Virus record (IMG/VR): IMGVR_UViG_3300044825_001651
Location: 1 to 32,676 of that record
DNA length: 32,676 nucleotides
Source: a virus
Strand: one strand, 5' to 3'
The first letter of the stretch is position 1. Each line of letters begins with the position of its first letter. Positions 1 through 32,676 of this stretch are shown here, one piece after another. Under the pieces are notes generated by a model. The model was not told the DNA's origin and did not search any database. It worked only from the letters and a program-made list of their open reading frames with translations. Made by a program: the position numbers and the translations under genes.

Positions 1-119
1 GGGACACAGACCCCCGATTCACGCATGATTTGAAAAATTCTTCAATGAAACTAAGGTGTTACAGTCGAAATGTTACACTATAACGCTGTTTCTGGCCCCG
101 GAAGGTGATGTTATAACGT

Positions 120-141
120 AACAACTGACAAACAACTGACA
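120..141. repeat. Tandem direct repeat AACAACTGAC
   Basis: Two perfect 10-bp copies of AACAACTGAC lie at 120-129 and 131-140, separated by one base. The core CAACTGACA is found again at 3218-3226, just upstream of the primase-helicase gene. The stretch from 1 to about 280 holds no supportable gene; it also contains short dyads such as GTTATAAC near 110. The repeat may be a regulator or initiator site, but nothing in the sequence proves a role. Confidence 0.4.
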
Positions 142-291
142 TGAAGCCGAATCGCTAAGTTTCTGGGTCGATTTTGCCATTTCAGGCTTGTCAAGCAGAT
201 ACCGCGCCCAGGTGCAACAAATTGGTGATCCGGAATCGGCCGCAGTGAAGCTGGAGAATTTTCGATCATCGACTGTAGTCCAACCACCACC

Positions 292-529
292 TTCACCACC
301 TTCCAAAGTGTCAAGGGTGGTGAAGAAAACCCTTATCTTTCCTATACTTACCACCTTCACCACCTTCACCACCCTTTTCTATTTGTTCTGAAATCTGAGG
401 GGTATGAATCAGCAGTGCTGCACCAAGTGGACTACGATTCACCCCCTATACGTATCGAGTATGGCAGGAAGGGTGGTGAAGGTGGTGAAGGTGGTGACTC
501 GTTGATTTCATTGAGAAATTCTCACCACC
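292..529. repeat. GGTGGTGAA iteron array, putative replication origin
   Basis: The 9-mer GGTGGTGAA or its complement TTCACCACC occurs perfectly at 292-300 (minus), 316-324 (plus), 356-364 and 365-373 (minus, tandem), 472-480 and 481-489 (plus, tandem). One-mismatch copies lie at 490-498 (plus) and 521-529 (minus). The two tandem blocks point in opposite directions and flank about 100 bp that includes the dyad CAGCA-G-TGCTG (410-420). Short ORFs crossing this region translate as Gly/Glu or Ser/Pro/Thr repeats and have no convincing ribosome site, so I treat the region as non-coding. Oppositely oriented iterons next to a primase-helicase gene resemble the origins of phages and satellite islands that encode their own initiator. 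Origin function is inferred. Confidence 0.6.
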
Positions 530-640
530 CTCTCGAAACCACCCTTCCGACCGAAGGTGGCGATGGTTGTAGGTTCGCATCAAGATGCAGTGTAGCCAAT
601 CTTCGTGCAAAACGCATGATCGACAGAAACCGATCATTGA

Positions 641-668
641 GCAAAAAGAAACCCCGCCGAAGCGGGGC
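641..668 (-). terminator. Rho-independent terminator of the primase-helicase gene
   Basis: Read on the minus strand, the sequence forms CCCCGC-TTCG-GCGGGG (arms 662-667 and 652-657) followed by TTTCTTTTT. This is a stable UUCG tetraloop hairpin with a U-rich tail, about 30 bases past the TAG stop at 696-698. It should isolate the iteron array from transcription of the minus-strand gene. Confidence 0.85.
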
Positions 669-695
669 TGTGTCACATGATGATGTAGGATCAAT

Positions 696-3182
696 CTAAG
701 TGGGCCGGTAGTAAACCCTGACGGAGCCATACTTCTTGCCGAGTTCCGGTGAAACGATCTTGTTTGCCGACCGTTCCCACCCGAGGATCAGCATCGCCTT
801 GCCGATCTTCATGGACTCGTTGGTCGGGATCGACCCCGAGCGCCCGAGGACTTCCTTCCAGATTTGGTTCATACAGGTCACCTGGTGGACCGGCCGCTCG
901 CCGTCCGGATCAACGAACCCGTCACCCTCAACGATCGGGCTGTCCAGCCATGCGAGGATTTCAGAGGCAAGGGCATCCTCGGCGCTCTCCATCCGCTTCG
1001 ACTCCTGGATGACCTTGGCCTCGGCCGCGGCGTCCTTGTTCGAGAGGTAGAAGGGCAGATCGCCGATCGGAGTCTTCTTCCGCATTTCGCGGTACATCTG
1101 AACGGCCTCGGCCCAGATCAGGTGGACCTCTTTCGCCAACTTCGGGTTGTCGATCATCCGGCCTTCGAGGTTGCAGACGATCGGCCAGTAGCGCCGGTTC
1201 CCGGTCGAGTCTCGCAGATATTCGCCGTCATTGGTTGAGCCGATGAAGATACACTTCCGCGGATATACGACCGACCTCTTGGCGTAGGCCAGGCGACCCT
1301 TGTCATGGGTCCGCGACACAAAGGCCTTGAGATCGTTCACCTCAGACCGGTGCATGGACGACAGTTCGCCGATCTCGATGATCCACGATCCAGCCATGGC
1401 CTCGATCATCTTGTTGGTGTCGCCGATATCGCCGGTCAACTCGGAATACCAGTCCATCCCAAGCGTCCGGATGAAGGTCGACTTACCGGCCCCCTGGGCA
1501 CCTTCGAGGATCGCCACGAAGTCGAACTTGTGGCCCGGCTCATAGACGCGGGCAACCGCGCCGAGCAGCATCATGATCGCGGTCTGGCGATAATAGGGCG
1601 TGTCGTCGGTCCCGAGGTAGTCGATGAAGAAGGTCTCGATCCGGCGCTTGCCATCCCACTGGAAGCTTTCCAGCATGTCACGGATCGGATGGAACTTGTT
1701 CTCGCTGGCACAGATGTCGATCGCAGCTTTCAGGTCTCGATCGCTAACCTTGATCCCGAACCCGCCCTGCGTCGTCGGAGATTCGATGACCATCCGGATA
1801 TAGTTGTCGTGCGTGTCGATCCAGTTGTCACCGTTCAACTCGTCTCGGACTTGCCAGATATCGCTTTCGAGGTTCACCACCGGCTTACCCTTGTCGCGTT
1901 TCTTCTTCACCCGGCCAGGGGGTGATTTCAGAACGATGTCCTGTAGGAATTCATTGTAGGCCATGACGCCGGTCATGCGTTTGTCGTTCCTGACGATCAG
2001 GCGAACGTTCGGTAGAGTCGACTTCAACTCCCCTTCTTCGTTTCGGCTCAGGTTATGCTGCCAATCAGGGTCTATATTAAAGGTTCTCACCGCTTGCGCG
2101 GGATTTGGCAGGGGCGTCAGGTCAAACAGGTCTTCGAGGCTCGTGTCAGTCGGGATGACCGCGGGCACGGGCGCATCGAACGGATCGTCGTTGTCGTCTT
2201 CGAGGTCGAGTTCTTCGGCCATCCGATTTGCGGCCGACGCCTGGATCAGGGTAGCCATCCGCACCGGGTTCTTGGAACCCTTGAACGACTTCCACACGCG
2301 GGCGGTGTCTTTGATGTTGAACTTCTCAGACTGCTTCGACCACTCGCACCACTTGTCGAATCCCTCTCGAGTGCCTTCGAACTGGTGGTGGAGCGCCGCG
2401 CCGACCGTCAGCCAGTGGTCGCGATCCTCAACCCAGTCGGCAGGCAGACCGGCAACGATCTTGTCAACCTCGTCTTCCTCAAGGTCTAGCGGCGAACCGG
2501 CCAGGATCGCGAAGAGGTCGTCATCGTCCGTCTCGTCGGAGTGCGAAGACTCGTCGACGCCCCATGAAGCGACGGTGCTGCTCGGGACGATCGGGCCGAT
2601 GCCGAGGCCAGTCATGGAAAGGTCGAGTTCGCGTTCCCAGACGTAAGGCTTCTTCGTATCCGGGTGGATCGAGGGCGGGATCACGGCCTGAGAGCCGGTT
2701 CCCATCATGTCGATTTCCCAGTCCGACTTCTTCACTTCCCGGTTCAGCCGCGGATCGAAGACCATGGAGTAGCCTTCGGACTTCAACAGCTTCTTCTTAC
2801 GGAACGGCTTGTCGGTCAGGAAGTAGATGTGTCGCGACTCGCCGCCGCTGCCGCTGATGACGCTTGGCAACTCTCTGGCATCGGGAAGCAGTTCCAGCAG
2901 CGCGACCCAAGCTTCACCAGCCAGTTCGGCCTTCCGGATGTCGAGATCGACGATGTGCAGGTAGAGGTGTCCGACCTTGGACGGTTCGCCGAGCCGGATG
3001 CCTATGTTGGCATTCTGCCGGTAGCTGTTCCTCAAGGTGGTCAGCGAGTGCGTTGGAACCTGAGACCAGTTGTCCTGGATCGGGCGCTTCTCGAACGGAA
3101 CCAACCAGTGCAGCGAAGCACCGGATTCTACTAGGTCTCGATTCTGTTCAATCACGCTTTCGAGCGTGGGGGCGCTTGTCAT
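696..3182 (-). CDS. Primase-polymerase / VapE-type helicase fusion
   Basis: This 828-residue protein is the only confident minus-strand gene. Residues 1 to about 210 look like a bifunctional primase-polymerase domain: DLDIR at 79-83 supplies the acidic pair, SGGESRH at 112-118 fits the SGGxH motif, and DMMGTGSQAVIPPS near 158 is typical of the family. Residues 230-320 fit a primase C-terminal (PriCT-2) linker. Residues 490-690 fit the virulence-associated E P-loop helicase, with Walker A GAQGAGKST at 561-569, a Walker B-like WIIEIGEL at 600, and the GNRRYWPI segment near 661. It probably primes and unwinds phage DNA at the adjacent iteron array. The start is the ATG at 3180-3182, with only a weak upstream GAAATAAGA. 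The family assignment is strong; binding to the iterons is inference. Confidence 0.9.
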   Translation of the reverse strand: MTSAPTLESVIEQNRDLVESGASLHWLVPFEKRPIQDNWSQVPTHSLTTLRNSYRQNANIGIRLGEPSKVGHLYLHIVDLDIRKAELAGEAWVALLELLPDARELPSVISGSGGESRHIYFLTDKPFRKKKLLKSEGYSMVFDPRLNREVKKSDWEIDMMGTGSQAVIPPSIHPDTKKPYVWERELDLSMTGLGIGPIVPSSTVASWGVDESSHSDETDDDDLFAILAGSPLDLEEDEVDKIVAGLPADWVEDRDHWLTVGAALHHQFEGTREGFDKWCEWSKQSEKFNIKDTARVWKSFKGSKNPVRMATLIQASAANRMAEELDLEDDNDDPFDAPVPAVIPTDTSLEDLFDLTPLPNPAQAVRTFNIDPDWQHNLSRNEEGELKSTLPNVRLIVRNDKRMTGVMAYNEFLQDIVLKSPPGRVKKKRDKGKPVVNLESDIWQVRDELNGDNWIDTHDNYIRMVIESPTTQGGFGIKVSDRDLKAAIDICASENKFHPIRDMLESFQWDGKRRIETFFIDYLGTDDTPYYRQTAIMMLLGAVARVYEPGHKFDFVAILEGAQGAGKSTFIRTLGMDWYSELTGDIGDTNKMIEAMAGSWIIEIGELSSMHRSEVNDLKAFVSRTHDKGRLAYAKRSVVYPRKCIFIGSTNDGEYLRDSTGNRRYWPIVCNLEGRMIDNPKLAKEVHLIWAEAVQMYREMRKKTPIGDLPFYLSNKDAAAEAKVIQESKRMESAEDALASEILAWLDSPIVEGDGFVDPDGERPVHQVTCMNQIWKEVLGRSGSIPTNESMKIGKAMLILGWERSANKIVSPELGKKYGSVRVYYRPT

Positions 3183-3455
3183 TCTTATTTCACAGATCAG
3201 AGACGCATCAGGTTAAGCAACTGACAATGTTCAGGAATATCGGATTGTTCCGGTTGAACTGCGCGGGTTCGTCCGGAGAGCCTGTCAGTGCGGTTCATGC
3301 GGGCCTCGGATAACTGGTTGAAGGACTTGATACACTTCCACCGTGCTTTTGGCAACTCCAACGTGAAAATAGGCTTGCATTATCGAACGATTATCGGCAT
3401 ATAACGGTCATCGAACCACGATAGATGTGCGAATCAACCGCCGAAAGGAACCACT
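3183..3455. other. Divergent intergenic control region
   Basis: This 273-bp gap separates the leftward primase-helicase gene from the rightward early operon. A weak rightward promoter could be TTGCAT (3375-3380) with TATAAC (3400-3405), but the 19-base spacer is long. The palindrome ATCGAACGAT (3382-3391) and a CAACTGACA copy (3218-3226) lie here. A 28-codon ATG ORF from 3227 has no ribosome site, so I do not call it. The region probably carries promoters for both directions. Confidence 0.45.
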
Positions 3456-3929
3456 GTGGCTACCATTGAAGACCTGATGAAGCATCTGATTGATGCGGTC
3501 GAGCAGAACACCGCTGTTCTGAAACAGTCGATCACTGTGCGCCAAGAGGCTCTGGGCGTTGCGACTACCCTGGCTGGCGCTGCTGAAAAGGCCGCCGACA
3601 AGCCCAAGGCCGCTGACAAGCCCAAGGCCGATCCGAAGCCCGCCGACAAGCCTGCTGACGATGAAGCCTACGCCGGTCTGAAAGAGATCGTCGCCGACTA
3701 CCTCGGCAGCACCGATCGCAAGGAAGAACGCGCCGCTCGTCAGGTCAAGGTCATCGCCCTGCTGAACCACGAGAAGATCGCGAAGAAGGGCCTGCCTGCT
3801 GATGCGAAGCCGGATTGCGCCAACATCGCCGTCGAGAACATCCCTCTCTTCAAGGATCAGATGAAGAAACTGAAAGAGAAGGGTGACCTGACCACCCCCG
3901 AGGCCGAGGAAATCGACCTCACCGCCTGA
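3456..3929 (+). CDS. Hypothetical protein with Lys/Pro/Ala linker
   Basis: I do not recognise this 157-residue protein. The GTG start at 3456 is supported by AAGGA at 3445-3449, six bases upstream; no better ATG lies in frame. Residues 1-45 (MATIEDLMKHLIDAVEQN...) look helical, possibly a coiled coil. Residues 46-70 form a low-complexity linker of AADKPKA/KPADKP units, and residues 72-150 form a charged, probably folded domain ending in an acidic tail. It is the first gene of the rightward early operon, just before replication genes, so an accessory DNA-replication role is plausible. Nothing in the sequence fixes the function. Confidence 0.75.
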   Translation: MATIEDLMKHLIDAVEQNTAVLKQSITVRQEALGVATTLAGAAEKAADKPKAADKPKADPKPADKPADDEAYAGLKEIVADYLGSTDRKEERAARQVKVIALLNHEKIAKKGLPADAKPDCANIAVENIPLFKDQMKKLKEKGDLTTPEAEEIDLTA

Positions 3930-3965
3930 TCCCAACCATCCTCGCTGAACAAAAGGAAAATGCGA

Positions 3966-4151
3966 ATGGAACTCTCCCCGTCCCAGAAATCTGCGCTCGT
4001 CTCTCTGCAACCCGGTCCCGGCAACATCCCGGCCGTCCACACTGGCAAGCTGTCGGCCGCTGGCCTGGTCGAACTGACCGGCGAAGGCTCGGGCCGTCGC
4101 GGCTATGCCAACGTCCGTCTGACCGACGCCGGTCGGGCTGCGCTCGCCTGA
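3966..4151 (+). CDS. Small winged-helix-like protein
   Basis: This 61-residue protein begins MELSPSQKSAL. The ATG at 3966 has AGGA at 3954-3957 eight bases upstream, a better spacing than the in-frame ATG at 3960. The pattern, a helix followed by KLSAAGLVELTG, a basic GSGRRGYANV hairpin and RLTDAGRAALA, resembles the recognition helix and wing of MarR-like or similar winged-helix proteins. It follows the previous gene by 36 bases and is followed by a hairpin. A small DNA-binding regulator is possible; the fold call is by eye only. Confidence 0.65.
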   Translation: MELSPSQKSALVSLQPGPGNIPAVHTGKLSAAGLVELTGEGSGRRGYANVRLTDAGRAALA

Positions 4152-4171
4152 CGAACAGGCACCTGAGAAGA

Positions 4172-4191
4172 CCCCCTGTAGACGCAGGGGG
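4172..4191 (+). terminator. GC-rich hairpin, weak or partial terminator
   Basis: CCCCCTG (4172-4178) pairs perfectly with CAGGGGG (4185-4191) around the loop TAGACG. No T-tract follows (CGCTTCCTG), so it may act as an attenuator or an mRNA 3'-end stabiliser rather than a full terminator. The rest of the gap to 4318 holds a 19-codon GTG ORF at about 4202-4261 without a ribosome site, which I do not call. Confidence 0.5.
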
Positions 4192-4318
4192 CGCTTCCTG
4201 GGTGGGTGATCCTCAGTTGCGCGTCCCCCATACGGCGTGTCCCCCGCCGTTGACCGCCTGAGTAGTGCTTCTCCCCGAGCCGATCGCCCATCCTGGAAGC
4301 GCCCCAAGAGGAATTTGA

Positions 4319-5617
4319 ATGCAAGGTGCCCACGCCCGCCTGTTCTCACCATCATCCCTAGACAGGGCGATGGTTTGCACGGCGTCGGTCTCACTCATCG
4401 ACCAGATGCTCACCGCTGGTGAAATTCGAGAGAGCGATCTCGAAGGCGCGGAAGACCGCCTTGACGAAGAGTCCGTGATCGAGTTCGGGAACGGCGCTTA
4501 CGATGACGTGTTCATCGCGACCGGCGAAGAGACATCGTTCTCGGCCGAGGGCACCGTCATGCACGAACTCAGGCAGATTTGCCTCGAAATGAACCTTGAT
4601 CCCTTTCTCTTCGTGGGATCGGTCTTTTCACAGGGCAACTACAAGTTCGAGATCACCGAGGAAATGGCAGACCGTCTGATCGAGGGTCTGGACTTCATCC
4701 GGCAATACACGACCCATCCTAACGTCGAAGATCGCGTTGATCTATCGACCTTTCTGCCAGGTCAGTTCGGCACGGTGGATACTTGGTGGCTCCACAAGAA
4801 GACGCTCTTCGTGAAGGACTTCAAGAATGGGGTCGGCCGACCTGTGGATGCGATAGAGAACCGGCAACTGCTGGCCTATGCGATCGCGATCTGGGACCGC
4901 CTCGGGCAACCCGATCTGGACTCCATCGTACTGATGATTGATCAGCCGCGGGCTGGTGGTTTGAAAGACTGGGAGATCACACCGGACGTTCTAAGGGCAT
5001 TCGGCGATGAACTGAAAAACGTTTTCAAGCGCGTCGAGCGCGGTGACGTTGAATTCGTCCCCACGAAGAAGGGGTGCCAGTATTGCCCGGTGAAAAAGGC
5101 GAAACGTGGATGTGCCGCCTATAATCAGTGGATGACGATGATGATGGGCCGGGCACTGCTCGATCCCAACGATCCGCATCCAGCCTTCGAAGACCCGGAT
5201 CAGATTTCACGGGCGATGCGCTACTACATCATCAGACACGCATCCGACATCCGCGCCTGGCTGGAACGGCTCTACAAGGACTCGCTGCAAGACGCCTTGG
5301 CCGGTGATCCCGATCCCGGCAGCAAGGCCGTCGAAGGTGACCTCGGGGATCGCTACTTCACCGATGAGGAAGCCGCCAAGCGCATCCTCGTGGGGGCCAT
5401 GGGGCGCAAAGCGTTCAAGCCTCGGAAGATTATCGGGATCACCGAGATCGAGAAAACCCTGAAACCCGGAAAGAAGAAGGTGGGCAACCCAGACGCCTGG
5501 GAAGCCCTTCTAAAGCTGGTAGATCGGCCACCTGGTTCGCCCAAGTTGGTTCCGGCTGACCATCATAAGCCTGCCTACGTTTCGGCGGATGAAGATGACT
5601 TCGACGATCTCAACTGA
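4319..5617 (+). CDS. DUF2800 family PD-(D/E)XK nuclease-like protein
   Basis: This 432-residue protein starts at the ATG at 4319, seven bases after AGAGGA. The N-terminus HARLFSPSSLDRAMVCTAS matches the usual DUF2800 opening, in which a PS-rich segment and a cysteine precede an AAEGT-type motif; here SAEGTVMHELRQ near residue 77 fits that motif. VKDFKNGVGRPVDA near 165 gives the D-x-K core of a RecB-like nuclease, and the cluster CQYCPVKKAKRGC near 260 could complete an iron-sulfur or zinc site with the N-terminal cysteine. It probably acts as a DNA exonuclease in replication or recombination. It precedes the DUF2815 gene, its common partner in phage replication modules. Activity is inferred from family resemblance. 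Confidence 0.8.
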   Translation: MQGAHARLFSPSSLDRAMVCTASVSLIDQMLTAGEIRESDLEGAEDRLDEESVIEFGNGAYDDVFIATGEETSFSAEGTVMHELRQICLEMNLDPFLFVGSVFSQGNYKFEITEEMADRLIEGLDFIRQYTTHPNVEDRVDLSTFLPGQFGTVDTWWLHKKTLFVKDFKNGVGRPVDAIENRQLLAYAIAIWDRLGQPDLDSIVLMIDQPRAGGLKDWEITPDVLRAFGDELKNVFKRVERGDVEFVPTKKGCQYCPVKKAKRGCAAYNQWMTMMMGRALLDPNDPHPAFEDPDQISRAMRYYIIRHASDIRAWLERLYKDSLQDALAGDPDPGSKAVEGDLGDRYFTDEEAAKRILVGAMGRKAFKPRKIIGITEIEKTLKPGKKKVGNPDAWEALLKLVDRPPGSPKLVPADHHKPAYVSADEDDFDDLN

Positions 5618-5645
5618 GCAACCATGTAACTGGAAAGACGTGTAA

Positions 5646-6332
5646 ATGAGCGAAGACAGAAAGACGATTGAGGAACGCGGCGATGGTCGCGCGGTGCAGT
5701 TGAAGAACGTGCGGATGGCCTTCACGGGCAGTCTGTATGAGAAGAAACCCACGGTGAAAGATGGCGTCCCGAAGCACAGCTTCAACGTGATCAACGTCGC
5801 CGACCGGGCCGAATATGAGGCCAATAAGGCGAAGATCATCGCTGGCCTTGAAGCTGCTTCCGAGAAGACGTGGAAGGACAAGAACCGCTGGAAACGGATC
5901 ATGGAAAATGATCCCAAGCGTGTCTGCTACCGCGAAGGTAAACGCTTTGCCAACTCCGAGACCGGCATCACCTACGCTGGTTTCGAAGGGAACTACGGCA
6001 TTTCTGTCGGGTGCCCGGCGAAGGGTCAGAAGCGGCCGAAGAAGCTGATCGACCGCTATAAACGTCCCGTGGAAGAGAAAGACATCCTGGACGTGTTCTA
6101 CAGCGGAACCTTCGCTGACGTGGTACTTGAGTTCTATGGCACCAACGAAGGCGGTCCCGGTATCTTCTGCACTTGCAATGCTGTGCGTTCGCGGCAGGAA
6201 GGCGACAACCTGGGCGGCGGCGGTGTGCCGGTGGAAGACGAGGACTTCGACGATCTTGAAGACGATGACGACTCGTTCAGCAGCCCCTCGGCCGGTGAAA
6301 CGAACTCGTCGTCGGACGATCTTTTCATCTGA
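5646..6332 (+). CDS. DUF2815 family, ssDNA-binding-like protein
   Basis: This 228-residue protein starts at the ATG at 5646 after GGAAAG. Its body (VQLKNVRMAFTGSLYEKK, HSFNVINV, a basic region near 70-100, GYNGISVG-like and TCNAVRSRQEG segments) fits the DUF2815 family, which phage annotations place as single-stranded DNA-binding proteins. The last 35 residues are strongly acidic (VEDEDFDDLEDDDD) and end SSSDDLFI, resembling the acidic, hydrophobic-tipped tail by which SSB proteins recruit partners. It sits between the nuclease-like gene and the exonuclease and polymerase genes, so it probably coats ssDNA during phage replication. Confidence 0.8.
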   Translation: MSEDRKTIEERGDGRAVQLKNVRMAFTGSLYEKKPTVKDGVPKHSFNVINVADRAEYEANKAKIIAGLEAASEKTWKDKNRWKRIMENDPKRVCYREGKRFANSETGITYAGFEGNYGISVGCPAKGQKRPKKLIDRYKRPVEEKDILDVFYSGTFADVVLEFYGTNEGGPGIFCTCNAVRSRQEGDNLGGGGVPVEDEDFDDLEDDDDSFSSPSAGETNSSSDDLFI

Positions 6333-6345
6333 TCAATCGTCAATG

Positions 6346-6367
6346 GGGGCCGGGTTCGCTCGGCCCC
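6346..6367 (+). terminator. Intercistronic GC hairpin
   Basis: GGGGCCG (6346-6352) pairs with CGGCCCC (6361-6367) around GGTTCGCT, in the 62-base gap after the DUF2815 gene. It lacks a T-tract, so it is a partial terminator or an mRNA-stabilising element rather than a strong stop. Confidence 0.45.
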
Positions 6368-6394
6368 TGACACACTTCTGATGTGAGAATCACG

Positions 6395-7126
6395 ATGCAC
6401 CACCTGATGATCGACCTTGAGACCCTTGGCACGGCCGCAAATGCGCCGGTCGTTGCTATTGGCGCTGTCTTCTTCGATCCGGCTACCGGGAAACTTGGGG
6501 CTACCTTTGACGGCACGATCGACGTGGAAGACGCCCTTCGATACGGGATCATGTCAGGCTCGACGTTCAAATGGTGGATGAGCCAGTCGGATGCTGCTCG
6601 GCAGAAGGTGGTCCGCGGGCGCGACTCTTCGAAGATCGTATTTGAGAACTTCCGAGATTTCGTTGTGAACAATGTCGGGATGACCGATCGCATTCAACCG
6701 TGGGGCAACGGTGCCAGCTTCGACATCACCATCCTTGACTATGCCTTCCCGCGTGTCCTGAACATCCCGCCCCCTTGGCAGTTCTGGAACGTCCGCGACT
6801 GTCGCACGATCAAAGAAGTCGCGACCGGCATCGTCGAATTTGACTCATCTATGAAGAAGGGCGTTGCCCACACGGCGCTCGATGATGCCGTCAGCCAGGC
6901 GAAGTGGGTCTCGGCCTGCTGGCAAGGATTACGGGCCAAGGGCGGGGTAAAAACCTTCTTCTACTACCACCCAGAGTCGGACAGCGCCTTCACATCCATG
7001 CGTGACGATCTTCACGGAACCGGCGATGGACTGGTTGAAGAGATCGACGAGCAGAAGTTCTGGGACATCATCGCTCGGCAAAAGGATGAACAGGCACCCA
7101 GAACTGCGGAAGACCTTCTGGTATGA
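6395..7126 (+). CDS. DEDDh 3'-5' exonuclease (Rv2179c-like)
   Basis: This 243-residue protein starts best at the ATG at 6395 (MHHLMIDLETLG); the GTG at 6383 only adds four residues. DLETLG near residue 7 is the first DEDD motif, NGASFDITIL near 110 supplies the second acidic site, and HTALDDAVSQAKW near 165 gives the H-x4-D motif of the DEDDh group. The length and MIDLETLGTAANAPV opening match the 3'-5' exoribonuclease group named after Rv2179c. The enzyme would trim 3' ends of RNA or DNA, perhaps primer processing or proofreading. Its stop overlaps the next start. Confidence 0.85.
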   Translation: MHHLMIDLETLGTAANAPVVAIGAVFFDPATGKLGATFDGTIDVEDALRYGIMSGSTFKWWMSQSDAARQKVVRGRDSSKIVFENFRDFVVNNVGMTDRIQPWGNGASFDITILDYAFPRVLNIPPPWQFWNVRDCRTIKEVATGIVEFDSSMKKGVAHTALDDAVSQAKWVSACWQGLRAKGGVKTFFYYHPESDSAFTSMRDDLHGTGDGLVEEIDEQKFWDIIARQKDEQAPRTAEDLLV

Positions 7127-7398
7127 TGGACAAGATCGACTTCATCCTTCGAGTAGCCGCTGGCTGGTTCCTCGGGGCGCTGCTGTATTCCCTGACAAAG
7201 GAGATCGTCAGGACGCTGAGGCAGGGCTACCGCATTGCGGTGGTCTACTCGGTTCTGTCCGGAAAAGGGAAGCGCCCGAAGTTCAAAGCATGGATGAGAG
7301 CCGCCGCTGGTGATTTCATGCGATACTACAGCGAGAAGGGTATCGGCCCCTACTGGATTCCGCATGACGGCAAGAGCCGGATCACCGCGCGCCGATAA
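7123..7398 (+). CDS. Small membrane protein, unknown function
   Basis: This 91-residue protein begins at ATG 7123 or 7126, overlapping the exonuclease stop, and its TAA overlaps the polymerase start at 7398. Residues 7-27 (FILRVAAGWFLGALLYSL) form one likely membrane helix; the rest is strongly basic and likely cytoplasmic (GKRPKFKAWMRA). I do not recognise the family. Its tight overlap on both sides means it is translated with the exonuclease and polymerase; anchoring replication at the membrane is one guess. Confidence 0.7.
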   Translation: MMDKIDFILRVAAGWFLGALLYSLTKEIVRTLRQGYRIAVVYSVLSGKGKRPKFKAWMRAAAGDFMRYYSEKGIGPYWIPHDGKSRITARR

Positions 7399-9581
7399 TG
7401 TCCACGATCTTCACCGACATCGAGTGCTACTACGACTTCTTCTTCATCGGCATGAAGCGCCGGGAAGACGGAAAGCGCATTGGCGTTGAATACAGCACCC
7501 GGTCTCCGACCTTCGACCGCGACTGGGTTCGGAACATCTTCCTCAAGAACACCACAGTAGGCTTCAACAGCCTCACCTACGACCTTCCGATGATCTGGCT
7601 GTCGCTACGCGAAGACGTGACACCTGAAATGCTCAAGGTGGCATCCGACCGGATCATCAAGGGCGGGGTGCGGTGGTGGGAGATCGAGAAGGAACTCGGG
7701 ATCGTTCTGCCCTGGGACGTAAAGAAGCGCCACATCGACCTGATCGAGCCGCAGCCGAACGCATTCGCCAGTCTCAAGACGCTGAACGGCCGGATGCACG
7801 GGAAGCGACTCCAAGACCTTCCCTATCCGGAATACATTCGCCCGACCCATGAGCAGATGGATGCGATCGCCGACTACTGCCTTCATTCCGACCTTGATGC
7901 CACCGAGAACCTTTTCGACACGCTAAAGGAACCGCTCGAACTGCGCGTTGCTCTGGGTGAGATATACAAGAAGGACTTTCGCTCGAAGTCAGACGCGCAG
8001 ATCGGCGAGGCCATCGTCAAGCTTCGCGCCGAAGAGTTGACCGGGCGGTCACCGCAGAAGGTCGAGACCAAACCTGGGACCAAGTTCCGCTACGAAATTC
8101 CACCATACGTATCGTTCGAGTCGCCTCAGTTGAAGGCGATGCTCGACCGACTTCGTGAGACTGATTTCGTCGTCAAGAAAGGTGGGAAAGTCGACCTTCC
8201 CGATTGGCTATCTGATGAGCAGATCACGATCGGCAGCAGCGTTTATCAGATGGGGATTGGCGGGCTGCATTCGACCGAGAGCGGCCGGTGTGTGCGCAGC
8301 AATGACACACATGTCCTGGTCGACGCTGACGTGGCCTCTCAGTACCCGTCGATCATAATGTCCCTTGGGCTGGCTCCAATGTCTCTTGGGGTCACGTTCC
8401 TAGACGTTTACGGCAAGATTAAAACTGATCGTCTAAAGGCAAAGAAACGGGCCAAAGAGATCAAGGACGAACTTCCGGGCGTGAACGATCCGGATCGCAT
8501 CACCGAGTTGAAACTCGAACTGCTGCGCTGCAACGTGATGGATAAAGGCGCGAAGATTCAGTTGAACGGGGTGTACGGGAAACTGGGGAGTCCTTACTCG
8601 ATCCTTTATGCTCCACACCTTCTGATCGCGACCACGCTTACCGGTCAGTTGACCCTGCTGATGCTCGCAGAGCGGGCCGAGGCGCGCGGGATCAGCGTTG
8701 TTTCAGGTAACACTGACGGTCTGCTATTCTACTGCCCGCGGGACAAGTATGCCGGTCTGAAAAAAGACCGGTTGAACCCGTCGATCCTTGCGGACGTAAC
8801 CGACGACTGGGAGCGAACGACCGGCTTCGACCTTGAGTTTGGGGAATACCGGGCGATCTACAATCAGTCGGTCAACTCGTATTATGCGATCAAGGCTGAC
8901 GGTGGACACAAGCGGAAGGGGCCGGTCGGCAATCCATGGAGCCTGCATCCTGACGACTTCGACCAGGTGCGTGGTCAGTTGATGAAGAACCCGCAGATGA
9001 CGATCTGCTCGGATGCCGCTTTGGCCTTCATCAAGGACGGAACCCCGATCGAGAAGACCGTCAACGAATGCACCGACATAAAGCAGTTCGTGACGGTGAT
9101 CAAAGCCTCGAATGGTGCGATCTGGACGCCAGTCATGCTGGATGTCGAGATTGACAACCCTGATTATCAGGCTGAAATGAGTGTTCTCGACGACTTCCTT
9201 GAACGGAAGAAAGCCGGGACGTTGTTGCCCAACGAAAAGCGCCCACCAAAGCCCCGTGAAAAGCTGACAATTCAACAGCTTCACGAAGATGCTTATTATC
9301 TCGGGAAGACCGTGCGGTATTACTGGGCAGTCGGCGGTGGAGCCATTTATGACTCAGTGCCGAATGAATCTACAGGGAATTACAAGAAGGTTTCGAACAC
9401 AGAGGGCGCTGCTGATTGCATGATGCTGCCCGACACGTTGCCTGGGGATATCGACTACGAAAAATATATAAGCGAGGCTAAAAGGATCGTCGAAGAATAC
9501 GGCTTCTATAATCAGGTTTTTGGGGCACCACGTCGCTCCTTCAATAATAGAGACGCGCTGATCCTTACTCTGGTCGCTTGA
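7398..9581 (+). CDS. Family B DNA polymerase with 3'-5' exonuclease
   Basis: This 727-residue protein is the phage replicative polymerase. The N-terminal proofreading domain shows Exo I TDIE (D7, E9), Exo II GFNSLTYD (N57, D62) and Exo III DYCLHSDLDAT (Y160, D165). The polymerase domain shows motif A DADVASQYPS at 309-318, motif B K386-x3-N390-x2-YG394, and motif C SGNTDG at 436-441. These are family B signatures; family A motifs such as DYSQIELR are absent. Motif C is unusual, with N438 where DTD has its first aspartate; D440 is kept. The ATG overlaps the previous stop (TAATG). It probably works with the primase-helicase, the SSB-like protein and the SNF2 helicase. Confidence 0.92.
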   Translation: MSTIFTDIECYYDFFFIGMKRREDGKRIGVEYSTRSPTFDRDWVRNIFLKNTTVGFNSLTYDLPMIWLSLREDVTPEMLKVASDRIIKGGVRWWEIEKELGIVLPWDVKKRHIDLIEPQPNAFASLKTLNGRMHGKRLQDLPYPEYIRPTHEQMDAIADYCLHSDLDATENLFDTLKEPLELRVALGEIYKKDFRSKSDAQIGEAIVKLRAEELTGRSPQKVETKPGTKFRYEIPPYVSFESPQLKAMLDRLRETDFVVKKGGKVDLPDWLSDEQITIGSSVYQMGIGGLHSTESGRCVRSNDTHVLVDADVASQYPSIIMSLGLAPMSLGVTFLDVYGKIKTDRLKAKKRAKEIKDELPGVNDPDRITELKLELLRCNVMDKGAKIQLNGVYGKLGSPYSILYAPHLLIATTLTGQLTLLMLAERAEARGISVVSGNTDGLLFYCPRDKYAGLKKDRLNPSILADVTDDWERTTGFDLEFGEYRAIYNQSVNSYYAIKADGGHKRKGPVGNPWSLHPDDFDQVRGQLMKNPQMTICSDAALAFIKDGTPIEKTVNECTDIKQFVTVIKASNGAIWTPVMLDVEIDNPDYQAEMSVLDDFLERKKAGTLLPNEKRPPKPREKLTIQQLHEDAYYLGKTVRYYWAVGGGAIYDSVPNESTGNYKKVSNTEGAADCMMLPDTLPGDIDYEKYISEAKRIVEEYGFYNQVFGAPRRSFNNRDALILTLVA

Positions 9582-9606
9582 TTCTGGACCGGAACCACTG
9601 TATAAG
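9578..9606 (+). promoter_or_regulatory. Predicted promoter of tail-fibre cassette
   Basis: TTGATT (9578-9583) and TATAAG (9601-9606) are separated by exactly 17 bases, a good sigma70-type match. The -10 lies in TATAAGTGC, which occurs again at the same distance upstream of the major tail protein gene. It gives the tail-fibre genes a start separate from the polymerase operon. Confidence 0.6.
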
Positions 9607-9631
9607 TGCTTCAAACATCTAAGGTGTGTCT

Positions 9632-9946
9632 ATGAGCGGCTGGATATTCAACAAGGGAAGTTCCTTCCTTATCAGTGGCCTATGGCGCACTGGTCCGGTT
9701 TTTTCGGACGACACCTCAATCACTGCTCGAATTGACTTTGGTCCGAAGTTCGAGACCACCGATTTCACACTGACCGTCTCTCTCGAAGAGCCTCGGAACT
9801 TCGGAGCGTATGCGTCGAACGTCCAGACCGAAGATTGGCCGGTCGGAGTTCACACTGTGCGGATCGTTCGAACAGATGCGGACTACTACGAGAACGGCGA
9901 TCCTCTGGTTGAGGTTCTTGATCCTATTCAGCTTGAGGTTCGTTGA
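9632..9946 (+). CDS. Hypothetical tail-fibre-associated protein
   Basis: This 104-residue protein starts at the ATG at 9632 (MSGWIFNKG), with AAGG at 9621-9624; the in-frame GTG at 9626 is less likely. It is predicted to be mostly beta-strand, with alternating hydrophobic segments such as TDFTLTVSLEEP and PVGVHTVRIVRTD, like small baseplate or fibre-attachment domains. Its stop overlaps the tail-fibre start by one base, so the two are probably coupled and may assemble together. No family is recognised. Confidence 0.7.
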   Translation: MSGWIFNKGSSFLISGLWRTGPVFSDDTSITARIDFGPKFETTDFTLTVSLEEPRNFGAYASNVQTEDWPVGVHTVRIVRTDADYYENGDPLVEVLDPIQLEVR

Positions 9947-12246
9947 TGAATTCGGTTCAGCTACAGCTTAATCGGACTTCGGTTGAACTCACGCTCAATG
10001 GTGCGGTTCCCGTTCTTGTCGGCGGTCGCAGCGTTGCTGAGGGTCCACCGGGAGCGGACGGCCTGTCGGCCTACCAGATCGCGGTCAACAACGGCTTTGT
10101 TGGAACCGAAGAAGAATGGCTGGAGTCTCTTGTCGGAGACGGCGGCGGCGGTGGGCCAGGTGGCCCGACCGATTGGGATGATATCGAGAACAAACCAGAG
10201 TTTGCAGCGGTCGCGTTTTCCGGTGACTATAATAGTCTTAACAATCTTCCATCTTTGTTTTCAGGAAACTACGGTGATTTAGGAAATCTCCCAGTAGAGT
10301 TTCCGCCCCAGGCTCACACCCATAACGCCTCGGATATTGACGACTTTGACGATGCGGTCGCAAACAGCCCCGCGGTGCAAGCCAATACGGCGAAGGTCAG
10401 CAACGCAACGCACAGTGGCGATGTCGTCGGCGACACGGTTCTGACGATCGGCATTAACGCGGTCAGCTTCTCGAAGATGCAGAACGTTGGTCCTGCCGTC
10501 TTGCTCGGTCGCCAGAACTCTGGGGCTGGCCCTATTGAGGCAATGAACCCGGCTGCTGCACGGGGCATCCTGAACGTGCAGGATGGGGCTACGGCAAACA
10601 GTTCTGACGCGGCTCTTCGAGACCGGTCGACCCATACCGGGGACCAGGCCATCGCAACGGTGACCGGCCTGCAAACGGCACTAGATGCAAAACAGGCCAC
10701 CGCACAGAAAGACGTAGCTGGGGGCTACGCAGGCCTTGATGGGTCGGGAAAGATCAACCCGAGCCAACTCCCTGCCATCGCCATCACCGATCGGTTCGTG
10801 GTTGCGTCCGAAGCTGCAATGCTTGCCCTGACGGCAGAGACCGGCGACATCGCGATTCGAACCGACATCAGCGAAACGTTCATGTTGAACGGGAACCCCA
10901 CTGTTCTCGCCAACTGGCAACCATTCCTACATCCAAACTCACCAGTAGCTAGTGTCTTTGGTCGAACCGGAACTGTGACCGCTCAAAACGGCGACTATAA
11001 CAGTGATCAGGTCACCGAAGGTTCCACGAACCTCTATCACACCCCTGCCCGCGTCCTTGGAACAGCACTGTCTGGCTATGCCGCAGCCGGATCGCGGACA
11101 GCGTTGCTTTCTACCGACACAACGGTTGGCGCATTCGGTAAGATCGGCAAGTGGTTCGCTGATTTTGCCGGTATCGCATGGACCGGCAGTGCAAGCGATC
11201 TTTCAGCGGGCACTGTTCCAGCAGCCCGGATGCCAGCCCACACTGGCGATGCAACCAGTTCATCCGGTTCTGTTGCCCTTACTCTTGCGACCGTCAATTC
11301 GAATGTCGGTAGCTTCGGCCTTGCCGGATCAGTTGCGCAGATCGCCGTCAATGCGAAAGGTCTGATTACAGCCGTCGCGAACGTCGCTATCAGCATTGCG
11401 GCGTCGGCGATCAGCGATGCCTCGACAGCAGGCCGGGCAATGCTGACAGCGACGAACGTGGCCGCGCAGACTGCTCTGCTGGACACCTTCACGGCCACGT
11501 TGAAAGGTCTCGTTCCTGCACCTGGTTCGGCGACTGGGAAGTTCCTTAGAGACGATGGTACTTGGGCAGCGCCAGCGGCTGCGGGGGGAGCGGGTCCGGA
11601 CAAGTTCGTCTATTTCACTGATTTTCAAACGACCGTTGCAGATCAGGTCACACAAGGATTTGTTTCGAATGGTGCGAATACAGTAGTTGCATGGCCCTTC
11701 GCTGGAAATCCATCGGGTTCGGGCTTCATTCGACAGTCACTTGTAGCGAATACAGGCGTTCGTGCAGCGTGGGGCCACGCGAACAACGCAGTTGGGCTTT
11801 ACCTTCGTCAAGGGCTTAGCCTATATCAAACTCGTGGTTCCCTAATGGACTTAGGGGCTTCACGGGTCTACGAGTGCAATCTTGGGTTCGTCAACGATCA
11901 TACTGCCGCCCCGACTTACGGATGCTTCTTCCGTTATCAGAATGGTGTAAACGGCGGACGCTGGGAAGCGATCTGTGTTGCGGGCGGATCGTCGACTGTG
12001 GCCGATACCGGGATAACGGCAGTTATCAACACGATGACTATCTTTGCGGTTGAAGTGAACGCGGCTGGGACTTCGGTGGCATTTAAGATCAACGGCACCA
12101 CCGTTGCCACGATCACTACGAACATTCCGGCCGCAGGCATCAACTTGGGCTTCACTAACGCCATTCGTCATGTATCGGGCACTGCTGCGGTGAACGCCGC
12201 CCTTTGGGACTATCAATATGTTTCGCAAGAATTCACCGGCCGTTGA
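9946..12246 (+). CDS. Tail fibre / receptor-binding protein
   Basis: This 766-residue protein starts at the ATG at 9946, overlapping the previous stop (TGATG). Near residue 27 it has a short collagen-like EGPPGADG followed by SAYQIAVNNGFVGTEEEW, a motif common behind phage fibre anchors. Residues 65-125 contain DWDDIENKPEF, FSGDYNSLNNLP and GNYGDLGNLP repeats; later come SVFGRTGTVTAQNGDYNSDQV and other short fibre repeats. From about residue 550 a beta-rich globular C-terminal domain (DKFVYFTDFQT...) resembles a lectin-like receptor-binding head. It would form the trimeric host-recognition fibre. It is far from the tail genes, between the polymerase and nuclease genes. Confidence 0.85.
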   Translation: MNSVQLQLNRTSVELTLNGAVPVLVGGRSVAEGPPGADGLSAYQIAVNNGFVGTEEEWLESLVGDGGGGGPGGPTDWDDIENKPEFAAVAFSGDYNSLNNLPSLFSGNYGDLGNLPVEFPPQAHTHNASDIDDFDDAVANSPAVQANTAKVSNATHSGDVVGDTVLTIGINAVSFSKMQNVGPAVLLGRQNSGAGPIEAMNPAAARGILNVQDGATANSSDAALRDRSTHTGDQAIATVTGLQTALDAKQATAQKDVAGGYAGLDGSGKINPSQLPAIAITDRFVVASEAAMLALTAETGDIAIRTDISETFMLNGNPTVLANWQPFLHPNSPVASVFGRTGTVTAQNGDYNSDQVTEGSTNLYHTPARVLGTALSGYAAAGSRTALLSTDTTVGAFGKIGKWFADFAGIAWTGSASDLSAGTVPAARMPAHTGDATSSSGSVALTLATVNSNVGSFGLAGSVAQIAVNAKGLITAVANVAISIAASAISDASTAGRAMLTATNVAAQTALLDTFTATLKGLVPAPGSATGKFLRDDGTWAAPAAAGGAGPDKFVYFTDFQTTVADQVTQGFVSNGANTVVAWPFAGNPSGSGFIRQSLVANTGVRAAWGHANNAVGLYLRQGLSLYQTRGSLMDLGASRVYECNLGFVNDHTAAPTYGCFFRYQNGVNGGRWEAICVAGGSSTVADTGITAVINTMTIFAVEVNAAGTSVAFKINGTTVATITTNIPAAGINLGFTNAIRHVSGTAAVNAALWDYQYVSQEFTGR

Positions 12247-12548
12247 TGCGCGAATTTGCATTAAGAGCAAAGTCTCGTGAGTCAGACGTTGAAATCGAAG
12301 TCGTAGCCTGGGCTGAGAACAACGGATGGGTTGTTCGGAAGATGCAATACATCGGTCGGCGAGGGTGTGCCGATCGGTTCTTCTTCGGATACGGCCAGAT
12401 CGTTATGCTCGAATTCAAGCGACTGGATGATGGGATTATCTCTGAGAACCAGTCGAAGGAACATGCGCGCCTCGAAGCGGTTGGGTGCCCTGTTTTTGTT
12501 TTTTACACCAGTCAAAGCGCGATTGATTTCCTAAAACGCAAGATGTAG
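12246..12548 (+). CDS. VRR-NUC domain nuclease
   Basis: This 100-residue protein starts at the ATG at 12246, overlapping the fibre stop (TGATG); longer upstream readings lie inside the fibre gene. E16, GCAD43, the LEFK motif (E56, K58) and ENQSKEHARL fit the VRR-NUC fold, a stand-alone PD-(D/E)XK nuclease found in phages and likened to Holliday-junction resolvases. It probably resolves branched replication or recombination intermediates. In function it belongs with the polymerase and helicase, although the fibre gene intervenes. Confidence 0.85.
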   Translation: MREFALRAKSRESDVEIEVVAWAENNGWVVRKMQYIGRRGCADRFFFGYGQIVMLEFKRLDDGIISENQSKEHARLEAVGCPVFVFYTSQSAIDFLKRKM

Positions 12549-12584
12549 GATCACTTTCTCTGTTAGAATCACCTTGGAGTTGCT

Positions 12585-14474
12585 ATGACCTTCGCTGCAC
12601 CGATCGCCGAAAGAACCTGGGAACAGAAATATCGGCTGAAAGAGTTCAACGGAACTCCGATTGATGTGACAGTGCAGGACACCTGGGCACGGATTGCAGC
12701 AGCCCTTGCGAAGGCTGAGGACGATCCCGCATATTGGGAACAGCAGTTCTATCGCGCTCTTGAAGATTTCAAGTTCCTTCCGGCCGGTCGCATCATCGCT
12801 GGCGCTGGTGCCGAACGCAGTGTGACCCTGTTCAACTGCTTCGTCATGGGAACGATCCCTGACTCCATGGACGGCATTTTCAGCGCGCTTCGTGAAGCGG
12901 CTCTGACCATGCAACAAGGCGGTGGCATCGGTTACGACTTCACCCCGATCCGCCCGAAGAACGCTGAGGTGAAGGGTGTTGCTGCTGACGCAAGCGGTCC
13001 TCTGTCGTTCATGGACGTGTGGGATGCGATGTGCCGCACGGTGATGTCGGCCGGTTCACGCCGCGGGGCGATGATGGCAACGATGCGCTGCGACCATCCG
13101 GATATCGAGGCCTTCATCGAAGCCAAGCGCGATCCGGCCCGTCTTCGCATGTTCAACCTCTCGGTCCTGGTTACCGACGATTTCATGACCGCTGTCAAGA
13201 ACGACGACCTCTGGCCGTTGTATCACCGCACCTTCCCCGGCGTCGGCCGCGACATCGGTTCGGTGGTTGGAAGCGACGGTGTTCGCCGCTACATCTACAA
13301 CGTGATCCGCGCCCGTGATCTCTGGGAAAAGATCATGCGCTCGACCTACGACTATGCCGAGCCGGGTGTGATCTTCATCGACCGGATCAATGCGGCGAAC
13401 AACCTGAAATACATCGAGACGATCGCCAGCACCAACCCGTGCGCGGAACAGCCGTTGCCGCCCTACGGGGCCTGCCTGCTGGGTTCGATCAACCTGACGA
13501 AGTTCGTCGATGGTCCGTTCACTTCTATCGTGCAAGTCAACTGGAAATCGCTTCGGGATGTCGTCGCGATCGCCGTCCGGATGATGGACAACGTGATCGA
13601 CGTGACCGGCTTCCCGCTGCCGCAGCAGGAACAGGAAGCGCGGAACAAGCGCCGGATCGGCCTCGGTGTGACCGGCCTGGCTGACATGCTCGTCATGCTC
13701 GGCATGACCTATGGCACCGTCGAAGCGGCACAGTTCACCGAGCGACTCATGAAAGAGGTCGCCGAGGCTGCTTACTGGGCGTCGGTCGACCTCGCTCAGG
13801 AGAAGGGCTGCTTCCCGCTCTTCGACGCAGACGAGTATCTGAAATCCGATCACATGCTCGGAATGGATGAGGGGCTGCGTGAGACGATCCGCGAAGTCGG
13901 CATCCGGAACTCGCACCTGACCTCGATCGCTCCGACCGGCACCATCAGCCTGTACGCTGGGAACATTTCCAGCGGGATCGAGCCGATCTTCGCCCATGGT
14001 TACAAGCGGAAGGTGCTTCAACCGGACGGCTCGAAGATCGAGGAAGTGGTCGAAGACTACGCGGTCGCGGCTTACAAGACGAACTGGATCGCCGATCACG
14101 GTGGCAATTTCGAAATTGCCGACCAATGGGACGACTCCTATCTCCCAGAACACTTCGTTACTGCTCAGACGCTCGCGCCCGAGGCACATCTGCTGATGCA
14201 GGCAGCAGCCCAGCGTTGGGTCGACTCGTCGATCTCCAAGACGATCAACCTGCCGCGTGAGATCAGCTTTGAGGATTTCCAGGCGGTCTATCTACGGGCC
14301 TACGACCTCGGGTGCAAGGGCTGCACGACCTACCGGCCGAACGATGTCACTGGCAGCGTCCTGGAAGTCGCTGAGGTGCAACCCGAGCCGATCGCTACCG
14401 ATGGCGATGAAGGTGGTGCCTGTGAACTGATCATCGACCCAGAGACCGGTCAACTGATCAAAAGCTGCGAGTGA
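12585..14474 (+). CDS. nrdJ: Class II (adenosylcobalamin-dependent) ribonucleotide reductase
   Basis: This 629-residue enzyme starts at the ATG at 12585, five bases after GGAG. It makes deoxyribonucleotides from ribonucleotides using adenosylcobalamin to generate a thiyl radical. Visible class II/R1-like features are C85 in LFNCFVMG, N284-P-C286-A-E288 (the radical cysteine and catalytic glutamate), the cysteine in GACLLGSINL, and the PTGTISLYAGNISSGIEP loop near 445. The C-terminal GCKGCTTYRPN and final LIKSCE give cysteines for reduction by thioredoxin-like partners. There is no adjacent small-subunit (R2) gene, which fits a single-chain class II enzyme. It supplies dNTPs for the nearby polymerase and needs host B12. 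Confidence 0.93.
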   Translation: MTFAAPIAERTWEQKYRLKEFNGTPIDVTVQDTWARIAAALAKAEDDPAYWEQQFYRALEDFKFLPAGRIIAGAGAERSVTLFNCFVMGTIPDSMDGIFSALREAALTMQQGGGIGYDFTPIRPKNAEVKGVAADASGPLSFMDVWDAMCRTVMSAGSRRGAMMATMRCDHPDIEAFIEAKRDPARLRMFNLSVLVTDDFMTAVKNDDLWPLYHRTFPGVGRDIGSVVGSDGVRRYIYNVIRARDLWEKIMRSTYDYAEPGVIFIDRINAANNLKYIETIASTNPCAEQPLPPYGACLLGSINLTKFVDGPFTSIVQVNWKSLRDVVAIAVRMMDNVIDVTGFPLPQQEQEARNKRRIGLGVTGLADMLVMLGMTYGTVEAAQFTERLMKEVAEAAYWASVDLAQEKGCFPLFDADEYLKSDHMLGMDEGLRETIREVGIRNSHLTSIAPTGTISLYAGNISSGIEPIFAHGYKRKVLQPDGSKIEEVVEDYAVAAYKTNWIADHGGNFEIADQWDDSYLPEHFVTAQTLAPEAHLLMQAAAQRWVDSSISKTINLPREISFEDFQAVYLRAYDLGCKGCTTYRPNDVTGSVLEVAEVQPEPIATDGDEGGACELIIDPETGQLIKSCE

Positions 14475-14483
14475 GGATCGACG

Positions 14484-14612
14484 ATGTGCAGCAAGTGTAA
14501 CGGAAAGGGTTTTGTTCTCTGGGTGTATCCCAACAAGAAACCTCTACCAGTCTACTGGTTTGACCGTGGTCCTGACGGTCAACGACCGACTCCGTGCGAG
14601 TGTTCAGAATGA
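14484..14612 (+). CDS. 42-residue cysteine-rich (CxxCxGxG) microprotein
   Basis: This short gene fills the gap between the reductase and deaminase genes. It starts at the ATG at 14484, a few bases after GAGGA, and its TGA overlaps the next ATG (ATGA). The peptide starts MCSKCNGKGF, a CxxCxGxG motif like the DnaJ zinc-finger repeat, and ends PTPCECSE, giving a second CxC pair. The four cysteines could bind zinc as a miniature ribbon or act as a redox pair. Its place after a reductase that needs thiol reductants is suggestive only. No family is recognised. Confidence 0.7.
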   Translation: MCSKCNGKGFVLWVYPNKKPLPVYWFDRGPDGQRPTPCECSE

Positions 14613-15076
14613 TCTCCCAAGACGACATCGACGCTATGTGCGAACCGGAAGGCTTGAACTGGCCTGACTACCTCATGGGCTTCGCTCGTCATGCGGCCTC
14701 GAAGAGCAAGGACAGCACCAAGGTCGGCGCTGTCCTGGTCGGGCCGAACAACGAAGTCCTGCTGACCGCCTTCAACGGTCCACCGATCGGCGTTGCTGAT
14801 CTTCCGGAGCGCCGCAACACGCGCCCTGAGAAGTATCTCTGGGTCTCCCACAGCGAAGCCAACCTGATCGCCTTCGCCGCGCGCCGTGGCATTCGCACCG
14901 AAGGCTGCACGGTCTACGTGACCCACTGTCCATGCTCGGGCTGCGCGAAGTCGCTGATCCAGGCTGGGATCAAGAAGGTCATCATGGGCACGGGCATGAC
15001 TTCAATGCCCCCTGACGAGTTCCGTGCTGCGACGACGATGCTTCGGGAAGCTGGGGTCGAACTGGTCGAAGTATGA
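14609..15076 (+). CDS. Deoxycytidylate (dCMP) deaminase
   Basis: This 155-residue enzyme starts at the ATG at 14609, overlapping the upstream stop by four bases; the GTG at 14594 is less likely. H81-S-E83 and P108-C109-SG-C112 are the zinc-binding and catalytic motifs of the cytidine/dCMP deaminase family, and GFARHAASKSKDSTKVGAV is the usual N-terminal segment. It converts dCMP to dUMP, feeding thymidylate synthesis. With the upstream ribonucleotide reductase it forms a nucleotide-supply pair. Confidence 0.9.
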   Translation: MISQDDIDAMCEPEGLNWPDYLMGFARHAASKSKDSTKVGAVLVGPNNEVLLTAFNGPPIGVADLPERRNTRPEKYLWVSHSEANLIAFAARRGIRTEGCTVYVTHCPCSGCAKSLIQAGIKKVIMGTGMTSMPPDEFRAATTMLREAGVELVEV

Positions 15077-16482
15077 ACGTCCACCTTCGACCGGCCGAGT
15101 CTCTCCGATCCTCACAACGCCTGATCTCCAAGATCATCAAAGGTGAGCCTGCCAAGCTTATCGTCAGCGGCATGGGAAGCGGGAAGACCGGCGCGGCACT
15201 GGATGCAGCCAGGGCGCTGCTGGACAGCTTCGAGGCCCATCACATCCTGATCATCGGACCTCTTCTGGTGGCCCAGAATACGTGGCCTGACGAGATTGAG
15301 ACCTGGCAGCACACGAGAGTCATTCGCTATGCGGTCGCCGTGGGCGACCAAGCAGAACGCGCGGCCGCGGTAGCCAAGCGGGCAGAGATCACCACGATCA
15401 ATTTCGAGAACATCCAGTGGCTCGCGAAGCACATCAAGTCGATCGACCACTGGTATTGGGACACGGTGATCATTGACGAGTCCAGTCGCTTCAAGGCCGG
15501 TGAAAAGCGGACAAAGACGACCAAGGTCAAGACGGCATCTGGCGAAGTGAAGGTCCGGAAAGGTGGGAACCAGACCAGGTTCGGCATCATGACGACCGCC
15601 CGTCAGAAGATTGACCGCATCTATGAGTTGACCGGCACACCAACTCCGAACGGCCTCTACGACCTCTGGGGGCAGATTTACCTGCTCGATCAGGGTCAGC
15701 GACTCGGCAGAACCAAGTCTGCTTTCGAGAATCGGTGGTTCGATAAGAACCCCTACACCTACGCAATCACACCTCGGCCGGGTGCCGAAGCTGAAATAAT
15801 GGGCTTGATCAGCGATCTGATGGTGACGATCCCGCAAGAGAAGATCACCGACGATGCACAGTTCATCCCCATGTCAGTCAGGCTTCCTGACAAGGCGATG
15901 CAAGAATATCTCGACTTCGAGAAGACCCTTTACTCGCAACCATACGATGTGGAAGCGGTCAGTAGCGGGGTTCTCGCGAACAAGCTTCTACAGTTCGCCA
16001 ACGGCCACCTCTACCGAGAAGACCGGTCGGTCATCGCTGTTCATGAGGCCAAGTTCGAAGCCTTGGACGAACTGATCCAGCAGTGTCACGGTGAGAATCT
16101 GCTTGTCTTCTACAGCTTCAAGTTCGACAAGGATGCGATAAAAAAGCGTTATCCTCATGCAGTTGTGGCAAATGAGAGCAAGGATTTTGTCTCGACATGG
16201 AACAAGGGGAAGATCAGACTCGGACTGGCACACCCGGCCTCGATCGGCCATGGCACTAATCTACAGTATGGCGGGCACATTGCTGCGTGGTTCGGCTTGA
16301 CATTCAACCTTGAGTTGTGGCAGCAGGCAAATATGAGGCTTCCTCGGCCGGGGCAAACCAAGCAGGTTCTTATCTACCCGATCATCGCGAAAGGCACCTA
16401 TGACGAGAGGGCTGTGGACAGTTTGCAATCTAAAGGTGCTACTCAAGATAGGATTGTTTCTGGTTTTCTTCATCGACCTTGA
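15073..16482 (+). CDS. SNF2-type DEAD/DEAH helicase
   Basis: This 469-residue protein starts at the ATG at 15073, overlapping the deaminase stop (ATGA). Walker A GMGSGKT is at 33-39, the Walker B box IIDESS at 133-138, motif III LTGTPTP at 186-192, and a motif VI-like QQANMRLPRPGQT near residue 430. These and ELTGTPTPNGLYDLWGQ fit the compact SNF2-like helicases of phage replication modules, which lack chromatin-type accessory domains. It is an ATP-driven DNA translocase, likely acting in replication fork remodelling or initiation. Confidence 0.9.
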   Translation: MNVHLRPAESLRSSQRLISKIIKGEPAKLIVSGMGSGKTGAALDAARALLDSFEAHHILIIGPLLVAQNTWPDEIETWQHTRVIRYAVAVGDQAERAAAVAKRAEITTINFENIQWLAKHIKSIDHWYWDTVIIDESSRFKAGEKRTKTTKVKTASGEVKVRKGGNQTRFGIMTTARQKIDRIYELTGTPTPNGLYDLWGQIYLLDQGQRLGRTKSAFENRWFDKNPYTYAITPRPGAEAEIMGLISDLMVTIPQEKITDDAQFIPMSVRLPDKAMQEYLDFEKTLYSQPYDVEAVSSGVLANKLLQFANGHLYREDRSVIAVHEAKFEALDELIQQCHGENLLVFYSFKFDKDAIKKRYPHAVVANESKDFVSTWNKGKIRLGLAHPASIGHGTNLQYGGHIAAWFGLTFNLELWQQANMRLPRPGQTKQVLIYPIIAKGTYDERAVDSLQSKGATQDRIVSGFLHRP

Positions 16483-16490
16483 CAGTTTCG

Positions 16491-16519
16491 TTGACTTTCA
16501 CGGTTAAGGTGCATATTTC
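16491..16519 (+). promoter_or_regulatory. Possible promoter of the helix-turn-helix gene
   Basis: TTGACT (16491-16496) is followed after 17 bases by TATTTC (16514-16519). The -35 is good and the -10 weak. A second TTGACA-like site lies about 10 bases upstream. It could allow the regulator gene to be expressed apart from the helicase operon. Confidence 0.4.
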
Positions 16520-16578
16520 TTGATTCGAGGGTTGGGGAACCTTCGACGCTGCCACCGCCATTGGAGCCTAAGAATACC

Positions 16579-17259
16579 ATGAAGGGTAAGAATCCTGCTG
16601 CTCACGAAGATTTTGCGAAGCGTTTCGTCATAGCTTGTGATGACAATCCGAACGTGCCTGAAATGAACTTTGGTCGTTTGACCTGGATCGCCACCGAGTT
16701 CAAAAAGCGTTTCAATGTCGACGTTACCTCTGAGACCGTCCGGAAGTGGAAGATGGGAATCTCACGCCCACATCCGCATCAGAAGATGGTTCAGCTTGCC
16801 GAAATCCTGCGGTGCGAAGTTGCCTGGCTGGCGACCGGCGTAAGCGACGGCGTGGACAAGAAGCAGGCGAAGGTTCGTCACCAAGTCGCTGATGGTGCTG
16901 TGAACGTCATTGCAGGACTGGTCCAGATGGCTGGCTCTCATCCAGCTTTCCCACTGCCCGAGGATCAGTTCGCTGTCGAGAACCACATCGACCTCTACGC
17001 GATCATTCGAGGCGTTCAACATGCCTTTCACATAGCGACGGGTGAACCGGTCGACGGTGACGTTCAGTTCTTGATCCCGATAGAGGTTAAGAACGCAATC
17101 GTTCTTGGGATCATACCAGAAGGCGGCTTGAAGTTCTCGATCGTGCAGATCGACTTGGAGAGCGCTGAAAAGAACGGATCGCGCCGCGGGAACATGCTCT
17201 CTTTCATGTTGAAAAACGTGGAGAGCAAACCGGTCGAAAGCTTCTCAGTGAAGCTGTAG
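16579..17259 (+). CDS. Helix-turn-helix phage regulator, repressor-like
   Basis: This 226-residue protein starts at ATG 16579 (MKGKNPAAHEDF); a TTG at 16561 would add six residues, and GGAG at 16563-16566 lies 12 bases from the ATG. Residues 25-80 fit an XRE/CI-type HTH, with SETVRKWKMGISRPHP as turn and recognition helix and LAEILRCEVAWLATG closing the domain. The rest (residues 95-226) is not an S24/LexA peptidase, as no Ser-Lys dyad context is visible. It may be the lysogeny repressor or another regulator of integrase and replication genes; its location before the integrase control region supports this. Confidence 0.75.
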   Translation: MKGKNPAAHEDFAKRFVIACDDNPNVPEMNFGRLTWIATEFKKRFNVDVTSETVRKWKMGISRPHPHQKMVQLAEILRCEVAWLATGVSDGVDKKQAKVRHQVADGAVNVIAGLVQMAGSHPAFPLPEDQFAVENHIDLYAIIRGVQHAFHIATGEPVDGDVQFLIPIEVKNAIVLGIIPEGGLKFSIVQIDLESAEKNGSRRGNMLSFMLKNVESKPVESFSVKL

Positions 17260-17302
17260 AGCGGCCTGATAGGTAGCAGTCTTACGGTATTTTTCACGGT
17301 AT

Positions 17303-17333
17303 GACGTTGAAATTTTCGTTTGATTTCAACGTC
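17303..17333. repeat. Perfect 11-bp inverted repeat
   Basis: GACGTTGAAAT (17303-17313) is followed by TTTCGTTTG and its exact complement ATTTCAACGTC (17323-17333). There is no T-tract after it, so an operator is at least as likely as a terminator. It lies 43 bases after the regulator stop. Confidence 0.6.
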
Positions 17334-17369
17334 TCGTGACTCCCCTACGGGCTGCCACCATACTTCCCC

Positions 17370-17451
17370 ATGCTTCTCAGATAGACTGTAGACCCTTTAT
17401 TTACTGGGGTTTATAGGTCTATGCTTCTCAGTGCTTACCCATGCTTCTCAT
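17370..17451 (+). repeat. ATGCTTCTCA direct repeats at integrase promoter
   Basis: ATGCTTCTCAG occurs at 17370-17380 and 17421-17431, and ATGCTTCTCA with a following T at 17441-17450. A fourth perfect 11-mer is at 18958-18968, at the predicted promoter of the AlpA-like gene. The copies flank or immediately follow predicted -35/-10 boxes, which suggests a shared operator. Confidence 0.6.
17389..17417 (+). promoter_or_regulatory. Possible integrase promoter
   Basis: TAGACC (17389-17394) and TATAGG (17412-17417) are 17 bases apart. Each matches its consensus at four of six positions. ATGCTTCTCAG copies begin just upstream (17370) and four bases downstream (17421) of this pair. Confidence 0.4.
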
Positions 17452-17507
17452 AGGTTACGGTATGAAAATACGGTAACCGTGCCCCTAAGCGATACCGTAG
17501 GGTGACC

Positions 17508-18719
17508 ATGCCTCTAACAGACACCAGACTTCGCGGGTTGAAGCCCGGCATCAAACCTCAGAAATTGAGCGACGGTGGACAGCTTTATCTGCTGGTCAAC
17601 CCGAGTGGATCGAAGCTTTGGCGCATGGATTATGCGTTCAAAGGAAAACGGAAGACGCTCTCCTTCGGCGCTTATCCGGAAGTCAAACTGGCCGACGCTC
17701 GGGCGCTGCGAGATCGTGCAAAGAAGGCTCTCGCCGATGGACAAGACCCTTCGTCCAACCGGTCGATCGAACGTGGGGACCATGACAGCTTTGAGGCTGT
17801 GGCCCGCGCCTGGCTGGCATCACAGGTATGGGCACCTAAGTATGCCCCTCAGATCGTCAGGACGTTCGAGAGGGATGTGTTCCCCCTGCTCGGCCAGAGA
17901 CCTATGGTCGAGATTCAACCAAGCGAGGTGCTGGATGTCATTCGCGCTGTAGAGGCCCGCGGTGCGCTCGACATAGCCAAGCGGCTTCGTCAGAAGATCA
18001 GTGCGGTCTTCCGCTACGCGACCCCGAGCGGCCTGGTGAAGTTCGATCCGGCAGCGAGCCTGCGTGATGCCATGAAGCGCCCGCCCAGGGTGAAGCACAT
18101 GGCGTCTTTGAAGGCAGGCGAAATGCCCGAGTTCTTCAAACGCCTGCGAGCCTTCGACGGAGAACCCCAGACAGCCTTGGCCCTCGAACTTGTCATCCAC
18201 ACCATGAGCAGAACCAGCGAGGTTCGCTTCGGCCGGTGGTCGGAGATCGAAGGTGACTTCTGGCGCATCCCCGGTTCGAGAATGAAGAAGGGTCGAGATC
18301 ACATTGTTCCGCTGACCAGACAGTCAAAGGATATTCTCGCTAGGCTGAAAGAGATCGCTGGGAAGTCGGAGTGGATCGCGCCGGGGATCAGCGGGAAGCC
18401 CATGAGCGAGAACACCATGCTCTATGCGCTTTATCGGATGGGCTATCACAGCCGAGCCACGACCCACGGCTTCCGGTCGACTGCATCGACGGTGCTGAAC
18501 GAGTCTGCCCTCTGGCGAACCGACGCGATCGAACGGCAGCTTGCTCACGTTCCTGATGATCAGGTTAGGGCCGCTTATAACGCTGCGCAGTATCTCGACG
18601 AGCGGATCAAGATGATGACCTGGTGGAGCGATCAACTCACCCAATGGGAGAGCCAAGGGATCAGGACTATCGACACCGATCTCAGTGATCTTCTGAGCGA
18701 TGGTGACTTACTGGTTTGA
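17508..18719 (+). CDS. P4-type tyrosine integrase
   Basis: This 403-residue recombinase starts at the ATG at 17508 (MPLTDTRLRGL); a GTG at 17502 is also possible. Residues 1-85 are the DUF4102 arm-binding domain, with SDGGQLYLLVNPSGSKLWRMDY typical of P4 integrases. Residues 93-185 form the SAM-like core-binding domain. The catalytic set is R235 (SRTSE), H265 (KGRDHIVPL), H320-GF-R323, H347 and the nucleophile Y357 (RAAYNAA). It would integrate and, with an excisionase, excise the phage. The gene is full-length and keeps all catalytic residues. Confidence 0.93.
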   Translation: MPLTDTRLRGLKPGIKPQKLSDGGQLYLLVNPSGSKLWRMDYAFKGKRKTLSFGAYPEVKLADARALRDRAKKALADGQDPSSNRSIERGDHDSFEAVARAWLASQVWAPKYAPQIVRTFERDVFPLLGQRPMVEIQPSEVLDVIRAVEARGALDIAKRLRQKISAVFRYATPSGLVKFDPAASLRDAMKRPPRVKHMASLKAGEMPEFFKRLRAFDGEPQTALALELVIHTMSRTSEVRFGRWSEIEGDFWRIPGSRMKKGRDHIVPLTRQSKDILARLKEIAGKSEWIAPGISGKPMSENTMLYALYRMGYHSRATTHGFRSTASTVLNESALWRTDAIERQLAHVPDDQVRAAYNAAQYLDERIKMMTWWSDQLTQWESQGIRTIDTDLSDLLSDGDLLV

Positions 18720-18985
18720 GTGCCGGTCTCTGCCGACTGTCACCTTTTTACGGCGGTTGCCATGCTCGGTATTCGCCGACTGTATCAAAGCCAACTACTG
18801 ACCTACGCATTCAAATTTGTTGCGGGCCGCTGTTCTGATGCTCTGATTCCAGAGCGGAAGTCGGGACTGCGCCCTTCACTTCACCGCGTAAATCTGCGGC
18901 CCGCGACTCACTGATAGCACACATTCTGGTTGAAAGTCACGTCCGATGTGTGTATCCATGCTTCTCAGAAGCAGGAGCCTATCAG
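18720..18985. other. Intergenic region between integrase and alpA-like gene
   Basis: This 266-bp stretch holds no supportable gene. A 64-codon ORF begins at the base after the integrase stop but has no ribosome site and an Arg/Leu-rich composition like random frames. Its right end has a promoter and one ATGCTTCTCAG copy. Confidence 0.5.
18930..18958 (+). promoter_or_regulatory. Predicted promoter of alpA-like gene
   Basis: TTGAAA (18930-18935) and TATCCA (18953-18958) have a 17-base spacer. The repeat ATGCTTCTCAG (18958-18968) begins at the last base of the -10 and would cover the transcription start, where a bound protein would block initiation. Confidence 0.5.
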
Positions 18986-19165
18986 ATGACCGACCGCATG
19001 ATCCGGTTACCGGAAGTAACCCAGATCACCTCTCTCTCGACAGCCCAGCTTTATCGAATGATGGAAGATGGGTCTTTCCCCAAGCAATACCGGATTTCTC
19101 ATCGGGTTGCCGCGTGGAAGGAATCTGAGGTCGCAGCCTGGGTAAACTCTCTGGTTGCCGTATGA
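18986..19165 (+). CDS. AlpA-like HTH regulator / excisionase-like protein
   Basis: This 59-residue protein starts at the ATG at 18986, eight bases after AGGAG (18973-18977). MIRLPEVTQITSLSTAQLYRMMEDGSFP is the typical AlpA/MerR-like winged HTH, followed by the wing segment RVAAWKESEVAAWV. AlpA proteins regulate integrase genes of prophages, and related small proteins act as excisionases. Its promoter carries the same repeat as the integrase region, so it may regulate both. Its stop overlaps the methyltransferase ATG (ATGA). Confidence 0.88.
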   Translation: MTDRMIRLPEVTQITSLSTAQLYRMMEDGSFPKQYRISHRVAAWKESEVAAWVNSLVAV

Positions 19166-20136
19166 CCTACCTGAACCGGATCGAGCATCCGGCCTACTAC
19201 AACGACTTCGACGAGGGGTCGGTGGAATGGCTGCGCGAACTCATGAAGCAGGGTCTCATCCCGGCCGGTGAGATTGATGCCCGTTCGATCCTTGAAGTGC
19301 AAGCGTCTGACCTCATCGGTTTCACCCAGGCTCATTTCTTTGCCGGGATCGCTGGATGGCCCCTCGCTCTACGTCTTGCCGGTATCCCTGTCGATGTCTC
19401 GCTGTGGACCGGCTCTCCCCCATGCCAACCTTTCTCCGTGGCAGGACTCCAAGAAAGCCGTGAAGATGAGCGACACCTCGCCCCCCATTTTGTCGATCTG
19501 GTCGGGGTTGCCCGCCCCGGAGTGCTGTTTGGCGAACAGGTCGCCAGCGCGGAAGTCTTCGGAAAGGCTCCAAAGCGTTCTAGAGGAAACGTTGTCCCAC
19601 CGCCTGACTGGGCTTGGATCGACGATTTATCAGATCGCCTGGAAGCCGCACGTTACACCGTTGGGGCGAGCGATTTCCCGTCAGCGGGCGTCGGGGCACC
19701 GCACATCCGTCAACGGACGTATATCGGAGCAGTATCCGAAGAGTGGCTGGTCAACCGCATCGGCTCGGGACTGGAAGGATTCGGCCGGGATGACGGTCGA
19801 GGCTGTGAACCCGGATGGCTCAGAGAGGATACGCCTGGATCAGCTTCCGAGACAGGCACAGTTGGCGAAAGACAGCCCGGCCCGACTAACGGCTTCTGGG
19901 GAAATGCTGACTGGCTCCTCTGTCGGGACGAGAACTGGCGGGCTGTTGAACCCCGAACATTCCCGCTGGCTGATGGGTTTCCCGCCAGAGTGGGGCTGCT
20001 GCGGGGTTACGGCAACGCTATTAATCCGCGACAAGCGAAAGTCTTCATCAAAGCGTTCTTCGAAGCCGTTGAAATCTTCATCCGCGGCGAACCTAAACAG
20101 GTCGCTGATCTTAGCCTTGATGGGTTGATTGTTTGA
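19162..20136 (+). CDS. C5 cytosine-specific DNA methyltransferase
   Basis: This 324-residue enzyme starts at the ATG at 19162, overlapping the alpA-like stop. It would transfer methyl groups from S-adenosylmethionine to cytosine C5. Motif I is FFAGIAG (59-65), motif IV GSPPCQPFS with catalytic C88, motif VI GEQV with E125, motif VIII IRQR (182-185), and motif X GYGNAINP (282-289). The target-recognition region is short, about 190-265. No restriction partner is adjacent, so it is probably an orphan that protects phage DNA or alters gene expression. Its +1 frame also contains a long ORF, described separately. The last base overlaps the next ATG. Confidence 0.92.
   Translation: MTYLNRIEHPAYYNDFDEGSVEWLRELMKQGLIPAGEIDARSILEVQASDLIGFTQAHFFAGIAGWPLALRLAGIPVDVSLWTGSPPCQPFSVAGLQESREDERHLAPHFVDLVGVARPGVLFGEQVASAEVFGKAPKRSRGNVVPPPDWAWIDDLSDRLEAARYTVGASDFPSAGVGAPHIRQRTYIGAVSEEWLVNRIGSGLEGFGRDDGRGCEPGWLREDTPGSASETGTVGERQPGPTNGFWGNADWLLCRDENWRAVEPRTFPLADGFPARVGLLRGYGNAINPRQAKVFIKAFFEAVEIFIRGEPKQVADLSLDGLIV
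19466..20128 (+). CDS. Candidate overlapping protein in +1 frame of methyltransferase gene
   Basis: An ORF open from 19268 to 20128 in the +1 frame lies wholly inside the methyltransferase gene; I place the start tentatively at ATG 19466 (MSDTSPPILSIW), giving 220 residues. It is the longest same-strand overlapping frame in the window. It reads like a protein: GSTIYQIAWKPHVTPLGR, RASGHRTS, GWSTASARDW and LNPEHSRWLMGFPPEW. The last resembles the segment preceding motif X in other C5 methyltransferases. From memory, similar frames are annotated as hypothetical proteins beside phage methyltransferases. Conservation of the main frame could by itself make such a frame recur, so translation is unproven. 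Function is unknown. Confidence 0.4.
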   Translation: MSDTSPPILSIWSGLPAPECCLANRSPARKSSERLQSVLEETLSHRLTGLGSTIYQIAWKPHVTPLGRAISRQRASGHRTSVNGRISEQYPKSGWSTASARDWKDSAGMTVEAVNPDGSERIRLDQLPRQAQLAKDSPARLTASGEMLTGSSVGTRTGGLLNPEHSRWLMGFPPEWGCCGVTATLLIRDKRKSSSKRSSKPLKSSSAANLNRSLILALMG

Positions 20137-20852
20137 TGACCACTGACCTGAGCGATCTCTTCGAAGACGAAGAACCGAAGAAGCCCAAGAAGAAGGTCGG
20201 CCGTCCGACGCGCGAAGAGGCATTGGCGAAGGCTCAAGCATTGGAAGAGCCGCTGCCGCACTATAGCGTCTTCCGTCAGCCGGTGGGCGTGACCTACCTT
20301 GCGAAGGTCGTTGGTCGACAGCCGCGCCAGATCGAGAAGCGCCTTGAGAAGTGCCCCGCTGCCGAGTGGGTGGGGCATCAGGGCAAGCAAGTCCCGATGT
20401 ATGACTTCCTGACCGCGATGGCATATCTGATCCCGCCGCGGGGCAACATCGAAGACTGGTTCGCCCAGCAGAACGCTGCCTCGCTGCCGCCCTATGTGAA
20501 TAAGATGTGGTGGGACTCCGCGAACCAGCGGAACCGGGTGATGTTGTCGTCGAATGATCTCTGGCACACCGATGACGTAATGATCGTCTTCGGCCGGGTG
20601 GCTATGATGATCCGGCAAGAGGTCAAGATGTGGGTGGAAGACCTTCCCGAGAAGGAACTGCTCACCGATGCCCAATACACCGCTCTGGTGGACGCAGGAA
20701 ACCGCCTCGTCGATTCGATCCGTGAGACCCTGACCAAGTTGCCCAGCGAGACCTTCTCGATGTCGGCGCACATCAATCAGGAACTTGAATCTTCTAGCCG
20801 TCAGATCAACGACAGCGACCGGCCGGAATTTGACGATGAGAGTGAAGATTGA
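20136..20852 (+). CDS. Terminase small subunit-like protein (DUF1441/Nu1-like)
   Basis: This 238-residue protein starts at the ATG at 20136, sharing its A with the methyltransferase stop (TGATG). The N-terminus is acidic then basic (EPKKPKKKVGRPTREE), followed by VTYLAKVVGRQPRQIEKRLEKCP, a helix-turn-helix like those that bind the packaging site, and a long helical region near 120-210. Its place directly before the large terminase supports DNA recognition for packaging. The subfamily name is less certain than the role. Confidence 0.75.
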   Translation: MTTDLSDLFEDEEPKKPKKKVGRPTREEALAKAQALEEPLPHYSVFRQPVGVTYLAKVVGRQPRQIEKRLEKCPAAEWVGHQGKQVPMYDFLTAMAYLIPPRGNIEDWFAQQNAASLPPYVNKMWWDSANQRNRVMLSSNDLWHTDDVMIVFGRVAMMIRQEVKMWVEDLPEKELLTDAQYTALVDAGNRLVDSIRETLTKLPSETFSMSAHINQELESSSRQINDSDRPEFDDESED

Positions 20853-23029
20853 CTTCGAAGAATATCCGCCCAGCGACAATCGCTGAACTGATGGACCGGG
20901 CGCGTTTCAAGGCGCTCGAAGAGATTGTCAACGCAGCCTTCTCTGAAATGCGCCCAGCCGACCGGTTGAGCGTGACCGATGCTGCTGAGAAATACACGAA
21001 GCTTGGTTCTGGCGGCGGTCACAGCAAGCCCTGGTCGCTGGATCGAACCCCATATCTGAAAGACCCACAGGACGTTCTAACCTCGCTCGATTTTCAGGGG
21101 ATGGTCTTCGTCGGCCCGGCCCGAACCGGTAAGACAATGATGGGTCTGAACGCGATCTCACATACGGTGAAGACTGATCCGCGGGACATGCTCTATGTCC
21201 ATATGGACCGAGAGAACGCGCGGAAATGGTCGAACGGTGACCTCAAGCGATATCTGGAATCTTCGACCGCGATCCGCAGCGAGCAACTGACATCGCGTCA
21301 GTACGACAACACTTTCGACAAAACCTTCAAGAGCGGGATGCGATTCCTGCTGACCTACCCTACTGCTTCCAACCTGTCTGGTATCACGGTGCCCTTCGTC
21401 GGCTTCATCGACTACGACCGGATGGACGATGATGTCGATGGGGAAGGCAACCCGTTCGACCTTGGTTCTATGCGGACGACGACATTCAAGCGCTTCGCTA
21501 TGACCTTTGCTGAGTCGTCCCCGAACCCGAACAAGGAAATCCAAGACCCCCGCTGGATACCTGAAACGCCACACGCTGCCCCGCCGATCCGAGGCATCTT
21601 CGAACTCTATAACCGTGGAGATCGCCGCCGCTGGATGTGGTGCTGCCCGTCCTGTGCTGAATGGTTCGAGCCAGATTTCAAGCTGCTGAACTGGGGTGCA
21701 ACTTCCGATCCCATGGAAGCCCGAGAGTCTACGGTCCTGATCTGTCCGCATAACGGATGTGTTGTCGAACCCCGCCAGAAGGATGTGATGAACCGCACCG
21801 GCAAGTGGATTCGGGAAGGTGAAATGATCCAACCTGGGATAGAAGGTGTGATCGTCGTAAGGCCCGGTATGAAGGTCACTCGATCCTCGATCGCAACCTT
21901 CTGGCTCAAGGGACCGGCTGCGGCCTATCAGGACTGGGGTCAACTGGTCGAGAAATACCTTCGGGCCGAGAAGGCGCTCGAAGAGACCGGTGACGATGGT
22001 CCGCTGCGCAAGACGGTCACCACCGACCAAGGCACCTTCTACATACCGAAAACACGCCTGTCTGAAATGTCCCCGGAGGTCCTCAAGAACAAGGCTGAGG
22101 ACTGGGGGTCTACCGAAGACAATCCGACCGTGCCCGCTGGTGTCCGGTTCCTGATCGGCACCGCTGACGTTCAGAAGAACGCCTTCGTCTGCCAGGTGAA
22201 CGGCTTCACCGAGACCGGAGATATGGTGGTGATCGACGGGTTCAAGATTCGCTTATCGAACCGGAAGAACAAATCGGAAGAGCGCCTGCCGATCGACCCG
22301 GCCGCGTTCGCCGAGGATTGGGACACGCTTGAAACCGAGTTGATGAACAAGTCCTATGAACTCGCTGACGGCTCTGGTCGACGGATGCGGATCAGAGCAT
22401 CAGCTTGCGACTCCGGTGGTGCTGAGGGCGTGACAGGCCACGCATATAACTTCTGGCGCAAGCTGAAAGGCAAGCAGGACGGATCACACCGCCGCTTCAT
22501 GCTGGTGAAGGGTGACACGACCAAGGGTGCCCCGCGCGCCCGAACCACTTGGCCGGATGCCTCGAAGAAGGACAAGCTTGCCGTGGCCCGCGGTGACGTG
22601 CCCGTGGTGATCTTCCAGTCGAACTCGCTCAAGGATTTGGTCTACCTGCTGATGGCTCGCCGAGCCTCTGATGAAACTCAGGTACAGGAAGGTGGGATGC
22701 TTCGGTATCCGGACTGGATGGAGAACTGGTTCTATGTCCAGTTGACCTCGGAACTGCGGACAGCGAAGGGGTGGGAGAACACCAGGAAGCGGCGCAACGA
22801 AGCATTCGACCTTTCCTACTACGCCCAGGGCATTGCCCTACGGCCGGTTGAAGCTGGCGTTCCCTACATTCACTTCGGATATGACCGGATGGACTTCAAT
22901 GACGCTCCGATCTGGGCCGCTGATTGGGACATCAACGAGTTCGTATTCAACCCGAAAACGGATGATGTTGACGCCGTAAAGAAGCCTAAGCGTAAGTCAT
23001 TGGCTGAACTCGGTAAGGAATTGGGATGA
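20849..23029 (+). CDS. Terminase large subunit, GpA-like
   Basis: This 726-residue packaging motor starts at TTG 20849, overlapping the small-subunit stop (TTGA); ATG 20891 is an alternative. Walker A GPARTGKT is at 89-96. FIDYDRMDDDVDGEGNPFDL near 187-206 is the Walker B region of the GpA group, where DYDRM stands in for the usual DEVDR. The nuclease domain shows RFLIGTADVQ near 430 and RASACDSGG near 515, providing acidic metal ligands. It cleaves concatemeric DNA and drives it into the prohead. A zinc-like CCPSCAEWF motif near 267 is also visible. Confidence 0.93.
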   Translation: MTSKNIRPATIAELMDRARFKALEEIVNAAFSEMRPADRLSVTDAAEKYTKLGSGGGHSKPWSLDRTPYLKDPQDVLTSLDFQGMVFVGPARTGKTMMGLNAISHTVKTDPRDMLYVHMDRENARKWSNGDLKRYLESSTAIRSEQLTSRQYDNTFDKTFKSGMRFLLTYPTASNLSGITVPFVGFIDYDRMDDDVDGEGNPFDLGSMRTTTFKRFAMTFAESSPNPNKEIQDPRWIPETPHAAPPIRGIFELYNRGDRRRWMWCCPSCAEWFEPDFKLLNWGATSDPMEARESTVLICPHNGCVVEPRQKDVMNRTGKWIREGEMIQPGIEGVIVVRPGMKVTRSSIATFWLKGPAAAYQDWGQLVEKYLRAEKALEETGDDGPLRKTVTTDQGTFYIPKTRLSEMSPEVLKNKAEDWGSTEDNPTVPAGVRFLIGTADVQKNAFVCQVNGFTETGDMVVIDGFKIRLSNRKNKSEERLPIDPAAFAEDWDTLETELMNKSYELADGSGRRMRIRASACDSGGAEGVTGHAYNFWRKLKGKQDGSHRRFMLVKGDTTKGAPRARTTWPDASKKDKLAVARGDVPVVIFQSNSLKDLVYLLMARRASDETQVQEGGMLRYPDWMENWFYVQLTSELRTAKGWENTRKRRNEAFDLSYYAQGIALRPVEAGVPYIHFGYDRMDFNDAPIWAADWDINEFVFNPKTDDVDAVKKPKRKSLAELGKELG

Positions 23030-23061
23030 TGCACTTTTATAGTGCCTGTCACTTTTCTAGC

Positions 23062-23090
23062 TTGCAATAAGCACGTTGAACGTGTATCTA
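23062..23090 (+). promoter_or_regulatory. Predicted promoter of head gene operon
   Basis: TTGCAA (23062-23067) and TATCTA (23085-23090) have a 17-base spacer. The spacer contains the palindrome CACGT-TGA-ACGTG (23072-23084), ideally placed for an operator. Just upstream is the small dyad GCACT-N5-AGTGC (23031-23045). This lies in the 89-base gap between the terminase and gpW-like genes. Confidence 0.55.
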
Positions 23091-23118
23091 TTGGCCCATC
23101 AACACCATCGGATGATAG

Positions 23119-23370
23119 ATGCCGTCGCTAACCGCTCCTGAAATTGCTGTGATCCGCCAGCGCCTTACTGAGGCGAAGGCTGCACTTCACAATCTTCAAA
23201 TCGGACAAAGCGCGGTTGAAATCCGTGATTCGAACGGTGATGCTGTCCGCTATACCCCGGCAAATGCTTCTCGTCTGAAAGCGTATATCGCTGAACTTGA
23301 AGCCCAACTTCTCAATGACGCCGCAGCATCGCGCCGCGTTCGTCGTCCCATGGTGCCGACATGGGGATGA
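23119..23370 (+). CDS. gpW-like head-tail connector
   Basis: This 83-residue protein matches the gpW family in size and pattern: a helical AEAKAALHNLQIGQSAVEI segment, a beta hairpin with DGDAVRYTPANASRL-like content, then LKAYIAELEAQL. gpW closes the filled head at the portal and helps join the tail. In lambda it lies between the large terminase and the portal gene, exactly as here. It overlaps the portal start by ten bases. Confidence 0.9.
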   Translation: MPSLTAPEIAVIRQRLTEAKAALHNLQIGQSAVEIRDSNGDAVRYTPANASRLKAYIAELEAQLLNDAAASRRVRRPMVPTWG

Positions 23371-25070
23371 TTGATACCGATCTAACCGACTTGCTTGATG
23401 CCACGGGTGTCTCCGGACGTGCGTCAGGTGAGACCCCCTCGGGTGCTGTGGCGGCGGCATCCGGGGGCGTGTCCTATGATGCTGCATCCGTTGTAGATCA
23501 ACTGGCAACCTGGGTCACTCCGATCCGTTCAGCCGACGCAGAAATCCTGCCTGAAAAGTCCCGCCTTGACGCCCGTTCCCGCGACACGCTTCGGAACGAT
23601 GCTTACGTCAAGGGTGGTTCGACTCTTCACAAAGACAATATCGTCGGCTCTCAGTACATCCTGAACGCCCGCCCGATGAGTAAAATTCTTTTCGGCAAGG
23701 AAGACCTCACCTGGGAGACTGAGTTTCAGGAAGAGGTTGAGACCCTGTTCACCCTCTGGGCAGAGTCGCCTATGAACTGGGCCGATGCTCAGCGGGTGAA
23801 CACGCTCACTGATCTGGTGCGACTGGCTGTTGGAACCCACACCGCAACTGGTGAAGTTCTCGGGACATCCGAGTGGATGCCGAACGATGGTCGTCCCTTC
23901 CGGACTGCTATGATGATGATCGACACTGATCGTCTGTCGACCCCTCAAGACCTGCTCGGCATTAGTCTGTTCAAGGACAAGATCAGGAACGGTGTTGAGC
24001 GCGATCGTCGTGGGGCACCGATTGCCTATCACATCCGCAACACCCACCCGAACGAAGGTCAGTTCGCGGCTCTAGATTTTACGCGCCAGTCCTGGAAGCG
24101 CATCCCGACGCGGAAGCCTTGGGGCCGTCAGCTTGTCTTGCACATCTTCGAGCAGGAGCGTCCTGATCAGTCCCGTGGTATCGCGGCAATGGTTTCCGCT
24201 CTGAGCGAAATGCGGATGACGAAGCACTTCCGCAAGACGGAACTGCAACGTGCTGTCATCGCAGCAACCTACGCTGCTTCGATCGAGTCAGACCTTCCGG
24301 CCGACGCCCAACTAGCAATGGGTGCGGTCGATAACGATGCTGACGGCAACGCCACAACCAACTGGATCGCGGATTACCTTAGCAAGGTCTCTGAATTCCA
24401 TGGCGATGGTAATCGGATCAACCTGGATGGGGTTCAGATTCCGATCTTTGTGCCGGGAACCCATCTGAAAATCCAGAACCCTGGTGCGCAATCACCCCAG
24501 GGTGACAAATTCGAGGCATCGCTGCTTCGACACATCGCGGCTGCGCTCAACGTGTCGTATGAGGAACTGTCGCGCGACTTCACCAGCACGAACTATTCCT
24601 CGGCCCGCGCCGCAATGACGCTCACCTGGAAGGCGATGCAGTCGCGCAAGCGCAAGGTCGCTGACACCACTGCGTCCTTCATCTATCGGAACTGGTTGGA
24701 AGAGTGCGTCAATTACAACCTGTTGACGACGCTCAAGCGTTCGAACGTCCCGGCTTTCTATGAAGGCATGAATGCAGACGCATATGCGAACTGCGAATGG
24801 ATCGGCGCTGGCCGTGGGCAGATCGACCCGGTGAAAGAGACGCAAGCTGCGATCCTCAAGATCAAAGCTGGGCTTTCGACTCGGGAAACCGAGATCGCCC
24901 AGATGTCCGGTGGCGATTGGCGTCGTGTGGCTCGTCAGATTTCCCGTGAAAAGGAACTCGATGAGAAGCTGAAAATCCCGTCGATCTACGAGTCCACGGA
25001 CACAACCGACACCGAGAATTCGTTGAGTGGAAGCCCTCGCGAAGCCAAAAAGGACAACACTGATGAGTGA
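23361..25070 (+). CDS. Lambda-type portal protein
   Basis: This 569-residue protein starts at ATG 23361 inside the gpW-like gene; ATG 23367 is also possible. It fits the lambda gpB portal family: LDARSRDTLRNDAYVKGG and KDNIVGSQYILNARP near 75-105, the VRLAVGTHTATGEV segment near 155, and LNVSYEELSRDFTSTNYSSARAA near 400, a hallmark of the family. It forms the dodecameric DNA entry vertex. The C-terminal 40 residues are charged and disordered-looking. Its end overlaps the protease start. Confidence 0.92.
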   Translation: MGMIDTDLTDLLDATGVSGRASGETPSGAVAAASGGVSYDAASVVDQLATWVTPIRSADAEILPEKSRLDARSRDTLRNDAYVKGGSTLHKDNIVGSQYILNARPMSKILFGKEDLTWETEFQEEVETLFTLWAESPMNWADAQRVNTLTDLVRLAVGTHTATGEVLGTSEWMPNDGRPFRTAMMMIDTDRLSTPQDLLGISLFKDKIRNGVERDRRGAPIAYHIRNTHPNEGQFAALDFTRQSWKRIPTRKPWGRQLVLHIFEQERPDQSRGIAAMVSALSEMRMTKHFRKTELQRAVIAATYAASIESDLPADAQLAMGAVDNDADGNATTNWIADYLSKVSEFHGDGNRINLDGVQIPIFVPGTHLKIQNPGAQSPQGDKFEASLLRHIAAALNVSYEELSRDFTSTNYSSARAAMTLTWKAMQSRKRKVADTTASFIYRNWLEECVNYNLLTTLKRSNVPAFYEGMNADAYANCEWIGAGRGQIDPVKETQAAILKIKAGLSTRETEIAQMSGGDWRRVARQISREKELDEKLKIPSIYESTDTTDTENSLSGSPREAKKDNTDE

Positions 25071-26364
25071 TATCAACCCGATCATGGCCCGGTTCGACGG
25101 TCAACCGGCCCTGATGAACGCGGACAACATCACGTCAGTCTGGTTCCAAGCCTGCTGCCAGGAAGTCGCTGCTGCGGCCGAAAAGATCGCGCAAGTCGAA
25201 CAGGCTGCTGACAATTTCTGGTTCTCGTCGGATGACTGGCGTTCGGCGTATCGCCCGTATCAGGTTCAGAAGGGTCTTCTCACGATCCCGGTGAAAGGCC
25301 TGCTGCTGAACAATTTCTCGATCTCCTACGGATCGTATGCCACTGGCTACGAGTACATCTGGAAGGCCGTGCAACGTGGCATGAACGATCCCGAAGTGAA
25401 GGGTATCGTCTTCGACGTGGACAGCGGTGGCGGCATGGTAGCTGGCAACTTTGACTTGGTTGACCGCATCTATGCTCTTCGTGGCAAGAAACCGATGCGA
25501 GCCTTCACCGAGGGCGGTGCATACTCTGCTGCCTACAGCATTGCCTCGGTTGCGGACAAGATCGTCATGGGCCGCAGCGCTGGGGTCGGCTCGATCGGTG
25601 TGGTCCTGACCCACTTCGAACAATCGAAGATGCTGGCCGATCGCGGGATCACGGTCAACATCATTCGATCCAAACCTCGCAAATACGAGGGGAACGCACT
25701 TGAACCGCTGACCGACGCGGCTCGTGCAACGATGCAAGATCACGTCAACGCATCACATCAGGAATTCGTCGCCATTGTGGCACGAAACCGGAACATGAAA
25801 GAGACCAAGGTCGATGCGACCAACGCTCTCTGCTTCATGTCCGAAGAGGCGATCGAAAAGGGACTGGCCGACGAAAAAGGCACCCTGGAAGACGCATTCA
25901 CGGCCTTCGCGGCCTTTGTCAACTCTGAACAGGAGATCGAACCCATGGCCGATTCAAACCAGGCCGGTATCACCCAAGAAGCACACGATGCGGCTGTTGC
26001 GGCTGCTCGGGTGGAAGGAAATGCGGCCGGTGCATCGGCCGAACGGACTCGCGTGAAAGCGATTCTGGAAAGCGCGGAAGCGGCGGATCGCCCGATCGCT
26101 GCGCAAATGTTCGCCTTCGACATGGCCCTCAGCGCTGAGGACTCCGTGGCGAAACTCGCCAAGCTGCCTGTTGAAACCAAGCAGGAAGCAACCGCTCCCG
26201 TGCAAGGCGCTGGTACTGGCGCTGCGGCCTTCACGCAGGCGATGGAAGGCACCCCGAACCCCGACCTCGCTGCTGATGGTGGCGAAGACGAACCCCTGAC
26301 CGGCAGCGCGAAGATTCTCAAGCTTGCCGCCGCCGTTGGCATCAAAGGCTTCGGCAACAAGTAA
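25063..26364 (+). CDS. S49 (SppA/gpC-like) capsid maturation protease with scaffold tail
   Basis: This 433-residue protein starts at the ATG at 25063, eight bases after AAGGA (25050-25054), overlapping the portal stop. Residues 70-285 are the S49 peptidase: FDVDSGGG near 118, GGAYSAAYSIAS with the likely nucleophile S155, and RSKPRKYEGN with the likely base K207. Residues from 295 (MADSNQAG) form an Ala/Glu-rich helical scaffold region. As in lambda gpC, the protease probably cleaves scaffold and itself during prohead maturation. A strong internal ribosome site allows separate scaffold synthesis. Confidence 0.9.
   Translation: MSDINPIMARFDGQPALMNADNITSVWFQACCQEVAAAAEKIAQVEQAADNFWFSSDDWRSAYRPYQVQKGLLTIPVKGLLLNNFSISYGSYATGYEYIWKAVQRGMNDPEVKGIVFDVDSGGGMVAGNFDLVDRIYALRGKKPMRAFTEGGAYSAAYSIASVADKIVMGRSAGVGSIGVVLTHFEQSKMLADRGITVNIIRSKPRKYEGNALEPLTDAARATMQDHVNASHQEFVAIVARNRNMKETKVDATNALCFMSEEAIEKGLADEKGTLEDAFTAFAAFVNSEQEIEPMADSNQAGITQEAHDAAVAAARVEGNAAGASAERTRVKAILESAEAADRPIAAQMFAFDMALSAEDSVAKLAKLPVETKQEATAPVQGAGTGAAAFTQAMEGTPNPDLAADGGEDEPLTGSAKILKLAAAVGIKGFGNK
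25945..26364 (+). CDS. Nested in-frame scaffold protein (Nu3-like)
   Basis: Within the protease gene, ATG 25945 is preceded by AGGAG at 25931-25935 with nine bases between, a better site than many true starts here. Translation in the same frame gives a 139-residue protein starting MADSNQAGITQEAHDAAV, rich in Ala, Glu and Lys and mostly helical, ending with the shared C-terminus GIKGFGNK. Lambda uses the same design, with scaffold Nu3 made from the 3' part of gene C. The internal start is visible; separate expression is inferred. Confidence 0.7.
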   Translation: MADSNQAGITQEAHDAAVAAARVEGNAAGASAERTRVKAILESAEAADRPIAAQMFAFDMALSAEDSVAKLAKLPVETKQEATAPVQGAGTGAAAFTQAMEGTPNPDLAADGGEDEPLTGSAKILKLAAAVGIKGFGNK

Positions 26365-26385
26365 CCCCATCACAGGAGCAAAACG

Positions 26386-26847
26386 ATGGCGACGATTCCT
26401 ACCTCTTACAAGAATGCCGGTCTCCGTGGGATGCCCGCATTCGAAACGCTGGACAGCTACATCGACTCGAACTTGGTCGCTGGCGCTGAACCGGCTATCC
26501 AGCAGCCGGTTCGTATCCTGCTCGGCGACAGCTTGACGCTCGAACAGTTTACCGTGGTCGGTCTGTCGGCTGGGAAACTGGTCAAGGCCACCTACAACGC
26601 GACCGTTGCTTCGGCGATCAAGCCGATCGGTGTCCTGATGCAGAAGGCTGTTTCCCTCTCCTCGAACACCACGATCTTCGGTGAAGTCTCGCTGACCGGC
26701 TGCTTCAATGCCGGTTCCAATGACGCTGGCCTCGACAGCCCGCTCGTTTGGGACTCCAGCTACGATACGCTGGCGAAGAAGACCACCTGGGAAGGTGTCA
26801 CCAATCTGCAAGGTGGCAACCTGATCTTCCGCAAGCGCCTCTCGTAA
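26386..26847 (+). CDS. Capsid decoration protein, gpD-like
   Basis: This 153-residue protein starts at ATG 26386, seven bases after AGGAG (26374-26378). It is beta-rich: QQPVRILLGDSLTLEQFTVVGL, KLVKATYNATVASAIKPIGVLM and NTTIFGEVSLTG fit the head decoration family, in which trimers stabilise the expanded capsid. It lies between protease/scaffold and major capsid genes, the same place as lambda D. The identification rests on position and pattern. Confidence 0.8.
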   Translation: MATIPTSYKNAGLRGMPAFETLDSYIDSNLVAGAEPAIQQPVRILLGDSLTLEQFTVVGLSAGKLVKATYNATVASAIKPIGVLMQKAVSLSSNTTIFGEVSLTGCFNAGSNDAGLDSPLVWDSSYDTLAKKTTWEGVTNLQGGNLIFRKRLS

Positions 26848-26877
26848 CCCTCACCCAGCCATAAGGAACAATTGAAA

Positions 26878-27978
26878 ATGGCAACTTCCAATCCCTATGA
26901 ACTCTGGGAAATTGGCACCATCCTCGGCGTCTTCCGCGATGTGAAGCCAGAGACCTGGTACTTCGGCCAGTATTTCACGAACCAGATGCGCTCGACTGAC
27001 GAGTGGATCGACTTCGAGAAGCTGCCGATCCGCAGCCGCAAGCTGGCACCGTTCGTCAAGCCGATGGGCCGTGGCACGGGCGTCTTCACCGACAAGGTGA
27101 ATGGCTACCGCTTCAAACCGGCGAACGTTGTGGTCGAAGATTCGGTCGATCCGCTGCGTCCGCTGACCTTCCAGCCGGGTATCGACGCTTCGATGCTCCA
27201 TCCGACTCGTCTGTCGCCGATGGAACGACTGGCGCTGATCAAGGCGGAAATGATCCGCGAATTCCAACTCTCGGTTGAACGCCGCTGGGAATGGATGCGC
27301 GCTCGTGCGATCATCGACGGCAAGGTCACCTGTGCCTACCTGGACGGCTCGTCGGTCGAAGTCGACTTCCTTCGTGCCGCTGGTCACACCGAAGTTCTCG
27401 GTTCCGGCGATCGTTGGGGTGAGACTGATGTGTCGATCTTGGACCACATCACCCTGATCATGGACACCTGCAACGACGCTGAGTTCGGCGGCATGATCAG
27501 CCGTATCACCATGGGCGGTGCTGTCGCCAAGGTGCTGCGTGATGACGTTCAGATCATGAAGCATCTGGACGTGAACATCGCTGGTGGTGTTCACACGGTC
27601 GACCGTGGTCTTCTGCCTGGCGGCTCGGCCGGTGGTCAGAAAATCTACAAGTTCGGCGAGATCGCTGTCGGCGGCAACTCGGGCCACCGCATCGAACTGT
27701 GGGTCAACAACGAGACCTATCAGGACGCTTCGGGCACCCAGACCCGCTATCTGGCTGCGAACCAGATCGTCGCGACGGCTGATGCTGCGTCGATCAATGG
27801 CTACGAGTGCTTCGGCATGATCGTGGACAAGGATGCCGAGTATCAAGCGCTGCCGATGTTCCCGAAGAACTTCGAGACCGGCTCGCGCGTCAAGGTCGAG
27901 AACCTGTCGATCGAGTCGGCCCCGCTGTTCGTCCCGATCAACCCGAACGCAACCTACAAGGCGACCGTTCTGGCCTAA
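26878..27978 (+). CDS. Major capsid protein, lambda gpE-like
   Basis: This 366-residue protein starts at ATG 26878, nine bases after AAGGAA; the upstream in-frame TTG is too close to that site. ETWYFGQYFTNQMRSTDEWIDF, AKPMGRG-like FVKPMGRGTGVF and SPMERLALIKAEMIREF near 110 are typical of the gpE family of HK97-fold capsid proteins. It forms the icosahedral shell. A strong hairpin follows the gene, which fits high expression of capsid mRNA. Confidence 0.92.
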   Translation: MATSNPYELWEIGTILGVFRDVKPETWYFGQYFTNQMRSTDEWIDFEKLPIRSRKLAPFVKPMGRGTGVFTDKVNGYRFKPANVVVEDSVDPLRPLTFQPGIDASMLHPTRLSPMERLALIKAEMIREFQLSVERRWEWMRARAIIDGKVTCAYLDGSSVEVDFLRAAGHTEVLGSGDRWGETDVSILDHITLIMDTCNDAEFGGMISRITMGGAVAKVLRDDVQIMKHLDVNIAGGVHTVDRGLLPGGSAGGQKIYKFGEIAVGGNSGHRIELWVNNETYQDASGTQTRYLAANQIVATADAASINGYECFGMIVDKDAEYQALPMFPKNFETGSRVKVENLSIESAPLFVPINPNATYKATVLA

Positions 27979-27988
27979 CCACACCCCT

Positions 27989-28015
27989 TGGCCCCGCCGC
28001 ATTCGAGCGGGGCCA
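27989..28015 (+). terminator. Hairpin terminator after major capsid gene
   Basis: TGGCCCCGC (27989-27997) pairs perfectly over 9 bp with GCGGGGCCA (28007-28015) around a nine-base loop, followed by a short TTTCACC. The T-tract is poor, so partial readthrough to the head-tail genes is likely. Confidence 0.7.
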
Positions 28016-28044
28016 TTTCACCTCTAACATGAAAGAAACATCCG

Positions 28045-28464
28045 ATGAGCGATAAGTCCGTCTATGTCGCGACTGGAAGTCTCACCAGCAACCGCGTCAA
28101 ACACGCACCTGGTTCGATCCTCTCGCTTTCTGTGGAAGAAGCCGCTGTCTTCGCCGAAGTCATCCGCCCCGCTGATGAACATGAAAATGCGATCTTCGAA
28201 GCGACCCAGGTTGAACCCGCAACCGTCGCGCCGGTAACCACCACGGCCAAGGTTGCTGAACCTGCGAAGAAGGCTGAGCCTGCCAAAGCCCCAGCCACTG
28301 CGACTGCTGGGAAGAAAGCTGCCAAGGCCGCTGAGGAAGCCGCTGCCGCCGAAGCCGCCAAGGCCGCTGAGGAAGCTGCTGCCGCCGAAGCCGCCAAGGC
28401 CGCTGAGGAAGCTGCTGCCGCCGAAGCTGCCAAGGCCGCTGGCAACAGCGAGACCCTGGTCTGA
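28045..28464 (+). CDS. Hypothetical protein with Ala/Glu/Lys tandem repeats
   Basis: This 139-residue protein has two parts. Residues 1-55 form a small domain (MSDKSVYVATGSLTSNRVKH, PGSILSLSVEEAAVFAEV) like short phage domains found after the capsid gene. Residues 60-139 are low complexity: Ala/Pro/Lys/Thr-rich, then three 12-residue units AKAAEEAAAAEA that should form a long continuous helix. The length varies with repeat number. Its position after the capsid gene matches lambda FI, a packaging helper, but homology is not visible. The function is unknown. Confidence 0.7.
   Translation: MSDKSVYVATGSLTSNRVKHAPGSILSLSVEEAAVFAEVIRPADEHENAIFEATQVEPATVAPVTTTAKVAEPAKKAEPAKAPATATAGKKAAKAAEEAAAAEAAKAAEEAAAAEAAKAAEEAAAAEAAKAAGNSETLV
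28321..28428 (+). repeat. Three tandem 36-bp repeats inside a coding gene
   Basis: Three nearly identical 36-bp units occupy 28321-28356, 28357-28392 and 28393-28428, with only single synonymous changes (GCC/GCT). A partial fourth follows. Each encodes 12 residues of an alanine-rich helix. The near-identity points to recent slippage expansion. Confidence 0.9.
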
Positions 28465-28468
28465 TCGC

Positions 28469-28660
28469 ATGACCTCGGTGAAGACCCACCACATCATCGT
28501 TTCGCCGGATACCGTGTATCCGGCGAACACAGTTGTCCGTGACATGCCTCAAACCCTGATCGACGAAATGTTGCCGCTCAAAGCGCTGAGCGTGATCGAG
28601 GAAAAGGCACCACTGCCGGTGGTCAAGCGGCGTAGGACTCGATTCAAACACAATGGGTAA
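28469..28660 (+). CDS. Small hypothetical head gene
   Basis: This 63-residue protein starts at ATG 28469, four bases after the previous stop; longer upstream readings run through the repeat in another frame. It begins MTSVKTHHIIVSPDTVYPAN and ends with a basic tail VVKRRRTRFKHNG. The N-terminal pattern, a strand, YPANTVVRDMP, then a helix, resembles the start of the preceding protein. It overlaps the next gene by eight bases. I cannot assign a function; a head-completion part is likely from context. Confidence 0.6.
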   Translation: MTSVKTHHIIVSPDTVYPANTVVRDMPQTLIDEMLPLKALSVIEEKAPLPVVKRRRTRFKHNG

Positions 28661-29075
28661 GTGGCGCGACCTGATCGCTCAAGGACTCGGGACTGTTCAC
28701 AAGCAGTTCGAGATTGATGCTGTCTATCTATCACACGCAGGGGGCGAACCTGTTCCTGTGAAAGTAAGGCTCCATCAGAAGGCCGATCAAACCAGCGGCT
28801 ATTCAGAATTTGACTTCGGTATGGGCGCGAAGGTGACCACTCTGGTCGACTCGATCGTATTCGAAGCGTCGGCCGTGAACGGGAAGGTTCTGAACGATGC
28901 TCACGTCATCTTCGGTGAGAGTGAAGCATACATCACCGGAGCCGCGTATCCCGTGCGCCGAGGTTTCATTCGCGTCGAAGTAAGCCCTATGAGCAAGTCT
29001 GACCTTACGAGACTGCTTAGCGTCGTCGATACATCAACGTCCGAGTGGGCAGAAATCTTTCCGCCAGCACCATGA
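28653..29075 (+). CDS. Head-tail joining protein, FII-like
   Basis: This 140-residue protein starts at ATG 28653 within the preceding gene. A beta-rich core (PVPVKVRLHQKAD, AKVTTLVDSIVFEAS, GFIRVEVSPMSKSDLTRLL) and its place between head-completion genes and a gpZ-like tail gene fit the lambda FII family of head-tail attachment proteins. It would form the connector ring to which the tail binds. The call depends more on position and size than on a diagnostic motif. Confidence 0.65.
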   Translation: MGKWRDLIAQGLGTVHKQFEIDAVYLSHAGGEPVPVKVRLHQKADQTSGYSEFDFGMGAKVTTLVDSIVFEASAVNGKVLNDAHVIFGESEAYITGAAYPVRRGFIRVEVSPMSKSDLTRLLSVVDTSTSEWAEIFPPAP

Positions 29076-29686
29076 GCGCAAGTGTTGCTCTTGAACTTGA
29101 TGTCAACGGGATCACTGGGAACCAGTGGAATCCGAACATCGAACTCGCCCTGATCCGCGCGATCAATAAGACCGCAGATCGCGCGAGAACAATTGCTGCC
29201 CGGAACATTTTAGAACAGGTAGCCTTCCCTACATCATACCTGGCACCGTCTGCCAAACGTCTCTTCGTAAAGACGAAGGCGAACAAGTCTAATCCGTTCG
29301 AAGCTATCATTTCTGGTCGAGATCGCCCGACATCGCTTGCTCGGTTTACCAAGCAGAAGCCAATCTCAGGTGGTGGGCCAAAGGGCGGACAGATCGGAGT
29401 CACAGTCAGTCCCGGTCGTACTCATTACATCAAACGAGCCTTCTTGATCACACTGAACAACGGCAATGTCGGATTGGCTGTTAGAACCACTGGTGGCCCC
29501 CCGAACAACGCCTACAAGCCTAAGTCGCTCGGGAACAATGCGTGGCTACTTTACGGTCCAAGCGTGGATCAGGTGCTTTCAGCCGCGTCAGATTCCGGTG
29601 GCGTCTATCAGGAAATCAGCCCCGAAACCCTGGAATTCTTGAACGATGAATTCCTCAGACAACTGGACCTCTTAAATGCCGTCTGA
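29072..29686 (+). CDS. Minor tail protein, gpZ-like
   Basis: This 204-residue protein starts at ATG 29072, overlapping the previous stop (ATGA). ALIRAINKTADRARTIAARNI near 25-45 followed by a basic region and RTHYIKRAFLITLNNG near 110-130 are typical of prophage minor tail protein Z. In lambda, gpZ connects the tail to the connector at its head-proximal end. The neighbouring tail terminator gene supports this. Confidence 0.8.
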   Translation: MSASVALELDVNGITGNQWNPNIELALIRAINKTADRARTIAARNILEQVAFPTSYLAPSAKRLFVKTKANKSNPFEAIISGRDRPTSLARFTKQKPISGGGPKGGQIGVTVSPGRTHYIKRAFLITLNNGNVGLAVRTTGGPPNNAYKPKSLGNNAWLLYGPSVDQVLSAASDSGGVYQEISPETLEFLNDEFLRQLDLLNAV

Positions 29687-30200
29687 TCCATTCCGCCTCA
29701 AGGTGATGAAAGCTATATCCGCGCAGTTGAAAACGGTAACGCCGCTGAATGGTTTCATGTTTGACCTGAGCGATTATACCGATGAGGCTGGGCGAACCAA
29801 GGAACGAGTCTTCCGGGGTCGTGTGACCTTCGGTGAGAACGATCCGGTTCCGATGGTGGTTGTGCTTGAAGACCCCCGTGCAATCGACTCCAACAATGCC
29901 AAGGATGAAACACCGGCATCCATCAACAAGCTTCGACTGCTTGTGCAAGGCTTCGTTCAGGATGATAAAGAACATCCCCTCGATCCGGCCTATAATTTTT
30001 CGGCCGATGTAATCTCTGCTCTCGTCAAGGCAAAGGCTGATCGGTTCAATATCCTTGGCATGGACGGCAAGATTACCGCGCTTTCATTTGGACAGCCAAT
30101 TCATCGCCCAGGTGGCGATGAGGTGTCATCAAATGCGTATTTCATTGTCGGAGTCACCCTGACAATGGTTGAGAACCTTGAGTGTCCACGGGGGGAATGA
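29676..30200 (+). CDS. Tail terminator-like protein, gpU position
   Basis: This 174-residue protein starts at ATG 29676, overlapping the gpZ-like stop. It has an N-terminal helix (DPFRLKVMKAISAQLKTV), a beta core PVPMVVVLEDP and INKLRLLVQGFVQDD, a helix FSADVISALVKAKADR, and a final VGVTLTMVENL strand. This matches the fold of tail terminators, which cap the tail tube at the right length. It lies directly before the tail tube gene, as gpU does before gpV. Sequence similarity to gpU is weak, so the name is by position and pattern. Confidence 0.7.
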   Translation: MPSDPFRLKVMKAISAQLKTVTPLNGFMFDLSDYTDEAGRTKERVFRGRVTFGENDPVPMVVVLEDPRAIDSNNAKDETPASINKLRLLVQGFVQDDKEHPLDPAYNFSADVISALVKAKADRFNILGMDGKITALSFGQPIHRPGGDEVSSNAYFIVGVTLTMVENLECPRGE

Positions 30201-30240
30201 AAGGCGCTCGACAGGTATAAAGTTCCCCCTTCCATCAACC

Positions 30241-30261
30241 GCACTTTCACGTTATAAGTGC
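30241..30261 (+). promoter_or_regulatory. Dyad with -10-like TATAAG before tail tube gene
   Basis: GCACTT (30241-30246) and AAGTGC (30256-30261) form a 6-bp dyad containing TATAAG at 30253-30258. The -35 position holds only TTCCAT. The TATAAGTGC sequence ends 22 bases before the ATG at 30284, exactly as it does before the ATG at 9632. Confidence 0.45.
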
Positions 30262-30283
30262 AAAGCAACTCAGGAGTGCATAC

Positions 30284-31069
30284 ATGGACTTTCAATCCCG
30301 AAACCTCACGGTCCCGCGTGGCAAGGTGCTTTTCGCACGTTACCTGACTGGGACGCAGACCCCCGGCCCCTTCAAGGAACTGGGCAACACCCCCGAATTC
30401 ACGCTGAGCCGCGAAGTCTCAAAGCTGTCGCACTACAGTTCTCAGGCTGGCATGAAAGTGCTTGACGAAGAACTGACGACCGATTCGAAGCTGACCGGTA
30501 CGCTGATGACCGATGACATGCGCGCGACCAACGTGGCGCTGTGGATGATGGGCACGGTCACAACGCTGTCTCAGTCTTCGCTGACTGCTCAGGTGACCAA
30601 TATCTCCGTCGACGCGGGTGATGTGATCCAACTCGGTCGCACGTCTGGCAACCCGGCTGGCGCTCGCAAGGTCACCGTTGCTTCGGTCACCTCGGACCCG
30701 ACTGGCACCACCTACGTCGCGAACACCGACTACATCGTCCACTCGGACCTCGGTCTGGTCGAGATCGTCGCTGGTGGCGCTATCGGAGACGGCGATGACA
30801 TCATCATCAACTGGTCGGCCGCTGCCGCGACGAGCCAGCAAATCTCGGTCAGCGACACCGACGCCGAGGGTGAAATGAAGTTCATCAGCTACAACGCCCA
30901 AGGCGCTCAGGCTGACATCACCCTGCCTCGGGTGAAGATTTCGCCGAACGGCGATATGTCGATGCTCAGCGATCCGGAGAACCCGGCCTGGCAGACGATC
31001 ACCCTTTCGATCTCGGCCTTGCAGAAGGACAGCCTTGCGCTTGCCTACCGCAACGGTCGGCCCGTGTAA
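30284..31069 (+). CDS. Major tail tube protein, gpV-like
   Basis: This 261-residue protein starts at ATG 30284, seven bases after AGGAG (30272-30276). NLTVPRGKVLFARYLTG, FKELGNTPEFTLSREVSKLSHYSS and LTGTLMTDDMRATNVALWMMG near 65-85 fit siphovirus tail tube proteins, which begin with an RG-V-F strand and a conserved SREV segment. The middle (90-175) holds an extra Val/Thr/Asp-rich beta region. It polymerises into the tail tube. Confidence 0.88.
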   Translation: MDFQSRNLTVPRGKVLFARYLTGTQTPGPFKELGNTPEFTLSREVSKLSHYSSQAGMKVLDEELTTDSKLTGTLMTDDMRATNVALWMMGTVTTLSQSSLTAQVTNISVDAGDVIQLGRTSGNPAGARKVTVASVTSDPTGTTYVANTDYIVHSDLGLVEIVAGGAIGDGDDIIINWSAAAATSQQISVSDTDAEGEMKFISYNAQGAQADITLPRVKISPNGDMSMLSDPENPAWQTITLSISALQKDSLALAYRNGRPV

Positions 31070-31081
31070 GGATCAGACAGG

Positions 31082-31498
31082 ATGGATACCCCGGAGACAT
31101 TCGAAATCCCGTCTGAGCCGTTCACGTTCCAAGGTAAGACCGTTCAGTTGCGCGGTCTTACCTTGGCGCACATCATCTTCGTGGTTCGTGAGAACCGTGA
31201 AGCGATCGAACGTCTGTTCGAAAAAGCGATCACCGGCCAGTTGCAGGCCGATGCTATGTCGGTTGCACTTGAATTGGGTTCTGACTTCGCACCTGTCGCG
31301 GGCCGCGTAATTGCCTGCGGCATGGGCAAGCCTGAACTCTGCACCAACACGGCGAGCCTGCCAGCGTCAGCCCAGATTGAAGCCCTTGAGATCGTCATCC
31401 GTTTGACGTTGATCCAGGAAGGTGGGCTGGAAAAGCTTATGGAGATCGTCACTCGGACGCTGATCAAGGCCAATCAAACGATGGCCCCAAAAGTCTGA
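31082..31498 (+). CDS. Tail assembly chaperone G
   Basis: This 138-residue protein starts at ATG 31082 after a GACAGG sequence. It is mostly helical, with a beta start (ETFEIPSEPFTFQGKTVQLRGLT) typical of lambda G-like chaperones that coat the tape measure protein before tube assembly. It ends with codons GCC-CCA-AAA-GTC-TGA; these contain the slippery heptamer C-CCA-AAA, which allows some ribosomes to shift to the -1 frame and make the longer GT-like form. Confidence 0.85.
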   Translation: MDTPETFEIPSEPFTFQGKTVQLRGLTLAHIIFVVRENREAIERLFEKAITGQLQADAMSVALELGSDFAPVAGRVIACGMGKPELCTNTASLPASAQIEALEIVIRLTLIQEGGLEKLMEIVTRTLIKANQTMAPKV

Positions 31499-31752
31499 AC
31501 CAGTGGCTTTACGGTGTCCGTGAGCAAGTAAGTCTTCTTCTCGCAAACGGGCACCGCTACGCAAAATCCTACACGCTTGGGATGGTCGAATTAGAAGCTG
31601 ATATCGTGATCCAAAGGCTCCAACGCCACCTGGTAGCAGATGCAGTTCTTAATCGGCTGGCGATCTCTTCAATTCCGAACCAAAGCGTCAAAACTGAATC
31701 GACCAAAAGCGCCGCCATGCGTTTCGACGAGATAATCAAAAGGACGATGTAA
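31082..31752 (+). CDS. Tail assembly chaperone GT fusion by -1 frameshift
   Basis: A -1 shift at CCCAAAA (31486-31492) joins 137 G residues to 86 residues read from 31492 to the TAA at 31750-31752. The extension has no start codon of its own near its beginning, yet is open and protein-like: LNQWLYGVREQVSLLLANG, YTLGMVELEADIVIQRLQ. It fills an otherwise empty 250-base gap and its stop overlaps the tape measure ATG (TAATG). The resulting protein of about 223 residues matches the G/GT layout of lambda-like tails, in which the T part contacts tube and tape measure. Confidence 0.82.
31486..31492 (+). other. -1 ribosomal slippery site CCCAAAA
   Basis: The zero-frame codons are GCC-CCA-AAA, so the heptamer C-CCA-AAA fits X-XXY-YYZ exactly. 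It lies three bases before the zero-frame TGA at 31496-31498. I see only a small downstream hairpin (ACGG-TGT-CCGT). Confidence 0.85.
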
Positions 31753-32676
31753 TGGCGGTTAATGAACGGGTTGTAAACCTTGCAGTCCGCGCCAAGGATG
31801 AGTTCTCGAAGGTCTTCAAGCAGCTTGAGAAAGCCGGTCGCAGAACTCAACTTGTATTCGTCCGTGATACTCGGAAGGCTCTGAGCGAGACCGGCGCTGA
31901 AATCCAGAAGGTCTCGCGCGATCTCCGCGCTCTGTCTGCCGCCGAGGGTGACAACCGGCAGGCTGTGGCGTCTCTTGTCATTGCCAAGGGAAAGCTGATC
32001 GAGCGGGCGTCCGTTCTGAGTGGGAAACTGAATCGCGTTCTAGAAAGCGTAAGATCGTCATCGACGGCAGCGAAGGGTGGCTTCTCTTCGTTCTCTAAAC
32101 TCGCCGATGGGATGGATGTCAGCAAGGCAAAAGCTGAACGTCTGCGTCGTGAGATCAAAGCACTGAATGCTGACATCGGGAAGTCGGCACGACAACAAGC
32201 GTCCTTGGTTATATCGAACCCGTTCGCAGCGTCCGACGCTGGCCGGGACGCATCCAATGGCATTCAAGCTGCTAAGCAGAAGAAGGCTGAACTGCGGGCG
32301 CTGATGCTCGCTGAACGCGAAGCCGCTGGGGTGGTCCAGATCGGCATCCGCGGATGGATGCAATACTCTGACACCCTGGTCGGCACGAACGCTGCGCTGC
32401 GGGCGACAGAAGCGGCAACAGGGGCCGTTGTACCCGAATTGAAACAGAAGGCCGTGGCTTCGCGTGATGCGGCCAAGGCTGAACGGGAACACGCGACCGC
32501 TATTGAAGCGACGAACAAAGCCGAGCGCCGGATGATGGCGGCACCGTCGCGTCGTTCTGCTCGGGAGACGAACAAGGGCAAGAAGGGTGACGCACAGGAC
32601 GTAGAGGTCTTCGGGCTGAAACCCTGGCAGCTTACGAACCTCGGATATCAGGTCAATGACGTGGTGTCTGGTCTCG
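31752..32676 (+). CDS. Tail tape measure protein, N-terminal part (cut by window)
   Basis: This gene starts at ATG 31752, sharing its A with the GT stop, and remains open to the end of the window, giving about 308 residues. The N-terminus MAVNERVVNLAVRAKDEFSKVFKQLEKAG is typical, followed by long Ala/Lys/Glu-rich helical stretches suited to a coiled tape. Near the window end, EVFGLKPWQLTNLGYQVNDV is a strong tape measure motif that precedes the membrane-like region. The protein sets tail length and is ejected with DNA. The 3' part lies outside the window. Confidence 0.92.
   Translation, partial: MAVNERVVNLAVRAKDEFSKVFKQLEKAGRRTQLVFVRDTRKALSETGAEIQKVSRDLRALSAAEGDNRQAVASLVIAKGKLIERASVLSGKLNRVLESVRSSSTAAKGGFSSFSKLADGMDVSKAKAERLRREIKALNADIGKSARQQASLVISNPFAASDAGRDASNGIQAAKQKKAELRALMLAEREAAGVVQIGIRGWMQYSDTLVGTNAALRATEAATGAVVPELKQKAVASRDAAKAEREHATAIEATNKAERRMMAAPSRRSARETNKGKKGDAQDVEVFGLKPWQLTNLGYQVNDVVSGL

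Follow-up and report, generated by a model that had tools for sequence, protein, structure and literature searches.

The C5 methyltransferase gene of the window (the whole stretch of DNA analysed, a virus record of 32,676 bases) appears to encode two proteins from a single DNA stretch, and we consider it quite probable that the second one, translated separately in the +1 frame, supplies the small domain, with target recognition and motif IX, of a two-subunit m5C methyltransferase. According to this proposal, which is drawn from sequence comparisons, the frame 0 protein (alpha) would be the catalytic large domain, with motifs I–VIII and X, and the +1 protein (beta), translated on its own from an internal ATG just upstream of alpha motif I, would bring the target-recognition region together with motif IX (LNPEHSRWLMGFPPEW). 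Alpha and beta would bind each other to form a heterodimeric enzyme of the M.EcoHK31I kind in which beta would be necessary for activity, and this enzyme would probably methylate phage DNA. The small-domain role is attributed to beta because of the split loci found in other viruses, a segment that lies in-frame in actinophage enzymes, and a gap in the AF2 model of alpha. If this is true, silent positions in the gene of one subunit spell out the DNA-recognising part of its partner.

The gene lies between an excisionase-like gene and a terminase small-subunit gene, and Rhodobacter phages such as RcPescado (Casjensviridae) present the same gene order and an open +1 frame as well. An earlier note on this DNA had read a methyltransferase with motifs I, IV, VI, VIII, and X in frame 0, which we could confirm over 324 codons (Table 1). 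It had also pointed to the +1 ORF, which is indeed the longest same-strand overlap in the window according to a program-made ORF list (286 codons counted from the GTG and 283 from the ATG), and the segments that it quoted from this ORF (GSTIYQIAWKPHVTPLGR, GWSTASARDW, and LNPEHSRWLMGFPPEW) are all present; from the bases under the last of these, frame 0 reads TFPLADGFPARVGLLRGYGNAI, as had been stated. Judging from the sequence, the ATG at 19277 is the best candidate for the beta start, in preference to the GTG at 19268. Each of the two overlaps the third position of an alpha codon, codon 39 (GAT) in the case of the ATG and codon 36 (GGT) in that of the GTG, and both can therefore be abolished by changes that are silent in alpha. 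Elsewhere in the window, the ribonucleotide reductase large subunit gene (12585–14474; phrog_84, E = 1e-161) has an open frame of 377 codons on its opposite strand (13056–14189).

Table 1. Positions in the window of the two overlapping proteins and of their motifs and predicted segments.
Feature	Position	Strand	Remarks	Basis
alpha, cytosine-C5 DNA methyltransferase, frame 0, 324 aa	19162..20136	+	motifs I, IV, VI, VIII, X	
beta, +1-frame nested protein, 283 aa	19277..20128	+	alternative GTG start 19268 (ORF 19268..20128)	
GGTGA, Shine–Dalgarno-like	19267..19271	+	5 nt ahead of ATG 19277	sequence
alpha motif I (FAGIAG)	19339..19356	+		alignment of relatives
alpha motif IV (SPPCQPFS), catalytic Cys	19414..19437	+	C88 invariant	alignment of relatives
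alpha motif VI-type (GEQVAS)	19531..19548	+	GEQV invariant	alignment of relatives
alpha motif VIII (GAPHIRQRTYI)	19693..19725	+	beta RASGHRTSVNG over same bases	alignment and sequence
beta residues 82–140, predicted helix and beta-hairpin, includes GSTIYQIAWKPHVTPLGR	19520..19696	+	pLDDT about 72–90	AF2
beta GWSTASARDWKD	19745..19780	+	family consensus WPTPxAxD, repeated in longer members	
alpha residues 204–284, variable/TRD interval, motifs VIII to X	19771..20013	+	mostly without confident fold	AF2
beta motif-IX-like segment LNPEHSRWLMGFPPEW	19946..19993	+	segment profile matches single-frame actinophage methyltransferases	
alpha motif X core (GYGNAI)	20005..20022	+	helix 289–308, pLDDT about 94 at start	

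The open +1 frame of the window gene taken by itself is only moderately unusual (1–2% of shuffles): the stop-free stretch was kept in 118 of 5000 synonymous-codon shuffles and the longest +1 run was equalled in 59 of 5000. Because so many shuffles stay stop-free, a single gene proves little; a comparable +1 frame is absent from the nine other large genes of the window that were examined. The relatives, fetched by the frame 0 protein and reduced to 56 non-redundant loci (three annotated phages were included as well, two of which had come up as +1 matches), contain nine +1 stops where 157 ± 8.5 were expected, and the +1 frame is stop-free in 49 of the 56 versus 2.9 expected. Stops are therefore rare in the homologues, where the earlier note had considered that frequent ones would speak against its reading. 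In the same loci, the +2 frame, used as a control, shows 480 stops versus 491 expected, and no depletion was seen in the +2 or antisense frames. A second group of methyltransferases behaves like the first (4 stops versus 210 expected in 65 loci). When 112 loci were divided along the gene, +1 stops were scarce both over motifs I–VIII (8 versus 194 expected) and over motifs VIII–X (7 versus 184), and upstream of the beta start they were not depleted (115 versus 88); the open frame of beta is thus shown computationally, at the level of sequence, to start at the internal start region. The shuffles preserve the codon use of each gene but take no account of codon context, for which the +2 frame and canonical enzymes serve as controls, and in 24 canonical cellular C5 methyltransferases from 21 bacterial genomes +1 stops were at expectation. 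As these enzymes also form a separate clade, an open +1 frame is not something to be expected of C5 genes in general.

A beta-frame start preceded by a Shine–Dalgarno sequence is present in the start region of 77 of 133 relatives, versus 29.5 ± 4.8 expected, typically in the form GAAAGGAGTATTGAAGATG, which alpha reads as ERSIEDV; a simple scan found no such start in the other 56, and the position of the start codon varies within the family, with no single fixed place. Two further candidate arguments were dropped. The column-wise amino-acid conservation of the +1 frame relative to synonymous shuffles was discarded because shared ancestry also lifts the +2 frame (z 44 versus 73 for +1), and the basic pI of beta, a possible hint of DNA binding, is a by-product of the frame (pI 11.0 in shuffles versus 10.4).

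Selection on silent sites points in the same direction as the stop counts. The third positions of alpha are the second positions of beta, so that a third-position change that is silent in alpha nearly always alters beta. Between the window and RcPescado, identity at four-fold sites is 97/129 in the overlap and 231/471 in the flanking integrase and terminase genes (Fisher p = 9e-8), despite alpha having a lower protein identity (0.76) than the terminase (0.91). The test of frame 0 synonymous sites that had been suggested in the earlier note thus revealed an excess of constraint and, together with the scarcity of +1 stops in relatives, it supports the dual coding proposed there. In 25 pairs of loci, four-fold identity and amino-acid identity were 0.80 and 0.89 for alpha over motifs I–VIII, 0.87 and 0.74 for alpha over motifs VIII–X, and 0.65 and 0.79 in the flanks. 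As silent sites are more conserved than alpha amino acids over motifs VIII–X, beta would be the frame most guarded by selection there; selection thus seems to be dominated by alpha over motifs I–VIII and by beta over VIII–X. For the +1 frame, dNN/dNS was 0.42 in the methyltransferase versus 0.71 in matched flanks. Some of the 25 pairs may have exchanged modules by recombination, which alone is not a sufficient explanation because it would not put silent-site conservation above amino-acid conservation. Taken as a computational demonstration from sequence, these data show that beta is selected as a protein and that the openness of the +1 frame is not due to chance.

Beta is widespread. The window protein matches phrog_31772 (E = 7e-20) and phrog_1008 (E = 9.6e-16), and PHROG_1008 was matched by all members of the sets of beta relatives analysed (112/112, 60/60, and 19/19). 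Wherever both proteins were matched, beta was in the +1 relation to alpha (160/160 viral loci and 80/80 loci in bacterial genomes). The VEWLMGFP DNA pattern led to 81 further places, although locus sets obtained by a pattern are biased at the motif itself, and all but two of them, truncated or odd, show the full +1 relation to an overlapping ORF that, in those read, belongs to the second C5 methyltransferase group, of the PCQDIS type. The beta families of both groups match PHROG_1008 and are homologous (hhalign 99.9%, E = 1.9e-36), and the sequence comparisons show computationally that beta is one ancient family across phages. Some 'noC5' VEWLMGFP loci had been candidates for a stand-alone beta and were rejected, as their other frames show a PCQDIS-type methyltransferase, truncated loci excepted. 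The search for homologues encoded away from methyltransferases, also suggested earlier, found no stand-alone one; all were nested, split, or partly merged.

The split and merged forms suggest what beta does. In 20 split viral loci, alpha ends right past motif VIII and an overlapping +1 ORF carries on with LPTP repeats, the segment RLSSRFTEWMMGLPxGW, and motif X (GNGVVPQQ), this ORF being homologous to nested beta (E = 8.7e-24 and 3.4e-12); GordDuk1 is an annotated phage with this arrangement. The longer +1 beta ORFs of other phages hold an LNPxxxxWLMGFPxxW segment and motif X. Moreover, in the actinophage methyltransferases of SchottB, Neville, Moonbeam, and Chanagan, which were found by frame 0 similarity, the beta segment lies in-frame directly before motif X. 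A profile of the segment matches 4/4 of them at that place with E values from 1e-7 to 5e-4 (Z = 1000), above all of 315 shuffled sequences, in agreement with the resemblance of LNPEHSRWLMGFPPEW to the stretch before motif X of other C5 methyltransferases claimed in the earlier note. Other single-frame loci agree with an in-frame beta segment, but they were chosen by that motif.

A tree built on the catalytic core places the canonical enzymes in a clade of their own (100/99) and the nested group of the window in another (100/100); the second nested group and the split and single-frame arrangements are mixed outside the canonical clade in a way that needs several changes. This intermixing indicates that the overlap is old and that changes between arrangements have happened repeatedly. 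We lean towards the view that these phage C5 methyltransferases form a very large, old family of two-subunit enzymes whose +1 recognition subunit has moved among nested, overlapping, and single-frame forms. If so, these genes are among the widest and longest-lived same-strand nested pairs known. The family is also a clean model in which to study the sharing of one DNA stretch by two proteins.

The predicted structures are consistent with this division of labour. Alpha matches phrog_363 (E = 2.9e-63) and PF00145 (34 bits, cut-off 22), and the core of its AF2 model matches M.HhaI-type structures in Foldseek (M.HhaI, E = 1.4e-7). Most blocks up to residue 200 were modelled at pLDDT 84–97 and the motif X helix at about 91–94; residues 204–237 and 266–284, the expected place of the small domain, stay below 50, and alpha is thus predicted by the model to fold without a target-recognition region. 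A profile found no LTPRExxRLxGFP-like motif in frame 0, the absence of so short a motif being weak evidence. Alpha may retain some recognition function, as its sequence suggests, since the alignment of relatives shows that frame 0 keeps its own conserved DWLxCRDGKxRPVEPG ahead of motif X. The beta model has a low overall confidence (63.6), being confident mainly at residues 82–140 and around the WLMG helix, and PDB sequence and fold searches returned nothing above noise. A profile of the canonical cellular motif IX was not significant against beta, so the motif IX identity of its segment rests on the phage intermediates; when the profile of the beta segment was compared with canonical enzymes, its best weak match fell on their motif IX in about half of the 19 that were listed.

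The two-subunit reading has to be weighed against several others. Of the two readings that the earlier note offered, the one of a second protein stands, though the evidence favours a subunit belonging to the methyltransferase itself over a protein with an unrelated role. A beta that is a real protein overprinted on the methyltransferase gene with a role unrelated to methylation (for instance a regulator or an anti-restriction factor) would fit all the coding evidence, and it would suit the fact that beta has neither conserved catalytic residues nor a known fold. An open +1 frame with the N-terminal signature of beta also seems to be kept in the single-frame methyltransferases of SchottB and Neville. 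We nevertheless regard such a role as unlikely, as no beta homologue was found off a C5 methyltransferase, the VEWLMGFP loci overlying one too, and as it leaves unexplained why the C-terminal segment of beta is found elsewhere within the methyltransferase polypeptide, beside motif X.

If ribosomes entered the +1 frame from alpha by programmed frameshifting, the product would be a fused or hybrid methyltransferase; this would account for the likeness of the C-terminal half of the +1 frame to methyltransferase sequence, and in the split loci a shift from alpha into the +1 ORF would complete the set of motifs. However, the +1 frame is protected from the internal start onwards, motifs I–VIII included, where a later shift would need no protection; starts with a Shine–Dalgarno sequence are enriched at the internal start region, and motif X would be lost in the nested loci, all of which makes frameshifting highly improbable. 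Even less can be said for the view that the +1 ORF is not translated and simply reflects composition, codon use, or a frameshift in the past. The few shuffles of the window gene that are equally open and the basic charge that the frame itself confers on beta are what it would explain, but the stop depletion across the family with the +2 frame at expectation, the silent-site constraint, the Shine–Dalgarno enrichment, and the lack of any effect in the canonical C5 methyltransferases of 21 genomes refute it, as far as sequence evidence reaches.

A two-subunit enzyme, as we propose for the window, has a known counterpart. The beta of M.EcoHK31I, of 176 aa, is read from another frame inside its alpha; the beta of the window has 283 aa. 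This enzyme (YGGCCR) is reportedly a two-polypeptide C5 methyltransferase, a finding attributed to Lee, Kam and Shaw in 1995. Its larger polypeptide contains motifs I–VIII and X and a predicted TRD, and the smaller one motif IX (PMC3404938), and it has been described as 'naturally split' (PMC3439449). The division of motifs would be the same as that of alpha and beta here, the motif IX of our beta being recognised through the phage intermediates, but the window gene is a phage gene adjoining terminase genes, with no restriction gene among the neighbours examined. In M.AquI (CYCGRG), alpha holds motifs I–VIII and beta motifs IX–X (PMC3404938), a split between motifs VIII and IX like that of the split phage loci (L482, L501, L530, and others), whereas in the window alpha retains motif X and the whole of beta is nested. 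M.HhaI and Dcm, whose fold the modelled alpha core resembles in the case of M.HhaI, have all their motifs in one frame with +1 stops at expectation, and belong to the separate canonical clade. ShiLan-type actinophage methylases hide an HNH endonuclease in an alternative frame (PMC11855218) and so also have an alternative-frame protein within a phage DNA methylase gene; however, that is an inserted homing endonuclease, and the beta of the window has no nuclease match in Pfam, PHROG, or NCBIfam and belongs to a family that spans motifs I to X.

The proteins named 'Mte8-like' or 'internal gene' in K1H, K1G, Lily, Diva, and PhiXhv-5, as well as PHROG_1008, are the same +1 beta protein. These entries are separate overlapping CDSs named DNA methyltransferase, and the accessible records and literature on these phages state no second-subunit role for them. 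Both proteins are annotated in K1H, Lily, Diva, PhiXhv-5, and PhiXhv-28, only frame 0 in N15, epsilon15, RcPescado, and the RefSeq E. coli prophage and plasmid copies looked at, and only beta in PMG1. PHROG_1008 and PHROG_31772 are labelled 'DNA methyltransferase', yet they match beta, which is without catalytic motifs. As automatic annotation mostly retains one frame, many gene tables lack beta or enter it as a separate 'DNA methyltransferase'. In the literature covered, which is incomplete, we found no account of such a nested phage pair as the subunits of one enzyme; the arrangement is known biochemically from one bacterial enzyme, and its ubiquity in phages seems to have been mostly overlooked. 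This matters in practice, since cloning such phage methyltransferases as a codon-optimised single ORF would destroy beta and could yield an inactive enzyme.

Several loci deserve a separate comment. In the SchottB, Neville, and Moonbeam loci (L600, L601, and L602), a long open +1 frame persists with the N-terminal signature of beta, exemplified in Neville by SWKTYPGTGKQDSTRFSGTWPRMG followed by PTPRSAD; if this frame is under selection in the single-frame actinophage enzymes, beta would have a role beyond motif IX. In two other loci, the beta frame continues stop-free into a downstream coding region, a D12-class N6-adenine methyltransferase in one (L068:2646–4394; PF02086, E = 3e-61) and a recombination endonuclease VII in the other (L172:2586–3914; PF02945, E = 6e-24). 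They are either fusions or downstream genes that lie in the same frame by chance. Since such a gene may be translated from a start of its own, the read-through is ambiguous and we did not accept it as a proof of translation; the KpV2811 annotation lists the endonuclease as a separate gene. Finally, among four copies in bacterial genomes (L411, L421, L433, and L413), three have stops in alpha with beta open and one shows the reverse, and they are possibly decaying prophage copies.
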